Origin: Synechococcus sp. MU1643
GTDB lineage: Bacteria; Cyanobacteriota; Cyanobacteriia; PCC-6307; Cyanobiaceae
Assembly (NCBI RefSeq): GCF_020514095.1
Contig: NZ_VTKY01000003.1
Coordinates: forward strand, 124,001-188,000
Direction of reading: 5' to 3'
Length of the DNA stretch: 64,000 bases
Shown here: in pieces, positions 1 to 64,000 of the stretch
Numbering within the stretch: position 1 is the stretch's first letter
How the letters are laid out: every line of letters starts with the position of its first letter
The notes under the pieces: model-generated
What the model saw: the letters and a program-made list of their open reading frames with translations, nothing else
What the model was told of the DNA's origin: nothing
Databases searched by the model: none
Program-made: the position numbers and the translations under genes

Positions 1-1
1 G

Positions 2-205
2 GTATTGATCAATGACTACATGTCCCGTTATCGGCCCCAACCCCGTGTGAACGGACTCAGCTCCTTCACAACGATGCAAACAGCACTGAATTCTTTGGCT
101 GGTCATTACGCCTCCTACGCCAATCGCCCCCTGCCTGAAGCGCTGCATGACCGCATCGCCAAGGAACTCAACAAGGCTGAGAAATCAGTGGTCCGGGGCA
201 GCTGA
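2..205 (+). CDS. psb27: Photosystem II assembly/repair protein Psb27 (3' part)
   Basis: The window opens inside this gene, and only the last 67 codons are present. The visible sequence has the C-terminal half of Psb27, with the conserved segments NGLSSFTTMQTALNSLAGHY and NRPLPEAL and a charged C-terminal helix ending in KAEKSVVRGS. Psb27 is a lumenal, usually lipid-anchored protein that binds CP43 while photosystem II is assembled or repaired and before the manganese cluster forms. The signal peptide and lipobox lie outside the window. purA follows on the same strand after about 90 bp that contain a short GC hairpin (about 275-290) without a T-run. Confidence 0.9.
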   Translation, partial: VLINDYMSRYRPQPRVNGLSSFTTMQTALNSLAGHYASYANRPLPEALHDRIAKELNKAEKSVVRGS

Positions 206-296
206 GTCCTGAAGACAATTTCAGCTTTGACGAGGCCACCCGAGATCTGAGATACTCGCGGATTGTGCATATCTGCGGCTTCGGGCCGCCATGTTC

Positions 297-1610
297 TTGG
301 CCAACGTTGTCGTCATCGGAGCGCAGTGGGGTGACGAGGGAAAAGGAAAGATCACCGATCTTCTGAGCCGCTCCGCCGATGTGGTGGTTAGGTATCAGGG
401 TGGTGTGAATGCAGGCCACACGATTGTTGTTGACGATCGTGTGCTCAAGCTGCACCTGATTCCCTCTGGAATCCTCTATCCAGACACGATCTGCCTGATC
501 GGATCCGGCACGGTGGTGGATCCCAAGGTGATGCTCGGTGAGCTGGACATGCTCATCGCCAATGACATTGATATTTCAGGGCTTCGCTTGGCATCCACCG
601 CCCACGTGACGATGCCCTACCACCGCCTGCTCGATCAGGCGATGGAGAAGCAGCGGGGGGCACGCCGGATCGGAACCACAGGCCGCGGAATCGGCCCCAC
701 CTACGCCGACAAGTCGCAGCGCAGTGGCATCCGCGTCATCGACCTCCTGGACGAACAGCGGCTAAGCGAACGCCTTGAAGGCCCACTTCAAGAGAAGAAC
801 GAACTTCTTCAAACCATCTACGGCGTTGCTCCCCTGAACGCCGAAGACGTCATCCAGGAATACCTGGAATACGGCAAGCGACTAGCACCCCACGTGGTGG
901 AGTGCACCCAGACGATTCATCAGGCAGCGCGAGCTCGCAAAAACATCCTGTTTGAAGGTGCCCAGGGCACGCTTTTGGACCTGGACCACGGAACCTACCC
1001 GTACGTCACTTCCTCCAATCCAGTTTCCGGAGGTGCCTGCATCGGTGCAGGCGTCGGCCCGACCCTGATTGACCGCGTCATCGGCGTCGCCAAGGCCTAC
1101 ACCACCCGCGTGGGTGAAGGCCCCTTCCCCACCGAACTAAGCGGAAGCCTGAATGACCAGCTCACGGAACGCGGCGGTGAATTCGGCACCACCACTGGCC
1201 GGCAACGTCGCTGTGGCTGGTTTGATGGCGTGATCGGTCGCTATGCCGTACAGGTCAACGGCTTGGACTGTCTGGCCGTGACCAAGCTGGATGTTCTGGA
1301 TGAACTGGACGAAATTCAAGTCTGTGTGGCCTATGAACTCAATGGCGAGCGAATCGAGCACTTCCCGAGCAGTGCCGATGATTTCGCCCAGTGCAAACCC
1401 ATCTTCGAAACGCTGCCTGGCTGGCAGTGCTCCACCGAAGAATGCCGCAGCCTTGAAGACCTCCCCAAACCGGCCATGGATTACCTGCGCTTCCTCGCCG
1501 ATTTGATGGAAGTGCCGATCGCCATTGTCTCCCTGGGGGCCAGCCGTGATCAAACCATCGTTGTTGAAGATCCGATCCATGGCCCCAAGCGGGCCTTGTT
1601 GAGCGCCTGA
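297..1610 (+). CDS. purA: Adenylosuccinate synthetase
   Basis: PurA joins IMP and aspartate with GTP hydrolysis to give adenylosuccinate, the first committed step to AMP. The GTP-binding loop [11 protein letters not shown] is near the N-terminus, followed by NAGHTIV and, mid-protein, the IMP-contact segment [32 protein letters not shown] and [13 protein letters not shown] are further family signatures. The length of about 437 residues is normal. I chose the TTG at 297 because it gives the usual start (L/M)[11 protein letters not shown]. An ATG two codons upstream at 291 is equally possible. A PfkB-type kinase gene follows 41 bp downstream. Confidence 0.97.
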
Positions 1611-1651
1611 GCCTCTGAGGTTCATACTTCGGGGCTGCTTTCCATGCGCCG

Positions 1652-2665
1652 ATGTCATCAGAGACCCGTTTCCCCAGCGCCTGCAGCCTCGATGTCGTTG
1701 GCATCGGAAACGCCATCGTCGATGTTCTGGTGCAGACGGACGACAATTTCATCGCTGAACACAGCCTCCAAAAAGGGGCCATGGCGCTGATCGATGAACA
1801 ACAAGCTGAGGGTCTCTACAAGGCCAGTGGCGCTGGCCTCGAGACCTCCGGTGGCTCGGTCGCAAACACCATGGTGGGCATCGCCCAGCTCGGAGGTCGC
1901 GCTGGTTTCATCGGCCGTGTTCGGGACGACCAGCTCGGCAGCATTTTCAGCCACGACATCCGGGCCGTTGGTGCACGCTTTGAGACACCAGCAGCCACCA
2001 GTGGAGCCACAACAGCGCGCTGCCTGATTTACGTCACGCCCGATGCCGAGCGGACCATGTGCACATTCCTCGGGGCCTCAACCCAACTGGAGCCCGAGGA
2101 TCTCGACCTTTCCATGGTCAAGCAAGCCAAGGTGCTTTACCTGGAGGGCTACCTCTGGGACAGTCCTGCCGCCAAACGGGCCTTTATCGCCGCCGCCGAA
2201 GCCTGCCGCGAAGCAGGCGGAAAGGTCGCTCTTTCGCTCTCCGATGGCTTCTGTGTGGATCGGCACAGAGCGAGTTTTCTCGAACTGGTGAATGGCCACG
2301 TCGATGTGCTGTTCGCCAATGACGTCGAAATTCAGTCGCTTTATGAAACTGATGATTTCGACCAAGCCCTCGAAAGGGTGCGCGGCTGCTGCTCGGTGAT
2401 TGCGATCACCCGTGGTGCCCAGGGATCCGTTGTGCTGAGTGAAGACCAGCGCTGGGATGTCGGCATCTTCGGCCTGGGTGATTTGGTGGACACCACGGGA
2501 GCAGGCGACCTCTATGCCGGGGGATTTCTGCATGGCTTCACCCAGGGAGAGTCACTCGAGCGCTGTGGTCAGCTCGGAGCCCTCTGCGCCGGCCAGATTG
2601 TGACCCAACTGGGGGCCCGCTCCCAGGTCTGCCTCAAGCAGCTGGCGGAGACGCATCTGAACTGA
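1652..2665 (+). CDS. PfkB-family sugar/nucleoside kinase
   Basis: This is a 337-residue ribokinase-fold kinase. The N-terminal PfkB signature is present as GGSVANTMVGIAQLGGRAGF, and the C-terminal signature DTTGAGD at residues 280-286 contains the catalytic aspartate and the anion hole. The early segment VVGIGNAIVDVLVQTDD and the overall pattern are closest to adenosine-kinase-like PfkB proteins of cyanobacteria and plastids. The substrate (adenosine, fructose or another sugar) cannot be decided from sequence. The last 32 bp overlap the 3' end of the convergent cutA gene. Confidence 0.88.
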   Translation: MSSETRFPSACSLDVVGIGNAIVDVLVQTDDNFIAEHSLQKGAMALIDEQQAEGLYKASGAGLETSGGSVANTMVGIAQLGGRAGFIGRVRDDQLGSIFSHDIRAVGARFETPAATSGATTARCLIYVTPDAERTMCTFLGASTQLEPEDLDLSMVKQAKVLYLEGYLWDSPAAKRAFIAAAEACREAGGKVALSLSDGFCVDRHRASFLELVNGHVDVLFANDVEIQSLYETDDFDQALERVRGCCSVIAITRGAQGSVVLSEDQRWDVGIFGLGDLVDTTGAGDLYAGGFLHGFTQGESLERCGQLGALCAGQIVTQLGARSQVCLKQLAETHLN

Positions 2666-2984
2666 GCTCAGCGATTGCCCAGGCCCTGTAGGCCGGTGAT
2701 GCCGTCACCGGCCAGCACAACCACTCGGGGGTGTCGTAGCCGTGCAGCTCTGAGACGGCCGAGCGCAGGGCGTCCACATGCTGAGCGGAGGTCTTCATCA
2801 GCAGTTGCACCTCATGGGACACCTGCAGTGCCCCCTCCCAGCAATAGAACGACTGAACGGGGTGGATGGACACACAAGCCACGAGATGGCGCTCCAGCAA
2901 GGCCTCAGCCAGCTGTTGGGCGCGTTCAGCATTCGTTTCCGTGGTCAGGGCCAGCACGAGCCCACTCTCTTCAATCACGCTCAA
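2634..2984 (-). CDS. cutA: CutA1-type divalent-cation tolerance protein
   Basis: CutA1 is a small trimeric protein related to the PII fold and historically linked to copper tolerance; its molecular role is still unclear. The family pattern is complete: an early TT(E)TNAERAQQLAEALLERHLVACVS helix, SFYCWEGALQVSHEVQLLMKT, and YDTPEWLCWPV. The length (116 aa) is typical. The first codon used is TTG. It overlaps the end of cobK by 14 bp on the same strand, so the two are probably co-transcribed, and its own end overlaps the convergent kinase gene. Confidence 0.88.
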   Translation of the reverse strand: MSVIEESGLVLALTTETNAERAQQLAEALLERHLVACVSIHPVQSFYCWEGALQVSHEVQLLMKTSAQHVDALRSAVSELHGYDTPEWLCWPVTASPAYRAWAIAELSSDASPPAA

Positions 2985-3780
2985 GCCGATCGATCAGGCT
3001 GCTGACATCCTCGACACACTCCACCCCATCGGGGGGGGATGGACGCCGCAACAGCAGCAAGCTCAGCCCCAGTTCCCTGGTGAGTTGATGCCAGAGCTGT
3101 TCCGTCACACCACCGGACTGGCGGCAGAGCACCACCCCAATGTCCCAGCGACGGCAGAGGGAGCGCTCGATCGCCCCGGGCACCTCCCCCTGCAGGGGGC
3201 GCACCACGGCCAGGTGATCAGGGGGCAGCCCTGCCCGCAAGGCCGAGCGCAATCCATCGGGGGACGGAAGTGCACGGCCATAGGGGATGGCTCCGGCGCG
3301 GCGCACAGCAGCAGTCAAGGCCGGAAGATGACGACCTCCAATGGCCAGAAGCAGTCGCTGGTCATTGAGCGGCTGGGCGGCCAATGCCTCGGCATCCTCC
3401 AGCAGAGAGGCCGCTCCCAGCGGTTCAAGGCGCCGCTCATAACGCAGCAGCGGTTGGCCGAGATCCGCACAAGCCGTGACCAGGTCATGGCTGACCCGAG
3501 CCGCAAAGGGATGCGTGGCATCCACCACCCAACGGAAAGGGCCCGACTGGTGCAGAGCTCCCGTCATTCCGACAATGCCCTGCAGGGCACCGATCGAGAT
3601 CCGCTCCAGTGGCAGTCCTGCGTAGGCCTTCGCTGCAGTTGCAGTCACCACACTCACGCTCACACGCCAATTACGGCGGTAGAGCTCCTGCACCAAGCGC
3701 GGCCCTTCGCCGGTTCCAGCCAGCAGCAGCACACGACGCTGGTCATTCGCGGGGCCTTGCATCAGGATGTGCGCCGTCAC
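2971..3780 (-). CDS. cobK: Precorrin-6A reductase (CobK/CbiJ)
   Basis: CobK uses NADPH to reduce a double bond of precorrin-6A in corrin-ring synthesis. The N-terminal VLLLAGTGEGPRLVQEL is the typical CobK nucleotide-binding start. VVDATHPFAARVS, the most diagnostic family motif, is present. The C-terminal GGVTEQLWHQLTRELGLSLLLLRRP matches the family's closing segment. Length 269 aa is normal. Start is GTG, or ATG six codons later. Cobalamin genes are scattered in this genome: cobM is about 58 kb away in the same window. The gene is divergent from ssb with 11 bp between them. Confidence 0.92.
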   Translation of the reverse strand: MTAHILMQGPANDQRRVLLLAGTGEGPRLVQELYRRNWRVSVSVVTATAAKAYAGLPLERISIGALQGIVGMTGALHQSGPFRWVVDATHPFAARVSHDLVTACADLGQPLLRYERRLEPLGAASLLEDAEALAAQPLNDQRLLLAIGGRHLPALTAAVRRAGAIPYGRALPSPDGLRSALRAGLPPDHLAVVRPLQGEVPGAIERSLCRRWDIGVVLCRQSGGVTEQLWHQLTRELGLSLLLLRRPSPPDGVECVEDVSSLIDRLERD

Positions 3781-3791
3781 CAGCTCAAGCC

Positions 3792-4250
3792 ATGAACCAT
3801 TGCGTTCTCGAAGTGGAGGTTATCGACGCACCGACGGTTCGATACACCCAGGACAACCAGACTCCCATTGCGGAGATGGCCGTGCGCTTTGATCCCCTTC
3901 GGGAGGGTGATCCACCAGGAGAATTGAAAGTGGTGGGCTGGGGCAACCTGGCCCAGGAGCTGCAGAACCGTGTGCAGACCGGTCAGCGGCTGTTGATTGA
4001 AGGTCGACTGCGGATGAACACCATGCCCCGGGGCGATGGCATGAAGGAAAAACGGGCTGAATTCACCCTGGCTCGGCTTCATCCAATCGGTGCGGCAGCC
4101 ACAGGCGCACCCGCATCCGGCAACCCCTCAGCCCCGGCCCCAAGCCGCCAGGCCCCCGCGGCTGCGCCGACAAAAGTGGCGAAAGAGCCTGAACCGGCAA
4201 GCTGGAATGCTGCACCCCTGGTCCCCGACACCGACGACATCCCCTTCTGA
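3792..4250 (+). CDS. ssb: Single-stranded DNA-binding protein
   Basis: The protein has an N-terminal OB-fold of about 100 residues (from MNHCVLEVEVIDAPTVRYTQ to KEKRAEFTLARLHPI), then a low-complexity Ala/Pro-rich linker, and ends in DTDDIPF, the acidic-hydrophobic tail through which SSB recruits replication and repair proteins. At 152 residues it is within the family range. The ATG is only 11 bp from the cobK start on the other strand, so the two share a very short divergent promoter. In-frame upstream extension would run into cobK and is not needed. Confidence 0.93.
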   Translation: MNHCVLEVEVIDAPTVRYTQDNQTPIAEMAVRFDPLREGDPPGELKVVGWGNLAQELQNRVQTGQRLLIEGRLRMNTMPRGDGMKEKRAEFTLARLHPIGAAATGAPASGNPSAPAPSRQAPAAAPTKVAKEPEPASWNAAPLVPDTDDIPF

Positions 4251-4279
4251 ATCAGAGGACGCTCGCAGGTGGGAGCAAC

Positions 4280-4468
4280 TCAACGACCAGCTTCGTCCTG
4301 CAGTTCTGAGGCTCGGGTAATCAGTTGCCCGAGCTCCCGTTCAAGTGCGGCAAGGTCCAGCCGCAGCTCGGGCCAGCGACCACCATCAATCTGCTGCAGC
4401 AACCAGCTGCGATCACGGTCGAGCTGCTGGAGCAGATCATCCATGCCGGTCGACGATGGATCAAGCAT
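4280..4468 (-). CDS. Small helical protein of unknown function
   Basis: A 62-residue reading frame rich in Leu, Asp, Gln and Arg, starting MLDPSSTGMDDLLQQLDRDR. It is predicted by eye to form one or two amphipathic helices. No cysteine or known motif is visible. It fills the space between ssb and the DUF2854 gene on the opposite strand, where marine picocyanobacteria often keep small lineage-specific genes. I do not recognise a function. A second ATG eight codons in is possible. Confidence 0.5.
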   Translation of the reverse strand: MLDPSSTGMDDLLQQLDRDRSWLLQQIDGGRWPELRLDLAALERELGQLITRASELQDEAGR

Positions 4469-4537
4469 CTAGCTCGGAGCAGTGGATCTCCATCCTGATG
4501 GCCTAGAGGTCAAAATGACGATCAAGCCAAGGCCTTC

Positions 4538-5080
4538 ATGAAGGATTTCTTCTCCCCCGGCAGCCTCGTCACCATCGCCGGAGGCGTGCTGACTGTGATC
4601 GGTGCTACCGCTTACGCCACGGGAAGCGCCAACCTCAGCCTGCCCACGATTTTCTACGGAATCCCGATTTTGTTGGGGGGACTGGCCCTGAAATCGTCGG
4701 AGCTGCCACCAGCCATCCGGATAACACCGATCAAGACCTTTCAAAAAGAACGCGAAGCTGCAGCACCTGAACTGGGCAAGTTGCTCGGCGATGTGACGCG
4801 ATGGCGCTATGGCCAGAAGGCCCATCTGGAGTCGTCTCTAGAAGCGCTCAAACTTTGGGACGAGGACACCCCGCCGCAGTTGGAGGAGATCGAAGAGCTG
4901 CATTCCGACAGCGGCTACGGCCTACGGATGCGTTTCCTGCTGGGAGCCGTCCCCCTCGAGCGCTGGCAAGAGCGGCAAGAGCGGCTCGGGCGTTTCTTCG
5001 CCAAGGGGATGCGAGCGGAACTCAAGGAACTGGATCAGCAACGGCTGGACGTTCTTCTGCTTCCAGCTGGTGACGTCTAA
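4538..5080 (+). CDS. DUF2854 membrane protein
   Basis: A 180-residue protein with two hydrophobic N-terminal segments (about residues 9-27 and 36-52, from LVTIAGGVLTVIGATAYATG to FYGIPILLGGLALKSSELPP), then a soluble charged region. This is the DUF2854 family of cyanobacteria and chloroplasts, for which I know no established function. The gene ends 3 bp before argB, so the two are probably co-transcribed. Confidence 0.78.
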   Translation: MKDFFSPGSLVTIAGGVLTVIGATAYATGSANLSLPTIFYGIPILLGGLALKSSELPPAIRITPIKTFQKEREAAAPELGKLLGDVTRWRYGQKAHLESSLEALKLWDEDTPPQLEEIEELHSDSGYGLRMRFLLGAVPLERWQERQERLGRFFAKGMRAELKELDQQRLDVLLLPAGDV

Positions 5081-5083
5081 GCC

Positions 5084-5965
5084 ATGGCCGAATCCACCCA
5101 AAACAACGATGACGCCCTCAGGGTTTCGGTGCTCAGCGAAGCCCTTCCTTACATCCAGCGCTTCGCCGGTCGGCGCATCGTGATTAAGTACGGCGGAGCT
5201 GCCATGGCCCATGCCGAACTGCGTGCTGCCGTCTTTCGCGACCTGGCTCTGCTGGCCTGCGTTGGGGTACAACCCGTCGTGGTTCATGGAGGCGGGCCCG
5301 AAATCAACCAATGGCTCCAGCGTCTGGAAATCCCCGCCGAATTCCGCGACGGACTGCGCGTCACCGACGCCGACACCATGGACGTGGTGGAAATGGTGTT
5401 GGTGGGCCGCGTCAACAAGCAGATCGTGAATGGGCTCAATCAGCTCGGCACCCGTGCTGTTGGTTTGAGCGGAAGTGACGGAAGCCTTGTGGAGGCACGC
5501 CCCTGGGGGGACGGCAGCCATGGTCTGGTGGGGGACGTTGCCCGCGTCAATCCCGATGTGCTCGAACCCCTGCTGGAGAAGGGTTATGTGCCCGTCATTT
5601 CCAGCGTTGCCGCAACCCCCGATGACGGACAAGCCCACAACATCAATGCCGATACGGTGGCTGGAGAGCTGGCGGCGGCCCTGGACGCCGAAAAATTGAT
5701 CCTGCTGACCGACACCCCCGGCATCCTTGAAGACCGGGACGATCCCGACTCCCTGATCCGCAAACTGCGCCTCTCAGAGGCGAGACAGCTGATCGAGGAC
5801 GGCGTGGTCGCAGGGGGCATGACGCCAAAAACGGAATGTTGCATCCGTGCCTTGGCCCAGGGCGTGTCAGCCGCCCACATCATTGATGGTCGGGTTCCCC
5901 ATGCCCTCTTGCTCGAAGTCTTCACCGACGCTGGCATCGGCACCATGGTCGTGGGAAGCGGCTGA
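5084..5965 (+). CDS. argB: Acetylglutamate kinase
   Basis: ArgB phosphorylates N-acetylglutamate in arginine synthesis and in cyanobacteria is the classic target of PII (GlnB) control. The amino-acid-kinase fold signatures are present: [11 protein letters not shown] with the catalytic Lys, [14 protein letters not shown], and later [21 protein letters not shown] and [10 protein letters not shown]. The extended N-terminal helix ([13 protein letters not shown]) is the feature of the arginine-sensitive, PII-binding hexameric type. Length 293 aa is normal. It is followed within 4 bp by the DUF3153 gene. Confidence 0.96.
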
Positions 5966-5968
5966 AGG

Positions 5969-7027
5969 GTGAGCGAGCAGGACGCAGCACTGGACCTCTC
6001 CGAAGCGGAGGCAGCCCTAGAGCGCGGGGACTACGGCCTGGGTCTGGAGCTGCTTCTCCCCCTAGCGGAGCAACACCCGATCAATAGCCCAGAGGGGCCT
6101 GGCCTTCGGCTCCTGATGATCACCGCCTGGATGGGCCAGGGGCAAGACGACAAAGCCATCGCCACCTGCAGGCTGCTGAGTCGCTGCCGTGATCCCAAGT
6201 TGCGCCAGCAAGCCAAACAACTGCTTGGGGTTCTTGAAGCCCCCAGCCTGGATCGTCCGGAAAGCTGGTCGATGCGGATGCCGCAACTGGAGCTGAATGG
6301 CTCCGGCAGCGGGCAGACCTCCACCATGCGGCGGCGGCGGTCGCGGCGTCCCGAACCCCCGCCACCACCACCAACGGGTCCGACGCGTTCACCCGGGGCG
6401 GGTTTCGCCGTGCTGGTGATGGCGGTTCTGCTGGGGATAACGCTGTTGCTGAGTGGCTGCGTCCAAATCGAGGCTGATCTCGACCTTCGCGGCCCGGATC
6501 GACTGGCCCTCACTTGGGACATGCGGAGCACCCAGGAACGCCCGCTGCCCTGGCAGGAGCAATTCGAGCGAGACCTGCAACGGGAGGTGCCCGGGTTGAA
6601 GATCGAACAAACAGGCCCAGGACGCCAAAAAATCAGCAGCCGTGTTGTGTCATCGCACGAGCTGGCGCAACAAATGGCCGCCGTGGTTGCCGTGGCTGGT
6701 CGCGCGGCTGGAGTCTCACTCCCCGCACCGGTACTCAAGCTCGAAGAACGCAACTGGCTGCTGGGGGTTCAGCAGCGCCTGCAGCTGATGGTGGACCTCA
6801 ACGATCTGCCCGAGATCCCTGGGCTCGACGTTCATCTGAGCCTCAACCATGGGCGGGTTGAGCGCACGGCTCTTTCCGGCACCACCACCGAAGTCAGCTG
6901 GCAGGGCTGGCGCTGGAATCCGCTTGGCCTGGGGGCCGTGGTGATCCTGATGCTGTTGACCAGCAGCATGGTGCTGCAGGTGGTACGGCGGAAACTGGGC
7001 TTTGGCTTCCCAGAACTGCCCTCTTGA
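5969..7027 (+). CDS. DUF3153 membrane protein with N-terminal helical extension
   Basis: A 352-residue protein with three parts. Residues 1-95 look like a TPR-type helical repeat region (EAEAALERGDYGLGLELLLP). Residues 115-135 form a Pro/Arg-rich linker. From about 142 there is a hydrophobic segment ending in LLLSGC followed by a DUF3153-like domain, and a second membrane helix lies near the C-terminus (GLGAVVILMLLTSSMVLQVV). LSGC looks like a lipobox, but it is internal, so the protein is probably membrane-spanning rather than a processed lipoprotein. Start is GTG, 3 bp after argB. Function unknown. Confidence 0.75.
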   Translation: MSEQDAALDLSEAEAALERGDYGLGLELLLPLAEQHPINSPEGPGLRLLMITAWMGQGQDDKAIATCRLLSRCRDPKLRQQAKQLLGVLEAPSLDRPESWSMRMPQLELNGSGSGQTSTMRRRRSRRPEPPPPPPTGPTRSPGAGFAVLVMAVLLGITLLLSGCVQIEADLDLRGPDRLALTWDMRSTQERPLPWQEQFERDLQREVPGLKIEQTGPGRQKISSRVVSSHELAQQMAAVVAVAGRAAGVSLPAPVLKLEERNWLLGVQQRLQLMVDLNDLPEIPGLDVHLSLNHGRVERTALSGTTTEVSWQGWRWNPLGLGAVVILMLLTSSMVLQVVRRKLGFGFPELPS

Positions 7028-9277
7028 TCAAAGCTGCTGCGGATCTGGATCGACAGTGAGCGCCACACCCTTGGGCAAGCCATCCCAGAGGGCCTGCCCC
7101 GGAGGCAATGGAAGCGAGGAGCCCGCCGGACCGTGCAGCAACAACTGCCATCGGCTCCGGCCAGCCACCCGGGCCACCGGGGCCGGGGCCGGACCCAACA
7201 GCCACCAGCTCTGGCGCTGACAAATCGGCCGGATCCGCTCCGCCAGAACCGCTGCTGCTGTTGCTGTTGTGCTGGGGGAATCTCCAGACAATCGCAGCAG
7301 ACAAGCGCGACTGAAGGGCACCAGACCGGCTTCCTTGCGGAGGGCCACTTCCTGGGAGAGGAACGCTTCATAACGACCATCCACCAGGTGTTGAATCACC
7401 GGGTGCTCTGGGGTGTAGGTCTGCACCAACACCTGCCCCGGTCGCTCACCTCGACCGGCACGGCCCGCCAACTGCAACAGCAACTGCAGAGCCTGCTCTC
7501 CTGCGCGGAGATCTGGGCGGTGCAGCAGCCCATCCGCCGCGAGTACCGCCGCCAGGGTGACCCGCGGCAGATCCATCCCCTTGGCCAGCATCTGCGTGCC
7601 GATCAAGACATCGGCTTCTCCGGCAGCAAAACGGTCCAACAGGCGTCGATGGCCATCACGCCCCCCGGTGGAATCGCGGTCAAAGCGGAGCAAGCGAAGA
7701 CCTTCGAGCTCCTGGGAGAGCAGTTCCAACACCTTCTGGGTACCAGCCCCAAAGGGTTTAAATGCCGTTGAACCACAGTGACTGCAACGGTTCTCCAGGT
7801 CCTCACGATGGTCACACCAATGGCATCGCAGCCACTGACGTCCGCCCTGGCCGCCGTGAACGGTGAGCGCCACATCGCAGTGGGGGCACATCACCACCTC
7901 GCCGCAACTGCGGCAGCTCAAAAAGGGGCTGTACCCCCGCCGAGGAACCAAAACTACGGCCTGTTCGCCCTGCTCCGGCAGCGCCGCAAGACGATCCATC
8001 AAGGCACGACTGACCAGACGCTTGTGTCCTTCGGCCAGCTCATGGCGCATGTCGATGACATGAACAGGAGGTAGGGCCTGCCGGGAAATCCGCTCGGTCA
8101 GGCGCACCAAGGTCAAGGCACCTTCGGGGCCCGATTGAATCCAGCTCTCGAGCGACGGTGTGGCGCTGCCCAGCACAAGCCGTGCCTGTTGCATCACAAC
8201 CCGGTCCAAGGCCAGGTCGCGGGCGTGATAGCAGGGCATCGGAGCGTCTTGCTTATAAGAGCTGTCATGCTCCTCATCAAGCACGACCAGCCCCAGCGGC
8301 TTCAATGGCACGAACACAGCGGAGCGGGTCCCCACCACCACCAACGGCTGTTCGTCAGCAAGACATCGGCGCCAGGTTCGAACCCGTTCGGCGTTACCAC
8401 AACCGCTGTGGTATTCGACGACGCGCGAGCCAAAGCGTTTGTGGCAGCGGTCGACGAGTTGGGGTATCAATCCGATCTCGGGGGTGAGCAGCAGAACGTG
8501 CCGGCCCCGCTCCAGCTCCTGAGCAGCCAATTGGAGATACACCTCGGTCTTACCGGATCCGGTGATTCCCCAGAGCAGCAGTCCACGCCCCGGAGAAAGC
8601 TGTTGGTAGGCATCGACCACGGCCTGCTGCTCAGCTGTCAAAGCCTGGGGGCACTCCTTGGAGCCAGCACCATCTGAAGAAACCTTGTCTTCAAAACGAC
8701 GCTGCTCACGTTGCAGGTAGCCCTGCTGGATCAGGGGGGGCAGCAATTGGGCACCAAACCCACCAGCCACCAGGTCCCGTTGCCAAACGCCATTGCCCTG
8801 GCCTTCCAACCAAGCCAGAAGCTCCCGCTGGCGCGGGGTGGGTTGGTCAACAGCATCAGGGGTGACACGAGCCTGAATCCACCACATTTGACGCCCACCA
8901 GCTAGGGAACGCTGGCCTGCCTGACCAATCCAGCCCGCCGGCAGAGCCGCCTTCAAGGTGCGGAAGACACTGAGATGGCAACGGTCCGCCACCCGTTCCA
9001 GCCAGCTGTACCACTCCGAATCGACAGCAGCTCGCTGCAGGAGTGATTCCACCGGTTGCAACTCATGAGCATCCTGCTCAGCCCACTCCCTCTCCGCCAC
9101 TACCAGCCCATGCATGGCTCGACCCCGGAGGCGCACCCGCACCAGATCTCCAGGCATCAACCCCATGGTGGGATCTGCGGCATAGCTGAAGGACCGCCCT
9201 TCCCGCCCGACCTCCAGCCAGACCTCAACGCATCGCTGAAAATGCGACAGGACCTTGCGTACTTCGGAAGACTTCAT
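7028..9277 (-). CDS. priA: Primosomal replication-restart helicase PriA
   Basis: PriA recognises stalled forks and reloads the replisome. Seen here: an N-terminal DNA-binding region, Walker A WGITGSGKTEVYLQLA, helicase motif II as LDEEHD, GSATPSLES (motif III), the zinc-binding cysteines CRSCGEVVMCPHC and CHWCDHREDLENRCSHCG, and motif VI QLAGRAGRGERPG. I chose the ATG at 9277 over a TTG seven codons upstream (9298). Length of about 749 aa is usual for cyanobacteria. The stop is adjacent to the convergent DUF3153 gene end with no gap. Confidence 0.96.
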   Translation of the reverse strand: MKSSEVRKVLSHFQRCVEVWLEVGREGRSFSYAADPTMGLMPGDLVRVRLRGRAMHGLVVAEREWAEQDAHELQPVESLLQRAAVDSEWYSWLERVADRCHLSVFRTLKAALPAGWIGQAGQRSLAGGRQMWWIQARVTPDAVDQPTPRQRELLAWLEGQGNGVWQRDLVAGGFGAQLLPPLIQQGYLQREQRRFEDKVSSDGAGSKECPQALTAEQQAVVDAYQQLSPGRGLLLWGITGSGKTEVYLQLAAQELERGRHVLLLTPEIGLIPQLVDRCHKRFGSRVVEYHSGCGNAERVRTWRRCLADEQPLVVVGTRSAVFVPLKPLGLVVLDEEHDSSYKQDAPMPCYHARDLALDRVVMQQARLVLGSATPSLESWIQSGPEGALTLVRLTERISRQALPPVHVIDMRHELAEGHKRLVSRALMDRLAALPEQGEQAVVLVPRRGYSPFLSCRSCGEVVMCPHCDVALTVHGGQGGRQWLRCHWCDHREDLENRCSHCGSTAFKPFGAGTQKVLELLSQELEGLRLLRFDRDSTGGRDGHRRLLDRFAAGEADVLIGTQMLAKGMDLPRVTLAAVLAADGLLHRPDLRAGEQALQLLLQLAGRAGRGERPGQVLVQTYTPEHPVIQHLVDGRYEAFLSQEVALRKEAGLVPFSRACLLRLSGDSPSTTATAAAVLAERIRPICQRQSWWLLGPAPAPVARVAGRSRWQLLLHGPAGSSLPLPPGQALWDGLPKGVALTVDPDPQQL

Positions 9278-9298
9278 TAACGTAGGGAGGTTGGGCAA

Positions 9299-9582
9299 TT
9301 ACTGCCAACCCTGCGCTCGATCCAGAGGGAAGACACAGAGTCTGAAGTCAAGGTCTTTTTCCTTGCCACTTTGACCGGTCTGAGACCACCCCGGACAGCA
9401 CAGAGACAATCAGTCCAAGCGTTTCGTCGACTCGTGGACACCACCGTCAAACCATGAACTCCGTCTCAGCGTCAGCTGCGTCCTTCCCTTTCGCTTGAAC
9501 GAAAGTTTGTGGTTTTGGCTTTTGCCGCTGGTGTGTTTCTGCCGCTTTTGCGTTTCCCCTTCATCCGACTTCGACTAACACC
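9299..9582. promoter_or_regulatory. priA-rpoD divergent intergenic region / rpoD leader
   Basis: About 280 bp without a conserved gene lie between the start of priA and the ATG of rpoD. The distance suggests a promoter region and a long rpoD leader. The only short frame of note is a 14-codon peptide starting at 9454 (MNSVSASAASFPFA), which could be a leader peptide or chance. I could not place a convincing -35/-10 pair. Confidence 0.35.
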
Positions 9583-10938
9583 ATGACCCCAGCTGCCACC
9601 AAAGCTGCCAAGCCGAACATTGTTCTTCTGGCCAATGCTGACGGCAAGGTGAAGGAAGTCGCCAAGGATTCCGACAAAGAGGCCAAAAAGGCCCCCGCAC
9701 GCCGACGAACCAGCAAGGCGAGCGCAAAGGACCTGAGCGCAGCGGCCGACGAACTGCTGGCCGCTGCGGATCAAGCCAAGCCTTCGGGAACCACCAAAAA
9801 GGCTGCGGCGAAAAGCACCAAGGCCAAAACCACCACTAAAAAGGCCACAACAAAGAAAAAATCCACCAAAGCCTCGACAGCCAAAGCAGCTGCATCGAAA
9901 CCAACCGCCGAAGAGAAAGCCAAAACCGCAGCCGCTGAGAAGGAAGCCAAGGCCAAAGCCCTGGCCAGCATCAAGATCGGTCCCAAGGGCGTTTACACAG
10001 AAGACTCCATCCGGGTCTATCTGCAGGAAATCGGGCGGATTCGATTGCTGCGGCCTGACGAAGAGATCGAATTGGCCCGCAAAATTGCCGATCTTCTTTA
10101 TCTCGAGGAGCTGGCTTCTCAATTTGAAAGTGACAACGGCCGGGAACCCGACAACAAAGAGTGGGCGGCCCTGGTGGAAATGCCGCACATCCGCTTCCGC
10201 CGGCGCTTGATGCTGGGCCGACGGGCCAAGGAAAAGATGGTGCAATCCAACTTGCGCCTGGTCGTCTCGATTGCCAAGAAGTACATGAATCGGGGCCTGA
10301 GCTTCCAAGACCTGATTCAGGAAGGAAGCCTTGGCCTGATTCGGGCAGCCGAAAAGTTCGACCACGAAAAGGGCTACAAGTTCTCCACTTACGCCACCTG
10401 GTGGATTCGTCAGGCAATCACACGAGCCATTGCCGACCAGAGCCGCACCATCCGCCTGCCGGTGCACCTCTACGAAACGATTTCCAGGATTAAGAAAACC
10501 ACCAAGGTTCTCTCTCAGGAATTCGGCCGGAAGCCAACGGAAGAGGAAATCGCCGAATCGATGGAAATGACCATCGAAAAACTGCGCTTCATCGCCAAGA
10601 GTGCCCAGCTGCCGATCTCCCTGGAGACCCCAATCGGCAAGGAAGAGGATTCCCGCCTGGGCGATTTCATCGAAGCCGATATCGAGAATCCCGAGCAGGA
10701 CGTTGCCAAAAACCTGCTTCGTGAAGACTTGGAGGGTGTTTTGGCCACCCTCAGCCCCCGCGAACGCGATGTGCTGCGCCTGCGCTATGGCTTGGACGAC
10801 GGCCGGATGAAAACCCTCGAGGAAATTGGCCAGATTTTTGATGTGACCCGTGAACGGATCCGTCAGATCGAAGCCAAGGCCCTGCGCAAATTGCGCCACC
10901 CCAATCGCAATGGGGTGCTCAAGGAATACATCAAGTGA
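9583..10938 (+). CDS. rpoD: Principal RNA polymerase sigma factor (group 1 sigma-70)
   Basis: The essential housekeeping sigma factor. Residues 1-125 form an unusual Lys/Ala/Thr-rich low-complexity tail (repeats such as [15 protein letters not shown]). The conserved core follows: region 1.2 [16 protein letters not shown], region 2 from [20 protein letters not shown] through [16 protein letters not shown], region 3, and region 4.2 with the -35-binding helix-turn-helix [20 protein letters not shown]. The protein ends KEYIK. Its last codons form the left edge of the imperfect repeat flanking the integrated element, so the gene is intact but its original downstream DNA has been pushed about 7.8 kb away. 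Confidence 0.97.
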
Positions 10939-10975
10939 GCCTGAAGCATCGCTGAAAAGCGCTGCTACGACTAAA

Positions 10976-10997
10976 TTTCTAGATATAGCCTTGACAA
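10976..10997 (+). repeat. attL core (left direct repeat)
   Basis: The left copy of the 22-bp repeat begins 37 bp after the rpoD stop codon. It contains TTGACA, a perfect -35-like hexamer, but I see no good -10 box 16-18 bp further on. The same 22 bp recur at 18757-18778. Confidence 0.85.
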
Positions 10998-11005
10998 ATA
11001 AACGC

Positions 11006-11041
11006 TGAGGTACCTCAATTAGTACCTCAGCTCGTACCTCA
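11006..11041 (+). repeat. Left iteron block, 12-bp period
   Basis: Three copies of GTACCTCA begin at 11010, 11022 and 11034, exactly 12 bp apart. The first is part of a perfect palindrome TGAGGTACCTCA (11006-11017). The block starts 12 bp inside the att core and runs into the start of the integrase gene. Arm-type binding sites for the integrase, or operators controlling it, are the likely roles (inference). Confidence 0.7.
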
Positions 11042-11043
11042 CC

Positions 11044-12870
11044 CTGGCTTCTGCACCGTTCCGCTACGCCTGGAAAAAGGGCAACGCTTGGTGGTTCAAG
11101 CGGCGGGTACCTACCAGTTGCAGAGAGGCCTTAGGCACCGCCCAATGGGCGTACAGGCTCGGTTCGATCAACGACGAAAACGGCTGTCGAATCAAAGCGG
11201 CGGAATACGAGCGGAAAACCAATGAGCTGATCAGCACGATCACGAGCGAAGTGCCGCCGTCACCAGCAGCCGTGGAGCTGCTGGCACGGCGCATCGCCGC
11301 AAAGAGCAACAACAGGCGTTTGGACGTGCCTGAAGGCATTGCTGGTGAGTCGACGCTGCTGCTGAACAAGGCCAAGCGCTCAGCCATCGCTCAACACCTG
11401 AAAGACGACACGGCAGTGGTGCCGCTTGAGGCGGCACCAACAACCGTCGAACTGACGAAAGGCGAAGACGGCGGCGTCCGACTCGCAACGCAACTGCCTG
11501 ACGCAAGACACCTGCTGACGAGGTTTGAACTCACTGAGGCCCAGCTCCAGCAGATCGAAGAGGCGGCAGCAGGCGAAACGCTGACGATGGAAATCGGGCA
11601 AGTTGCTGCACCGATGGAAGAAGCGCCTTCGGGCTTGCTGACATCCGACGAAGAACTGGCGGAGGAGCTGAAGAAAACGAAAGCCCGCCTGATCGATGAA
11701 GGTCAATACGTCGAAGGCGACCTGCTGCGCCGAGCCACAGCACTGGTCGCCAGCCTCCAGGGCAAGCACGAGGGAAGAAGGCTGGACGTCAATCGCGATG
11801 GCTTTGAACTGGTGCTGGAGCCAGAGGAGGTTCCCGCCGTCAAACGCAAATTGGAAGACCTGCCGCGCCTGTATGTCGAAGCCAAGAAAGGGGCTTATGA
11901 CACCAAGCACAAAGCCATGGAGCATTTCATCGAAGTAACGAGGAAACAACATCTGGATCAAACGTCGATCAGCGACCGAGAAAAGCTGATCAGCGATCAC
12001 CAAAAGAAAGGAAGGGAGAAACGCGGAAAGAAAGCCTGGAAGGATTCCACCTTCATGACGAATATGCGTCACCTGAACTCACTGTTCAAATGGGCGGTGG
12101 ACATGCAATACATCGAGAAGAATCCAATTCAAGGATGGTCGAACGTATGGATACCAGAGAAGTCAGAGACAGACGAAGAAGACGACAGCAAAGGATTCAC
12201 AGTTGATCAAATCAGGAAGATCGACAAGATCATCACCAACGGCGTTTTCGATAATTCAGAAGACTTACATTTGTGGACTCTGCAACGATGCTTCGGAGGG
12301 CGCATCTCAGAGTTTGCTGGCCTTCGGCACTGTGACTTCAGAGAATTCAAAGGGCGAAAGTGCATCCATATAGTCAGACACGAATTACGCTCATTGAAAA
12401 ACAACAAGACCAAAAAGATCTTGCCAGTCCCACCTTGCATTGAGTGGATTTGGGACATGTATGCAAGCGATCAAACAAGCGTAATTTGGCCGAAGTTCAT
12501 GACCCAACGAAAAGACAAAATGGGTAAGACGAAAACAGACTGGGCAACTACATTTGCTGGAAATCTTGCTCGTTGGATGAAGAAATTCGCGCAAGACAAC
12601 AACCTCGATAGAGAATTCCAGAACGAATACTGGACAACGAAGGTTTACAGACGGTCGATCGGATCAATCCTTAGAGACCTAACTGGAGAAGACCACGTGA
12701 GCAGAGACCACCTCAACCTCCTGCGAGGACATGCCGACGGCTCCATCGCAAGGATCTACGACGACCCAGAAGTAAGGCAGGTCGCCAGGGCTGCCGAGAT
12801 CTACGCGAGGGTCACAGGCTTCGACAAGATTGCCCTGGCTATGGGTGAGTCTGAGTGTCTGACTGTCTGA
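11044..12870 (+). CDS. int: Tyrosine recombinase / integrase of the island
   Basis: The reading frame is open from 11023 to 12870. The part from 11044 codes for a typical integrase N-terminus (FRYAWKKGNAWWFKRRVP), so the gene must start well before the first conventional start codon, a GTG at 11251. The best candidate is CTG at 11044, giving 608 residues. The C-terminal catalytic domain has the first Arg in GGRISEFAGLR, a variant second box around KVYRRSIGSIL, the GH of LLRGHADG and the nucleophile Tyr in RIYDDPE. A SAM-like core-binding region lies near residues 265-370. It presumably acts on the adjacent att core. Alternatives are another non-canonical start or a 5'-damaged gene. Confidence 0.85.
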   Translation: MASAPFRYAWKKGNAWWFKRRVPTSCREALGTAQWAYRLGSINDENGCRIKAAEYERKTNELISTITSEVPPSPAAVELLARRIAAKSNNRRLDVPEGIAGESTLLLNKAKRSAIAQHLKDDTAVVPLEAAPTTVELTKGEDGGVRLATQLPDARHLLTRFELTEAQLQQIEEAAAGETLTMEIGQVAAPMEEAPSGLLTSDEELAEELKKTKARLIDEGQYVEGDLLRRATALVASLQGKHEGRRLDVNRDGFELVLEPEEVPAVKRKLEDLPRLYVEAKKGAYDTKHKAMEHFIEVTRKQHLDQTSISDREKLISDHQKKGREKRGKKAWKDSTFMTNMRHLNSLFKWAVDMQYIEKNPIQGWSNVWIPEKSETDEEDDSKGFTVDQIRKIDKIITNGVFDNSEDLHLWTLQRCFGGRISEFAGLRHCDFREFKGRKCIHIVRHELRSLKNNKTKKILPVPPCIEWIWDMYASDQTSVIWPKFMTQRKDKMGKTKTDWATTFAGNLARWMKKFAQDNNLDREFQNEYWTTKVYRRSIGSILRDLTGEDHVSRDHLNLLRGHADGSIARIYDDPEVRQVARAAEIYARVTGFDKIALAMGESECLTV

Positions 12871-12918
12871 TTAAGAATGAAGAAGTAACCCGAACTTGAA
12901 GGGGCTGACGACAGGCAA

Positions 12919-12948
12919 ATAAAAAGCGTCCGATTGAAGTCGGACGCT
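12919..12948 (-). terminator. Intrinsic terminator of the vapE-like gene
   Basis: A perfect 9-bp stem AGCGTCCGA/TCGGACGCT with a 6-nt loop. On the minus strand it is followed by TTTTATTTG, so it terminates leftward transcription coming from 12972. The integrase gene converges on it. Confidence 0.8.
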
Positions 12949-12971
12949 CAGACACTTGAACAATGGAGAGA

Positions 12972-14255
12972 TCAGAATAAGTTTCCAAGCTTGTCCATTT
13001 CTTCGTTGATAAGCTTCGTCCGAAGTTCATGGTTGATCCAATAGCCAGGAAGCCTAATTCCACCAGGACATAGCCTTGCTGGTATCTTCTGACCAGGCTT
13101 CACCCATGGGATCTGAGCAATAGTGCGCCCCATCTGACCCTTGTTCTTTTCAGCAGTCGTTCGATCTCCCTGCCAAACTTCACTCCATAGCTCATCAAGC
13201 GTGAACCATTCACGCTGAGGGTTTGAACAGAACTGAGAAGTTTCCTTGAGCATTGCAACCTCTTGCAAGTAACGAGCATTGTCGTCATCAGCGAGATTGA
13301 CCAGATGTGCTGGCAAATCCAGCGAAGCCCCTTCTCTATAAGCAAGAACAGCAGCAAGAAGGATTGAGTCGCGCTCTTCGGCCAAACGGTCAGTGTCAAT
13401 AGGCTCGGCCCTGGTTCTGGTTGTCGGAATAATTTGATAACGGCGGTTGCCAGTGGGGTCGCTTAAGAAGTTGTGGCTGTCGTTGATCGTTCCACAAAGA
13501 ACAAAACCACGCTCGTGCGTTTCCGACTCTTGGCCGTACTGGCGAACAAAATCATCACGCTGGGCGCTGATAAAGCGCTTTACGCCGTCAGTCGCCTCAA
13601 AACGACCAGCAACTCGCTTGCCAAGCTCAGCTAACTCAGCAGCGGCGAACTGGTGGATGGTCTGCAAGACCTTGGCAGTGGGCTCACCGTTAGGTGGCAG
13701 AGAGATGGAATCGGTGATCCAGCCACGGCCAACGATCGTTTGCCAGAAAGAGGACTTTCGCCCACCTCCAGATCCCTGGAGCGCAACCAAGTAATCGTAT
13801 TTACAGCCAGGGTCAAACTGTCTCGCAACAAAAGCAATCAGCCAGCGCTCCATGTATGCGCTGTATAGCTCTTCGTACTCAGAGACCTCCCCTGGGCGAA
13901 GGAAGGTAGCAACGATGGAGGAAAGATCCGCTGGCTCCAAAACACCCTCTGCGTGCCTGGCCTCTAAGCCAAGTAAGTACTCGCGGACTGGGTGATAGCT
14001 GTATTGGTGAGCAGCTTCCTGCAACGCGTCATAAGCAAGAGCCCTCGACGCAATTACACCCTTCTGCTCATCCAACTCAAAGTAGATGCGCTTTGCCTTC
14101 TTCTCGGGCAGTAAGCGACCATCAAGCTCGATATCACCACGCATTTCATTAAAGCGAAGGCGACTCTTACCATTCTCATCCTTGTACATTTCAAGGATAA
14201 GGTTGCGACATTGGATAGGAGATCTCACCTGGATCTCGCTGGCATTAAAAGACAT
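12972..14255 (-). CDS. VapE/VirE-domain P-loop protein (satellite replication type)
   Basis: A 427-residue protein of the virulence-associated E family, found in phage satellites and integrative elements and related to superfamily-3 helicases. Visible hallmarks: the pre-helicase segment YDALQEAAHQYSYHPVREYL, a P-loop-like LQGSGGGRKSSFWQ (a variant, since the usual form is GxxGxGKS/T), AELAELGKR and then FISAQRDDFVRQYG, and the sensor region CGTINDSHNFLSDPTGNRR. No primase domain is attached. The ATG at 14255 is preferred over an upstream frame extension because it begins just before the conserved region. It is the last gene of a leftward run and has its own terminator. Confidence 0.82.
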   Translation of the reverse strand: MSFNASEIQVRSPIQCRNLILEMYKDENGKSRLRFNEMRGDIELDGRLLPEKKAKRIYFELDEQKGVIASRALAYDALQEAAHQYSYHPVREYLLGLEARHAEGVLEPADLSSIVATFLRPGEVSEYEELYSAYMERWLIAFVARQFDPGCKYDYLVALQGSGGGRKSSFWQTIVGRGWITDSISLPPNGEPTAKVLQTIHQFAAAELAELGKRVAGRFEATDGVKRFISAQRDDFVRQYGQESETHERGFVLCGTINDSHNFLSDPTGNRRYQIIPTTRTRAEPIDTDRLAEERDSILLAAVLAYREGASLDLPAHLVNLADDDNARYLQEVAMLKETSQFCSNPQREWFTLDELWSEVWQGDRTTAEKNKGQMGRTIAQIPWVKPGQKIPARLCPGGIRLPGYWINHELRTKLINEEMDKLGNLF

Positions 14256-14333
14256 TGGCGGTTGTATCAGTAAACGTGCTCGGCAACTGCACAAAAAAGA
14301 AGGCCGTGATGACGGTCCAACGAGCAGGAAGCC

Positions 14334-14495
14334 TCAGAGCTTCCCTTCAATCACCTGCTTGGCATAGGCCGTCGCGGCACGACGGATCAACACCGAACGC
14401 GAGACGTTCTTCAACCCAGCGGCTTCATCGATCATCCTGAGCTGATCAGGAAGAAAGCGAGTTCCTTTGGGTGAGTATGTGTTTAGATTCGCCAT
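14334..14495 (-). CDS. Ribbon-helix-helix DNA-binding protein
   Basis: A 53-residue protein: a short N-terminal strand (NTYSPKGTRFLPDQLRMI), then two helices (DEAAGLKNVSRSVLIRRAA and AYAKQVI). This is the size and layout of Arc/CopG-type dimeric repressors. It lies between the VapE gene and two small unknown genes on the same strand, suggesting it regulates the island, perhaps through the inverted repeats at 15267-15318 (inference). Confidence 0.65.
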   Translation of the reverse strand: MANLNTYSPKGTRFLPDQLRMIDEAAGLKNVSRSVLIRRAATAYAKQVIEGKL

Positions 14496-14639
14496 AAGTA
14501 AGGAAATAGGAGCGCCCCTTAAAACGCTCCTAGCAGCAAGTGAAGTGGACCGCCAATCGCACGCACGAGGAAATGCGTACATACTAATTTTAGCGGCTGA
14601 TATTGAACAAGGAGCACGTTTTGACTGTCAACAACAGTA

Positions 14640-14927
14640 TCAACGACGCCTTTTTTTGATGCGAACAACAGCACCAGTTGAAGACCAGACTTCCTCATTC
14701 TCGTCATCACAAACCATGCTCAAAGCATCGGCTCTTGAATCACTGGTAGGACGCAACCTCGCATCCATCAGCTCACCTTGATTAGTACGAGAAAGCGTCT
14801 GACGCCAGGCATTCTGGAGCCTGTTCATGTAATCCTCAGTCGCCTGCTGCGCCTTGAGCGACGCAGCCTGCCTCCAATCCGACGGAAGCTGAGTGCCAGC
14901 AGGTGCGTGGGCTTGTACGTTTATCAC
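14640..14927 (-). CDS. Unknown small island protein
   Basis: A 95-residue protein with no recognised domain. Its middle is helical and Gln/Arg-rich (ASLKAQQATEDYMNRLQNAW) and it ends in the basic tail RIKKRRR. Start is GTG, overlapping the stop of the preceding gene in a GTGA arrangement, so the pair is probably translationally coupled. Confidence 0.55.
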   Translation of the reverse strand: MINVQAHAPAGTQLPSDWRQAASLKAQQATEDYMNRLQNAWRQTLSRTNQGELMDARLRPTSDSRADALSMVCDDENEEVWSSTGAVVRIKKRRR

Positions 14928-15226
14928 TCGTCCAACTCCTGGTAAATACGGTTGCGTTGAATTGATTCAGCGGTCTCTAGCAAAGTGGTTGCTTGCGCAA
15001 GTTCATCCTCACTTTCCATCCAGAGTGCCGATGCTTGCCTCACTTCATGCGTCATTCCATATGTTCGCGCCTCCAGCAGTGCCATTTCCAAGCCTGCTGG
15101 CTTAACTCCAAGCAATTTACAAAGGGCGAAATGTCGCTGCTCGTTCAATCTTGAGCATCGGTTTCTCCAAAGCTCGCATTCCAACAAATTCATTGGAGAA
15201 GGAACACATGTTGTGTTCATAGTCAC
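14924..15226 (-). CDS. Unknown small island protein
   Basis: A 100-residue mostly helical protein with several Glu/Leu-rich stretches (LNEQRHFALCKLLGVKPAGL, ELAQATTLLETAESI). No known family recognised. It heads the leftward group 15226-12972, and two inverted repeats lie directly upstream of its start. Confidence 0.55.
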   Translation of the reverse strand: MTMNTTCVPSPMNLLECELWRNRCSRLNEQRHFALCKLLGVKPAGLEMALLEARTYGMTHEVRQASALWMESEDELAQATTLLETAESIQRNRIYQELDE

Positions 15227-15266
15227 ACCCTATTAGTAATCTCATTCTAGTTGCAATTAATGACAC

Positions 15267-15318
15267 GACGTGCCCGAGCACGTCAACACAAACTGACTCA
15301 AATATCGCGAGATTTGAG
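15267..15318. promoter_or_regulatory. Two inverted repeats upstream of the leftward island operon
   Basis: GACGTGC-ccga-GCACGTC (15267-15284) and CTCAAAT-8 nt-ATTTGAG (15297-15318) are both perfect 7-bp inverted repeats. They lie in the 129-bp gap between the serine recombinase and the start of the 15226 gene. Their place and symmetry fit operators for a dimeric repressor. No hairpin here is followed by a T-run. Confidence 0.45.
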
Positions 15319-15355
15319 AGAAGATGGGCGAAACAATATTCGCTCTAAGAAGGTG

Positions 15356-16039
15356 TTACCGCGCTGTGCGTTCTAAGCCAAGTCGTTTCATCGTTCTCGC
15401 CACCTGAGTTGGCTGCCAAGCGCTCTTGCCAGCGGGCGTTTTGACGCCTGCGGCCATCAGTGCATCAGCGATCTGAGCGAGCGTTGCAGTGTTCGTGGTG
15501 AAGGCAGATAGAAAGCCCCGAAGCCTCTCTGCCTCTGAATCAGCCTTTGCTTGCTGAGCAGCCCTTGCTCGTTCTTGATTTGGCCGAAGCCCTCCCAACT
15601 TCACCCCGCGCGCCTTGGCTGCCGCCAGGCCCGCTTTAGTTCTTGCGCTGATGAACTCCCGCTCCTGCTCAGCCAACGCTGAGTAGATATGAAGCTGGAA
15701 CTTATCCGCATGTGGCATCGAGGCCACCTTGAATTCCAAGCCCTTCTCCTCCAGCAGCGAGGCGATAAAGGAGACACGACGCGACAAGCGATCAAGACGC
15801 GCCACGAGCAGCGTTGCTCCAGTTGCCTTGCACTGAGCGATGGCTTTGGTCAGCTCAGGACGATCGTTGTCAGTTGCGGTTTCGACTTCCTGGTAACTCG
15901 CAAGCTCTTCGCAGCCATCAGCGTCAGGGCAGCAAGCGCTCAAGAAGACATCCAAGTCGCGCCGCTGGGCATCCAAGCCGTAATTACGGCCGTTCTTGCT
16001 GTCGCGAGACAAGCGGAGGTAGGTGACGAATTGGCCCAT
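15356..16039 (-). CDS. Serine recombinase (resolvase/invertase family)
   Basis: A 227-residue small serine recombinase. The catalytic domain starts FVTYLRLSRDSKNGRNYGLD with the nucleophile Ser in YLRLS, continues with LLVARLDRLSRR (the conserved Arg cluster), and has the long E-helix LAEQEREFISARTKAGLAAAK. The C-terminal part (ATLAQIADALMAAGVKTPAG, then QPTQVARTMKRLG) is a helix-turn-helix. It may resolve dimers, invert a segment or move the element. It is the second recombinase of a different mechanism in this island. Confidence 0.88.
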   Translation of the reverse strand: MGQFVTYLRLSRDSKNGRNYGLDAQRRDLDVFLSACCPDADGCEELASYQEVETATDNDRPELTKAIAQCKATGATLLVARLDRLSRRVSFIASLLEEKGLEFKVASMPHADKFQLHIYSALAEQEREFISARTKAGLAAAKARGVKLGGLRPNQERARAAQQAKADSEAERLRGFLSAFTTNTATLAQIADALMAAGVKTPAGKSAWQPTQVARTMKRLGLERTAR

Positions 16040-16258
16040 GCAGCCAATTTACGCCGACCAACGGACGTTGACCCTGTAAATAGTCCAATTTCGGCTTTGC
16101 CTTAAAAGCCAAGCGACTCAAGAGGCTGACGGATTCTGATAAAGCAGCCAGAAGACGACCAAGACCATTGCCATTACTGGCCATCAAGAGCTGCTGAGGC
16201 AATGAGAGCCTGACTGACACTTGTATCTAATGGCTAATCAAAGGAAAGAACCAAGCAA

Positions 16259-17089
16259 TCATTCATTGCAGAAGTCGGCCGCAGACGTGTAAAGCGAAAC
16301 CTTTTCCTTATCTGACGCGGCCAAATCTAAAGAGGCCATTCCTCGCAACCAAATCTTATTGCCATCAATAGTTTGCCCAGGACTCATACATTCTGGGTAG
16401 CTACTTATCCGATTGTCAGTGAAGTAATCTCCTTTTGCACGGTAGGAAGCCTTGACAACAACCCGTCTGACCTCATGTTCCGACTTATTGGTGATCTTGT
16501 AATAAGCATCCCAGTGATGCGAATTGATTCCATAGTCAGACATATCCCTCCGCTTGATTTTGACATCCGAGATCTCTAAAGCAGGCGGGAGCATTGAGTT
16601 GTAAAGAGTTTTCTTGCCATAGACAACTTCGCGACCTCTATTATTTAACCTAGCCGTCTTGTTAACAATTTTCTTCTCTCCAAGCTCAATCGCTAACTGA
16701 TTGCGCCAATCATCTTTAGTTGCAATCGCACCACAAGAGAAAAGGATAAAGAAGAAAGCAGCTATGGCCAGTGTGGACTTGATCGTCTTAAGCGGCATAG
16801 CGATGCCGCCATTTTTGAGGAGCGAAATGATTTTATCTACGTCCTTGGAATCAAGCGAAAAGTATTCTGATTGGGGGAGGCGCTTTGAAGCATATAGGCG
16901 CTGGAGTTGCTTTTCGATTGCCCCTGGGTTATTGACGAAGCTTGCGCTGATTAAAGTATTTGAGCTGCCTACCTTTAGTTGCTTAAATCGTGACCTAGGG
17001 TCCAAGGTTATTCCGACCTTGTAAACGCCAGAAGAGTGCCTGAGCAGGTAAACCCATCCTTGAGCTGCTGTTTCGGGTCTTCCAGGCAT
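16259..17089 (-). CDS. GIY-YIG-like (T5orf172/MUG113 type) protein with membrane segment
   Basis: A 276-residue two-part protein. Residues 10-95 resemble the T5orf172/MUG113 branch of GIY-YIG nucleases (GWVYLLRHSSGVYKVGITLD, then an Arg and IEKQLQRLYASKRL). Residues 105-121 are strongly hydrophobic (STLAIAAFFFILFSCGA), then about 150 residues of a polar domain with LPPALEISDVKIKRRDMSDYG and SEHEVRRVVVKASYRAKGDY. The reading frame is continuous, so this is one gene, although an internal ATG before the hydrophobic part could also yield a separate lipoprotein-like product. A/T-rich relative to the backbone. Function unknown. Confidence 0.65.
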   Translation of the reverse strand: MPGRPETAAQGWVYLLRHSSGVYKVGITLDPRSRFKQLKVGSSNTLISASFVNNPGAIEKQLQRLYASKRLPQSEYFSLDSKDVDKIISLLKNGGIAMPLKTIKSTLAIAAFFFILFSCGAIATKDDWRNQLAIELGEKKIVNKTARLNNRGREVVYGKKTLYNSMLPPALEISDVKIKRRDMSDYGINSHHWDAYYKITNKSEHEVRRVVVKASYRAKGDYFTDNRISSYPECMSPGQTIDGNKIWLRGMASLDLAASDKEKVSLYTSAADFCNE

Positions 17090-17192
17090 TTAGAGATAGT
17101 TGTACAGGGCCAGGAAATGCAATCGCTCAACTGCATTAGCCATCAAGCTGTTGAAGGGAGCATGCCAGAATCTCACTGAAAGATGGACACAA

Positions 17193-17852
17193 ATGAAAGT
17201 CTACCTGAGACTAATCGCGCTTTTGGCTGCCTTTGGAGCGACCGCATGCACCTCCGAAGAACAAAGGGCCGCCCAAACGAAGGCACAGGAAGCGGTCACG
17301 CGGTGCCTTGGATCAAACGAAAAGTCAATATGCAAGAGCGCGATAAGTCAATCGGACTACTTGAGCAAAAGGGACTTGATACGTGTCGAAACCAAGTACG
17401 AAACAATCGTCAAAGCAGAACAAAAGAGAAATCAAGAGAAAAGGGAGAAGGAGCGTAAAGAGAAGAGGGAAAAGGAGCGACTAAGTAAAGTAAGGGAAGG
17501 AGAGGTTATTGTGAATGCACTGGCCAAGCAAGTGAACTATTACCAAGACAACTGTGAGAAGAGGGTTATATCCAGAAACGTATTTGGCGTAGAGCGTATT
17601 TGGGAGAACTGCGTAGGAGACGACCTATTGAGTGGAATGTTTGGTGTCTGGGGTAGAGATCAAAACGGCTGGAAGAAAGCGATGTTCCTCACACACGAGA
17701 TGTGGAACGGTTTAAGTGCCTCGGAGAAAGCCAGTCTCCGCGTATGGCTGAAAGAACATAATGTCAGAAACATCTATACGGGCAGAGTTGTCCCATCAAC
17801 AAGGTTCTCCGCGAATACAATCACTATTGACGAAACAGTCTGGAGGAATTAA
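17193..17852 (+). CDS. Putative lipoprotein with coiled-coil segment
   Basis: A 219-residue protein. The ATG at 17193 gives a lipoprotein signal peptide (MKVYLRLIALLAAFGATAC) with lipobox-like ATAC. A highly charged Lys/Glu stretch at about residues 75-105 (QEKREKERKEKREKERLSKV) should form a helix or coiled coil. The C-terminal third contains GMFGVWGRDQNGWKKAMFL and WNGLSASEKASLRVWL. No family recognised. It diverges from the GIY-YIG/membrane gene (103 bp between starts) and converges with the next gene, leaving only 8 bp. Confidence 0.7.
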   Translation: MKVYLRLIALLAAFGATACTSEEQRAAQTKAQEAVTRCLGSNEKSICKSAISQSDYLSKRDLIRVETKYETIVKAEQKRNQEKREKERKEKREKERLSKVREGEVIVNALAKQVNYYQDNCEKRVISRNVFGVERIWENCVGDDLLSGMFGVWGRDQNGWKKAMFLTHEMWNGLSASEKASLRVWLKEHNVRNIYTGRVVPSTRFSANTITIDETVWRN

Positions 17853-17860
17853 TAGCGATC

Positions 17861-18472
17861 TCAGTCCATTGAATAGGTCTCATCGTAAATATCCGTCAAG
17901 GCTGTCCCCGCAAAATTCCAATACGCAGTGCCCCGTATAGGCCCCTCGTGGTTGAGGAGCTTGTTTGTCAGGTAAGACAAGGCCCACGCTTCGCCTTCAT
18001 ATTCAACTTGTCGACCATTCAGGACGGTGCAGGTATGACCCCCACTGACGAAGTCCAATCGACTTCCCTCGGGGATTCCCATCTCAATGAAGTTGAGAGA
18101 CGGTCGACGAGATCGTTTGATCTTCTCTGCTGAAGCACGAGCCTCAACATCGACTTGCTCGGCTTCCGCTTGCATGGCTGGCGTCATGTCCTCCAGCTTC
18201 ATCAAGTCCAGGAGCCCGATCGCTTGCTCAGGCTCAATGCTGAAGAACTCCCGCCTTGGGTTGACTCTGTAAGGGCCAAAGGCGTTGTGGAAGGCTTTTT
18301 CCACCTTGTCCATATCAGCCACTCTGGCCGCGTAGGCGCACTCAAACGGAAGGGGTACGCCTGTTGTGTAGAGGTCGTTGAGACGCGCCTCAACCTCACG
18401 ACCTGTCTTTCCAATCTTGACCATGCCAGGCATGGCGGGATTTGTCAGGACGTAGACGATGCCCTCGTTCAT
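17861..18472 (-). CDS. GIY-YIG-like (T5orf172) protein with RAMA-like C-terminal domain
   Basis: A 203-residue protein. The N-terminal domain (IVYVLTNPAMPGMVKIGKTG, then EARLNDLYTTGVPLPFECAY and KAFHNAFGPYRVNPRREFF) is a good T5orf172 match. After a helical linker, the C-terminal 70 residues (FIEMGIPEGSRLDFVSGGHT, then YEGEAWALSYLTNKLL and GTAYWNFAGTALTDIYDE) resemble the RAMA domain found with restriction and methylation systems. Such proteins occur on mobile elements; their function is not settled. It faces leftward at the right end of the island. Confidence 0.75.
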   Translation of the reverse strand: MNEGIVYVLTNPAMPGMVKIGKTGREVEARLNDLYTTGVPLPFECAYAARVADMDKVEKAFHNAFGPYRVNPRREFFSIEPEQAIGLLDLMKLEDMTPAMQAEAEQVDVEARASAEKIKRSRRPSLNFIEMGIPEGSRLDFVSGGHTCTVLNGRQVEYEGEAWALSYLTNKLLNHEGPIRGTAYWNFAGTALTDIYDETYSMD

Positions 18473-18506
18473 CGGCCCTGCTCATCAGTCGACCTCTTGA
18501 ACCTCT

Positions 18507-18656
18507 TTACATCGTCTTGAGGAAAGTGCCGCCGCAATCGGTGCATTCACATATTTCGCTATTCCCGAGCTCCCAGTGAGGAGCCAGAGCACGTTCACTG
18601 CAAACGAAACAACCTGGTACCGCGCTCGGTACCTCATCTGGTACCTCGTCCGCTTC
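18507..18656 (-). CDS. Possible zinc-ribbon micro-protein without standard start
   Basis: A 49-codon open frame, bounded upstream by TAA, ends in a clear four-cysteine pattern: CFVC, 18 residues, then CTDC followed by GGTFLKTM. Its upstream half translates the iterons into DEVP-like repeats. No ATG, GTG or TTG occurs in the frame, so expression is doubtful. It may be a remnant of a gene cut by recombination, or use an unusual start. Confidence 0.3.
   Translation of the reverse strand, partial: EADEVPDEVPSAVPGCFVCSERALAPHWELGNSEICECTDCGGTFLKTM
18617..18652 (+). repeat. Right inner iteron block, 12-bp period
   Basis: Three GTACC-type units start at 18617, 18629 and 18641, again exactly 12 bp apart (GTACCGCGCTCG, GTACCTCATCTG, GTACCTCGTCCG). 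They match the left block in sequence and period and lie 104 bp inside the right att core. Confidence 0.7.
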
Positions 18657-18881
18657 TTAGCCGTTGGCCCAGCGAGGGTTTCAGCCGTGAGCGGAAAACA
18701 TCAAATGAACATCAAGTGATCCTCAAGAACCGCTGAGAAGCATCTCTATCACTGAGTTTCTAGATATAGCCTTGACAATGAAACCCTGAGGTACCCCAGC
18801 TGGTATTTCGTCCGCTTCTAAGCCGTCGGCCCAGCCAGGGCCTCAGCCGTGAGCGGAAAACATCAAATGAACATCAAGCAA
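18641..18881 (+). repeat. 162-bp-period duplication spanning the right island end
   Basis: The segment 18641-18719 recurs at 18803-18881 with about 90 percent identity, sharing for example GTGAGCGGAAAACATCAAAT. The right att core lies between the copies. The outer copy is preceded by GTACC units (18791, 18803) that stand 12 bp from the core, exactly as the left block does inside the island. This looks like the fused ends of an older, internally deleted element. Confidence 0.7.
18757..18778 (+). repeat. attR core (right direct repeat)
   Basis: The right copy of the 22-bp core, identical to 10976-10997. The 47 bp to its left, back to CATCAAGTGA, resemble the rpoD 3' flank, so the element carries a diverged copy of the gene end it targets. 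Confidence 0.85.
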
Positions 18882-18963
18882 GCCCTAACTGAGCCTGCCA
18901 CCAAACAGTCATGGGAGTAATACATAAGTACATTCTCCCTGGCTCAGTGGCGTGTCAGGCTCC

Positions 18964-19038
18964 TATAACGAGAGTGAGGGAATTGAGACGCCCTCCTCAC
19001 ACGGAAGAGATCGAACCCCAGCCTGAAACTGGGGTTTT
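18964..19038 (+). ncRNA. Candidate small RNA (Yfr1-like motif)
   Basis: Between a -10-like TATAAC (18964-18969) and an intrinsic terminator there are about 60 bp with no gene. They contain a hairpin GAGGG/CCCTC and then CTCCTCACAC, which equals 10 of the 11 bases of the ACTCCTCACAC motif of the cyanobacterial sRNA Yfr1. The remembered genomic place of Yfr1 (near guaB/trxA) is different and part of the motif could pair with the hairpin, so identity is uncertain. No convincing -35 box is visible. Confidence 0.3.
19014..19038 (+). terminator. Intrinsic terminator right of the island
   Basis: Perfect 8-bp stem AACCCCAG/CTGGGGTT with a 7-nt loop, followed by a T-run. It lies on the rpoD strand. 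It could be the original rpoD terminator displaced by the island, or end the small RNA candidate. Confidence 0.75.
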
Positions 19039-19070
19039 CCTTTGGAAAGCAAAAACTCAGTGCAACAGGT

Positions 19071-19538
19071 TCACTGATTGCCTTCGAAGGTCTCAGTGAA
19101 TTCCATAAAGGCACGCTTAAGGCGCTCCACCGGAGTTTCTTCTAAGGGGCACTCCTGGCGTGTATCCAGCGCATAGGCCTGGAGCAGACGAGCATCTGGC
19201 TCCAGCACGGAAGCCACCGCCCCCTTGAACAGAACCAGATTGTGCTGCGACGTCAGCCCCGCCAGGTAAGGCTGAAGCACCCAGCTGGACTGCCCGTCCT
19301 GCGAGGGCTCCGCCACTGATCGCACCAGACGGGGCCGCAGCAGTTGATAGGCATGGTCTCCATCGCGATCTGTGGTGTGGCGCAGCCGCGCCATTAGGAC
19401 ATCGCCACTGCACAACAGGATTAGACGAATGCAGCCCTCAGCCACCAATGGGAGCATGGTCTCCTGCTCTTGGGGGTCCGGGGCAACCGAGCCAATTACT
19501 CCTACCTGACGAACGCCATTGACGACGGGTCCGGGCAT
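19071..19538 (-). CDS. Conserved hypothetical protein
   Basis: A 155-residue soluble protein. It has a beta-rich N-terminal half (CIRLILLCSGDVLMARLRHT) and a C-terminal helix with PVERLKRAFMEFTE. No motif allows a function call. It is divergent from hemC and has backbone-like base composition, so it belongs to the chromosome rather than the island. Confidence 0.65.
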   Translation of the reverse strand: MPGPVVNGVRQVGVIGSVAPDPQEQETMLPLVAEGCIRLILLCSGDVLMARLRHTTDRDGDHAYQLLRPRLVRSVAEPSQDGQSSWVLQPYLAGLTSQHNLVLFKGAVASVLEPDARLLQAYALDTRQECPLEETPVERLKRAFMEFTETFEGNQ

Positions 19539-19675
19539 AGTTGTCGTGCGTTACCCAGAGATGTTAAGCGTTCTTCACAAAGAGATCTTCCCTTTCGAAG
19601 CTTCACAACCTCTTAAAGACGAACCAATCAATCCAAGCCTTAAAGCGTAGGCTGGGCGGCTGATTCGCCCTTTCC

Positions 19676-20629
19676 ATGGCCCTCACCGAACTGCGCATCG
19701 CCTCACGACGCAGCCAGCTGGCCATGGTGCAAACCAACTGGGTGAAGGCGGAACTGGAAAAGGCCCATCCCGGCTTGAAGATCACCGTGGAAGCCATGGC
19801 CACCCAGGGCGACAAGATCCTGGACGTTGCCTTGGCCAAAATCGGCGACAAAGGCCTTTTCACCAAGGAACTCGAGGCCCAGATGCTTGTGGATCGTGCG
19901 GACATCGCCGTTCACTCCCTGAAAGACCTGCCCACCAACCTTCCTGAGAGGCTGATGCTCGGTTGCATCACCGAACGGGAAGACCCGGCAGATGCGTTGG
20001 TGGTGAACACCAAGAACCAGTCCTACAAGCTCGACACCCTTCCCGAAGGTTCGGTGGTGGGAACGAGTTCACTGCGCCGCCTGGCTCAGCTGCGTCACCA
20101 CTACCCCCACCTGGTCTTCAAGGACGTTCGGGGGAACGTGATCACCCGGCTGGAGAAATTGGACAGCGGTGGTTACGACTGCCTAATCCTGGCTGCAGCC
20201 GGCCTGGGCCGGCTGGGCTTCGGCGATCGGATCCACCAGCTGATCCCCGGCGACATCTCACTGCACGCCGTTGGTCAGGGAGCCCTGGGGATTGAATGCG
20301 TAGAGGACAAGCCCGAAGTGCTTGAAGCGATCAAAGTGCTGGAGCACACCCCCACCTCCCAGCGCTGCCTGGCCGAGCGTGCTTTCCTGCGGGAACTGGA
20401 GGGTGGCTGCCAGGTCCCCATCGGCGTGAACACCCGTTTCGAAGGCGATCAACTGATCCTCACCGGGATGGTGGCCAGCCTTGATGGCAAACGCTTGATC
20501 CGCGACCAAGCCAGTGGCCGCGCCAGCGACGCCGAAGCCATCGGCCTCTCCCTCGCCCACACCCTCAAAGATCAAGGTGCAGGAGAGATTCTCAAAGAGA
20601 TCTTCGACACCGTTCGCCCCGAAGCCTGA
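19676..20629 (+). CDS. hemC: Hydroxymethylbilane synthase (porphobilinogen deaminase)
   Basis: HemC polymerises four porphobilinogens to hydroxymethylbilane for heme, chlorophyll, bilin and corrin synthesis. The start is typical ([18 protein letters not shown]). [15 protein letters not shown] carries the catalytic aspartate region, and [11 protein letters not shown] and [16 protein letters not shown] are present. Cys245 in GGCQVPIGV carries the dipyrromethane cofactor. Length 317 aa is normal. Its stop overlaps the end of the convergent pseudogene. Confidence 0.97.
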
Positions 20630-21134
20630 TCAACTGCGGATCTCTAGGCGCCTTCCCAGATCCACAGCATCAAACAGCTGCCGGATGTGGCTTTTGAGCA
20701 TGCGCACGCAGCCCGGACTGACGGCTGCAGGAATCTAATCCCGATGCGGCCAAGCCTTTCCATTGGATCCCAAATTCGCCGCGGCCATTGCGATGAAAAG
20801 CCATGTAGCGATCGCCAATAGGGCTGCTGGGTCCGCGCAGCTCCCGCCACTGACCTGACTTATGGGTCACATAGATCGGATTGACCTTCCTATCAAGGAT
20901 GGTGAATTCTCCCTTTGGGCTGGGCATCTTGGGATCTCAAATCGCCACCGGCCAGGACCCAAGCTTCTGCTCACCCCGAACGAGGGTGAGCAGAAGCTTG
21001 CTGAGGTCGAGGACCATAAGTGACTCACGAGCAGGTCGCCGCAACACCAGCTCAGCAGGTTCAGAAGCAAGGCATGGAGCATCGGACCCCGCCAACACGC
21101 CAGCCAACAGCACAGGTACCTAAAGCAAACTCAT
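20630..21134 (-). pseudogene. Broken L,D-transpeptidase (YkuD domain)
   Basis: Minus-strand pieces together read as a secreted YkuD protein. From an ATG at 21134: MSLL, a TAG stop, a hydrophobic signal-like stretch (VPVLLAGVLAGS), SLMVLDLS, SWPVAI followed by TGA at 20937-20939, then MPSPKGEFTILDRKVNP, RGPSSPIGDRYMAFHRNGRG and EFGI. After a frame change near 20740-20780 it continues AVSPGCVRMLKSHIRQLFDA to the end. The active-site motif normally reads SHGCVRM, so the His is also lost (SPGC). Two stops, one frameshift and a lost catalytic residue make it non-functional. Confidence 0.85.
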
Positions 21135-21348
21135 GAGACGCGCAAGACTCGCTGATCTCAAGTATTCATCGTCGCCAGAAAAGACAGGGGTCACGTGTCT
21201 GAGTCAGAACCCTTGGAGATCTCTTTAATCTCAAGATTGAGGCCAACAAAGGGGATCTGCCCTTCATCAGACCTGTTGTTTACCTAGAAGTCTCCTCAGC
21301 GATCAAAGGGCGTTCCATACTGCTGGCCTGAAGATGAGCCATGAAAAA
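21135..21348. other. Non-coding gap
   Basis: About 210 bp between the transpeptidase pseudogene and the ppa terminator. I see no gene, tRNA or clear signal here beyond a possible promoter for the now-broken leftward gene. Confidence 0.4.
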
Positions 21349-21368
21349 GGCGGGGGGCATCCCCCGCC
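21349..21368 (-). terminator. Intrinsic terminator of ppa
   Basis: Perfect 8-bp GC stem GGCGGGGG/CCCCCGCC with the 4-nt loop GCAT. On the minus strand it is followed directly by TTTTT, 26 bp after the ppa stop. Confidence 0.88.
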
Positions 21369-21394
21369 CGATTAGCAGTCGATCGCCGACGCAT

Positions 21395-21982
21395 TCAGTC
21401 GACCAACTTGGGATCGATCTCAGCCATGTAGCGAGCCTCACAGCTCTTGATGATCTCAACGGCCTTTTCAGTGCCGAAGAAACCATTCACCGTGCAAGTG
21501 CCAGGCTTCTTCAGATCCTTGTAGTGCTCCCAGTAGTAGGTGGTCTCTTTCTTCCAGTGCTCACCAAGATCTTCCCAGCTCTTGATGTGATCCATTCGCT
21601 TGTCGTCGGCAAGAACAGCGATCACCTTGTCGTCGACTTCACCACCGTCGTCAAAGGTCATCACACCGATGATGCGGGCTTCCACAATCGAACCAGGAAT
21701 CAGTGGCTCGGTGACCCCAACGATTTCTATATCAAGAGGGTCGCCATCTTCATCCCAGGTGCGCGGAATGCAGCCATAGGCGAAGGGGTAAGCCAGCGAG
21801 GAGTAACCGACGCGGTCCAGCTTCAGATGACCGGTTTCGGTGATCAGCTCGTACTTATTGATCGTGTTGGAGTTGAGCTCCACGATCGTGTTGAGACGAA
21901 GTTCGGCTTCATCAGCGAAGGCCGGAAGCACATGCAGCAAGTTGGGCATGCTGCGGCTGGGTGCCTGATCGAGGTTGGCCAT
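21395..21982 (-). CDS. ppa: Inorganic pyrophosphatase (family I)
   Basis: Soluble Mg-dependent enzyme that hydrolyses pyrophosphate and pulls biosynthetic reactions forward. Key active-site motifs: VELNSNTINKYELITETGHL, YPFAYGCIPRTWDEDGDPLD with the catalytic aspartates in DEDGDPLD, and DDGGEVDDKVIAV. A C-terminal WKKETTYYWEHYKDLK completes the family pattern. Length 195 aa, slightly longer than E. coli Ppa as usual for cyanobacteria. Confidence 0.96.
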   Translation of the reverse strand: MANLDQAPSRSMPNLLHVLPAFADEAELRLNTIVELNSNTINKYELITETGHLKLDRVGYSSLAYPFAYGCIPRTWDEDGDPLDIEIVGVTEPLIPGSIVEARIIGVMTFDDGGEVDDKVIAVLADDKRMDHIKSWEDLGEHWKKETTYYWEHYKDLKKPGTCTVNGFFGTEKAVEIIKSCEARYMAEIDPKLVD

Positions 21983-22009
21983 AAACGGCGATGGACAGCG
22001 CGGCGCATC

Positions 22010-23551
22010 CTACGGGCCCCTCAGCTCGTCGAGTTGCAAGCGGCTAGAGACCAGTTGCAGCCGATCAAGCTTGTTCTCCAGATAGCCGAGGAAGGCATCG
22101 GTGCTCAGGGGCCGACCGGTGACCCTCTCCACCAATTGATCGGCATTCACACCGCGTCCGAGCGGGTGAACATGCTCACGCAGCCAAGCCAGCAAGGGCG
22201 TGACGTCGCCACGCTCCACATGCTCTTCCGGAGACCCGATGGCCTCCGCCATCGCTTCGCTCAACTGCGCACTGATCAAGTGCCCCAACAGATACGAGGG
22301 GAAATAGCCAAACAGACCTTCACTCCAGTGCACATCCTGAAGGCATCCCTCGGCATCGTTCATCGGCCGTACACCCAGGAGCTGTTGATAGCGCTGGTTC
22401 CATTCGTCAGGGAGATCCTTCACCTCCAAACCCTCTTCCAGCAGAGCAATCTCGAGATCCGTGCGGATCAGGATGTGCAAGCCATAGCTGAGTTCATCCG
22501 CCTCAACCCGATTCAAACCAGGCGCCATCGGATTCATCGCCTGCCACATGTCCTGGGCGCCGCTGAAGGGAGCCCCGACCTGTGCGAAACGCTTCCACCA
22601 CTGCTCCGCGAATGGACGGCTCCGGGCAACACGGTTCTCCCAGAACAGCGACTGACTTTCATGCACCGCCATCGAGGTTGCCTGTCCTAAGGGCCAGGCA
22701 AACCATTGGTGGCTCTGGTCCGGCAAACCCTGTTCGTACAGAGAATGTCCCCATTCATGGGCAGTGGCGAGGAAACACGACAACGGCTGCCCTGGCACCA
22801 CGCGCGTGGTGATACGGTAATCTGCCGGTCCCAGCGTGATCGAGAAGGGGTGGGGCGAGCGCGCCATGCAGGTGATGGCAGGATTGCGGCCCCAGGCACC
22901 GAGCAGCTGATCACAAAGATCTTGCTGGCTGGACTCATCGAGATCCCAGTCCGCTGATCGGGGGCGAGGCCGGGTGGATGCCTGAGCAACCAACTGCGGC
23001 AACCGTTGCCGTAACGGAGCAAACAAAGCCTCGAGACGCTCCAGACGCAGATCTGGCTCGAAAGGTTGCGCCAGGGTCTCCCAACAGGAGCGAGGCTCAT
23101 CCAGCTGTTTAGCCTGCTCCTGACGCAAGTTAATCAAGGTCTGAAGCGCCGGTGCGAAGAGGCTGAAATCAGAGGCCGATCGAGCCTGCTGCCAACGGTT
23201 GTAGCCATTGGCCTTGGCCTTGGCCAAGGCGGCGACAAGAGCTGGATCGAGGGACTGCTGCCGCTGCAGATCCTGTTCCAGCAGATCCAGATTGCGGCCC
23301 TGCTCAGGGCATCGCTCACCGGTGTTCCAGTGCTGACGCGCTGCGGCCAGCAGATCCGCATAGGCCGCTGCGCTCTGACGGGCATGAAGCTGGGTCGCCA
23401 GCAGCGTGAGCTGTTCACCCCGCCAGGACGCCCCGCCAGAGGGCATGCGGGTGTTCTGGTCCCAGTACAGAGTGCTCTGAATCGAGCCGAGCAGCTGTGT
23501 CTCTCTCAGATGGGCTCCCAGCTGCCCCCAAACCGTTGCGGCAGAAGCCAT
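22010..23551 (-). CDS. Metallocarboxypeptidase, family M32
   Basis: A 513-residue cytosolic zinc carboxypeptidase of the thermostable carboxypeptidase 1 type. The M32 zinc motif HEWGH is in LATAHEWGHSLYEQGL, and further family signatures are NTRMPSGGASWRGEQLTLLA near the N-terminus, SPHPFSITLGPADYRITTR and VHESQSLFWENRVARS. C-terminal SYGLHILIRTDLEIALLEEG and HWSEGLFGYFPSYLLGHL are typical. It removes C-terminal residues from peptides; the physiological substrate is unknown. It lies 27 bp upstream of ppa on the same strand. Confidence 0.93.
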   Translation of the reverse strand: MASAATVWGQLGAHLRETQLLGSIQSTLYWDQNTRMPSGGASWRGEQLTLLATQLHARQSAAAYADLLAAARQHWNTGERCPEQGRNLDLLEQDLQRQQSLDPALVAALAKAKANGYNRWQQARSASDFSLFAPALQTLINLRQEQAKQLDEPRSCWETLAQPFEPDLRLERLEALFAPLRQRLPQLVAQASTRPRPRSADWDLDESSQQDLCDQLLGAWGRNPAITCMARSPHPFSITLGPADYRITTRVVPGQPLSCFLATAHEWGHSLYEQGLPDQSHQWFAWPLGQATSMAVHESQSLFWENRVARSRPFAEQWWKRFAQVGAPFSGAQDMWQAMNPMAPGLNRVEADELSYGLHILIRTDLEIALLEEGLEVKDLPDEWNQRYQQLLGVRPMNDAEGCLQDVHWSEGLFGYFPSYLLGHLISAQLSEAMAEAIGSPEEHVERGDVTPLLAWLREHVHPLGRGVNADQLVERVTGRPLSTDAFLGYLENKLDRLQLVSSRLQLDELRGP

Positions 23552-23642
23552 CTCGCTCTCTTTTCGATCAGCCTAACGACACCTGGAGTGGCATCGAAGC
23601 ACCGATGCAGGCCATGGTGAAGCAGTTCAGCGTCCTGGACCA

Positions 23643-23741
23643 ATGCGCCGATTGATGCTGCGGGTGGCCTTGGGGATCACCCTGCCCATGGCTCTCTGGC
23701 CGCTGAAGTTGATCTACCGACAACCCAAGGCCGTTCAATAA
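23643..23741 (+). CDS. Possible 32-residue membrane peptide
   Basis: A short frame starting ATG with MRRLMLRVALGITLPMALWP and ending PKAVQ, with one hydrophobic segment and positive ends. It fills the gap between two minus-strand genes. Such tiny membrane peptides are common in picocyanobacteria, but this one could be chance. Confidence 0.35.
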   Translation: MRRLMLRVALGITLPMALWPLKLIYRQPKAVQ

Positions 23742-23748
23742 AGATCGA

Positions 23749-24156
23749 TCAGTGCATCTCACAGCGGCCTTGGCACAGGGTCTCAAGGTCGGCGCGCCCG
23801 GTGATCTGAAGCCGCCTAGCGGCCCAAATCCCATAGACCCAATCGACCACGCCGCCGATCAAGGGCCAGCGGGTCGGTGTGTAAAGCCACCCCAGACCAA
23901 TTAGCCGATAAGCCTCACGAAAGACGGCCACATCACGCAGCACCTCCCCGGAGCCTGTGATGGCATGAATACGGCCCATGGCGACCCGATAGCTGATGCC
24001 GGCATGGGCCTCTGAGTCGTAATCAGAGGCATCAATGTCGACAAAAGCCAGCCGGCCCCGGCGGTCACGCCGCTGCAGAAACCGAACTTCGCGCGCACAC
24101 AACGGACAGCCTCCGTCGAACAGCAGGGTCAGATCGGGGACAGAGGGGCTGGCCAT
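23749..24156 (-). CDS. DUF393 / DCC-family thiol-disulfide-oxidoreductase-like protein
   Basis: A 135-residue protein with the DCC-family start TLLFDGGCPLCAREVRFL, in which DGGCPLC holds the CxxC-like pair, and the family motif FREAYRLIGLGWLY. Proteins of this group are thioredoxin-fold relatives whose electron partners are unknown. I use the ATG at 24156; an earlier start (24183) adds nine non-conserved residues. Confidence 0.8.
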   Translation of the reverse strand: MASPSVPDLTLLFDGGCPLCAREVRFLQRRDRRGRLAFVDIDASDYDSEAHAGISYRVAMGRIHAITGSGEVLRDVAVFREAYRLIGLGWLYTPTRWPLIGGVVDWVYGIWAARRLQITGRADLETLCQGRCEMH

Positions 24157-24208
24157 TAACTCAGGCTGTGCTGCAGCACGCAAAGTAAGGAAAGAACGCT
24201 GGAGAACG

Positions 24209-24826
24209 GTGAGCGTGCAGCAGATCCTGCATCAGATCTCAGTTCAAACCCCGGGGAGGGGCTTCTCCCGTCTGGACAGTCGGTTGAACACTTGGATCCG
24301 CAGCACGGGACTGGATCAGGGCGTTCTGCATCTCACCTGTCTGCACACCAGTGCCAGCCTCACGATCAACGAGAACGCTGATCCACGGGTGCTGCAAGAC
24401 CTGGATGCATGGATGGCCGATGCCGTTCCAGAACACCGCCGTTATCTCCATGACGACGAAGGAGCCGATGACATGCCGGCCCACATCCGAACCGCGCTCA
24501 CCAGCCAGACCCTGAGCCTGAGCATCTGCAGAGGCCAACTGCTGCTGGGCACCTGGCAAGCCGTTTACCTCTGGGAGCACCGCTGCGCTGCTCACACCAG
24601 AACGATCGCCTGCCACCTGTTCGGTGAGCCATCGAGCCGCTCCACCCCTGAGAACAACACGCAGACCAGCTCAGCAACGCCTCAAACTCTTTTGAGCCTG
24701 CGCAATGGCGAAAGGATCAATCAAGCCATTCAGGCCCGCCACGACCCCAATGCATGGGAAACCGACGACGGCATCGATACAGACACCGATCTGATGATTG
24801 ATCGATTGCATGAGCTGAGCGACTGA
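24209..24826 (+). CDS. YjbQ / UPF0047 family protein
   Basis: About 205 residues; the first 135 are the YjbQ fold. Signatures: GLDQGVLHLTCLHTSASLTI with conserved His and Thr, NENADPRVLQDLDAWM, YLHDDEGADDMPAHIR with metal-binding His, and LSLSICRGQLLLGTWQAVYL. Members show weak thiamine-phosphate-synthase activity; the true role is unclear. The last 65 residues are an Asp/Thr-rich extension. Starts are GTG at 24209 or 24215, since the upstream open frame overlaps the previous gene and is not conserved-looking. Confidence 0.85.
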   Translation: MSVQQILHQISVQTPGRGFSRLDSRLNTWIRSTGLDQGVLHLTCLHTSASLTINENADPRVLQDLDAWMADAVPEHRRYLHDDEGADDMPAHIRTALTSQTLSLSICRGQLLLGTWQAVYLWEHRCAAHTRTIACHLFGEPSSRSTPENNTQTSSATPQTLLSLRNGERINQAIQARHDPNAWETDDGIDTDTDLMIDRLHELSD

Positions 24827-24868
24827 CGACCGGAGCCAGCCAAGATGTAGTCGTGATTCAGGGCTGCC

Positions 24869-25159
24869 ATGCCGGTTGAACGTCTCGACGCCGCCCAGAA
24901 GTCGGCACTCACCACAGCCTTGCCCAATTGGGTCGTGGACGGAGACAGGCTGCACCGTGATCTTCAGTTCAACAGCTTCGTGGAGGCCTTTGGATTCATG
25001 GCACAAGTGGCCTTGCTGGCCGAATCCAAAAATCATCATCCCAACTGGAGCAACGTCTACAACCGCGTTTCGATCGACCTAACCACCCATGATCTCGGCA
25101 GCCTCAGCAGCCTGGATGTGGAGCTGGCCAGCGCCATTGATGCTCTGCTGCCACCATGA
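24869..25159 (+). CDS. Pterin-4a-carbinolamine dehydratase
   Basis: A 96-residue protein with the PCD signature: the [20 protein letters not shown] start, then [20 protein letters not shown] carrying the two adjacent catalytic His, and [15 protein letters not shown]. These enzymes recycle oxidised pterin and often occur in bacteria lacking aromatic hydroxylases, so its substrate here is uncertain; a moonlighting role is possible. Followed 19 bp later by the CobW-type GTPase. Confidence 0.92.
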
Positions 25160-25178
25160 GTTGAGAGGGCCCTTGCGC

Positions 25179-26279
25179 ATGACCACTGCACCAGCCACCG
25201 CCAACGTCCCCGTCACCATTCTCAGCGGCTTCCTCGGAGCAGGGAAAACCACGCTGCTGAACCACATCCTGAGCAATCAGCAGGGGGTGAAGACCGCGGT
25301 GCTGGTGAATGAGTTCGGTGAAATCGGCATCGACAACGATCTGATCGTCACCACCGATGAAGACATGGTCGAGCTGAGCAACGGCTGCATCTGCTGCTCA
25401 ATCAACGGCGAGCTGATGGAGGCGGTGGAACGGGTGATTGAACGCCCAGAGCCACTCGATTACATCGTCGTCGAAACCACCGGTCTGGCGGATCCTTTGC
25501 CGGTTGCGATGACCTTCCTTGGCAGTGAGCTGCGGGATCAAACCCGCCTGGATTCGATCATCACGTTGATCGATGCAGAAAACTTCGACAACGTTGTGCT
25601 GGATACGGAAGTTGGCCGGGCACAGGTGATTTACGGCGACATCCTGCTGCTGAACAAGTGCGACCTCGTCTCCGAAGAGCGGCTTGAGGCCGTCGAGCAG
25701 CAACTCAGAGACGTCAAGAACGATGCGCGGATCCTGCGGTCTGTGAAAGGAGACGTGCCCCTGGCCCTGTTGCTGAGCGTTGGACTGTTCGAATCCGACA
25801 AGGTGAATTCCCCCGCCGCCGATCCGAGCCTGGATCACAGCGACTGCGACCACGACCATGGCCACTGCAGTCATGACCACGACCACGGTCATGACGACCA
25901 TGAGCATGATCACGGTCATACACCCAGCCATGACCACGGACACCCTGAACACAGCCACGGTGACCATCAGGACATTGAGGGATTCACCTCCATGTCCTTC
26001 CAAAATGATGGTCCCTTCTCCCTGCGCAAGTTCCAGAACTTCCTGGACAACCAAATGCCCCAAGAGGTATTCCGGGCTAAGGGAATCCTCTGGTTCAACG
26101 AAAGTGAACGCCGCCACGTGTTCCACCTAGCAGGCAAACGCTTTTCCATTGACGACACCGACTGGAACGGCGATCGCAAGAATCAGTTGGTGCTGATCGG
26201 CCGCAACATCGACCACAACACGCTGCGACAGCAACTCCAGGCCTGTGTGGCACCGGATGCAGGAAAAGGTTTCAGCTGA
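25179..26279 (+). CDS. CobW/COG0523 metallochaperone GTPase with His-rich segment
   Basis: A 366-residue GTPase. Walker A is in VTILSGFLGAGKTTLLNHIL; the metal motif is CICC (NGCICCSI); LLNKCDLV is the base-specificity motif. Near residues 215-255 is a run dense in His and Asp (for example HDHDHGHDDHEHDHGH), followed by the CobW C-terminal domain. The His-rich loop and CxCC point to zinc (or another transition metal) delivery. The cofactor-dependent client protein is unknown. ATG at 25179 is chosen because the earlier open frame overlaps the pterin dehydratase gene. Confidence 0.93.
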   Translation: MTTAPATANVPVTILSGFLGAGKTTLLNHILSNQQGVKTAVLVNEFGEIGIDNDLIVTTDEDMVELSNGCICCSINGELMEAVERVIERPEPLDYIVVETTGLADPLPVAMTFLGSELRDQTRLDSIITLIDAENFDNVVLDTEVGRAQVIYGDILLLNKCDLVSEERLEAVEQQLRDVKNDARILRSVKGDVPLALLLSVGLFESDKVNSPAADPSLDHSDCDHDHGHCSHDHDHGHDDHEHDHGHTPSHDHGHPEHSHGDHQDIEGFTSMSFQNDGPFSLRKFQNFLDNQMPQEVFRAKGILWFNESERRHVFHLAGKRFSIDDTDWNGDRKNQLVLIGRNIDHNTLRQQLQACVAPDAGKGFS

Positions 26280-26296
26280 TTCAGCAGAACCCAGAA

Positions 26297-26479
26297 ATGC
26301 TGCTTATTGTGCGTGCCATGGGAGAAACCTCGATGGTCGAACCACTGCTGCTCGGAACAGTCTTTGTTCTCGCCAGTCTGCTGCTGTGGCTTCTGGCTGA
26401 TTCCGACGACGACAACGGTGGAGGCGGCCTACGCCAGCCGGTTCTTGTGCCTATCCCCGTGCGCCATCAGCAACGCTGA
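26297..26479 (+). CDS. Small single-helix membrane protein
   Basis: A 60-residue frame with one membrane helix (LLLGTVFVLASLLLWLLADS), then a run of acidic residues and Gly and a basic end. The start may be the ATG used here or the internal one giving MVEPLLLG. No family recognised. It is followed by a strong terminator. Confidence 0.5.
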   Translation: MLLIVRAMGETSMVEPLLLGTVFVLASLLLWLLADSDDDNGGGGLRQPVLVPIPVRHQQR

Positions 26480-26502
26480 AGGAAACAAGATCCTCTTCTT
26501 CA

Positions 26503-26528
26503 ATCCCCCGCTGCAGCGGGGGATTTTT
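26503..26528 (+). terminator. Intrinsic terminator after the CobW gene pair
   Basis: Perfect stem AATCCCCCGC/GCGGGGGATT with the 4-nt loop TGCA and a run of T. It may also serve the leftward ABC gene end at 26528, since the arms overlap its stop region. Confidence 0.88.
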
Positions 26529-27616
26529 TATGTCGACGCTTGGCCAAGCGGAAGCAGCGTGACTTTGGCCCCATCCCTGAACGTGAGGCGGCAACGGGTG
26601 TGGGGAGGATGCTCCTGATCGATCGGACAGTTAGCCCGCACCAGCACATCAGCGACACGGATTCGGTATTCCCATGAATCACCCAGAAATTCACGTCCCA
26701 AGATGCTTGCCTCACCTTCGGAATCGGCGACGACGTTGATGTCGTGCGGATCCACCAGCACACAACAGTCATCGGAGGCTCTGCGGTCAGCCTGGACCCA
26801 TGGGGCGGATGCATCCAGTTCTCCCAGCAGACAGGACAACTGGCCTTGGCCTTGGGCCTGAACCGGAATCAAATTGCGCTGGAGCACAAAGGATCCAACA
26901 AAAGGAGTCGCCGGTGATCTCACGATCTCGGGGGGCGATGCACATTGATGCAGCACTCCATCCCGCATCACGGCAACACGATCGCAAATCGCCAGGGCTT
27001 CTCCGGGGTCATGGGTGACGATCACACCGCTCGCACCGCAGGCGTCGAGCACAGAGGCGAGCTCACTACGCAGGCGGAGCCTCACCTCCACATCAAGACT
27101 TGAAAAAGGCTCATCAAGCAGGACAACCCTTGGCGCTGGGGCCAAAGCACGGGCCAACGCCAGCCGTTGCCGCTGGCCACCGGAAAGCTGGTGCGGGTAG
27201 CGCTGCTCGAGCCCCTTCAGCCCAAGCAACTCAAACAACCAAGCCACGCGCTCATGGTTGGGATTCCGCCGAGGCAAACCGAAACTGGCGTTCTGCCAAG
27301 CGTTCAGGTGAGGGAATAGGGCGTAGTCCTGGAACACCATGCCAACACCCCTGCGTTCTGGTTCCATCCAGACCCCATCTCCAGCCACCATTCGCTGATC
27401 CAGTTGCACCGTGCCGCGTCGGGGGCGTTCGAAGCCAGCAATTAAACGAAGCAAGGTGGTTTTGCCACAGCCGGAGGGGCCCAGCAAGCCCAACAACTCC
27501 CCTGACGCCACCTGAAGATCAACCCCCTTCAAGGTCCAGCCATCAGACGCATCGCCGTAGCTATGCCAGACCCCGTCTAAACCAACCGTTGGCTCCATCG
27601 GGAGCAGCTGTTCCAC
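26528..27616 (-). CDS. ABC transporter ATP-binding protein, iron(III)/FbpC type
   Basis: A 362-residue ATPase. Walker A GLLGPSGCGKTTLLRLIAGF, Q-loop VFQDYALFPHL, signature QLSGGQRQRLALARALA, Walker B VVLLDEPFSSLD and H-loop VIVTHDPGEAL are all intact. The C-terminal 110 residues look like the TOBE-type regulatory domain of FbpC/FutC/PotA. Divergent from a two-module permease, it probably powers import of ferric iron; sulfate, thiamine or polyamine substrates are less likely. No solute-binding protein gene is in the window. Confidence 0.88.
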   Translation of the reverse strand: MEQLLPMEPTVGLDGVWHSYGDASDGWTLKGVDLQVASGELLGLLGPSGCGKTTLLRLIAGFERPRRGTVQLDQRMVAGDGVWMEPERRGVGMVFQDYALFPHLNAWQNASFGLPRRNPNHERVAWLFELLGLKGLEQRYPHQLSGGQRQRLALARALAPAPRVVLLDEPFSSLDVEVRLRLRSELASVLDACGASGVIVTHDPGEALAICDRVAVMRDGVLHQCASPPEIVRSPATPFVGSFVLQRNLIPVQAQGQGQLSCLLGELDASAPWVQADRRASDDCCVLVDPHDINVVADSEGEASILGREFLGDSWEYRIRVADVLVRANCPIDQEHPPHTRCRLTFRDGAKVTLLPLGQAST

Positions 27617-27785
27617 AGATCAGATGAAGCTTGGGAACCGACCGAGCTTATGAGTGTGACAAATGATCGAAGCCGGTGTGCGGTTTGCACGTCCTGGATC
27701 AAATCACCATCGTTCATCGCCAGAATCATTTCATGGCAATGTCGCAATGCCATGTCGCGACAACGGTGTCCGGCCCATCGCTGAA
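27617..27785. promoter_or_regulatory. Divergent promoter region of the ABC transporter
   Basis: The region between the ATPase and permease starts holds an inverted repeat CATGGCA, 9 nt, TGCCATG (27732-27754) that could be an operator. I see no convincing Fur box. If the permease starts further upstream at 27663 or 27747, part of this lies in coding sequence. Confidence 0.3.
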
Positions 27786-29357
27786 GTGAAGTTGCTGCCC
27801 AACCGGATTGTTATTCCAAGCCCAACCCGGCTGGCCCTCATCCTCATCGCCTCCATCACTGGCCTTATTGCCATCTGGCCGGTGATGACGCTGGTCAAGG
27901 AGGCCCTGACGTCCTTGCAGAGCGGCTTCAGCGATCTTGGCCCCGATGGCATGCGACAGATCGTTGGCACAATCCAGCTACTGCTCGGCACAGCAACGCT
28001 TGGCACCGTGCTCGGGACAGCCAATGGTTGGCTGCTGTGCAACTGCCGTTTTAACGGTCGACAATGGCTACGCATTGCCCAGCTGATTCCTCTGGCAACG
28101 CCGGCCTATCTCCTCTCGGCCACCCTCGTCGATCTGGGAAGTCGCCACAGCTGGACAATTCACGGCATGGGCTGGGGCATCGCTGTGATGGCCCTGACGA
28201 CCTACCCCTACGTGTTCCTGCTGAGCACGGAAAGTTTCTCCGTCAGCGGCCAGCGTCAGCTGGAGGCATGTCGCAGCCTGGGGGTCGGTCCCTGGTCAGC
28301 CTTCCGGCGTGTGGCTTTACCCATTGCACTGCCCGCGATCGGAGCCGGCGTCGCTCTCATGGGGATGGAAGTGGTCAATGAGCTGGGTGCCGTCCAGCTC
28401 CTCGGCATTCCGAGTCTCTCCGCAGGCATCCTGGAAACCTGGCAGTCCAACGGCGACCCCGCAGGCGCTATCAGCTTGGCCTTGATCACTCTGGTAATCG
28501 TGCTGACGTTGGTGGTGTGTGAACGCAGCCTGCGCAGGCGCAGTCGACGCTGGAGCGATGGCGTAGCCGGCGGGGACGCAACCGCTTGGCACCTGCATGG
28601 ATTCCGTGCTGGTGTGGCGCAACTGCTCGCCGTCATCCCTCCGATCGTGAGCCTGGGGACCCCGCTGCTGTGGGCAGCCAGCAACTTGGATCAACTCCAA
28701 AACAGCTGGAACGACGATCTGATCAGCCTGAGCGGCCGCAGTCTTTTGCTGGCCCTTGTCGCTGCCGTTTTGGCGGTATCGGCAGCACTGGTGCTGGCCA
28801 TCGCCAAACGCTGGTCCAGCGCCCCATGGCTGAAAAGCCTCACCTTCCTGGCCGGAACGGGCTACGCCATCCCAGGCACCGTCCTAGCTCTGGCCCTGTT
28901 ACTCACTGGGGCCCCCTGGCAGATCGCCCCCTTGCTCCTGCTGCTGTGGGGCTACAGCGATCGATTTCTGGCGGTGGCGAAAGGGGGCCTGGACGCAGCC
29001 CTGGAGCGGATCAGCCCGAGCCTGGATGAGGCAGCTACAGGGATGGGATCACCGTGGCAGCGCGTGCTCCAACGCGTGCATCTGCCCCTCTTGCGCGGAC
29101 CGATCACCGTCGGGCTGCTGCTGGTGTTTGTCGACACGGTGAAGGAGCTTCCCCTCACCTTCGCTCTGCGGCCTTTCGACTTCGACACGCTCTCGGTGCG
29201 CGTGTTCCAGTACGCCGGCGATGAACGGTTAGCCGAGGCGATGTTGCCGGCATTGATGATCCTCGTTCTGGGGCTGGTCGCCGCCATGGCCTTGGTGCCC
29301 ACGCTGGATCATGCCTCCAGACGTGAGGGCTCGTCATCCCCGCAGCAACCGCTCTGA
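27786..29357 (+). CDS. ABC transporter permease, iron(III)/FbpB type
   Basis: A long two-module permease of about 523 residues with 11-12 membrane helices. Both halves carry the EAA-type loop: LEACRSLGVGPWSAFRRVALP in the first, LDEAATGMGSPWQRVLQRVHLP in the second. This internal duplication is typical of FbpB. I prefer the GTG at 27786 (VKLLPNRIVIPSPTRLA), which puts 13 residues before the first helix; ATG/other starts at 27663-27747 give longer N-termini. Confidence 0.86.
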   Translation: MKLLPNRIVIPSPTRLALILIASITGLIAIWPVMTLVKEALTSLQSGFSDLGPDGMRQIVGTIQLLLGTATLGTVLGTANGWLLCNCRFNGRQWLRIAQLIPLATPAYLLSATLVDLGSRHSWTIHGMGWGIAVMALTTYPYVFLLSTESFSVSGQRQLEACRSLGVGPWSAFRRVALPIALPAIGAGVALMGMEVVNELGAVQLLGIPSLSAGILETWQSNGDPAGAISLALITLVIVLTLVVCERSLRRRSRRWSDGVAGGDATAWHLHGFRAGVAQLLAVIPPIVSLGTPLLWAASNLDQLQNSWNDDLISLSGRSLLLALVAAVLAVSAALVLAIAKRWSSAPWLKSLTFLAGTGYAIPGTVLALALLLTGAPWQIAPLLLLLWGYSDRFLAVAKGGLDAALERISPSLDEAATGMGSPWQRVLQRVHLPLLRGPITVGLLLVFVDTVKELPLTFALRPFDFDTLSVRVFQYAGDERLAEAMLPALMILVLGLVAAMALVPTLDHASRREGSSSPQQPL

Positions 29358-30326
29358 TGGATTGCGCTGGAGCAGCCCAGAGCGTGTGTTGAGACGGAGG
29401 GGGAGTGTTGACCAGGACAGCGGCTGTCCTGTGGACACGGCGTAGGTGGTCTCCCGGAGGGTGCCCCTGCCCCCATCGATCTCCAACAAAGTGAAGGTCT
29501 GCTGTGCTGGCGCTCCACCATCCAGCAGGCGCCGGGGGCCACTGCCCAAAGCGCCCAACTGGATCAGATCGAGTTGGCCACGACGGCTGGAAAACCAGGC
29601 GTGGTGATGACCACTGATGTAGGCCTGCACGCCGGCGGCGTCCATCACGGCCTGAAGCTCATGTCCCCGCTCCAACACCTCACCGGGGCGATCCTTGCCC
29701 AGACCAATCCCAACCAGGGGGAGATGACCCACCACAAACCGAGCACGAGCCTTTTGTGCCTGAGGGCTGGCCAACTGCTCTCGTGCCCAGGCCAGCTGAT
29801 CCTCGGGAATATGGGCTGAGCTGGCATCCCAGACCAGCCAGAAGATCCCGTCCTGGAGCACCGAGTAGCGAAAGGGGAACTGCGAGGCATCCACAAACGC
29901 CAATCCCATTTGTGAACGGATCGGGGTCCAGAACCGACGAACAGCGGCACGATCCGCCGGGAACCCCGGTGAACCGTCATGGTTCCCGATCGCTGGCAGC
30001 AGTGGAATGTTTGCCGCCTGAAGCCGCTGCAGAACAGACGTTTCAAAGCCCCGCCACATTGCATCCAGCTGCTGACCACTGAGGCCTCGCATCTGAGCCG
30101 CGACCATGTCGCCAGCACACACCACCAGATCCGGCTGCAGGCCAATGAGCTGATCCAGCCCCTGATCAACAGCAGGGATGTAGCTGGTGGAGCCATAGCT
30201 GCTGTTGAGGTCGCTGATCAGCCCAACCCGGTGCACAGCCCCCCTGGCGGCGCTCAAGGGCAGAGCCGCTGCCGTAAGACCGGTGCCAAGCACCAACTGC
30301 AGCATCCGGCGACGACTCAGCAGCAC
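29334..30326 (-). CDS. Exported metallophosphoesterase
   Basis: A 330-residue calcineurin-like phosphoesterase. It starts with a twin-arginine-like signal (LLSRRRMLQLVLGTGL), so it is probably exported folded. Metal-site motifs: GLISDLNSSYGS, VVCAGDMVA, IGNHDG and YISGHHHAWF. In the usual GDxxD the residues are partly replaced (SDLN), so activity and substrate are uncertain. Its end overlaps the convergent permease gene by 24 bp. It lies in the leftward gene run from 33726. Confidence 0.85.
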   Translation of the reverse strand: MLLSRRRMLQLVLGTGLTAAALPLSAARGAVHRVGLISDLNSSYGSTSYIPAVDQGLDQLIGLQPDLVVCAGDMVAAQMRGLSGQQLDAMWRGFETSVLQRLQAANIPLLPAIGNHDGSPGFPADRAAVRRFWTPIRSQMGLAFVDASQFPFRYSVLQDGIFWLVWDASSAHIPEDQLAWAREQLASPQAQKARARFVVGHLPLVGIGLGKDRPGEVLERGHELQAVMDAAGVQAYISGHHHAWFSSRRGQLDLIQLGALGSGPRRLLDGGAPAQQTFTLLEIDGGRGTLRETTYAVSTGQPLSWSTLPLRLNTRSGLLQRNPSERLLRG

Positions 30327-30339
30327 AACAGCACGGGGG

Positions 30340-31263
30340 TCAGCACGGACGTTTCAAACGTTGCCCCACCATCCGATCAGCCACCAGTGCTCCGCTGGCA
30401 ACAACATCGGCCAGGGTGGAGAGAAGTCGATAGCTGAGCACCACCGCGAGCAACTGCGCCTCTGGCACGGCAGCACCCAAACGCAGCAGCAGGGTGGCCT
30501 CAAACACCCCCAGCCCCCCAGGCGCACCAGGCACCACCAGCCCAACGGCGTAGGCCAGTCCAAAGGCCGCGAGCCAGGTGAACGGGGCCGGACTTTGAAT
30601 GCCGAAGGCCTGGACACTGCACCAGAACCCTGCAAAGCGGCAGAGCACGAACAGCAGCTGAAGGCTGAGAGGCCGCCAGGGATAGCCGCCGCGGCCGCTT
30701 CCCTCACTTTCCAGGGGTCCACTGCCAACAGACTGCAATTGCGCCGCCTTGGAACGTTCCAGTCGACGCAGAAGGGGCTCGCGCCAGCGGGGAATCATGA
30801 GCAGCGCGGGCCAAGGTGCCAGCAGGGCAAAGCCCTGCTGCCATCCACCAGCAACCACCACCAGAACGGACGCCGCCACGATCAGAAGCGGATCAAGAAT
30901 CACGCCGGCGAGGGCCGGTCCGCCGCCAATCACCGGGCGCAACACCCGAACCCGCTCCACCAGATGCCAGATCCCTCCCGGCAGGTACTTGAGCAGGTTG
31001 GTGCGCACAAACAGCGGCACCACAGCGAGGCCCCGGGGAGGGTGTTTCAACCAAACCAGCAGATCCCGCCAGGCCAGACCATTGATCAGGATGCTGAGCC
31101 AGGTGAGTCCCAGCCCCAGCACCAGCCACCACCAACCGTTGGCCACCAAGCTCAGCTGGCTCAATTGGCCCGCCTGCTGGGCCAGAGTCACAGCAATGAA
31201 GATCAGGCTGGCCAGGGTGATCCAGAGCTTGGGTTGACGGAGAAGCTTGCCCATCAGGCCCAA
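30340..31263 (-). CDS. Flippase-like membrane protein (UPF0104/LPG synthase TM domain)
   Basis: A 307-residue polytopic protein with about eight helices. Diagnostic segments of the family are LINGLAWRDLLVWL, LLKYLPGGIWHLVERV, ALAGVILDPLLIV and LVVPGAPGGLGVFEATLLL, the last one being the family's GG-x-GxxE loop. These proteins resemble the transmembrane part of MprF without the synthase domain. A lipid-related role is inferred, not shown. It overlaps larC by 10 bp. Confidence 0.85.
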   Translation of the reverse strand: MGLMGKLLRQPKLWITLASLIFIAVTLAQQAGQLSQLSLVANGWWWLVLGLGLTWLSILINGLAWRDLLVWLKHPPRGLAVVPLFVRTNLLKYLPGGIWHLVERVRVLRPVIGGGPALAGVILDPLLIVAASVLVVVAGGWQQGFALLAPWPALLMIPRWREPLLRRLERSKAAQLQSVGSGPLESEGSGRGGYPWRPLSLQLLFVLCRFAGFWCSVQAFGIQSPAPFTWLAAFGLAYAVGLVVPGAPGGLGVFEATLLLRLGAAVPEAQLLAVVLSYRLLSTLADVVASGALVADRMVGQRLKRPC

Positions 31264-32462
31264 TCTTCCGTGCTGATGAACGGCGCTACTGCAACAGCAG
31301 CCCGCAGCTCATCAAAAGAACACCCGGTGCTGGCCTGAAGTGCCTCAAGGGCATCCGCTTCGGCTTTAACGGTGCAACGGCCATCGGGGCGACGCACCTG
31401 TTTGGCAACGACGGGGCCCCAGGGCGTTTCGAGCACGCCCTGCCGCCTCGGCAACACCCAGCGTCCCTGGCGCCGCTCCCGCAGGCCGATGCTGCTGCCA
31501 GCACTGAGCCAGAGGCTGCGGATCTGATCGGCATCCCCATCCCGAACCAGCGCCGTCACCACCTGGCCACTACGGCCCTTTTTCATCAGCAAGGGCTGCA
31601 CCGCCACATCGATCGCTCCCGCATTACGCAAGCGATTGGTCAAGACCGCAACCTCCTCTGGAGTGGCGTCATCGATCCAGGCTTCCTGCACCACCAACGA
31701 CTCCCAACGGGGACCTTCCACCGCATTCGCCGCTGGGGTGTGCGCCACCAGGCGCACCAGGTTGGGGCGATCCAGTTGGCGGTGGCCAAGGCCAACACCA
31801 ACCTTTTCGGGAACCAAACGATCAGGAGCGACAAACTGATCTGCCAGCACCGACACCAGGGCGAGGCCCGTGGGCGTCACCAACTCTCCGGTGGGCAGGT
31901 CTCCGCCCTGAAGCAGAGGAATGCGGTGACGTCGCGCCAGTTCCAGCACGGCAGGAACGGGCACGGGCAAAAGGCCATGGGCAGTGGCCACCGTTCCGCT
32001 CCCCGCAGGCAACGGGGAACAGACGATCCTGGCTGGATTGAGATCGTCAATCGCCGCACAGACACCCACCACATCCACGAGGGCATCAATGGCTCCAACC
32101 TCATGGAAGTGCACGGCCTCCACAGGAGTTCCATGCACGGTGGCTTCGGCTTCCGCCAAACGGGTGAACACGGCGAGCACCCGTTGCTTCAGCGATGGCG
32201 CCAAAGCAGCTGCATTGATCTGATCACGAATCCCCGACCAGTGGCGGTGGGGCGGCTGATCCTCAAGCCCCTCCACATCAACGCGGACCCCTCGGAGACC
32301 GGCACTACGCGACTCTTGCTGGGTGATGCGATAGCGCCCTGCCAACCCGAGGGCCGCCAGAGGCGACTCCACCACGGCCTGATCCACACCCAAATCCAAC
32401 AGTGCGGCAAGGAGCATGTCCCCTGCCAACCCCGTTGGTGCATCAATCCAAAGAGCGCTCAT
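31254..32462 (-). CDS. larC: LarC family nickel-insertion protein
   Basis: A 402-residue LarC (pyridinium bisthiocarboxylate mononucleotide nickel insertion). Signatures: MSALWIDAPTGLAGDMLLAA, HFHEVGAIDALVDVVG (metal-binding His/Glu), GSGTVATAHGLLPVPVPAV and TPTGLALVSVLADQF. Elsewhere LarC inserts Ni into the cofactor of lactate racemase. No larA, larB or larE is nearby, so its client here is unknown. Overlaps its neighbours on both sides (10 bp and 4 bp), which suggests one transcript. Confidence 0.92.
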   Translation of the reverse strand: MSALWIDAPTGLAGDMLLAALLDLGVDQAVVESPLAALGLAGRYRITQQESRSAGLRGVRVDVEGLEDQPPHRHWSGIRDQINAAALAPSLKQRVLAVFTRLAEAEATVHGTPVEAVHFHEVGAIDALVDVVGVCAAIDDLNPARIVCSPLPAGSGTVATAHGLLPVPVPAVLELARRHRIPLLQGGDLPTGELVTPTGLALVSVLADQFVAPDRLVPEKVGVGLGHRQLDRPNLVRLVAHTPAANAVEGPRWESLVVQEAWIDDATPEEVAVLTNRLRNAGAIDVAVQPLLMKKGRSGQVVTALVRDGDADQIRSLWLSAGSSIGLRERRQGRWVLPRRQGVLETPWGPVVAKQVRRPDGRCTVKAEADALEALQASTGCSFDELRAAVAVAPFISTEDWA

Positions 32463-33106
32463 CGCCCCAGCCGCGGGGCCGCCTCCAACAGAACACCCGC
32501 CTGCTGGTCAAGCGCCTCACGCTGCTGACGCAACTGCTGCTCAATCTCCCGGCGGGCGCGACGCTGCTCCCGCTGGGCCGTGGCGACGTCATGACCCGAA
32601 AGTCCCCACAACCGTCCCAACAAAGCGCGGTCATCAGCCCCACCACGGGCCTTGCCGAAGACCACAGTTTCAGCGGCGATTCCAGCCTGCAACACCCGGC
32701 TCCAACGCCGCAGATCCTCAAGGGTCATGCGGACGCTGTCCGGCACGGCGAACTCAGTGGCACCGCTACTGCGCAGTCCTGCACGCACACAGGCCAGGGT
32801 TCCCACCAGAACCTGCTGAACAGGAAGTTGCTCCTCTTCCGCGATCAGAACATGGCCCGCCTCATGCACCGCAATCCGACGCAAACGCTCCTGTCCACCG
32901 GGTAGAGCTTCGGCAAGGATGTGACCGCCCATGCCTTCCCAGGTGGCGGCATCAACGCTGAGGGTGACAAGGGCACCCCCAACTGCCACCACGATCCAGG
33001 CAGCAGACAGACCCAGGGCAGGACCAAAGGCGCCGAGGGCGGTGATGCCGGCAACTGCGACGCCAGCCCGAAGTGCCCCCGTGGAGCCCTGCCCCCCCTC
33101 GGCCAT
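32459..33106 (-). CDS. Membrane M41-like (FtsH peptidase-like) protein without AAA domain
   Basis: A 215-residue protein. Two hydrophobic segments at residues 11-50 (ALRAGVAVAGITALGAFGPA, LSAAWIVVAVGGALVTLSV) are followed by RIAVHEAGHVLIAEE, a perfect HExxH zinc motif, and by LQAGIAAETVVFGKARGGAD, which is like the M41 segment of FtsH. A C-terminal Gln/Arg-rich helix follows. It looks like a stand-alone peptidase domain; plant and cyanobacterial proteins of this kind exist, but the substrate is unknown. Confidence 0.72.
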   Translation of the reverse strand: MAEGGQGSTGALRAGVAVAGITALGAFGPALGLSAAWIVVAVGGALVTLSVDAATWEGMGGHILAEALPGGQERLRRIAVHEAGHVLIAEEEQLPVQQVLVGTLACVRAGLRSSGATEFAVPDSVRMTLEDLRRWSRVLQAGIAAETVVFGKARGGADDRALLGRLWGLSGHDVATAQREQRRARREIEQQLRQQREALDQQAGVLLEAAPRLGR

Positions 33107-33726
33107 CAGCTGCGAGCGCGGGAGGTGGCACGCCCACGGCCTCCCTTGGATTTGCCGCCACGCGTCGGCATCGGAGCAATCACCTCGTGATTTTCGAGGT
33201 GCAGTTCCTGGCCCTGGCGGCGTAGGTCAAGGCTGACGAAGTGACGCAGGTGTTCAAGGGGAAGCTCCCCCTTGATCTGGATTTTGAAAGGAAGCGGACG
33301 GTGGCCATCTGCACGAGCCTGCTGCCGCACCTTCACCACCATTTCGCCCGTTTCAGGCTTGGTGAAGATCAACTCCCCTCGAATGGAGAAGAAGTCGTCA
33401 CCCTCCGGCAGGGTGTCGGAGGCATCGGCTTGGTCAGGAGCCAAGGTGCTGGGTTCCCATACCCCAGCGATCTGCAGATGCAGATGATCAGTTTCACGGC
33501 TTCTGGGATAGACGACCCAGAGGTGGGGTTGCTCCAGGGGAAGATGCCGCCGAATCAGGGTGAGCACACGACCCAGCACAACTGTCTCCAAGGGGACCCC
33601 CTGGGCATCGGTCAAGGTGCCACGGGTGAGTTGCTCGGGATCGGTTGGGGTGTACGTGCCGCGCACAAGCCCGATGGCCCGGTACTGCAACGGCTCTGTG
33701 ACCGGGGGAATCGGATGGGCGCGCAT
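33106..33726 (-). CDS. Conserved cyanobacterial protein of unknown function
   Basis: A 206-residue protein. N-terminal YRAIGLVRGTYTPTDPEQLT is followed by HLWVVYPRSRETDHLHLQIAG and GDDFFSIRGELIFTKPETGE; the C-terminus is very basic (TRGGKSKGGRGRATSRARS), which suggests RNA or DNA binding. It is the first gene of the leftward run ending at 29334, with overlaps of one to ten bases between members. Confidence 0.72.
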   Translation of the reverse strand: MRAHPIPPVTEPLQYRAIGLVRGTYTPTDPEQLTRGTLTDAQGVPLETVVLGRVLTLIRRHLPLEQPHLWVVYPRSRETDHLHLQIAGVWEPSTLAPDQADASDTLPEGDDFFSIRGELIFTKPETGEMVVKVRQQARADGHRPLPFKIQIKGELPLEHLRHFVSLDLRRQGQELHLENHEVIAPMPTRGGKSKGGRGRATSRARS

Positions 33727-33818
33727 TGATGCTGACCGGGCGGAGTCAAAAGCCCTTGTAGAGACTGTAGCCAGCCCACTGCAATCTCCTCAGACTGAAG
33801 TGGCTGATTCGAGATCGG

Positions 33819-34615
33819 ATGCCAAGCCCGCGCCGGATTCTGTTGCTACTGGCGTCCATCACTGGAGCTGCACTGGTCGGTTGGATCGCAGCTGCCTCCA
33901 TGGCCCCGGGAACTCGTGCACGAGCGAGTCGCCAGGCTGAAGATCAGCAAATTGAAATGCTGATCTTCAGCTCCAAGACCAGGACAACCTCAGCGAGGCA
34001 GATCGGGGGCTGCTGCTGGAACGCCTAGTGGCACTGGAACGCCTGCAAGAGGCCGAAGTGGTGCTGCAACCCTGGCTGTCTGGCCGCACCACGCCGCGCG
34101 AACTCACCCTGTTCAAAGCGGACCTACAACGTCGCAATGGTCAGCCCGAGGCAGCCCAGTGCAGCCTCCAAAATCTGCTTCGGCTGCATCCGAATGATCC
34201 GCAGGTTCTGCAACTGCTTGTGCTTCTGAACCAAGAGCAGGGACGCCATCAGCAGGCCACATCGGAGCTCACCACCCGGTTCAAAAACATGGAGCCTGGC
34301 CAGCGTTTGGAGGTCGGATTGCTTCTCGCTGATCAGCTGAGACAAGGCGGATCCGGTCAGGCCGCGATGAATCTGTATGGCCAACTGGCCAGAGAGAACA
34401 TGAATGATGCAAGGCCACTTTTGGCCCTAGCGCTGTTGCGTCAAGAGAGGGGAGATAAAGAGGCTGTTCACACCCTGTTGGAGCAGGCCCGGGAACGGCG
34501 GGACGCAAACGGACTGGTCGATCCCCTGATCGAAGTGGTGGCCGGACAACTCGGATTAAGTGCAGCCCGTAGCACCGCTTCAACCCAGCGCTATGGCGTT
34601 TCAGGAGGGTTCTGA
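33819..34615 (+). pseudogene. TPR-type membrane-anchored protein, frameshifted
   Basis: From the ATG at 33819 an N-terminal membrane helix (RRILLLLASITGAALVGWIA) and RASRQAEDQQIE are read. A one-base loss in the A-run at 33955-33957 would explain why the sequence then continues in another frame (ADLQLQDQDNLSEADRGLLL), through TPR-like helices (LERLQEAEVVLQPWL, FKADLQRRNGQPEAAQCSLQ) to 34615. Joined, the product is about 265 residues. It may be a true frameshift or a sequencing error. Its end overlaps the following minus-strand gene by 25 bp. Confidence 0.7.
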
Positions 34616-34875
34616 TAGGCCTTGAGGGCCGCATCAATGGCATCGGAGGGTGGCGTGGCGTCGTCCATTGCTGTCGCCCGCCGAATCTGATTCAACAGAT
34701 CCATGGGGTTCGTGGAATCCAGAATTGAGCCACTGCCATCGGTGTCGCCGTAGATCTCGCGTTCCTCGCGGTTCTGAAAAGGCGCTTCAACCTGAGCATG
34801 AACCCCCACCGGGATGGCTGTCATCACCAGGAAAGACAGCGCAAGTTGCGCGACAGCCGCAAGACGGCGAGACAT
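34591..34875 (-). CDS. Small secreted protein
   Basis: A 94-residue protein with a clear Sec signal peptide (MSRRLAAVAQLALSFLVMTA, then VGVHAQ as cleavage region). The mature part is acidic and polar (EEREIYGDTDGSGSILD). No family recognised. It diverges from xth, with 22 bp between starts. The upstream ATG would add an unconserved tail into xth. Confidence 0.65.
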   Translation of the reverse strand: MSRRLAAVAQLALSFLVMTAIPVGVHAQVEAPFQNREEREIYGDTDGSGSILDSTNPMDLLNQIRRATAMDDATPPSDAIDAALKAYQNPPETP

Positions 34876-34897
34876 CAGCGAACTCCAGATTTGGCAG

Positions 34898-35767
34898 ATG
34901 CTAAGGGTCTTTGACGCCACTGGATCAACCGTGCAGATCGCCACCTGGAATGTGAACTCGGTTCGCACGCGATTGGATCAGGTGCTCAGCTGGCTGGAGA
35001 GCGAACAACCGGATCTGCTCTGTCTTCAAGAAACCAAGGTGGATGACCCTCTGTTTCCCCTTGAGGCCTTCAGATCTGCTGGCTGGCACGTGCACATTCA
35101 TGGCCAGAAGGCCTACAACGGCGTCGCACTGATCAGCCGCGAGCACTTGGAGGATGTGCGCTCTGGCTTCATTGGTGAGCTCCCGGAAGATACGGAAGCG
35201 GACGATCTCGGCGCACAGAAGCGCGTGATCAGCGCACTGCTGAATGGCGTTCGCGTGCTCAACATCTATGTACCGAATGGATCGAGCCTGAAGTCGGAGA
35301 AATACCCCTACAAATTGGCCTGGCTCAGCTGCCTCAAGCGTTATCTCGATGCTCAACAGCAACGCGGCGAGCCGCTGTGCATGGTCGGCGACTTCAACAT
35401 CGGCCTCGAAGCACGCGATCTTCCTGACCCCGATCTCCAGACGGGTGGAATCATGGCGAGCGATGCCGAGCGCCAGGCCCTTCGTGATGCCCTAGGTGAA
35501 CGTCTTCAGGACGTGTTCCGGGTGTTCGAACCGGACTCCGGTCACTGGAGCTGGTGGGACTACCGCAGCGGAGCCTGGGACCGGGATCGCGGCTGGCGCA
35601 TCGACCACATCTACCTATGCGACGAGCTTCTGGGACTCGCCCGCAGCTGCGTCATCCACAAAGGAATGCGCGGCAACCAACAACCCAGCGACCACGCCCC
35701 GGTCAGCGTTCACCTCGACTGGCCTCCAGCCGACGACGACGGCGACGGCGATGAACCGTTGTTCTGA
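34898..35767 (+). CDS. xth: Exodeoxyribonuclease III (AP endonuclease)
   Basis: Repairs abasic sites and trims 3' ends. Exo/endonuclease/phosphatase-fold motifs: IATWNVNSVRTRLDQVLSWL, LCLQETKVDD with the metal Glu, CMVGDFNIGLEARDLPDPD, SGHWSWWDYRSGAWDRDRGW and the C-terminal SDHAPVSV with catalytic Asp-His. ATG at 34898 gives 289 residues; GTG at 34931 would start exactly at the conserved VQIATWNVNS and is an alternative. Confidence 0.93.
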   Translation: MLRVFDATGSTVQIATWNVNSVRTRLDQVLSWLESEQPDLLCLQETKVDDPLFPLEAFRSAGWHVHIHGQKAYNGVALISREHLEDVRSGFIGELPEDTEADDLGAQKRVISALLNGVRVLNIYVPNGSSLKSEKYPYKLAWLSCLKRYLDAQQQRGEPLCMVGDFNIGLEARDLPDPDLQTGGIMASDAERQALRDALGERLQDVFRVFEPDSGHWSWWDYRSGAWDRDRGWRIDHIYLCDELLGLARSCVIHKGMRGNQQPSDHAPVSVHLDWPPADDDGDGDEPLF

Positions 35768-35773
35768 TTCAGT

Positions 35774-37225
35774 TCAGTAGATCTCAACTCCGGCAGGCAG
35801 CGTCACCATCCGTTTGGATGATTCCCCGCAGGTGCGCGGCGTCGGCAACACCTTTCCCGGATTGGCCCGGTTGTCTGGATCGAAGGCGGAACGCAACAGC
35901 CCCATCGTTTCCAGGTCGTCGGGGGTGAACATCCAGTCGAGGTAGCAACGCTTGTCAGCGCCGACGCCATGCTCTCCGCTGATGCTGCCTCCGGCATCAA
36001 GGCACACCCGCAGGATGGCGGCACCGAGCTCCTTGACGCTCCTCTCCACGTTGGGCTGGTCCAGGGAATACAGGATCAGTGGATGAAGGTTGCCATCGCC
36101 GGCATGGAAAACATTGGCCACGGGCAGGCCGTGCTCCTGGCTGAGCCGTTCAATTGCAGCAAGCACCGACGGAAGGCTGCTGCGGGGAACGACACCGTCT
36201 TGCACGTAATAGGTCGGCGTGATTTTGCCCACTGCGGAAAAGGCGGATTTACGGCCTTTCCAGAGCACCGCGCACTCCGTGGGGTCTTGGGCCCGCCGCA
36301 GGCCACGGGCCCCTGCCGCTCGACAAAGTGCTTCGGCACGTTCTGAAGAGGCCTGAACCTCAGCCTCCTGCCCATCGAGCTCAATCAGCAGAACGGCCGC
36401 AGCATCACGGGGGTACTCGTCGTACCCGAAGAAATCATTGACGGCGTTGATGGTGACGTTGTCCATGATTTCCATCCCCGCCGGCAAGAGGCCGGTCGCG
36501 GTCACCGATCGCACCGCTTCCCCTGCCGCTTCCATCGTGGCGAAATCCGCCAACAGCACGTTCACGCACTCCGGCGCCCGAAGCAGGCGCAGGGTGATGG
36601 CCGTTGCAATGCCCAACGTTCCTTCGCTGCCAATGAAGGCACCACGTAGATCCAGTTCGCAGGATTCGGCCAGGCCATTGCCCAACTGCGTGATGGTTCC
36701 ATCGGGCAGCACAACCTCAAGCCCCATCACATGGTTGCTGGTCACGCCGTATTTGAGGCAGTGCACCCCGCCCGAATTTTCCGCCACATTGCCCCCGATG
36801 CTGCAAACCACCTGGCTGGACGGATCCGGGGCGTAATAAAACCCATCACCTGCGACAGCGCGTGTCACCCAGCTGTTGATGACCCCGGGCTGCACCGTGA
36901 CCCGCTGATTGGCCAGATCAAGGTCGAGCACCCGACGCATGCGACTGGTCACCACCAGAAGCGCCTGCTGATCCACCAACGCTCCCCCCGAGAGGCCGGT
37001 ACCGCTGCCGCGAGCCACAAACGGCACACCGTGTCGATGGCAGCACTGCAACACCGCGGCGACCTGTTCGGTGGTCTCCGGCAGCACCGCCAGGGGCGGA
37101 CAGTGGCGCTCAAGCGTCAGTCCGTCACAGTCGTAACTGAGCAGTTCCTGACGTTTCGCCACGATGGCCCGGGGGGGCAGACATCGGCGCAGATCCCTCT
37201 CCAGTACTGACCAGTCGTGGGTCAC
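35774..37225 (-). CDS. glcD: FAD-linked oxidase, glycolate oxidase subunit GlcD type
   Basis: A 483-residue FAD enzyme. FAD-binding type 4 motif FVARGSGTGLSGGALVDQQA, then VTVQPGVINSWVTRAV, NVAENSGGVHCLKYGVTSNH and IGSEGTLGIATAITLRLL. The C-terminal FAD-oxidase domain has NVFHAGDGNLHPLILY with metal-binding His and ISGEHGVGADK. Probably glycolate (or D-lactate) dehydrogenase of the photorespiratory pathway; GlcE and GlcF partners are not in the window. Confidence 0.9.
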   Translation of the reverse strand: MTHDWSVLERDLRRCLPPRAIVAKRQELLSYDCDGLTLERHCPPLAVLPETTEQVAAVLQCCHRHGVPFVARGSGTGLSGGALVDQQALLVVTSRMRRVLDLDLANQRVTVQPGVINSWVTRAVAGDGFYYAPDPSSQVVCSIGGNVAENSGGVHCLKYGVTSNHVMGLEVVLPDGTITQLGNGLAESCELDLRGAFIGSEGTLGIATAITLRLLRAPECVNVLLADFATMEAAGEAVRSVTATGLLPAGMEIMDNVTINAVNDFFGYDEYPRDAAAVLLIELDGQEAEVQASSERAEALCRAAGARGLRRAQDPTECAVLWKGRKSAFSAVGKITPTYYVQDGVVPRSSLPSVLAAIERLSQEHGLPVANVFHAGDGNLHPLILYSLDQPNVERSVKELGAAILRVCLDAGGSISGEHGVGADKRCYLDWMFTPDDLETMGLLRSAFDPDNRANPGKVLPTPRTCGESSKRMVTLPAGVEIY

Positions 37226-37361
37226 ATCGATCTCGATCTGATTAAAGACTACGCATCAAAATGCGTGCGAAGTGGCCAATTAAGAAACACAGCAAACAGA
37301 ACCGGACGTTCCTGAGTCAGGATGTTGCACGGTTTGCATCAGCCCTTTGGCGTCGGTTCCA

Positions 37362-38663
37362 GTGACAGCTCCCGCGTTGAACACCAGCCACTCCCAGGCC
37401 ATCTTCGGCGCAGCACAGGCCCTGATGCCTGGAGGTGTCAGCTCCCCTGTGCGGGCGTTCAAGTCGGTTGGCGGTCAGCCGATCGTGTTCGATCGAGTGA
37501 AGGGTCCCTATGCCTGGGACGTAGATGGAAATAAATACATCGACTACATCGGCAGCTGGGGACCGGCCATCTGCGGCCACGCCCACCCCGAGGTGATCGC
37601 AGCACTGCAGGAGGCGATCGAAAAGGGCACCAGCTTCGGAGCACCTTGTGCTCTGGAAAACACCCTGGCCGAAATGGTGATCGACGCTGTGCCAAGCGTT
37701 GAGATGGTGCGCTTCGTCAATAGCGGCACCGAGGCCTGCATGGCTGTGTTGCGACTGATGCGTGCCTACACCGGCCGGGACAAGGTAATCAAGTTCGAGG
37801 GCTGTTACCACGGCCATGCGGACATGTTCCTGGTGAAGGCTGGTTCTGGCGTGGCCACCCTTGGCCTGCCCGATTCCCCCGGGGTGCCCCGCAGCACCAC
37901 AGCCAATACCCTGACTGCGCCTTACAACGATCTCGAGGCCGTTAAGGCTCTGTTCGCTGAGAACCCTGACGCCATCTCCGGCGTGATCCTCGAGCCCATT
38001 GTTGGCAACGCTGGCTTCATTCAGCCGGAACCCGGCTTCCTCGAAGGTCTGCGGGAACTCACCAAAGAGAACGGTGCCCTGCTCGTCTTCGACGAAGTGA
38101 TGACCGGATTCCGGATCAGTTACGGCGGTGCCCAGGCGCATTTCGGCGTCACTCCAGACCTCACGACCATGGGCAAGGTGATCGGTGGCGGACTTCCCGT
38201 GGGCGCATACGGCGGCCGCGCCGACATCATGGGAATGGTGGCTCCGGCAGGCCCCATGTATCAGGCGGGAACCCTCAGTGGGAACCCCCTGGCTATGACC
38301 GCCGGCATCAAGACCCTGGAACTTCTCAAGCAGCCCGGCACCTACGAGAAGCTGACGGCCACAACCCAGAAGCTCGTGGCGGGCATCAAGGACGCAGCCC
38401 AATCCGCTGGCATGCCAATCACAGCTGCCAGTGTTAGCGCCATGTTCGGCTTTTTCCTGTGCGAAGGCCCGGTCCGCAACTTTGAAGAAGCCAAGAGCAC
38501 GGATTCTGAATGCTTCGGCAAACTGCATCGCGCCATGCTCGAACGGGGCATCTACCTCGCACCGTCGGCCTTCGAAGCCGGTTTCACGTCCCTGGCGCAC
38601 TCCGACGCCGACATCGAAGCGACGATCAACGCTTTCCGCGAAAGCTTCGCGGCCGTGGCCTGA
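37362..38663 (+). CDS. hemL: Glutamate-1-semialdehyde 2,1-aminomutase
   Basis: PLP enzyme of the C5 pathway giving 5-aminolevulinate for chlorophyll, heme and bilins. Signatures: [60 protein letters not shown] and the PLP-lysine region [18 protein letters not shown]. Length about 433 aa. I use the GTG at 37362 ([12 protein letters not shown]); a TTG five codons upstream gives a slightly longer form. A GC hairpin (38671-38686) without T-run follows the gene. Confidence 0.96.
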
Positions 38664-39108
38664 TCGTTCCGTGCTGGCACCAGCACCCCCTCTGCCTTCA
38701 CTGGTCTGCACGATCCAGACCGTGGAGAGTCGGTGGTCCGGCCAGCCGATTCCAGGCATTCGACAGCTTGAGCATCAGCAGTTCCAGGTTGACCGGGGTG
38801 AAACCCCTGGAATTCACCCGAAGAAAGTGATCGAAAGCAGGCTCACTCCCCTGGTGGAACGCTTCAGCAGTTCCGGTATTGAGCAGATGAAGGGGTCTCG
38901 CATACCTATCACTGGTCTTACGAAGCCTCATTAGGAGCACTGAAATTCAATGACTCCGAAGCCTCCAGCAGACCTGCCCAGGAGAGTCATGTTGCGGTGA
39001 GCGGAGATCTGGTCATTGATGCCCAAAATGGATTCGAACTCAGCCAGCAATCCCGGCTGACCCAATCGGCTGGGACGCAAACCCTGAGCAGCCTTTTTGA
39101 AACGGCCC
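38664..39108. other. 445-bp gap without a convincing gene
   Basis: Between hemL and cdd I find only short frames with no recognisable or conserved-looking product. The region contains a perfect hairpin GTGCTGG-ca-CCAGCAC just after hemL. It could hold a decayed gene or a small RNA, but nothing supports a call. Confidence 0.4.
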
Positions 39109-39528
39109 ATGGCTCCTGCCGAGAACAACGCTGAGTCTTTACTGGTGCGCGCTCGTCAGGCCGCCAAGCGTGCCCATTGCCCGTACTCGAACTTCCACGT
39201 GGGGGCTGCCGTGCGCTGTGCTGACGGCAGTGTGATCGACGGCTGCAATGTGGAAAATGCCAGTTATGGGCTGAGCATCTGTGCCGAGCGGGTCGCACTT
39301 TTTACGGCGATCAGCCAGGGCAAACGACCGATTGAACTGGCCGTGAGCTGCATCGATGCCAAAGGCGATGCAGCCCCAGGATCCCGTATGCCGTGCGGCG
39401 CCTGCCGTCAGGTGATGCAGGAACTGCTGCCAAGCAAGGCCGATGTGAGCATCGATGGCGTGGGAACAAGGCAACTTGAGCAACTTCTTCCTACGCCCTT
39501 TGAACTAAGACAACCAACAATCAACTGA
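39109..39528 (+). CDS. cdd: Cytidine deaminase
   Basis: A 139-residue homotetrameric-type zinc deaminase converting (deoxy)cytidine to (deoxy)uridine. NFHVGAAVRCADGS, then CNVENASYGLSICAERVALF with the catalytic Cys-Ala-Glu, and PCGACRQVMQELL with the remaining zinc cysteines. It is followed by two minus-strand nucleoside-salvage genes. The ATG at 39109 gives MAPAENNAESLL; an earlier start would add four residues. Confidence 0.94.
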   Translation: MAPAENNAESLLVRARQAAKRAHCPYSNFHVGAAVRCADGSVIDGCNVENASYGLSICAERVALFTAISQGKRPIELAVSCIDAKGDAAPGSRMPCGACRQVMQELLPSKADVSIDGVGTRQLEQLLPTPFELRQPTIN

Positions 39529-39600
39529 TCATCACCATCAGAGCCCTGAAGCGCTCATCCAAAAGCGAGCAGCATCAACAGACCACGATTCACCAGAGAA

Positions 39601-40074
39601 TCAAGATCGTGCCCAACAGGCCAAGGCTTTCTGGGGATCGTTGATTTCAGACACGTCGCTATAGACGTACTTCTGCCATTCCAGTTCGGGAAGACCGGCA
39701 AACAACATCAAGTTGAGCGGATACTGCTCGGAATCGGTGCACCTGCGGAAATCATCCCGAAACAGGAAGGTTGGTTTACCAAGGGCAATGGCAGCACCAA
39801 GCTCCACCATGACCCCTTCATCGGGTGGGGTTCCGTTCACGATGGCGAACAGAGCATCAGCATCACGCACATCCTGCAGGTCCCGCTGAGCGACGAGATA
39901 GGCCCATCCCGGTTCCGCCAGATTCACCTGACCATTGCGCGCAAAAGGCTCCCATACCTCCAATCCCAGGGCTTCCAATGCCCCAATGAACTCCGGCAAC
40001 AGCAGCCGCTTCCACTGCGCCGAAAAGCCATAGGGAGACGCCAAATAAATCGTGCGCGCAGTGTTGTTCATCAC
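39601..40074 (-). CDS. Nucleoside 2-deoxyribosyltransferase
   Basis: A 157-residue protein of the deoxyribosyltransferase/Rossmann-like family: IYLASPYGFSAQWKRLLLP, RDLQDVRDADALFAIVNG and PDEGVMVELGAAIALGKPTF, in which the Glu of VELG is the catalytic nucleophile. It exchanges bases on deoxyribonucleosides. It overlaps the upstream phosphoribosyltransferase in an ATGA arrangement (40071-40074). Confidence 0.85.
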   Translation of the reverse strand: MMNNTARTIYLASPYGFSAQWKRLLLPEFIGALEALGLEVWEPFARNGQVNLAEPGWAYLVAQRDLQDVRDADALFAIVNGTPPDEGVMVELGAAIALGKPTFLFRDDFRRCTDSEQYPLNLMLFAGLPELEWQKYVYSDVSEINDPQKALACWARS

Positions 40075-40463
40075 AAGCCACGGGAGGTGCGATAGGCCTG
40101 CTCGTCCGCACGGGCCTGTTCAAGGTTTTCCCAAGGGAACACCAGCCATTCCGACGACTCGGCAATCACGGCTGCCGTCCACCAATCAGGACAACCCTTG
40201 CTGACCCAAACAGCGAAGGATGCCTGCGGCACCTGAACTTTCAACGCCTGCAAGGTGCGTCCGGTTTCATAGACATCATCCACAATCAGGGCTGATTGCT
40301 CGGGTGCTGAGAGCAAGGGGCGATCCAAGGCATGGCTGAGCGCGACGGCCAGGGACAGCCCTCCCCGGGGGACCCCATAAACGCCAGTCACAGCAGAATC
40401 GGCAAAGCGTGAAGCCAACTGCTGCACCGCCTGATCGAATTGGGCCCAGCTCAGTACCTGCAT
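40071..40463 (-). CDS. Phosphoribosyltransferase-family protein
   Basis: A 130-residue type I PRTase. The PRPP-binding motif is ALIVDDVYETGRTL, preceded by VYGVPRGGLSLAVALSHALD. It is probably a purine/xanthine-type or orphan PRTase; the substrate cannot be told from sequence. The ATG at 40463 is chosen because it begins just before the conserved part. Coupled to the deoxyribosyltransferase gene. Confidence 0.85.
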   Translation of the reverse strand: MQVLSWAQFDQAVQQLASRFADSAVTGVYGVPRGGLSLAVALSHALDRPLLSAPEQSALIVDDVYETGRTLQALKVQVPQASFAVWVSKGCPDWWTAAVIAESSEWLVFPWENLEQARADEQAYRTSRGL

Positions 40464-40498
40464 GGCCGGAGAATGACACATCCACGCTGTGATGCCCC

Positions 40499-40753
40499 TT
40501 GAGCCGAGACATCCCGCCCCAGGAACAAAATCGCAAATGGTTTCGCAGCCATCTGCTCAACCGGGAACTGGAATTGCAGGAGCTGTACGACCTGCCGCAG
40601 GGAGAGTTGGATCTACTGATGGCCGAGACCGCTGAGATCCGCTCGGACCATGAAAACCGATCCCGCAGTCATGGGCGCTGGTGCACCGCAGGCTATGCGC
40701 TAGAACTGGCCAAGATCATCGATGCTCGACGAGCCCGCGATCAGAGCGATTAG
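40499..40753 (+). CDS. Small conserved-looking protein
   Basis: An 84-residue charged protein (NRKWFRSHLLNRELELQELY, DLPQGELDLLMAETAEIRSD) ending in LAKIIDARRARDQSD. Start is TTG. It looks like a helical, soluble protein; function unknown. Confidence 0.5.
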   Translation: MSRDIPPQEQNRKWFRSHLLNRELELQELYDLPQGELDLLMAETAEIRSDHENRSRSHGRWCTAGYALELAKIIDARRARDQSD

Positions 40754-40801
40754 ACGTCGCCCCTCACCCAAAAAGCTCAAGTCCAATGCACCAACAGGGA
40801 G

Positions 40802-41782
40802 TCACGAGTGTGTTGCAGACGTCCCAACTCCCAACCATGAGCGACGAAACTGAAAATCCTGCCGGAGCAATTTCAAAACCCACTTTTGATAACTCACCTT
40901 GCACGGATCTGCAGCAAGTAGCTGCTGCGTGGCTCTAATTTCCCGACGTATTGTGCGGCTCCGGTAAACCTTTTGAATATTCACAACACTGTCATGTAGC
41001 TCTTTCTTGGCAGCTTCTGGATCACCCTCAACATTGTCCCGGAGATGATCCAACATGGAACGATCCAACGACATGCGGTAGGGGTCAGGCTGCTCAGGCA
41101 TGGACTTGAGCACGTTTAAAAGGAAGGCCACACGGGCATGACGGCTGGGGAAATCCATCGAATTCGCATCAGCGTTCAGATTCACCTCCTTCCGTCCTGA
41201 ACTCTGCGCCAAGGTTCGCTTCACAACACCACCCTCTTTCAGCAGGAGGTCATCAAGACCGCGAAGGTAGTAATGCTGCACAGGGAATTGCTGGCCTTGT
41301 GCAATCCCCTGGCAACGTCCCGACTCAGATATGGCTGAAGCATGAAGGCGAAGCCGTTGAAGCGCCGATGTTTTAACGATCGACTTGACCTGAGGAAAAA
41401 CAAAAAATCTCTTTTGTGGAGCTTCAAAGAAGTCATTATTCATCGATGCCGTCAGCCTCCAAGGCATCAGAAACGATTCCACCTTCTCCTCTTCGAGAAA
41501 AGAGAGCAAATCAGGATGCAAGTATTCATCAGCATCAATAACAGCGACATAATCCTCACGAATCAGATCTTGAACAGAACTGATTCCCTGACTATCCGAC
41601 TAATGGAATGCAATTCCATTTCTCGCAAAAATTTCGCGACAGAGTGGCGCAGCCCCAGGAGCAACCACCGAGTAAAAAGAATCAACGCCTAAGCGGCGAT
41701 GGTGATCAATGAAAGACTGAAGGTAGGGAGCTTCGCCATCAAAAACACGAACCGCGATGGCGAAGCTGCTCACTAAAACCAC
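40802..41782 (-). pseudogene. Glycosyltransferase interrupted by an in-frame TAG
   Basis: From 41782 the frame reads VSSFAIAVRVFDGEAPYLQS, HHRRLGVDSFYSVV and NGIAFH, then TAG at 41598-41600. The same frame continues with SDSQGISSVQDLIREDYVAV and VIDADEYLHPDLLSFLEEEK, then about 220 more residues. The DADEY motif and layout fit a GT-A-type (family 2/92-like) glycosyltransferase. Joined length is about 326 residues. Sequence around 41783-41930 is A+T-rich, which suggests acquired DNA. A single stop could also be a sequencing error or be suppressed. Confidence 0.75.
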
Positions 41783-41926
41783 AAATTTTGATTTAAATTA
41801 CCACAAACACCAGCACAAAACTTGTTGAACCATGGGTTTATGGCAGGAACTCACATTTTGAGGGACGCCATCAAGACCGTTTTTTTTACTTGCATCACCT
41901 CCAAGCCAAACCTTGCGATCTCCTCA

Positions 41927-42424
41927 TCAGCGATAGTTCTCAAACTGCAAGGGAACATCAAGCTCATCTTCCTTACTCTTGACGAGCTGAATCGCGGCTT
42001 GTAAATCATCTTTGCTCTTGCCCGTGATGCGCACACTTTCACCCTGGATTGCCACTGTCACCTTTTTGAGCTCATCGCGCACGATCTTGCTCAGCTTCTT
42101 AGCGATCTCCTGACTCAGACCCTTACGCAGCTTCACCACCTGCTTCACCCGATTGCCTCCTGCTGTTTCAGGTGTTTGAAAATCGAAAATCTTCAGTGAC
42201 AGGTTGCGTTTGGTCGCTTTTGTTCGCAGCACATCCTCCACAGCCTGAAGCGTCATATCACTGGCCGTGGTGATCACCAGCTCCGTTTCCTCTAGGTCAA
42301 TTTCAGTACCGGAATCTTTGAGGTCATAACGGTTGCCAACATCGCGACGCACCTGATCCAGGGTGTTCACCAGCTCCTGCCGATCAAAGTCGGAGACAAC
42401 ATCGAAGGAATAAGTGCTGGCCAT
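41927..42424 (-). CDS. yajQ: YajQ-family nucleotide-binding protein
   Basis: A 165-residue protein with two similar alpha-beta modules: YSFDVVSDFDRQELVNTLDQ, GNRYDLKDSGTEIDLEE, then KQVVKLRKGLSQEIAKKLSK and KKVTVAIQGESVRITGKSKD. The YajQ family binds c-di-GMP or RNA in some bacteria; here only the family is certain. It stands alone on the minus strand. Confidence 0.92.
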   Translation of the reverse strand: MASTYSFDVVSDFDRQELVNTLDQVRRDVGNRYDLKDSGTEIDLEETELVITTASDMTLQAVEDVLRTKATKRNLSLKIFDFQTPETAGGNRVKQVVKLRKGLSQEIAKKLSKIVRDELKKVTVAIQGESVRITGKSKDDLQAAIQLVKSKEDELDVPLQFENYR

Positions 42425-42522
42425 GACGCAAACTGTCGCTCCTCCAGCTTAGAAACCCGTCGATCTCCAGCTGGTTGCAGTCCACCCGAGCCCGTTAGGG
42501 TCCCCAGGACTGATCGGATGTC

Positions 42523-42939
42523 ATGACTCCTGTGTTTGCCTGGGCCCTCTGCCTGATGGGAGCCGTCGTGATGGTGAGCATCGTGCTCACCGGTGCCGGA
42601 CGAGCCAAAGCCGACTTCACCTTGGCTGATCTTCAGGCACCTCGGGCGATGTTTGAACGGCTGCCCGCCTTCGGGCAACGCGCCGTGTGGGCACAGGAAA
42701 ACAGCTGGGAAGCGCTAACCCTGGGGGCACCGGCAATGCTGTTGTGTCTGATCAGCGGAGTCAGTAGCCCCACGGCCATAACGGCAGCGTGGATCTGGCC
42801 AGGCATCCGTTTCGTTTATCTATTCGCCTACGTCGGCAACGTCCCACCACTGAGGGGACTCTGCTGGGCCACCGGGGTTACTGCCGTTGGCATCTGCTAC
42901 GTGGAAGGACTTCGGGCCGTGATCAGCGCTGCAGGCTGA
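42523..42939 (+). CDS. MAPEG-family integral membrane protein
   Basis: A 138-residue protein with four membrane helices and the family motif of a polar residue plus Arg in the second loop (MFERLPAFGQRAVWAQENSW) followed by ALTLGAPAMLLCLISGVS and FVYLFAYVGNVPPLRGLCW. Eukaryotic members act on glutathione or eicosanoids; the cyanobacterial role is unknown. Confidence 0.82.
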   Translation: MTPVFAWALCLMGAVVMVSIVLTGAGRAKADFTLADLQAPRAMFERLPAFGQRAVWAQENSWEALTLGAPAMLLCLISGVSSPTAITAAWIWPGIRFVYLFAYVGNVPPLRGLCWATGVTAVGICYVEGLRAVISAAG

Positions 42940-43476
42940 TCAGTCGAAGTACAGAAGGCTCACCACCTTTCCCATGTCCTCCGCAGTTCGTGCACTCGCC
43001 AGAAGTGTTTCGCTGTCGTGAAATGCGAGACAGATCAACTGATCACAGCGGTTGATGATCTCTTGATTGCACAAACTGCTGGCCATCGGCAAAGGCAGGT
43101 CGTCCTGCTCGGGCTTGTCCACAAGGTGCAACACCCGATCCAGGAGATCTCGAATTTCAGGCACCTGTCGATCGAGGCTCTGGGGCAAGAGGACAGTGAG
43201 TTTGGAGGGATCCACCACCAGGCACCCGCGAATTACGGCAGCATTCACCCCCTGAGATCCTGATGTAATCAGGGAATGGCCTTCTTGAACCAGTGAGCGG
43301 GCTACCAATTCGATCAGGTGAACCGCCACAACAGGCACATGACGGCTACCGAGAATGGCGATCCTTCGTTCGCTTTTGTCCTGCAGAAGAGCTAGTTCCT
43401 GCGCAAGGGTGTCAACCCGATCAAGAGCTGGCAGATCCAGTGACTGACCCAAGGAAAATCCGCCGCCTGATTTCAT
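42940..43476 (-). CDS. DprA/LOG-like Rossmann protein
   Basis: A 178-residue protein: IAILGSRHVPVVAVHLIELV, LVQEGHSLITSGSQGVNAAV and VVDPSKLTVLLPQSLDRQVP, resembling the DNA-processing protein A / lysine-decarboxylase-like fold without the extra DprA domains. Picocyanobacterial homologues are often labelled DNA recombination mediators; that function is not proven. Confidence 0.72.
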   Translation of the reverse strand: MKSGGGFSLGQSLDLPALDRVDTLAQELALLQDKSERRIAILGSRHVPVVAVHLIELVARSLVQEGHSLITSGSQGVNAAVIRGCLVVDPSKLTVLLPQSLDRQVPEIRDLLDRVLHLVDKPEQDDLPLPMASSLCNQEIINRCDQLICLAFHDSETLLASARTAEDMGKVVSLLYFD

Positions 43477-43492
43477 CGAAAGCTAGCAATCA

Positions 43493-44590
43493 TCAGGCGT
43501 GCTGAACCGTCAGATTCAATGAATTGAAGAGCTGATCAAGCTTGCAGTGCTCTTCCACAAGACGGAAGGCGTAGGTGGCCTTCACTGCTTCATGCAAGCG
43601 CACATGACCAAACGCCTGCTCAATCACGCCCACCGTGGCCAGGGTGTCGTGCTCCACCTTGAGCAAGGGCACGTCCAATTCTTCAGCGCGATTGATCAAT
43701 TGAGGAAGAGGTTCCCCTGCCCCAGTAAGGATCAAACATTGGGTTGATGCCTCAAGAGCAGCCAACTGGATGTCGGTGCGATCAGCCCCAGTCACCACAG
43801 CCATGTTGCGTCGTTTTCGGAAGAATTCCATGGCCGAATTCACATTCATCGCCCCGATGCTCAGGGTTTCCACCAACAGTTCCTGCCGTTCCTGGCAGCA
43901 AATCACCCGGGCATTCAGCCGCCGCACCAACTCACCAACCGTGACGCTGCGCAGCAACGGGGAACGGGGCATAACGCCGAACACCTGCAGGCCCAGGCCC
44001 TGCAGGGCAGGAACCACCTGACGCTCCAAGCTTTCGACCTCCTCTGGCGTGACAGCGTTGAGCACCACTCCAACCAGGCGGTCGCCCAGGGTCTGCTTGG
44101 CCGCCAGCAGCGCATCCACGCTGCGGCTGTCCTGCCAGAGGTGCACCAACACGACCTTGGCATCCAGACCTGTCGCCAGCTGCGGAAGGCTGAGGCCGTA
44201 CAGCAATCCCTCCTGGAGGCTTCCCGCACATTCCAAGAGGGTGAGTCCTTCGTCAGCCTGAATGCGCTGACGAAGCTCCGCGAAACCCTGGCCGGCATCC
44301 AACTCGCCCTGGCCAAGGCGCTGGGCAGCTGTTGTCGGCGACAGCAGATGCATCGAAGGAATCAGACGTTCAGGCGGCAGATTCAGCGTTTCACCAACAA
44401 AGCGAACGTCGTCGTCGATGAGAGGTTGAGGCAACGGGCCCTGGTTCGGATCCCAATCCAGGCTTGTGGCCAGGGGCTTTCCGAACCGGATCTGCTGTCC
44501 GGCACGGGCAAGCTGCTGGGCAATTCCAAGAACGAGGGCCGACTTCCCACTGAACGGCTCACACGATCCGATCAACAGTGTCGTTCCCAT
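43493..44590 (-). CDS. DRTGG/phosphotransacetylase-N-like P-loop protein
   Basis: A 365-residue protein. The N-terminal P-loop (LLIGSCEPFSGKSALVLGIA) and dethiobiotin-synthetase-like fold are followed from about residue 230 by a DRTGG domain (SVTVGELVRRLNARVICC). The same layout is seen in the N-terminal part of some phosphate acetyltransferases. No acetyltransferase domain is present here. It may sense or regulate; substrate unknown. Start ATG at 44590 is preferred to 44608. Confidence 0.82.
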   Translation of the reverse strand: MGTTLLIGSCEPFSGKSALVLGIAQQLARAGQQIRFGKPLATSLDWDPNQGPLPQPLIDDDVRFVGETLNLPPERLIPSMHLLSPTTAAQRLGQGELDAGQGFAELRQRIQADEGLTLLECAGSLQEGLLYGLSLPQLATGLDAKVVLVHLWQDSRSVDALLAAKQTLGDRLVGVVLNAVTPEEVESLERQVVPALQGLGLQVFGVMPRSPLLRSVTVGELVRRLNARVICCQERQELLVETLSIGAMNVNSAMEFFRKRRNMAVVTGADRTDIQLAALEASTQCLILTGAGEPLPQLINRAEELDVPLLKVEHDTLATVGVIEQAFGHVRLHEAVKATYAFRLVEEHCKLDQLFNSLNLTVQHA

Positions 44591-44616
44591 GGAGGTGATG
44601 CCTGTCACCGCTGAAT

Positions 44617-44985
44617 CTAGGCCTGTTCAGGCGCATCTCCGCGCTCCATCAACAACCACTGCCTGAACCCATCGGGCAGATCCGGCTCCGATGGCTGCAG
44701 ATGGGAACGATCCATAAGCCAGGCCACCAGCTGATGGGAGCTGACGACGAAATCAACATCCCCCTCGGAATGACCGGGAAAACGAAGCTGGCAGTCCAGC
44801 CTCTCCATTGGCGCAGCGACCCCGTGCCAGCGGAGTTCAAATGGGTATCCATCAATTCCGGCAACTGGACGCCGCCCCTTCAGCTCCCCGCAGCTCAGGA
44901 TCTGCAGGGCTGCGGGGAGATTCTGCTCACGACTAACACCACCGCAGTAAGGAGCGAACAAAACCAGTTGGGCGGCATCTGACAC
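44617..44985 (-). CDS. Conserved hypothetical protein
   Basis: A 122-residue soluble protein (AAQLVLFAPYCGGVSREQNL, QLRFPGHSEGDVDFVVSSHQ, FRQWLLMERGDAPEQA). No family recognised. It is upstream of the DRTGG gene on the same strand and divergent from the dehydrogenase gene (36 bp between starts). Confidence 0.6.
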   Translation of the reverse strand: MSDAAQLVLFAPYCGGVSREQNLPAALQILSCGELKGRRPVAGIDGYPFELRWHGVAAPMERLDCQLRFPGHSEGDVDFVVSSHQLVAWLMDRSHLQPSEPDLPDGFRQWLLMERGDAPEQA

Positions 44986-45021
44986 AGCTGGTGCTTGATT
45001 CTTGCTCCGCTCGTTTCAAGG

Positions 45022-45759
45022 ATGCCCCAAGCTGGCCCCATGGCCCAGTCCCCCTTCCACGGAAAACGGATCGGCATCACAGGCGCTCGTGGAGCCCTTG
45101 GAGCAGCCCTGACTCGATGCTTCCGTGCCGCAGGCGCCCACGTGATCGGTTTCACCCACGGTTCCACACCGCCAGAGCAAGCAGATGGCCCACACCGTTG
45201 GGTGAGCTGGAGCTGCGGAGACGAAGTCAGCTTGGATACCGATCTGGCGGAGATCGATGTTCTGGTCTTGAACCATGGGATCAATCCTCAAGGCGACCAG
45301 AGTCCTGAGGTAATCAATCAGGCGCTGGAGATCAACACCTTGAGCAGCTGGCGGCTGATGCAGCGATTTGAGGCCATCAGCAGAGCATCGCCTCAGGGCG
45401 ATGCGAGGGAGGTGTGGATCAACACCTCGGAGGCTGAAATCCAGCCTGCCGTAAGTCCTGTGTATGAACTCACCAAGCGGATGCTGGGACAGCTGGTGAG
45501 CATCCGCGGTGCGGTACTCGATGACTCAGGCCGTGAAGCCTTGATCCTTCGCAAGCTGGTGCTCGGACCCTTTCGCTCATCACTCAATCCGATTGGGTTG
45601 ATGAGCGCCGATTTCGTCGCAGCCCAGATACTGCGCCAGGCGAGCTGGGGCTTTCGCCTTGTGATCGTGACGCCAAACCCACTGACCTATGTGTTAACGC
45701 CCCTGACCGAGCTTGGACGGCGGGTCTATAGCCGGATCCTCAGTCGCCCCGATCAGTGA
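45022..45759 (+). CDS. Short-chain dehydrogenase/reductase-like protein
   Basis: A 245-residue Rossmann protein: [20 protein letters not shown] is the NAD(P)-binding TGxxGxxG, NHGIN follows strand 4, and [12 protein letters not shown] holds the YxxxK pair. The preceding [10 protein letters not shown] carries the likely catalytic Ser. The C-terminal hydrophobic stretch ([20 protein letters not shown]) suggests membrane association, as in cyanobacterial SDRs related to sterol-desaturase fusions. Substrate unknown. Its end overlaps map by 20 bp. Confidence 0.78.
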
Positions 45760-46585
45760 GGATTTCGCATCCATCACTGGTGACGAGAACGGTGTGCTCC
45801 CACTGCGCCGATAGAGAGCCATCGCGGGTCACAACGGTCCATTGATCCCGCAGCGTGCGGCAGGCCTTGCTGCCGGCATTGAGAATGGGCTCAATCGCCA
45901 GGGTCATGCCTGGACGCAAGGTGACGTTGGGAAGCTCGTCAGTGCGGAAATTGAACACGGAAGGTTCTTCGTGCAGGTTTCTGCCGACACCGTGGCCGGT
46001 GTAATCCTCCACAACACTGAAAGCGTTGGCCTTGACGTGGTCTTCAACGGCTCCAGCAATGTCGAGCAGGGTGTTGCCTGCTTTGACCTGGCTCAAACCA
46101 GCCATCAAGGCTTCCTTGGCAACCCGGCTCAAAGTCTGTGCTTCCTGGGGCACATCTCCAACGCAGATCGTGATACAGCTGTCGCCGTGGTACCCCTCGA
46201 AGTAGGCGCCGGTATCCACCTTCAGCAGATCGCCATGGCGGATCACACGCTTCGAACTAGGAATACCGTGCACCACTTCGTTGTTGATGCTGGCGCAAAT
46301 GCTGGCCGGAAAGCCGTGATATCCCTTGAAACTTGGAGTCGCCCCCATCTCTCGAATGCGTTTTTCGGCATAGGCATCGATATCTCCAGTTGTCTGGCCC
46401 GGTTCCACCATTCCCATCACCTCCCGCAGCACGGTGGCGACGATGTGGCTGGCCTGACGCATGATCTTCACTTCACGGGCTGATTTGATCTCAACACCGC
46501 GACGCTTCTGAATGCGAGGGCCCGTCGCCGTCACCTGCCCCTGCGCTGCCTGGGTGGATGCCAGAAGATCAGCAAAGAGATTCAT
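45740..46585 (-). CDS. map: Methionine aminopeptidase type I
   Basis: Removes the initiator Met from nascent proteins. The pita-bread metal ligands are seen in [20 protein letters not shown] (two Asp), [16 protein letters not shown] (His) and [14 protein letters not shown] (Glu); the last Glu is in [26 protein letters not shown] is another family signature. Length 281 aa with an N-terminal extension of about 30 residues. Confidence 0.95.
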
Positions 46586-46629
46586 GACTCAACCCAATAT
46601 CCGTCACGCTATCAAGAGCAACCGAATTG

Positions 46630-46926
46630 ATGCCGGTCATGTCGCTGCTTGTGCGCTTGCGCGAACTGCACCGAAGCGTTGCACCTTTCGTTCTGGCGCC
46701 TTTGCTAGTGACGGTGTTCTCCGGAGTCAGTTACCGCCTAGCCCGGGACTGGTTTGGAGCCAGCCGGGAACAGGTTCACTGGTTAATGGTGGTGCACGAA
46801 GGGGAATGGCTCGGTTCCACGCTGGAACCGGTCGTCGTTCTTCTCAATGCCATCGGGCTGCTGTGGATGCTGATCACAGGAGTAGGACTCCTGATGGAGC
46901 AATGGCGTCGAAAGGTACACTCGTAG
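46630..46926 (+). CDS. Small PepSY-TM-like membrane protein
   Basis: A 98-residue protein with two membrane helices ([20 protein letters not shown] and [20 protein letters not shown]) separated by [17 protein letters not shown], similar to the PepSY-associated membrane pattern with HEGxWLG. Function unknown. Ends just before rplS. Confidence 0.65.
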
Positions 46927-46951
46927 TTTGGCGATACAACGCGGAGCTGGG

Positions 46952-47428
46952 ATGGCAGCCGATTCGAAGGACACAGCGGTGACCGACGAGAACACCGAAA
47001 CGGCTGTGGAAACAGCACCTGAGGCCACAGCGGCGAAGCCCAGCAAGGCTTCCAGTGCTACTGCCAAAAAACTGAGCCCCGAGGCTCTGATTCGCTCCTT
47101 TGAGTCAGCTCAGCAGAAAGATGATCTTCCTGAGATCTACGTGGGCGACACCGTGCGCGTTGGTGTTCGCATAAGCGAAGGCAACAAGGAGCGTGTTCAG
47201 CCCTACGAGGGCGTGGTGATTTCCAAGCGCCATGGCGGTCTCAACCAGACCATCACCGTGCGCCGGATCTTCCAGGGCATCGGCGTTGAGCGGGTGTTCA
47301 TGCTGCATAGCCCCCAAGTGGCTTCCATCAAGGTGGAACGGCGCGGTAAGGTGCGCAGGGCGAAGCTTTTCTATCTGCGGGAACGGGTGGGCAAGGCCAC
47401 CCGCGTGAAGCAGCGCTTCGATCGCTGA
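46952..47428 (+). CDS. rplS: Ribosomal protein L19
   Basis: A bL19 protein at the 30S-50S interface. The core begins [20 protein letters not shown] and includes [39 protein letters not shown] and [21 protein letters not shown] 45-residue Thr/Ala/Glu-rich N-terminal extension precedes it, as is common in cyanobacteria. ATG at 46952 is chosen; a TTG at 46928 would add eight residues. tRNA-Trp lies 60 bp downstream. Confidence 0.94.
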
Positions 47429-47488
47429 GGTTTCGACCTCGTTCAATCAGTTGCCAATTTCAACGTTGGCTGAGGGGTACATCGCCTT

Positions 47489-47561
47489 GCGCCGTTAGTT
47501 CAGTTGGTAGAACGCAGGTCTCCAAAACCTGATGTCGGGGGTTCGAGTCCTCCACGGCGCG
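47489..47561 (+). tRNA. trnW: tRNA-Trp (CCA)
   Basis: A 73-nt cloverleaf: acceptor GCGCCGT/ACGGCGC with G discriminator, anticodon arm GCAGGT-CTCCAAA-ACCTG with anticodon CCA, and T-arm GGGGGTTCGAGTCCTCC. CCA is not encoded. Confidence 0.95.
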
Positions 47562-47598
47562 TCCGATGTTCCCCTCGTGCAGTTTCCCGGTTCTGAGC

Positions 47599-47787
47599 AT
47601 GGAGTTGGATCTTCAACCTGGTGATGTTGTGAAGGTGTTGGAGTCAGCCGCCCTTGGCTGGGTCCGTGCCCGAGTGATACGCGTCAAGTCCGGCGGCCGT
47701 GTGGTCGTTCAAAGTGATCAAGGACGTGAATTCACCGCCCGCGGCAATCAGGTTCGGCTCATCGAACCTGCGGGATTCCGTCCCTGA
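47599..47787 (+). CDS. Small conserved-looking protein (beta-barrel-like)
   Basis: A 62-residue beta-rich protein, MELDLQPGDVVKVLESAALG, then VRARVIRVKSGGRVVVQSDQ and EFTARGNQVRLIEP, reminiscent of small SH3/KOW-like barrels. Followed by a strong terminator. Function unknown. Confidence 0.6.
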   Translation: MELDLQPGDVVKVLESAALGWVRARVIRVKSGGRVVVQSDQGREFTARGNQVRLIEPAGFRP

Positions 47788-47824
47788 CTCATTGAGGACT
47801 CGGTCATGTGCCGATGCTTCCCTC

Positions 47825-47858
47825 AATTCCTGGCGACGTTGTCGCCGGGAATTTTTTT
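47825..47858 (+). terminator. Intrinsic terminator
   Basis: Stem AATTCCTGGCGAC/GTCGCCGGGAATT (13 pairs, one G-T) with loop GTT and a run of T. It ends the rplS-tRNA-Trp-small-protein segment. Confidence 0.88.
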
Positions 47859-48003
47859 ATGGCAGCACTTGGAAGACAATTCAAGGCTGATCCAGGGCTC
47901 AGTTGTTGACGTAGGGCAGGGCAACAGTTGATACTGATCAGGTCGCGCAGGCGATACAGGTCAGATTCTTCGGAGCGCGTCTCGCGAGTTCTGAATCAGG
48001 TCT

Positions 48004-48077
48004 GGGACCGTAGTTCAACCGGTTAGAGCACCGCCCTGTCACGGCGGAAGTTGCGGGTTCGAATCCCGTCGGTCCCG
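48004..48077 (+). tRNA. trnD: tRNA-Asp (GUC)
   Basis: A 74-nt cloverleaf: acceptor GGGACCG/CGGTCCC, discriminator G, anticodon arm CCGCC-CTGTCAC-GGCGG with anticodon GTC, T-arm TGCGGGTTCGAATCCCG. It lies 21 bp before the gltX start. Confidence 0.95.
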
Positions 48078-48098
48078 TTCTTACCACCAAAAGCCACG

Positions 48099-49532
48099 AT
48101 GGTGCGCGTTCGACTGGCCCCCAGCCCAACGGGCACGCTTCATATTGGAACGGCGCGAACGGCTGTTTTCAACTGGCTGTATGCCAAGCACGAGCAAGGG
48201 GCGTTCGTGCTGCGCATTGAAGACACCGACAAAGAGCGGTCCAAGCCCGAGTACACCCAGAACATTCTCGAAGGCTTGCACTGGCTCGGGATCAAGTGGG
48301 ACGAGGAACCCGTCATCCAGAGCGAACGGGTGGTGCAGCATCGTGAAGCGATACAGACCCTGCTCGATCGGGGATTGGCCTACCGCTGCTACGCCAGCGA
48401 AACGGAACTCACGGCCATGCGCGATGCGCAGAAAGCGGCCAATCAAGCGCCGCGCTACGACAACCGCCACAGGACCCTGACGCCCGAGCAGGAGCAGGCT
48501 TTTCAGGCAGAAGGCCGCGAAGCGGTGATCCGCTTTCGCATTGATGACGCTGCCGAAATTCGCTGGAATGATCTAGTGCGTGGGGCCATGAGCTGGCGAG
48601 GCTCTGACCTTGGCGGTGACATGGTGATTGCCCGTCATGCCCCGGCTGATCAAATCGGCGACCCCCTCTACAACCTTGTTGTGGTGGTGGATGACGCCGC
48701 GATGAAGATCACCCATGTGATCCGCGGTGAAGATCACATTGCCAACACCGCCAAGCAGCTGCTCCTCTATGAAGCGCTGGGCCTTACCTTGCCGACTTTT
48801 GCCCATGCCCCTCTCATCCTCAATGCCGAGGGTCGCAAGCTCTCCAAACGGGATGGGGTGACCTCCATCAACGACTTCCGCGCCATGGGCTACACCCCTG
48901 ACGCCATCGCCAACTACATGACCTTGCTGGGGTGGTCCGTGCCGGAGGGCATGGAGGAACGGTTTAGCTTGCGTGAGGCCGCAGCCGTCTTTGGTTTCGA
49001 TCGGGTCAACAAAGCCGGAGCGCGTTTCGACTGGGACAAGCTCAACTGGCTGAATGCCCAGGTTCTGCATGGGTGGACGGCGGAACATCTTCTAGAGGAG
49101 CTAACGCCCCTCTGGGCCGAACGCGGTTGGACTCCTCCCAGCGACACCAGCTGGTGCCTCGACCTCTGTGCCTTGCTGGGCCCCTCCCTCACCCTGCTCA
49201 AAGATGGTGCCGATCAGGCGGAACCGTTCTTTGATCGTCCGGGCCTCCAGGAGGATGCGCTCGAGCAACTCGCGGTCGAAGGAGCTCAAGCAGCCATTGC
49301 CGACCTGCTTCAGCGTCTCGAGAACGACCCTTGGGATGGCAGCGACGTCGATCAATCCAAGGCTTGGCTGGGGGATGCCGCCAAAGCAGCCGGTGTGAAG
49401 AAAGGGGTTGTGATGAAGTCCCTGCGCGCCGCTCTGCTGGGGCGTCTTCAAGGGCCCGATCTGATCACAACATGGTCACTGCTGGCCCGAATCGGTGAGG
49501 ACCTGCCGCGACTGCGCCGCTGCCTCGGCTGA
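48099..49532 (+). CDS. gltX: Glutamyl-tRNA synthetase
   Basis: Class I synthetase of 477 residues that charges tRNA-Glu, the donor for the C5 tetrapyrrole route completed by hemL and hemC in this window. HIGH-type motif HIGT in [20 protein letters not shown]-type motif KLSKR in [27 protein letters not shown] at 48099 is chosen because the upstream frame runs into tRNA-Asp. The 3' end overlaps the antiporter gene by 57 bp. Confidence 0.96.
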
Positions 49533-50741
49533 GGCAGGCTCGTTATCGACAGTTTGGACTAGGCCCAGAGCCCGAGCCAATGGCTGGGCTGTGAGGCCCT
49601 GCAGGCCGACGGTCATCAGGATGGTCAGGAACACCAACCCCTGAAGGCGTCCAGCCCCAAGGATGCCGGCTTGCTCCAAACGAATCGCGAAAAGAGAGGC
49701 CACCGCAGCGGTGACGATGCCTCGCGGCGCGAGCCACCCCAGAAACAGCCGTTGCTCAAGCTTGAAGGGCAGTCCGATGGTGGCTAAACCCACGCCAATC
49801 GGACGCACCACGAGCATCAACGACAGCACACAGAGGATGCCGCCCCAACCCAGCGGACTGAGTTCAGCCCAGGACACGTCAGCGGCCAGCAGTGGAAACA
49901 GCATGGTGATCGCCAACTGCGCCAGTTCCTGAATCAAGCCATCCAATTCAGCGGTGTGGGGGCCTGGACGTCGACCGACGACGATGCCCGCCGCCACCGA
50001 AGCAGGCAGAGCGGATTCCGGCAGCAGCCACTCACTGACGCCATACATCAGAAACAGCAAACCCAAACTGAGCTGCAGCGGGAGCCCCTTCAACTGATCG
50101 GGTTTGAGCCGTCGCAGCAGCTCAGACAGCAGCCAGCCGACGCTCGCGCCAATCAGCACTCCACCGCCCAATCGATACAGCAGGCCGAGCATCACCTCAC
50201 GCCAGCCGTGCAGGTTGCCAAGGACAAGCTCCAACAGCAGCAGGGCTAAAACGGCGCCAATGGGCTCAAGCACCAGTCCCTCAGCCTCCAGGACTTCGCC
50301 CAGAGGAGGTGCGAGCCGAATCTGACGCACCAGAGGAGTGACCACTGTTGGCCCAGTGGCCAGCACAATGGCACTGAACACAGCCGCAAGCGACCAGCTG
50401 AGGCCGGCAAGCCAATGGGCCGCCAACAGACCGCCTCCCAGGGAGATCAACAGACGCAGGGCTGCGATGCGCTGCACCGTGGCCTTGATCGTGTCTCCAG
50501 GCAGACGCAGATTCAGTCCGCCGTCGAACAGCACCAGGCTGACGAGAAGACCCACAACGGTTCCAAGCCCGGATCCGAGATCAAGGGGTTCCACCCAACC
50601 CAAACCAGAGCGACCGATCAGCAGCCCCGACAGGAGCAGCAACACCACCCCAGGAAATTCCGACTTGGCTGCCAGAAAACGGGCCGCAGCACCCGAGGAG
50701 ACCGTGACGCCCCAGAGGAGGCCCAGACGCTCAGGCGTCAT
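49476..50741 (-). CDS. Na+/H+ (monovalent cation:proton) antiporter
   Basis: A 421-residue membrane protein with about 12 helices (for example [20 protein letters not shown] and [20 protein letters not shown]). FDGGLNL and the later [14 protein letters not shown] are CPA1-type signatures around the ion site. [11 protein letters not shown] and [13 protein letters not shown] follow. It probably extrudes Na+ in exchange for H+ in a marine cell. Confidence 0.88.
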
Positions 50742-50976
50742 CGACAGAGGAGAACTGAGGTTCCACGCGCACGCCGATCACGGATTGGGGGCGTACAACC
50801 AGATACTCGCCCTCCAGATCACTGAGGGGAACGTTGACGAAACCGCCCTGGTTCTCGGCATTGACCACCCCTTGGTGCCACTCCTGGAAGATCTCGAGTT
50901 TCGGAAAAAACACCCATTCGGTTTGGCCTCCCACAAGGTGGAGATGGACGGCGTAACGACGGGGCGTACGGGACAT
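50731..50976 (-). CDS. Small conserved hypothetical protein
   Basis: An 81-residue protein, YAVHLHLVGGQTEWVFFPKL, FQEWHQGVVNAENQGGFVNV and EGEYLVVRPQSVIGVRVEPQ. It seems beta-rich, with overlaps of 1 bp to the DUF1643 gene and 11 bp to the antiporter gene. No function known. Confidence 0.6.
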   Translation of the reverse strand: MSRTPRRYAVHLHLVGGQTEWVFFPKLEIFQEWHQGVVNAENQGGFVNVPLSDLEGEYLVVRPQSVIGVRVEPQFSSVDDA

Positions 50977-51602
50977 CAGCGCGGAAAGACACCCATCACG
51001 GTCCCCACAGGATGACGGATCGGTTCCGGGTCTGCCCAGAGAAAAGGGCGAAGACAGGTGTTGCGCGGGGCATACAGCGGATGGCGCGGTTGCCCCGAGG
51101 CCGTCTGACCCAGCATCAGTGGTTGCGGCGAGTCGGGAACAGAGCGTCGGCGTTGCGGCAGCAAACGCTGAATGTCACCAAGAAGCAGCTGAGCCCGGTG
51201 CCATCGCGCCCCCCTCGCCCCCCATCCACACCAGAGATCAACCCCAGATGTCCGGGACCAGTGGTTGAACCAGCAGTTCAAGATCGCGTCGTTCTGCTCA
51301 CCGATGGGGTCCTTCACCCGCAGCAGTGCCGCCGGAGACGGCGAGATCCGAGCGAACAGATTCAGCACCAGCAACTCCCGATATCCCCATTGCCTGGCGA
51401 AGCCGATCAAACGGCGCAGGGTCGGATCATCACGCTGGCCATCAGCTCTCGAGGGATTTAGACCCACGAAGATCAGGCACCCTTCGCCTGTACCCAGGCA
51501 GCGCCGCAGCCACCAGCGGTAACAGCCATCGCTGCTAAGGGACGCTTCAGACCCCGAGCTGTCGGCGACAACGCTCAAGGATGCGCTCGCTGGCGTGACC
51601 AT
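50976..51602 (-). CDS. DUF1643 protein
   Basis: A DUF1643 protein of about 208 residues: CLIFVGLNPSRADGQRDDPT, LRRLIGFARQWGYRELLVLN and LWCGWGARGARWHRAQLLL, then GHPLYAPR-like QTASGQPRHPLYAPRNTCL. The family is widespread and often mobile, with no proven function. ATG at 51602 is a guess; the N-terminal 40 residues overlap the end of wecB and look unconserved. Confidence 0.8.
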   Translation of the reverse strand: MVTPASASLSVVADSSGSEASLSSDGCYRWWLRRCLGTGEGCLIFVGLNPSRADGQRDDPTLRRLIGFARQWGYRELLVLNLFARISPSPAALLRVKDPIGEQNDAILNCWFNHWSRTSGVDLWCGWGARGARWHRAQLLLGDIQRLLPQRRRSVPDSPQPLMLGQTASGQPRHPLYAPRNTCLRPFLWADPEPIRHPVGTVMGVFPR

Positions 51603-52659
51603 CGCCGAAGGGGTTAACGGCGCGGGACATGTCTTGATAGGCCGTGGCATCCCCAAGCAGCCGCGAGGTCTCTTCCAGGATCACATTGGGATCAGTGCCC
51701 ACAAGCCGGGCTGTTCCCGCATCAACGGCCTCCGGCCGCTCTGTGGTTCGCCGTAGAACCAGTACGGGTTTGCCTAGCGCAGGGGCCTCCTCCTGGAGAC
51801 CACCAGAATCGGTGAGCAACAGGCAGCAACCTTTCATCGCTGCGACGAGACGGTCGTAGTCCAGAGGTTCGGTCAGAACGACACGGGGATGGCTTCCAAG
51901 CAGGGCCTGCAGCGGTTCTCGCACCGTCGGGTTGCGATGCATCGGCAGCAGGAGCGCCGTGTCGGGGTAGCGCTCAAGCACCTTCAGCATTCCTGCAGCG
52001 ATGTCGTGCAGACGCTCACCCCAGTTTTCACGCCGATGCACCGTGGCGAGGATCACCCTCTGTTGATCCCAGTCGAGGCCATCAAAGCGAACATCCGGCG
52101 CCGATTCCGCCATCAATAACAACGCATCGATCACGGTGTTGCCGGTCACGGAAATCTCCCCGACCACCCCGGATGCTTTCAGGTTGGATTCCGCCTTAGC
52201 CGTCGGCGCGAAATGAAGAGTCGCGATCTGGGAGAGAAGCCGACGGTTGGCTTCTTCCGGGAAGGGATCCAGAAGATTGTCGGTGCGCAGACCGGCCTCC
52301 ACATGGCCAACCGGGATCTGCTCGTAAAACGCAGCCAAACCAGCTGCAAACGCCGTGGTGGTGTCGCCCTGCACCAGGACCAACTGCGGCAGATAGGCCT
52401 GGAAGTCTTCCCGCAGCCCTTGCAGCGCAGCACAGGTGACATGCGTCAGGGTCTGACGGGGTGCCATCAGATTGAGATCCTGATCCGCATGAAGATGGAA
52501 CAGATCCATCACCTGGCCCACCATTTCGCGGTGCTGACCGGTCAGGACGACACGGGTCTGCAATGCATCACAGGCTTGAAACGTCCGGATGACCGGAGCC
52601 AGCTTGATCGCCTCTGGACGCGTTCCCAGAACGATCGTGACGCGGGGCTGTTCAGCCAT
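51547..52659 (-). CDS. wecB: UDP-N-acetylglucosamine 2-epimerase
   Basis: Non-hydrolysing epimerase of 370 residues giving UDP-ManNAc for surface polysaccharide. VTIVLGTRPEAIKLAPVIRT, LVLVQGDTTTAFAAGLAAFY, VGHVEAGLRTDNLLDPFPEE, ILATVHRRENWGERLHDIA, LLLTDSGGLQEEAPALGKPV and VLRRTTERPEAVDAGTARLV cover the whole family pattern. Confidence 0.94.
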   Translation of the reverse strand: MAEQPRVTIVLGTRPEAIKLAPVIRTFQACDALQTRVVLTGQHREMVGQVMDLFHLHADQDLNLMAPRQTLTHVTCAALQGLREDFQAYLPQLVLVQGDTTTAFAAGLAAFYEQIPVGHVEAGLRTDNLLDPFPEEANRRLLSQIATLHFAPTAKAESNLKASGVVGEISVTGNTVIDALLLMAESAPDVRFDGLDWDQQRVILATVHRRENWGERLHDIAAGMLKVLERYPDTALLLPMHRNPTVREPLQALLGSHPRVVLTEPLDYDRLVAAMKGCCLLLTDSGGLQEEAPALGKPVLVLRRTTERPEAVDAGTARLVGTDPNVILEETSRLLGDATAYQDMSRAVNPFGDGHASERILERCRRQLGV

Positions 52660-52749
52660 TCCATCCAGACGGACCGCAGGAGTTTACGGGCGTCAACCCG
52701 GAGAGAACAGTGAGAAATCCTTGCCAGTCCCAGCATCGAGACGATCCTG

Positions 52750-53939
52750 ATGAAAGATCTCTCGCCATCAACGTGGCTCAGCCGGTTTTTCCCCCAGCTT
52801 CCCGCCGCGCCCAACCTCCGCCCATACCTCAGAACGATCCCGGGAGGTTCAAAACCCGGCGCCCAGATCAGCTGCAGATGGCTCGCCAAGCCTCGAGGAG
52901 ATCGTTCAGATCGCCCATGAGGCTGGCCATTCCGATGTCCACCTGGGGGTTGGAGAAGCACCTCGAAACCGCGCACGGGGAGACATGCAAAGCACGGAAT
53001 GGCCAGTGACCCGCGCCGAGGTCTTTCAGGGATGGCTCCAGGAAATCCTGACGCCACAAGAGATCGATGGCTTCAACCGCGACAAGGAATTCGACGGCTC
53101 CCATGCATTCCCCTTAGTGCGCGTGCGCATCAACCTGATGGATTCACTGCGAGGCCCGGCCATGGTGCTGCGCCTAATTCCGCAGACGATCCTCACCATC
53201 GAGCAGCTGCATCTCCCCAACGTGCTGCAGAGCCTCGCGGCCCTGCCGAAGGGACTGATCCTGGTGACCGGACCGACCGCCTCCGGCAAAAGCACAACCC
53301 TCGCGGCCATGATCGACTGGATCAACCGCAACGAGGCACGCCACATCCTCACGATCGAGGATCCTGTCGAGTTCGTGCATGAGAGCCGCAAGTCCCTCAT
53401 TCGGCACCAGGAAGTTGGATTGCACACCCTCAAATCCCACAACGCCCTGAAGGCCGCCCTGTGCGAAGACCCTGATGTGATTGGTGGCCGAAATCCGAGA
53501 TCAGGGAACCCTCTCTACGGCCCTCGAAGCGGCCCAGACCGGCCACCTGGTGTTCGGGACGCTGCACACCAATTCAGCGGTAAAAACCGTGGAGCGAGTC
53601 CTCGACATCTATTCACCAGAGGAACAGGAGAGTGTGCGCCGTTTGTTGTCCGAGTCGCTGCTGGGGATGATCGCCCAGGGGTTGATCAAGACAAAGGACA
53701 GAAAACGGGCGGCGTATCACGACATCCTGAACAACACCGATGCCTGCAAGAACTACATCCAGCGGGGGGCGCTCGATGAGGTTGAAGAAATCTTGGAACG
53801 CAGCGAGTTCGATGGGATGGTGACCACCAATCAATCGCTGTTTGCCCTAGTGGAGGAAGATCGCATTGAGGGCGCACAGGCTGTTGCCGTCAGCCCCAAA
53901 CCCAACGAGCTGGCCCAGGCCCTGCGGGGCCGAAGCTGA
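52750..53939 (+). pseudogene. pilT: pilT, twitching-motility ATPase with frameshifts
   Basis: The reading moves through three frames. An ATG at 52750 opens MKDLSPSTWLSRFFPQLPAA; from about 52880 another frame gives LEEIVQIAHEAGHSDVHLGV, then DMQSTEWPVTRAEVFQGWLQ, the Walker A VTGPTASGKSTTLAAM and HILTIEDPVEFVHESRKSLI. At about 53480, in CEDPDVI, about two bases appear lost, and a third frame continues VAEIRDQGTLSTALEAAQTG, GTLHTNSAVKTVERVLDIYS to the normal end RGRS. PilT powers pilus retraction. No upstream in-frame start exists for the middle frame. It is most simply a decayed gene. Confidence 0.85.
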
Positions 53940-54143
53940 TCAGCCACCGCTGAACACACGCACCAAAAGAACGACAGCGATCCCTGCGGAGAGGCCGATC
54001 ATCGCCAGACGGCCGTTCCAGATTTCGGCCTGCGGAGTAAAGCCCCGCTTCCAGGCGTTTAGGTCTTGTGCCTCCACGGGCTCCGGAGGATCTGATCTGG
54101 TTTCCGGTTGATCCACGACGCAGAGACCGAACAGTTCTCTCAA
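53940..54143 (-). CDS. hli: High-light-inducible protein (Hli / CAB-like)
   Basis: A 67-residue protein with the single-helix chlorophyll-binding motif EIWNGRLAMIGLSAGIAVVL. Hli proteins dissipate excess light energy and help photosystem II assembly. The start is TTG at 54143, or GTG at 54116. It is the downstream neighbour of tsaD on the minus strand and sits 1 bp after the pilT remnant. Confidence 0.85.
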   Translation of the reverse strand: MRELFGLCVVDQPETRSDPPEPVEAQDLNAWKRGFTPQAEIWNGRLAMIGLSAGIAVVLLVRVFSGG

Positions 54144-54157
54144 GCCTAAAAGGCTCT

Positions 54158-55231
54158 TTAAAAAGGTGGGTCTGATGTGTAAAGGGCATTGGCCTGATCC
54201 AAGGGCCAGCGTGCTGCAACTCCGGATTCAAGAGAGGTGGAAGCCGTGTTCTGGCCAAGACGCAGCAAAGCCGCAGCTCCGATCATTGCAGCGTTGTCGG
54301 TGCAGAAGGCCAGGGGAGCGATGGAGACGGCTATGCCCCGCTGCTTCCCCTGTTCGAGCATGCATTGGCGCAGGCGACGGTTCGCTGCGACGCCGCCAAC
54401 CATCACCAGTTGCTGAACTCCATTGTCTTCAGCGCAGCGGAGGCTGCGTTGCACCAGAACATCTGCCACCACCTGTTCGAAACTGGCGGCCAGATCGGCA
54501 AGAGGCAGCGGATCGCTGGTCTGCCGCAGTGTTTCCACGGTGCGAAGCATGGCTGTCTTCAGGCCACTGAAAGAAAAGTCGTAAGGGTGAAACCCACCAC
54601 CCGGCAATGAAATTCGCCCCTTGGGCAGGCGGAAGCGCGTTGCATCACCCCTATCGGCAACAGCCTGGATGGCAGGGCCTCCGGGGTATCCCAGACCGAG
54701 CAGGCGCGCCACCTTGTCGAAAGCTTCTCCAGCGGCATCGTCATGGCTTCGGCCTAAACGCGTCATCCCCCCGTCGTCAGCCACCAGGATCAGCTCGGTA
54801 TGGCCTCCACTCACCAGCAGCACCAAATAAGGCGCTTGCGGTGGAACGTCTCCAAGCATCACCGAGGCCAGATGGCCTTCCAGATGATGGATGCCGAGGA
54901 AGGGGCGCTGATGCAGTGCGGCAAGGGTGCGGCCGGTAACCGACGCCACCATCAGAGCCCCGGCCAGGCCTGGAGTGATCGTTGCCGCTATGGCATCCAG
55001 CTGCCCTAAAGCGAAACCCGCCTCGTTAACAACGGCCTCGACCAGCCCAGGCAGGGCCTCGACGTGACGACGCGAGGCGATTTCAGGCACCACACCACCC
55101 CAAAGGGCATGCTCCTCGACCTGGGAGGCAATCCGCGACGCCAGAACGTCGATTCGTCCATCAGCGTGACGTCGCAGGACCGCAGCCGCAGACTCGTCAC
55201 AACTTGTTTCGAGGGCAAGCACTGCATGCAT
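54158..55231 (-). CDS. tsaD: tRNA N6-threonylcarbamoyladenosine transferase
   Basis: TsaD completes the t6A37 tRNA modification. Motifs: [17 protein letters not shown] near the start, [15 protein letters not shown] with the two metal His, [34 protein letters not shown] and [20 protein letters not shown]. Length 357 aa is normal. It is divergent from psaF with 77 bp between starts. Confidence 0.96.
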
Positions 55232-55308
55232 CTGAGCGATGCGCCTCTCCTACTCTCCGACTTGTGACATCTTGCCCTTTCGGGGCACCGTTCAGAGGAA
55301 TCGTTCCG

Positions 55309-55785
55309 ATGCGTCGTCTCTTCGCCGTCGTGCTTTCAGCACTCCTGGTGTTCGGCTTCGCCCCCGTCGCCAAGGCGGATGTGGCTGGCCTGACACCTTG
55401 TTCTGAAAGCGCCCGCTTCCAGCAGCGTGCCGCTGCCGCTTCAACGCCTCAGGCCAAAGCCCGCTTCGAGATGTACAGCCAGGCCTCCTGTGGTGAAGAT
55501 GGTCTTCCCCACTTGATCGTCGATGGCCGCTGGAGCCATGCCGGTGATTTTGTCTATCCCGGGATCATGTTCTTGTACGTCGCCGGCTGCATCGGCTGGG
55601 CCGGTCGTGAGTATCTGAAAGCAACCCGCGGCAAGACTGCTGCCCAGTACGAAATTTTCATCGATCGCAGCATTGCGTTCAAGAGCCTTCTGGCTGCCGC
55701 TACCTGGCCGCTCGCTGCCTTCGGTGAATTCACCAGCGGAAAGCTGCTCGAAGACGACAGCAAGGTGACTGTTTCACCGCGCTGA
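55309..55785 (+). CDS. psaF: Photosystem I subunit III (PsaF)
   Basis: A 158-residue precursor with a signal peptide ([20 protein letters not shown], cleavage after VAKA). The mature part begins DVAGLTPC and contains [40 protein letters not shown] and a final membrane helix region. It helps bind the lumenal donor. ATG at 55309 is clear. psaJ follows 32 bp later. Confidence 0.96.
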
Positions 55786-55817
55786 TTTATACGACTTCAA
55801 CCATTGCCCCCTCAACA

Positions 55818-55934
55818 ATGAACAAGTTTCTGACCGCAGCTCCAGTGGTTGCAGCCATCTGGTTCACAGCCACCGCAGGAATCCTGATCGAGTGGAACCG
55901 CTTCTTCCCCGATCTTCTCTTCCACCCGATGTGA
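55818..55934 (+). CDS. psaJ: Photosystem I subunit IX (PsaJ)
   Basis: A 38-residue single-helix subunit, [20 protein letters not shown] and then [18 protein letters not shown]. It is next to psaF in the usual psaFJ order. A terminator follows after 22 bp. Confidence 0.95.
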
Positions 55935-55956
55935 GACACGGGTTGTCAACATCACC

Positions 55957-55984
55957 AAAGGGAACCTTCGGGTTCCTTTTTTTT
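55957..55984 (+). terminator. Intrinsic terminator of psaFJ
   Basis: Stem GGAACC/GGTTCC extended by A-T pairs, loop TTCG, followed by a long T-run. Confidence 0.88.
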
Positions 55985-56016
55985 GCCTGCATCGCGTTGC
56001 CAAGATCAGCTCCGCG

Positions 56017-56574
56017 TTATCCCAGCCCCATCAGCATCTCCACCTGGTTCAACGCTGATTCGAGATCGTCGTTGATCACGACGGCGTCGAATTCATGTTG
56101 AGCCTTGAGTTCCTCTCGAGCGCGAGTCAAGCGGCGCTGAATGGCCTCCTCCAAATCGGTGCCGCGACCGCGGATCCGGCACTCCAATTCCTCAAAGCTG
56201 GGGGGAGCCAGAAAAATCTGAAAGCCATCCGGGAAACTGCGACGCACCTGGCGGGCACCTTCCAACTCAATCTCCAAAAGCACGGGGCGCCCCGCCGTCA
56301 TTTGTTCCTCCACAGGACCTCGGGGTGTGCCATAGCAATTTCCCGCGAATTCCGCCCACTCGAGAAAACCTTCCTGCTCCACCAAGGCCTCAAACCCCGC
56401 ACGGCTGTGGAAGAAGTAGTTGATGCCGTCCTGCTCCCCCTGACGCGGAGAACGGGTGGTGGCTGACACCGACAGCCAGATCTGGGGATGGCGCTCCAGC
56501 AGCTGGTTCACCAGGGTTCCCTTGCCGACTCCACTGGGGCCGGTGATCAAGGTGAGCTTTCCACTGGTGGACAT
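56017..56574 (-). CDS. gmk: Guanylate kinase
   Basis: Phosphorylates GMP to GDP. P-loop [23 protein letters not shown]-binding [20 protein letters not shown], then [20 protein letters not shown] and [22 protein letters not shown] at 56574 (MSTSGKLT) fits the normal length of 185 residues; the long upstream frame is not conserved-looking. Confidence 0.95.
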
Positions 56575-56660
56575 CGCGGCGTCTGCGTGGGTCAGCAGAG
56601 TAGGAAGCCCTAATGCCCCGCCCGGTGCTCCAGGTGATCGCCTCCCCCAGCCTGCAGCCA

Positions 56661-58340
56661 ATGGATCTCACCACGCTTCGCGCGGTGCTCTGGGATCTGC
56701 GTCCAAAGCTGGTACCAAGCCGTTTCGAAAAGGCCCAACAACCGGACCCGGCAACGATTCAACTGGGATGCCGCAGCCTCAAGGGGATGGTGTGGCTGGA
56801 ACTGAGTTGGCAAGCAGAAGCACCTCGGCTGGTGGAGGTCAACCCTCCCCCGCGCAGCGGCAGCGGCAGCACCTTCGCGCAACAGTTGCAACACAGCCTC
56901 CGCCAGCTGGCTCTTGTAGAGCTTCACCAGAGCGGCTTTGAACGGGTGGTGGAATTCCGGTTTGCCCAACGCCCTGGGGAACCGATCCAGCGGGTGCTCG
57001 TGCTGGAGCTGATGGGACGGCACAGCAACCTGCTGCTCCTCGATGAGGAACGCAACATCATTGCTCTAGGCCGCCAGGTCCGGGACCATCAGTCCCGCGT
57101 GCGCCCTCTCTCCACCGGTGATTCCTACAGCCAACCCCCAATGCTTCAGGGGTTGGCACCGGATCGAACGGAGGTCTTTGAACGCTGGAAGGAGCGGCTC
57201 TCTCTCGTCCCGACCCCCCTGCGCAAGGCCTTTCAGCAGACCTATCAGGGGATCAGCCCAGCCCTTGCTGGACAGCTCGCCGGAGACCACTTGAACACCC
57301 CGGTGGACAGCCTGGTTGCCAGCCAGTGGGCCCACCTCTTTGAGCGTTGGTCTCTCTGGTTGGAGCAGCTCGAGAGCGAACAGTTCGCCCTTGTGGTGGA
57401 GAACGACGGTCGTTACAGGGTCTGGGGAGCTACCACTACCGAAGTGCATCCACAACTCGCTCTGGCTCTCACGCTGGGATCCCTGCACCAGCAATGCCAA
57501 GAGCAACGTGCCCTGGCACGGGTCAACCATGACCTGCGTCAACGCCTAGAGCGTTGGCGCAGCAAAGAACAGGCCGCCCAGGAGGACCAACGCCAGCGCC
57601 TGAACGCCACCGAAGGGCACGGAGCCCTTCAAAGCCAGGCGGACGCTCTCCTTTGCCTCGGCAACCCAAGCCGCGACCAGATCGATGAAGCCCAGTCGCT
57701 CTATCGCCGGGCCAAAAAACTACGGAGATCACGCCCGATCCTTGAGCAGCGGCTGAAGCACCATCAGCGACGTCTTGAGCTGATCAACGAGAGTGAAACC
57801 TTCATCGAGGATCAACTGAGCGCAACCTGGCAGGACTGCCCAGCACGCCTCTCCGCCCTGAATGATCTGCGGGAGGAACTCGATGAGCTGCTGCAGCCCA
57901 AGGAACGCCGTCGCAACACAAGACACCAGCATCAACGGAACCAGCCCATGCCGCTGGAACTGACCACTCCGGGAGGCCTCAAGGTTCAGGTGGGGCGGAA
58001 CCACCGGCAGAACGACTGGATCTCGCTGCGCCAGGCCCGCAGTGGTGACCTCTGGTTTCACGCCCAGGAATGCCCAGGGAGTCATGTGGTGTTGAAGAGC
58101 TCCAATGGGCTGGCCGAGGAATCAGACCTGGCAATGGCAACAGATCTGGCGGCCTATTTCAGTCGCGCTCGGGGCAACACGCGGGTGGCGGTGGTGATGG
58201 TGCCCACCGATCAGCTGCAGCGAATTCCCGGTGCCGGACCAGGCACCGTGCGTCATGGACAGGCTGAAATCCGCTGGGGGGATCCCCAGGGCGCGGAAGA
58301 ACGGCTGCTTACACCTAGCCTGAGCCCACATTCGGGCTGA
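56661..58340 (+). CDS. rqcH: NFACT-family protein (RqcH/fibronectin-binding-like)
   Basis: About 559 residues. NFACT-N starts [20 protein letters not shown], followed by a long helical region (residues 280-420) and the NFACT-R domain with [40 protein letters not shown] and [13 protein letters not shown]. Bacterial RqcH adds alanine tails to stalled nascent chains. Key residues of that activity were not checked. ATG at 56661 is chosen over an earlier one. Confidence 0.85.
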
Positions 58341-58366
58341 CCTGTTGCGCCGCCCGACCCGCGTCC

Positions 58367-59170
58367 GTGTCTGAGCGCCCCGAAGGCCCCCCAGCTCTGC
58401 AACCACCACCACCCATTCGCATTGGGAGGGCACCTGGCGATGCCGATTTACCCAATGAGGTGGAGATGCCTCTGGTGGATCACCTTGAGGAACTGCGTCA
58501 ACGGGTTCTGCGCAGCTTGCTGGCCGTTGTCATTGCAGCGCTGACCTGTCTGCTGGGGGTCAAACCGCTGGTGCGCTTGCTGGAAGCGCCAGCCAGCGGC
58601 ATCCATTTTCTTCAACTTGCGCCGGGCGAGTTTTTATTTGTCTCGCTGAAGGTTGCCGGCTACGCCGGACTCACCCTGGCCCTGCCCTATGTGCTGTTTC
58701 AGATCCTGGCATTCGTGCTGCCGGGCCTGACGATCCGCGAACGACGCTTGATTGCACCTGCCGTCGCCGGCTCCGCGGTTCTATTCATGGTTGGCCTGGC
58801 CTTTGCCTGGTGGGCCCTGGTGCCGGCCGCCCTGCGTTTTCTGGTGAGCTACGGCGCCGATGTGGTGGAGCCACTTTGGTCAATCGAGCGTTATCTGGAT
58901 TTTGTTCTTCTGCTGATGTTGGCCACCGGGCTGTCGTTTCAGCTCCCTGTGTTGCAGCTGCTCCTCGGGGCTCTGGGGCTGGTGCGATGGAGGCCGATGC
59001 TTGGAGCCTGGCGCTGGGTTGTGCTGGGTTCAGCCCTAGCTGGAGCCGTGCTGACGCCATCCACCGATCCCATCACGATGCTGCTGCTAGCTGGAGCCAT
59101 CACGGCACTGTTTCTAATTGGCGTCGGCCTGGTGGCTCTGACCGAATCGTTCAGACCAGAAACTCCTTGA
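58367..59170 (+). CDS. tatC: Twin-arginine translocase subunit TatC
   Basis: A 267-residue polytopic protein. N-terminal EMPLVDHLEELRQRVLRSLL is the TatC hallmark; then FLQLAPGEFLFVSLKVAGYA, LPYVLFQILAFVLPGLTIRE and LTPSTDPITMLLLAGAITAL. Start is GTG. It exports folded cofactor proteins including the Rieske protein encoded nearby. Confidence 0.95.
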   Translation: MSERPEGPPALQPPPPIRIGRAPGDADLPNEVEMPLVDHLEELRQRVLRSLLAVVIAALTCLLGVKPLVRLLEAPASGIHFLQLAPGEFLFVSLKVAGYAGLTLALPYVLFQILAFVLPGLTIRERRLIAPAVAGSAVLFMVGLAFAWWALVPAALRFLVSYGADVVEPLWSIERYLDFVLLLMLATGLSFQLPVLQLLLGALGLVRWRPMLGAWRWVVLGSALAGAVLTPSTDPITMLLLAGAITALFLIGVGLVALTESFRPETP

Positions 59171-59567
59171 TCAGCGTTTCCGCCTCCGGCCCCGTCGCCT
59201 CCAGCGGAAGACTCAACGCCTTACCCAGACGCGGTTTGTCACGGGTGGAACCGAGCCATTGGCGCACCTCACCCGCCAAACCAAGACGATTCACAACATC
59301 CAGCACCTCACCGAGATGCTGTCGATAGGCCTCAAGGTCCATCGGAAACGACTGTTGCTCGAGATAGGCCCACATCACCTGGAGGTACAAACGACGGCGT
59401 CGAACCACCAGCTGAAGGTCGTAAGTCGCCCGCCAGCGCTGGCGTAGACAGGCAATCACCTCGTCGACGCTGAGCGGCGGCTCGGGCACGGCAGTGGCGA
59501 TCTCAAGCACAGAATCAGAAGCGGCAGGATCAGGAAGACACCTGTCGTCGCAAAGCTTGACAGGCAC
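59151..59567 (-). CDS. DUF3067 protein
   Basis: A 138-residue protein with the DUF3067 core (RWRATYDLQLVVRRRRLYLQ, VMWAYLEQQSFPMDLEAYRQ, HLGEVLDVVNRLGLAGEVRQ). Known from cyanobacteria and chloroplasts, with a role not well established. It is divergent from petC and its end overlaps the end of tatC by 20 bp. Confidence 0.82.
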   Translation of the reverse strand: MPVKLCDDRCLPDPAASDSVLEIATAVPEPPLSVDEVIACLRQRWRATYDLQLVVRRRRLYLQVMWAYLEQQSFPMDLEAYRQHLGEVLDVVNRLGLAGEVRQWLGSTRDKPRLGKALSLPLEATGPEAETLIKEFLV

Positions 59568-59614
59568 TTAAGCATCCATAATGGTCGCCAATCCGAGCTG
59601 GATGAACGTCGGCC

Positions 59615-60151
59615 ATGACACAACTCTCCTCGAGCGATGTGCCCGGAATGGGTCGTCGGCAGTTCATGAATCTGCTGACGTTCGGCTCCGTCACTGGTGT
59701 GGCCTTGGGAGCCCTCTACCCGGTGGCGAATTACTTCATCCCCCCCAAGGCCGCTGGCAGCGGCGGTGGCACCAGCGCCAAGGATGAGCTGGGCAACCCG
59801 ATCACAGCCAGCGGTTGGCTCTCCAGCCACCCCGAGGGCGATCGCAGCCTGGTGCAGGGCCTCAAGGGTGATCCCACCTATCTGATCGTTGAAGGCGAAG
59901 ACGCCATTGGCAGCTACGGCATCAACGCCATCTGCACCCACCTCGGCTGCGTCGTTCCCTGGAACAGCGGTGCCAACAAGTTCATGTGCCCTTGCCATGG
60001 CAGTCAGTACGACGCCACCGGCAAGGTGGTCCGAGGCCCTGCTCCTCTCTCCCTGGCCCTAGCCAACGTCAGCGTGGAGAACGACAACGTGTTCATGAGC
60101 CAGTGGACCGAGACCGACTTCCGAACTGGTGATAAGCCCTGGTGGGCCTGA
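59615..60151 (+). CDS. petC: Cytochrome b6f Rieske iron-sulfur protein
   Basis: A 178-residue precursor. A twin-arginine-like start ([20 protein letters not shown]) gives the membrane anchor. The [2Fe-2S] ligands are in [10 protein letters not shown] and CPCHGSQYD. Standard order with petA, 38 bp downstream. Confidence 0.96.
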
Positions 60152-60189
60152 TCTTTCCCTTCCCTAAGCCTGCATCTCCTCACCGTCCC

Positions 60190-61122
60190 ATGCGTCGTCA
60201 CCTCTCTCTTCTCCTTGGATCGCTAGTCGTCGGACTGGCTCTGCTGATTGCCCCGGCTGCCAGCTGGGCCTATCCCTTCTGGGCTCAACAGAACTACGAC
60301 AGCCCCCGGGAAGCCACCGGCAAGATTGTTTGTGCGAACTGCCACCTGGCCAAAAAGCTGACCCAAGCTGAAGTTCCCCAATCGGTACTCCCCGACAGCG
60401 TCTTCACCGCCAGCGTCAAGGTTCCCTACGAAAAGGGTCTTCAGGAGATCGGTGCTGACGGCAACGACGTGGGCATGCAGGTGGGAGCTGTTGTGATGCT
60501 TCCCGATGGCTTCACCCTGGCTCCTCAGGACCGCTGGAGCGATGAGATCAAGGAAGAGACGGAAGGCGTTTACTTCACCCAGTACAGCGACGACCAGCCA
60601 AACATCCTGCTGGTGGGACCGATTCCTGGTGACGAGCACCAAGAGATCGTCTTCCCTGTTCTGTCCCCTGATCCCGCCACCGACAGCAACATCCACTTCG
60701 GCAAGTACCAGATCCACGTGGGTGGTAACCGCGGCCGTGGCCAGGTGTATCCCACCGGTGAGAAGAGCAACAACACCGTCTACACGGCTCCGGCCAGCGG
60801 CACCATTGCCTCCATCGAGCCCGGTGAAAACGGCGCCAGCGTGGTCAGCATCAAGGCTGCTGATGGCAACAGCGTCAGTGAGACCATCCCTGTTGGTCCT
60901 GAAGTTCTGGTCAGTGTTGGTGACAGCATTGAAGCCGGTGCCGCACTGACCAACGACCCCAACGTCGGTGGCTTCGGCCAGGTGGACGCGGAAATTGTTC
61001 TGCAGAACCCCGTTCGGATCTATGGCTTGCTCGCCTTCTTCGCTGCCGTGGCTCTTGCTCAGATCATGTTGGTGCTGAAGAAGAGGCAGATCGAAAAAGT
61101 TCAGGCAGCTGAGGGCGTCTGA
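60190..61122 (+). CDS. petA: Cytochrome f
   Basis: A 310-residue precursor with a Sec signal ([20 protein letters not shown]) and mature start [20 protein letters not shown], where the Tyr is an axial heme ligand. Heme-binding CANCH follows. The C-terminal helix is in [23 protein letters not shown] at 60190 was chosen because the upstream frame overlaps petC. Confidence 0.97.
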
Positions 61123-61127
61123 TCGCT

Positions 61128-62006
61128 ATGGCTCTTGAAGCCCTGTTTCCCCTGGCGACCTTCCAGTCGCCAGGGGAATTTTTGCCTCATACCGAAAACT
61201 GGTTCCTTCCCCTGCGTTGGTACGGGCTGCTGATTGCAACCGCCGTGCTGATCGGCCTGAACCTCTCCAGCCGCCTGGCCAAACTTCGAAAGCTGGAAAA
61301 CGGCCTAATCAGCGATCTGCTGCCCGTGCTCGTGCTGTTTGCCGTCATCGGAGCACGGATCTACTACGTGGCCTTCGAGTGGCACAACTACGCCTCAAAC
61401 CCGCTCAAAGCCCTGGCCATCTGGGAGGGAGGGATTGCTATCCACGGTGCTTTGTTGGCGGGAACAATCACCCTGATCCTGTTCTGCCGCTGGCGTCGGC
61501 AACCCTTCTGGGATGTGCTGGACGTTCTGGTTCCTTCCGTGGCCTTGGGACAGGCCATCGGTCGCTGGGGGAATTTCTTCAATTCAGAGGCCTTTGGGGT
61601 TCCAACTGATCTGCCGTGGAAACTGTTCATTCCGACACAGAGCCGCCCGGTGATCTACAGCACGTCGGAGTTTTTCCACCCGACCTTTCTCTATGAATCG
61701 ATTTGGAACATGCTGCTCTTCGGACTGCTGGTGCTGCTCTTTCGCCACGGACTGAAAGCTCCTGGGATCCTCCCATCGGGTGCCATGAGTTGCGTTTATT
61801 TGGTGGGGTACAGCCTCGGCCGCGTCTGGATCGAAGGTCTGCGCATTGATCCTCTCTGCATCGGTTCGCTTCCACCGGCTTGCGAAGGGGGAATCCGCAT
61901 CGCGCAATTGATGAGTTTCACCTTGGTCGCGCTGGGCATGATCGGGCTTTGGTGGCTATACGGACGAAAGCGACCCTTGCCTGATCCATCAGGCCAACGC
62001 AGTTGA
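61128..62006 (+). CDS. lgt: Prolipoprotein diacylglyceryl transferase
   Basis: A seven-helix enzyme that adds diacylglycerol to the lipobox Cys. [56 protein letters not shown] and [19 protein letters not shown] are family motifs, the last with the catalytic region. ATG at 61128 gives 292 residues. Codons 7-18 overlap a perfect terminator hairpin (61147-61183); TTG at 61182 right after it would give 274 residues. Confidence 0.92.
61147..61183 (+). terminator. Intrinsic terminator inside the lgt 5' coding region
   Basis: Perfect 13-bp stem TTCCCCTGGCGAC/GTCGCCAGGGGAA with a 6-nt loop and TTTTT directly after it. It begins 24 bp behind the petA stop, so it ends or attenuates the petC-petA transcript. 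Confidence 0.85.
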
Positions 62007-62764
62007 GTCAAGTTGTCAGTTTCGTCGGTGCAGGCCCTGGTGCTCCAGACCTGCTCACCCTTCGTGCAGCTGAACGTCTGAACAAGGCTGAAGTGCTGAT
62101 CTGGACGGATTCCCTGGTCTGTCCAGCCATCGCAGATATGGCTCCGGCTGATTGCGAACGGATCCGCACCAGCACGACCACGCTCGAAGACCTGATCCCG
62201 TTGCTGATCGATCGACACCGCAAGGGCAAGCGAGTGGTACGACTCCACGACGGAGACACGGCCCTTTACAGCGCCATCAACGAGCAGATCTGCGCCTTAA
62301 ATGACGTCGAAATACCCGTCGAAGTGATCCCCGGGGTCAGCGCTTACCAAGCGGCAGCCGCCGGACTCGCTAGCGAACTCACCCTTCCAGGCGTGGTGCA
62401 GACCATTGTTCTCAGTCGCGCTGGAGGTCGCACCGGCGTGCCGGAACGGGAACAGCTGGATCGGCTGGCCGCCCTGCGCGCCAGCCTTTGCATCTATTTG
62501 AGTGCACGACACGTTGAAAAGGTGCAAGCCACCCTTCTGGAGCACTACCCTGCCGACACGCCAGTAGCCATAGGACATCGAGTGAGCTGGCCCGATCAGA
62601 TGCTCACAGTGGTTCCTCTCAAGGAGATGGCTGCGATAAGTCGGGAACGCAATCTGATTCGCACAACGCTCTACGTGGTGAGTCCGGCTCTCGCCGGTGG
62701 TCCTCAGCGTTCACGTCTTTACTCGCCTGACCACGACCACCTGTTCCGTCCAAAAGCCCAATAG
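62003..62764 (+). CDS. cobM: Precorrin-4 C11-methyltransferase
   Basis: A 253-residue SAM-dependent methyltransferase of cobalamin synthesis. Tetrapyrrole-methylase motifs: [40 protein letters not shown] and [20 protein letters not shown]. Start is TTG, in a TTGA overlap with the lgt stop. It is unlinked from cobK at the other end of the window. Confidence 0.94.
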
Positions 62765-62789
62765 GCGGTGGTTTAGAGTTGTTTTGTGC

Positions 62790-62861
<72 letters not shown>

Positions 62862-62961
62862 TATTTTTTGGTGGCGTTTAACCCTTCGCTGTTCATCAAG
62901 GGCTGACTGCGCTGTGGAATGGGCCTAGGTTCAATTTTGAACTAGGTCGACTTACCCATCT

Positions 62962-63738
62962 ATGAACGAGCGGAGTCTTGTGGACGACCAAGGCAAAGCC
63001 AAAGGCCTGGGTGAAGCAGGGCGACAGTTGGCCGAAGCACGGGCTGCAGCGGGCCTGAGCCAAAATCAGCTCGCCAGCCAGATGCACATGGGCGAGGAGC
63101 AACTCGCAGCACTGGAACGCGGCGATCAAGCCGAACTTCCTGAACCCGTGTTCATCAAGGCCATGGTGCGCCGACTCAGCTCCCATCTGGGTTTGGATGC
63201 TGACGCCATGGTTCAGACCCTCGGTCCCCTCACGACCAACCAGCCCAAACGGACGCCTCACGGGGCAACAACGCGGGGCATCACCCCTCAGAAACAAAGA
63301 ACAGTCCATCCGCTTCCCCTTGTGGCCTTAGCAGGGCTCGCTGGGCTTGGGTTTGTTGTGTGGAGCAACGCCTCCGAGTTGACGCGTTTCGCCCAAGGGT
63401 TGAGGCCTACCAAGCAAAGCCTTGAGCCAAGGGGGGCGGATCTCGAGTTAGCCGAGGTTGTAAAAGAGCCCGATGTCCTCATCGTTCCAGCTCCATCCAC
63501 CGAAGACCTCGGACTCACGATCAGCAGCAGCGAACCCAGCTGGATCGCCTTGCGGCGTGAGGGAATTGTGGAATTCGAAGGGCTCCTGAACGGTGAGCGA
63601 AAGATTGACAATCCCGATCTTGTGGAGATCTACGCCGGCCGGCCTGATCTGGTCCAGCTGAGTTCCCCCGACGCAGAGACACGAACACTTGGTGCTGTGA
63701 ACGACATCCGCTGGATCCCTCTCAACCCTGAACGCTGA
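62962..63738 (+). CDS. RodZ-like helix-turn-helix membrane protein
   Basis: A 258-residue protein. Residues 20-90 are a RodZ-type HTH (LAEARAAAGLSQNQLASQMH, LERGDQAELPEPVFIKAMVR). A membrane helix at about residues 118-133 (LPLVALAGLAGLGFVVWS) and a C-terminal DUF4115-like domain (SSEPSWIALRREGIVEFEGL) follow. RodZ links MreB to the envelope in other bacteria; this role is inferred. Confidence 0.82.
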   Translation: MNERSLVDDQGKAKGLGEAGRQLAEARAAAGLSQNQLASQMHMGEEQLAALERGDQAELPEPVFIKAMVRRLSSHLGLDADAMVQTLGPLTTNQPKRTPHGATTRGITPQKQRTVHPLPLVALAGLAGLGFVVWSNASELTRFAQGLRPTKQSLEPRGADLELAEVVKEPDVLIVPAPSTEDLGLTISSSEPSWIALRREGIVEFEGLLNGERKIDNPDLVEIYAGRPDLVQLSSPDAETRTLGAVNDIRWIPLNPER

Positions 63739-64000
63739 CGCGCAGATTCACCCCGACCGCTTCCTTCACCACCTCAGCGCAGCTCTCCAAGCTCCACTGC
63801 TCAAGGCTGACGTTCTGGTTGACCCGCTCAGGGACGATTTCCAGATCCAGAGTTCCCTTCACCGCATGAATGCGGAGTGCTGAAATCACCGGTTCAGGCC
63901 TGCGATCCAGGGCCGCAGCCAAGCGCAGCAGCAGGGCCATCTGAAGAACGCAACGACGGTTTTCTCGGGTGGCTACAAGCTGCCAAGACTCATGGCGTTT
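63722..64000 (-). CDS. Ppx/GppA-family phosphatase (3' part)
   Basis: The gene runs off the right edge; 92 codons remain. RHESWQLVATRENRRCVLQM and ALLLRLAAALDRRPEPVISA match the C-terminal HD-like domain of exopolyphosphatase/GppA. The sugar-kinase-like catalytic part is outside the window. Its stop overlaps the convergent RodZ-like gene by 17 bp. Confidence 0.85.
   Translation of the reverse strand, partial: KRHESWQLVATRENRRCVLQMALLLRLAAALDRRPEPVISALRIHAVKGTLDLEIVPERVNQNVSLEQWSLESCAEVVKEAVGVNLRVSVQG

What the first reader, a model, noticed from the sequence alone, without database searches (positions are those of the whole stretch)
16259..18472. Cargo cassette: two GIY-YIG-like proteins around a lipoprotein
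The three cargo genes alternate in strand and share an A+T-rich composition. Two carry T5orf172-type domains, one with a membrane part and one with a RAMA-like domain associated with modification systems, and between them is a lipoprotein with a charged coiled coil. This could be an undescribed defence or superinfection-exclusion cassette (inference).
Basis: inference. Interest (0 to 1): 0.65.

Follow-up and report, generated by a model that had tools for sequence, protein, structure and literature searches.

The report
Two unlike nucleases in island cargo
A small mobile island in a probable cyanobacterium carries, in a slot whose contents differ in a sister island, two probable anti-virus DNA-cutting proteins, one soluble and built to sense DNA and one tethered to the membrane, with an orphan lipoprotein between them; they look like separate genes sharing a berth rather than one new system.

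Summary
The three genes are real: A 16259-17089(-), B 17193-17852(+), C 17861-18472(-). They fill a 2.47-kb variable slot of a small integrative island at the 3' end of a sigma-factor gene. No co-occurrence was found: B had no relative in any collection searched, A no full-length relative, and the one sister island found has 42 nt where this cargo lies. So "one cassette" is not supported. C is a full-length member of PADLOC's candidate defence family PDC-S57 (E 8e-77). Its C-terminal half has the RAMA fold (CcrM, Z 11.3), and at least 7 of 15 relatives read lie near restriction-modification, DISARM, Mza or defence-type helicase genes. C is most likely a modification-sensing (type IV-like) or restriction-accessory nuclease. 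A has an N-terminal GIY-YIG nuclease, one predicted transmembrane helix and a probable periplasmic beta-sandwich. It works most like SNIPE, the membrane-bound GIY-YIG nuclease that cuts phage DNA during injection, but is not SNIPE: no DUF4041, reversed order, no match to its model. 35 of 111 GIY-YIG domains read (nearly all in related genomes) also have a hydrophobic segment behind an N-terminal nuclease. B is an orphan lipoprotein whose role is guessed.

The parts
16259..17089 (-). Protein A, 276 aa: T5orf172/GIY-YIG nuclease (11-90), predicted transmembrane helix (about 106-124), C-terminal part with probable beta-sandwich (about 170-273), predicted periplasmic
   Evidence: Pfam, hydropathy, flank charges, active-site columns 11 of 13 kept, weak model pLDDT 42 overall
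17193..17852 (+). Protein B, 219 aa from the ATG: lipoprotein-type signal peptide, K/E/R-rich stretch, orphan C-terminal part
   Evidence: Sequence; no relative
17861..18472 (-). Protein C, 203 aa: T5orf172/GIY-YIG nuclease (4-90), helix, RAMA-fold domain (123-203); member of PDC-S57
   Evidence: Pfam, PADLOC PDLC05041 E 8e-77, model pLDDT 80, fold match, active-site columns 13 of 13 kept
16081..18553 (.). Variable cargo slot; 42 nt (11912-11953) in sister island L059
   Evidence: Alignment of both sides
15356..16039 (-). Serine resolvase next to the slot; two copies in the sister island
   Evidence: Pfam Resolvase E 1e-23
14334..14582 (-). Ribbon-helix-helix protein of the island core
   Evidence: Pfam RHH_1 E 2.9e-4
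12972..14294 (-). VapE-type helicase of the island core
   Evidence: Pfam E 3.2e-44
11251..12870 (+). Tyrosine integrase of the island (listed start; an upstream start gives a longer frame)
   Evidence: PHROG integrase E 8.6e-14; 88% relative in G032
10928..11024 (+). Left end repeat of the island, overlapping the 3' end of the sigma-factor gene
   Evidence: 97-nt direct repeat, 79% to the right copy
18709..18805 (+). Right end repeat of the island

Best explanation
The interval is the variable cargo slot of a small integrative island, now filled by genes that are not a fixed set. Two encode probable anti-phage nucleases that tell self from non-self in different ways. C is a soluble GIY-YIG nuclease guided by a RAMA DNA-binding domain; it acts as a stand-alone modification-sensing (type IV-like) or restriction-accessory enzyme that cuts incoming DNA whose adenine-methylation state is foreign. 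A is a GIY-YIG nuclease held on the cytoplasmic face of the inner membrane by one helix; a probable beta-sandwich in the periplasm docks at or near phage injection machinery, so that entering DNA is cut at the membrane, as in SNIPE. B, transcribed away from A and of the same A+T-rich make-up, is most likely an envelope lipoprotein acquired with A, perhaps its periplasmic partner. Shown here: genes, domains, kept active-site residues, RAMA fold of the model of C, defence neighbours of C's family, difference of the slot in a sister island. Inferred: topology of A, every cleavage activity, modification sensing, any link between A and B.
For: C: full-length PDC-S57 match E 8e-77; RAMA fold Z 11.3 to CcrM, 9.0 and 8.7 to MPND; at least 7 of 15 relatives' loci have a neighbour within six genes matching a PADLOC model at 1e-20, among them type I RM (L061, L178), DISARM DrmD and DrmMI (L185) and MzaC/MzaE (L186), against 8 families with one member each among 77 control proteins from 13 windows; own genome without matches to three N6-adenine methyltransferase families; GIY-YIG enzymes with another reader domain (winged helix) prefer Dam-methylated DNA in vitro (PMC11037411, passages). 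A: nuclease domain with 11 of 13 conserved columns kept, hydrophobic helix with +4/0 flank charges; SNIPE precedent (PMC13190303); recurrence of N-terminal nuclease plus hydrophobic segment (35 of 111). Slot.
Against: No activity was tested. MPND's RAMA did not bind 6mA DNA better than plain DNA (PMC9963953, passages). Relatives of C live beside type I adenine methyltransferases (L061, L178), so a general 6mA-cutting enzyme would be awkward there. The PADLOC control is of arbitrary chromosome windows, so it shows company, not cooperation; PADLOC helicase models are broad. Foldseek's own E-values for C's RAMA match are weak (0.0099). A has lost a His kept in 103 of 113 domains (Gln63), has no full-length relative, and its model is poor. 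TM calls rest on hydropathy only.
Confidence: 0.5

Rival explanations
1. One three-gene defence or superinfection-exclusion system: B in the envelope, A in the membrane and C in the cytoplasm acting together.
For: The genes are adjacent within one slot; A and B diverge from one short gap and share low GC.
Against: No co-occurrence: 147 other genomes; 15 neighbourhoods of C relatives, L190, L059; C differs in composition; B and C converge, so no operon.
Confidence: 0.12
2. Selfish or homing nucleases: A and C are free-standing T5orf172 homing-type endonucleases that spread by cutting empty sites, as in phages, with no defence role.
For: T5orf172 is a common domain of putative phage homing endonucleases (PMC10448857, passages); C's nuclease part has matches in 207 phage records, none covering 80% of it.
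Against: No zinc-finger domain of the kind described there (CapR, DUF723, DUF4397) is reported for A or C by Pfam at E 1; C has a RAMA fold instead; A is membrane-anchored by prediction; the site is a cargo slot in an island with its own integrase and resolvase.
Confidence: 0.13
3. A is a broken or fortuitous fusion: a nuclease fragment joined to a separate secreted protein that begins at Met98, with no joint function.
For: The stretch from Met98 (MPLKTIKSTLAIAAFFFILFSCGA) looks like a secretion signal (sequence); no full-length relative; the family's conserved His is Gln.
Against: Catalytic-type Tyr14, Arg34 and Glu59 are kept; the frame is open throughout; proteins with the same order, nuclease then hydrophobic segment, recur, including A's nearest relatives L140 and L154.
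Confidence: 0.2

Closest known systems
SNIPE (PD-lambda-1), membrane-bound GIY-YIG defence nuclease (PMC13190303; abstract, passages and section 9 seen)
   Same: Compared with A: GIY-YIG nuclease predicted on the cytoplasmic face of the inner membrane, held by one helix; catalytic Glu present
   Different: SNIPE has the helix near the N terminus, DUF4041 in the middle and the nuclease at the C-terminal end. A has the nuclease first, the helix behind it, about 150 residues predicted in the periplasm, no DUF4041 and no match to the PD-Lambda-1 models at E 1
PDC-S57 (PADLOC candidate defence family)
   Same: C matches over residues 1-201 of 203, profile 1-208 of 212, E 8e-77
   Different: Nothing that the tools show; the family is a candidate by PADLOC's naming, and a search for the name found no paper
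GIY-YIG-RAMA fusions, mentioned as possible 6mA-dependent type IV enzymes (PMC11037411, passages)
   Same: C has this two-domain make-up by fold
   Different: The paper names no member in the passages seen and tested none; whether C is one of theirs is unknown
Winged-helix-GIY-YIG enzymes Ahi29725I and Apa233I (PMC11037411, passages)
   Same: GIY-YIG nuclease fused to a DNA-reading domain
   Different: Reader is a winged helix, unrelated in fold to RAMA; order is reader first, nuclease second by their name
Tycheposons of marine picocyanobacteria (recalled; one search gave listings only)
   Same: Small integrative island with a tyrosine recombinase, a replication-type helicase and variable cargo
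   Different: Sits at the 3' end of a sigma-factor gene; the nearest tRNA gene in the window is at 47488

Membership tests
SNIPE / PD-lambda-1 (for A) | GIY-YIG nuclease domain with catalytic Glu | tested here: met
   T5orf172 E 2e-8; Glu59 in a column with Glu in 112 of 113
SNIPE / PD-lambda-1 (for A) | DUF4041 domain | tested here: not met
   Pfam scan of A at E 1 lists only MUG113 and T5orf172; DUF4041 is found by the same library in L066 and L070
SNIPE / PD-lambda-1 (for A) | Membrane anchor N-terminal to the nuclease | tested here: not met
   A's hydrophobic segment starts at residue 106, behind the nuclease at 11-90
SNIPE / PD-lambda-1 (for A) | Match to the PADLOC PD-Lambda-1 models | tested here: not met
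   A lists only PDC-S57 E 1.4e-4 over the nuclease at E 1; L066 and L070 match at 1e-137
SNIPE / PD-lambda-1 (for A) | Cleaves phage DNA during injection | not testable with these tools
   Needs phage and labelled-DNA assays
PDC-S57 (for C) | Full-length match to the family model | tested here: met
   E 8e-77, residues 1-201, profile 1-208 of 212
PDC-S57 (for C) | Company of known defence genes | tested here: met
   For relatives: at least 7 of 15 loci (control). Not for C itself: no PADLOC match for the neighbours scanned in the window other than A and B
RAMA domain (C, residues 123-203) | RAMA fold | tested here: met
   CcrM Z 11.3, MPND Z 9.0 and 8.7, next SAND 6.3, on a predicted model of about pLDDT 90 there
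RAMA domain (C, residues 123-203) | Sequence match to a RAMA profile | tested here: inconclusive
   No RAMA match in Pfam at E 10 for three family members; PMC9963953 notes low sequence conservation of RAMA (passages)
Modification-dependent (type IV) restriction enzyme (for C) | No cognate methyltransferase beside it or in the genome | tested here: met
   No methyltransferase family among the island proteins scanned; own genome 0 matches to PF01555, PF02384, PF02086; other methyltransferase families not tested
Modification-dependent (type IV) restriction enzyme (for C) | Cleavage only of modified DNA | not testable with these tools
   Needs purified protein and methylated substrates
T5orf172 homing endonuclease (for A, C) | Zinc-finger DNA-binding domain (CapR, DUF723 or DUF4397), as described in PMC10448857 | tested here: inconclusive
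   None listed by Pfam at E 1, but CapR is a custom profile of that paper that was not on hand
Tycheposon (the island) | Integration at a tRNA gene (recalled) | tested here: not met
   Nearest tRNA gene in the window at 47488; end repeats lie on the sigma gene's 3' end

The most novel reading that the evidence does not exclude
A and its look-alikes are a second kind of membrane-tethered GIY-YIG defence, built independently of SNIPE: nuclease first, membrane helix behind it, swappable membrane or periplasmic parts, spread through one family of (probable) picocyanobacteria, with lipoprotein B as the outer sensor in this island. Cutting at the entry point would then be a general, repeatedly invented way to tell phage from self.
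Probability: 0.22. Interest if true: 0.72.

Novelty: new variant of a known kind. Interest (0 to 1): 0.48.

Why it matters
If A works as proposed, cutting viral DNA at its point of entry, so far shown for SNIPE, has a second layout with the domains reversed, and that layout recurs in the bacterial family searched. C is a compact test of a question left open in print: whether a RAMA domain steers a nuclease by adenine methylation. Both are single genes of under 850 bp that can be moved into laboratory strains.

Tried and rejected
Tried without result: close relatives of A, B and C in viral contigs by single-protein scans (these reach close relatives only) and of A and B in genome contigs; B in phage records; the integrase in viral contigs; PDB sequences with the C alignment (0 matches at E 1); the name PDC-S57 in the paper library (0 papers); 'phage defence candidate' with 'embedded' and 'PADLOC' (0 papers); NCBIfam for A, B and C (0 families at E 1).

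Considered and dropped: B as a restriction enzyme (PADLOC REase_II, E 0.0026 over 46 residues). A's beta part as a glycoside-hydrolase or toxin-pore domain: on a model of mean pLDDT 42 the second look gives Z 8.4 falling smoothly through many unrelated beta-sandwiches, so only 'probable beta-sandwich' is kept. One clade of membrane-anchored nucleases that includes A: the tree does not resolve it. B as kin of small secreted proteins near relatives of C and A by a C-x8-C-xx-A motif: 3 of 214 signal-peptide-like ORFs against 0.4 in shuffles, but the motif was chosen after looking.

Rows and limits. The 109 GIY-YIG loci (L066-L174) are 29 new loci given plus 80 picked by me for spread from its match listing, which was cut short; one (L134) is another locus of the window's own genome. 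Hydrophobic segments are by Kyte-Doolittle only (19-residue window, 1.6 or more). Of the 64 ORFs outside the three layouts counted, L115 has hydrophobic segments behind a domain that starts at residue 132 and L138 a weak N-terminal one. The tree used 105 of 113 domain rows; 8 were dropped as identical or under 60 residues. Control windows: 15 fetched; one was a 446-base contig and was left out, one (L203) gave no ORF of 250 aa, leaving 13 windows and 77 proteins. Searches scanned neighbours that I chose; one search scanned all 42 of at least 250 aa but prints only 25 of 143 families and not which member matched, so for the 8 loci not named (L060, L175-L177, L179-L181, L187) the absence of a match was not established.

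Full report
What is there. Three ORFs fill 16259-18472: A (276 aa, minus), B (plus; taken here from the ATG at 17193, 219 aa; an upstream TTG gives 250 aa) and C (203 aa, minus). A and B diverge; B and C converge. From its gene content I take it to be a small marine-type cyanobacterium (inference; no call names it).

The island. A tyrosine integrase (11251-12870), a VapE helicase (12972-14294), a ribbon-helix-helix protein and a serine resolvase (15356-16039) precede the cargo. A 97-nt direct repeat (79%) at 10928 and 18709 brackets them, and the left copy overlaps the end of a sigma-factor gene. Of 148 genomes searched, own included, only G032 has a close integrase (88%; two others match weakly). 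Its island L059 lies in the same place with the same core, two resolvase copies, and between them one 424-aa ORF. That ORF reaches no family reliably (best is BioC, E 0.054, so methyltransferase-like at most). Aligned side by side, the 2,473 nt of window cargo (16081-18553) correspond to 42 nt in L059 (11912-11953), between the second resolvase copy and the right-end segment. L059 holds no match to A, B or C at E 1e-3.

Co-occurrence. Among 147 other related genomes C has full-length relatives in G007 (75%) and G059 (59%), with weaker domain-level matches in eight more; A has only nuclease-domain matches, in 19; B has none. Scans for close relatives found none of the three in viral contigs and no A or B in genome contigs. 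Phage records gave no B, one domain match for A, and 207 records for C's nuclease part, none covering 80% of C. A Pfam search over 392 genomes of the family (200 have T5orf172) led to 14 loci with C relatives of 56-75% over the full length, G007 included. Fifteen neighbourhoods of C relatives (those 14 plus G059) and the viral contig L190 hold neither B nor A.

Protein C. It matches PADLOC PDC-S57 over its whole length (E 8e-77). A nine-sequence alignment gave a model of mean pLDDT 80, about 90 over residues 131-200. Residues 123-203 align with the RAMA domain of CcrM (Z 11.3, rmsd 1.9 A, 80 residues) and of MPND (Z 9.0 and 8.7), ahead of SAND domains (6.3); residues 1-106 align with Slx1-type GIY-YIG nucleases (Z 4.6). 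Foldseek alone puts CcrM and MPND in ranks 1-3 but with weak E-values, 0.0099 at best. All 13 columns that are at least 70% conserved among 113 domains are kept in C.

Neighbours of C's family. At least 7 of 15 loci have a neighbour within six genes that matches a PADLOC model at 1e-20. Specific: type I RM in L061 and L178, DISARM DrmD and DrmMI plus PDC-S11 in L185, MzaE, MzaC and Vsr in L186. More generic helicase or nuclease matches: L182, L183, L184. For the other 8 loci one search does not show which members matched, so I do not claim that they have none; L060 has a DUF6998 neighbour. In 77 proteins from 13 arbitrary windows of the same genomes only 8 PADLOC families appear, one member each (SspA, DndA, IetA, mad2, mad3), perhaps housekeeping relatives. 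The control is not island-matched, so this shows that C's family keeps company with defence genes, not that it works with them. On a 29.5-kb viral contig (L190) a 47% relative lies directly behind genes that read, by inspection, as hsdS and hsdR.

What C probably does. A paper on 6mA-dependent type IV enzymes reports that winged-helix-GIY-YIG fusions prefer Dam-methylated DNA, and mentions GIY-YIG-RAMA fusions as untested candidates (PMC11037411, passages). Against 6mA reading: MPND's RAMA bound double-stranded DNA no better with 6mA, and in CcrM the domain contacts only the backbone (PMC9963953, passages). The host genome has no match to PF01555, PF02384 or PF02086, which suits an enzyme that attacks methylated DNA, but relatives coexist with type I methyltransferases. 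I put defence for C at about 0.7 and modification dependence at about 0.45.

Protein A. T5orf172 at 11-90, then a hydrophobic segment from 106 with flank charges +4 and 0, then about 150 residues that a weak single-sequence model makes partly a beta-sandwich. Eleven of 13 conserved columns are kept; one Ile is Val25 and the His kept in 103 of 113 domains is Gln63. A is not SNIPE: no DUF4041 and no PD-Lambda-1 match. SNIPE is held by an N-terminal helix with the nuclease in the cytoplasm; without the helix it is toxic; it cuts lambda DNA during injection (PMC13190303; abstract, passages and section 9 read). A would bring the same kind of nuclease to the same surface by the opposite layout. Among 111 domain-bearing ORFs in 109 loci, 30 have an N-terminal nuclease with a hydrophobic segment within 60 residues behind it and 5 more have one further on; 12 have a hydrophobic N-terminus and a C-terminal nuclease, and the two of these tested are SNIPE by PADLOC and Pfam. 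A's nearest relatives by BLAST, L140 (44% over 95 residues) and L154 (40% over 85), carry C-terminal hydrophobic segments and lie 8.6 and 0.7 kb from tyrosine recombinases, the first of these below Pfam's cut-off. The domain tree is poorly resolved: it needs 16 changes among four layouts, but no starred branch forces more than one origin of any. I put a SNIPE-like role for A at about 0.4. The listings (one open-access library; 25 of 579 and 15 of 31 papers shown) showed no paper whose title or abstract start describes GIY-YIG nucleases of this reversed order.

Protein B. A lipoprotein-type signal and a K/E/R-rich stretch; only weak matches in Pfam, PHROGs and PADLOC and none in NCBIfam. Low GC and the divergent start suggest arrival with A (inference). 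Its function is the least certain: an envelope partner of A, or an independent exclusion factor.

Verdict. The reading as one undescribed cassette fails its own test. In its place: two unlike probable defence nucleases, one in a known candidate family and one of SNIPE-like principle but different layout, with an orphan lipoprotein, in a variable island slot.

Noticed in passing
window 10928-11024, 18709-18805, 18790-18878: The island sits at the 3' end of a sigma-factor gene, not at a tRNA gene; behind the right end repeat a further copy of the end segment follows after 162 nt (90% over 89 nt), as if an earlier insertion had left a scar.
   Followed up: partly
L059 8751-9467, 9828-11102, 11196-11870: In the sister island two serine-resolvase copies flank the one cargo ORF; the second copy, with its 5' flank, is the closer match to the window's single copy. 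This hints that resolvase-plus-cargo units are stacked or exchanged.
   Followed up: partly
L066 352-1899, L070 424-1899: Canonical SNIPE (PD-Lambda-1 models at 1e-137, DUF4041 present) occurs in the same bacterial family as the window.
   Followed up: partly
genus g17; example L174 472-1014: Many genomes of one genus show a T5orf172 match at E about 3e-5; the example read (L174) has hydrophobic segments behind the nuclease. It could be a near-core membrane nuclease gene of that genus; only the example was read.
   Followed up: no
L060 8507-8977, L176 10153-10650, L181 2249-2722: Small proteins with an N-terminal GE...(I/V)QVKT-like pattern, nuclease-like by eye, lie directly beside three C relatives; one is DUF6998, the other two reach no reliable family.
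   Followed up: partly
L176, L177, L179, L184, L185, L187 beside the C relatives: Short ORFs with secretion-type N-termini (MKRLLL...) cluster next to several C relatives (by inspection); no background rate was measured.
   Followed up: no
window 17193-17852; L187 5745-6551; L188 13062-13652: B shares a C-x8-C-xx-A motif behind its signal peptide with two secreted proteins near relatives of C and A: 3 of 214 signal-peptide-like ORFs, 0.4 expected; motif chosen afterwards.
   Followed up: partly
G118:C1:18220-18498 (L009, L065): A stretch resembling only C's second half (33% over residues 105-193) with one in-frame stop, perhaps a decayed relative or a RAMA-type domain in another setting.
   Followed up: no
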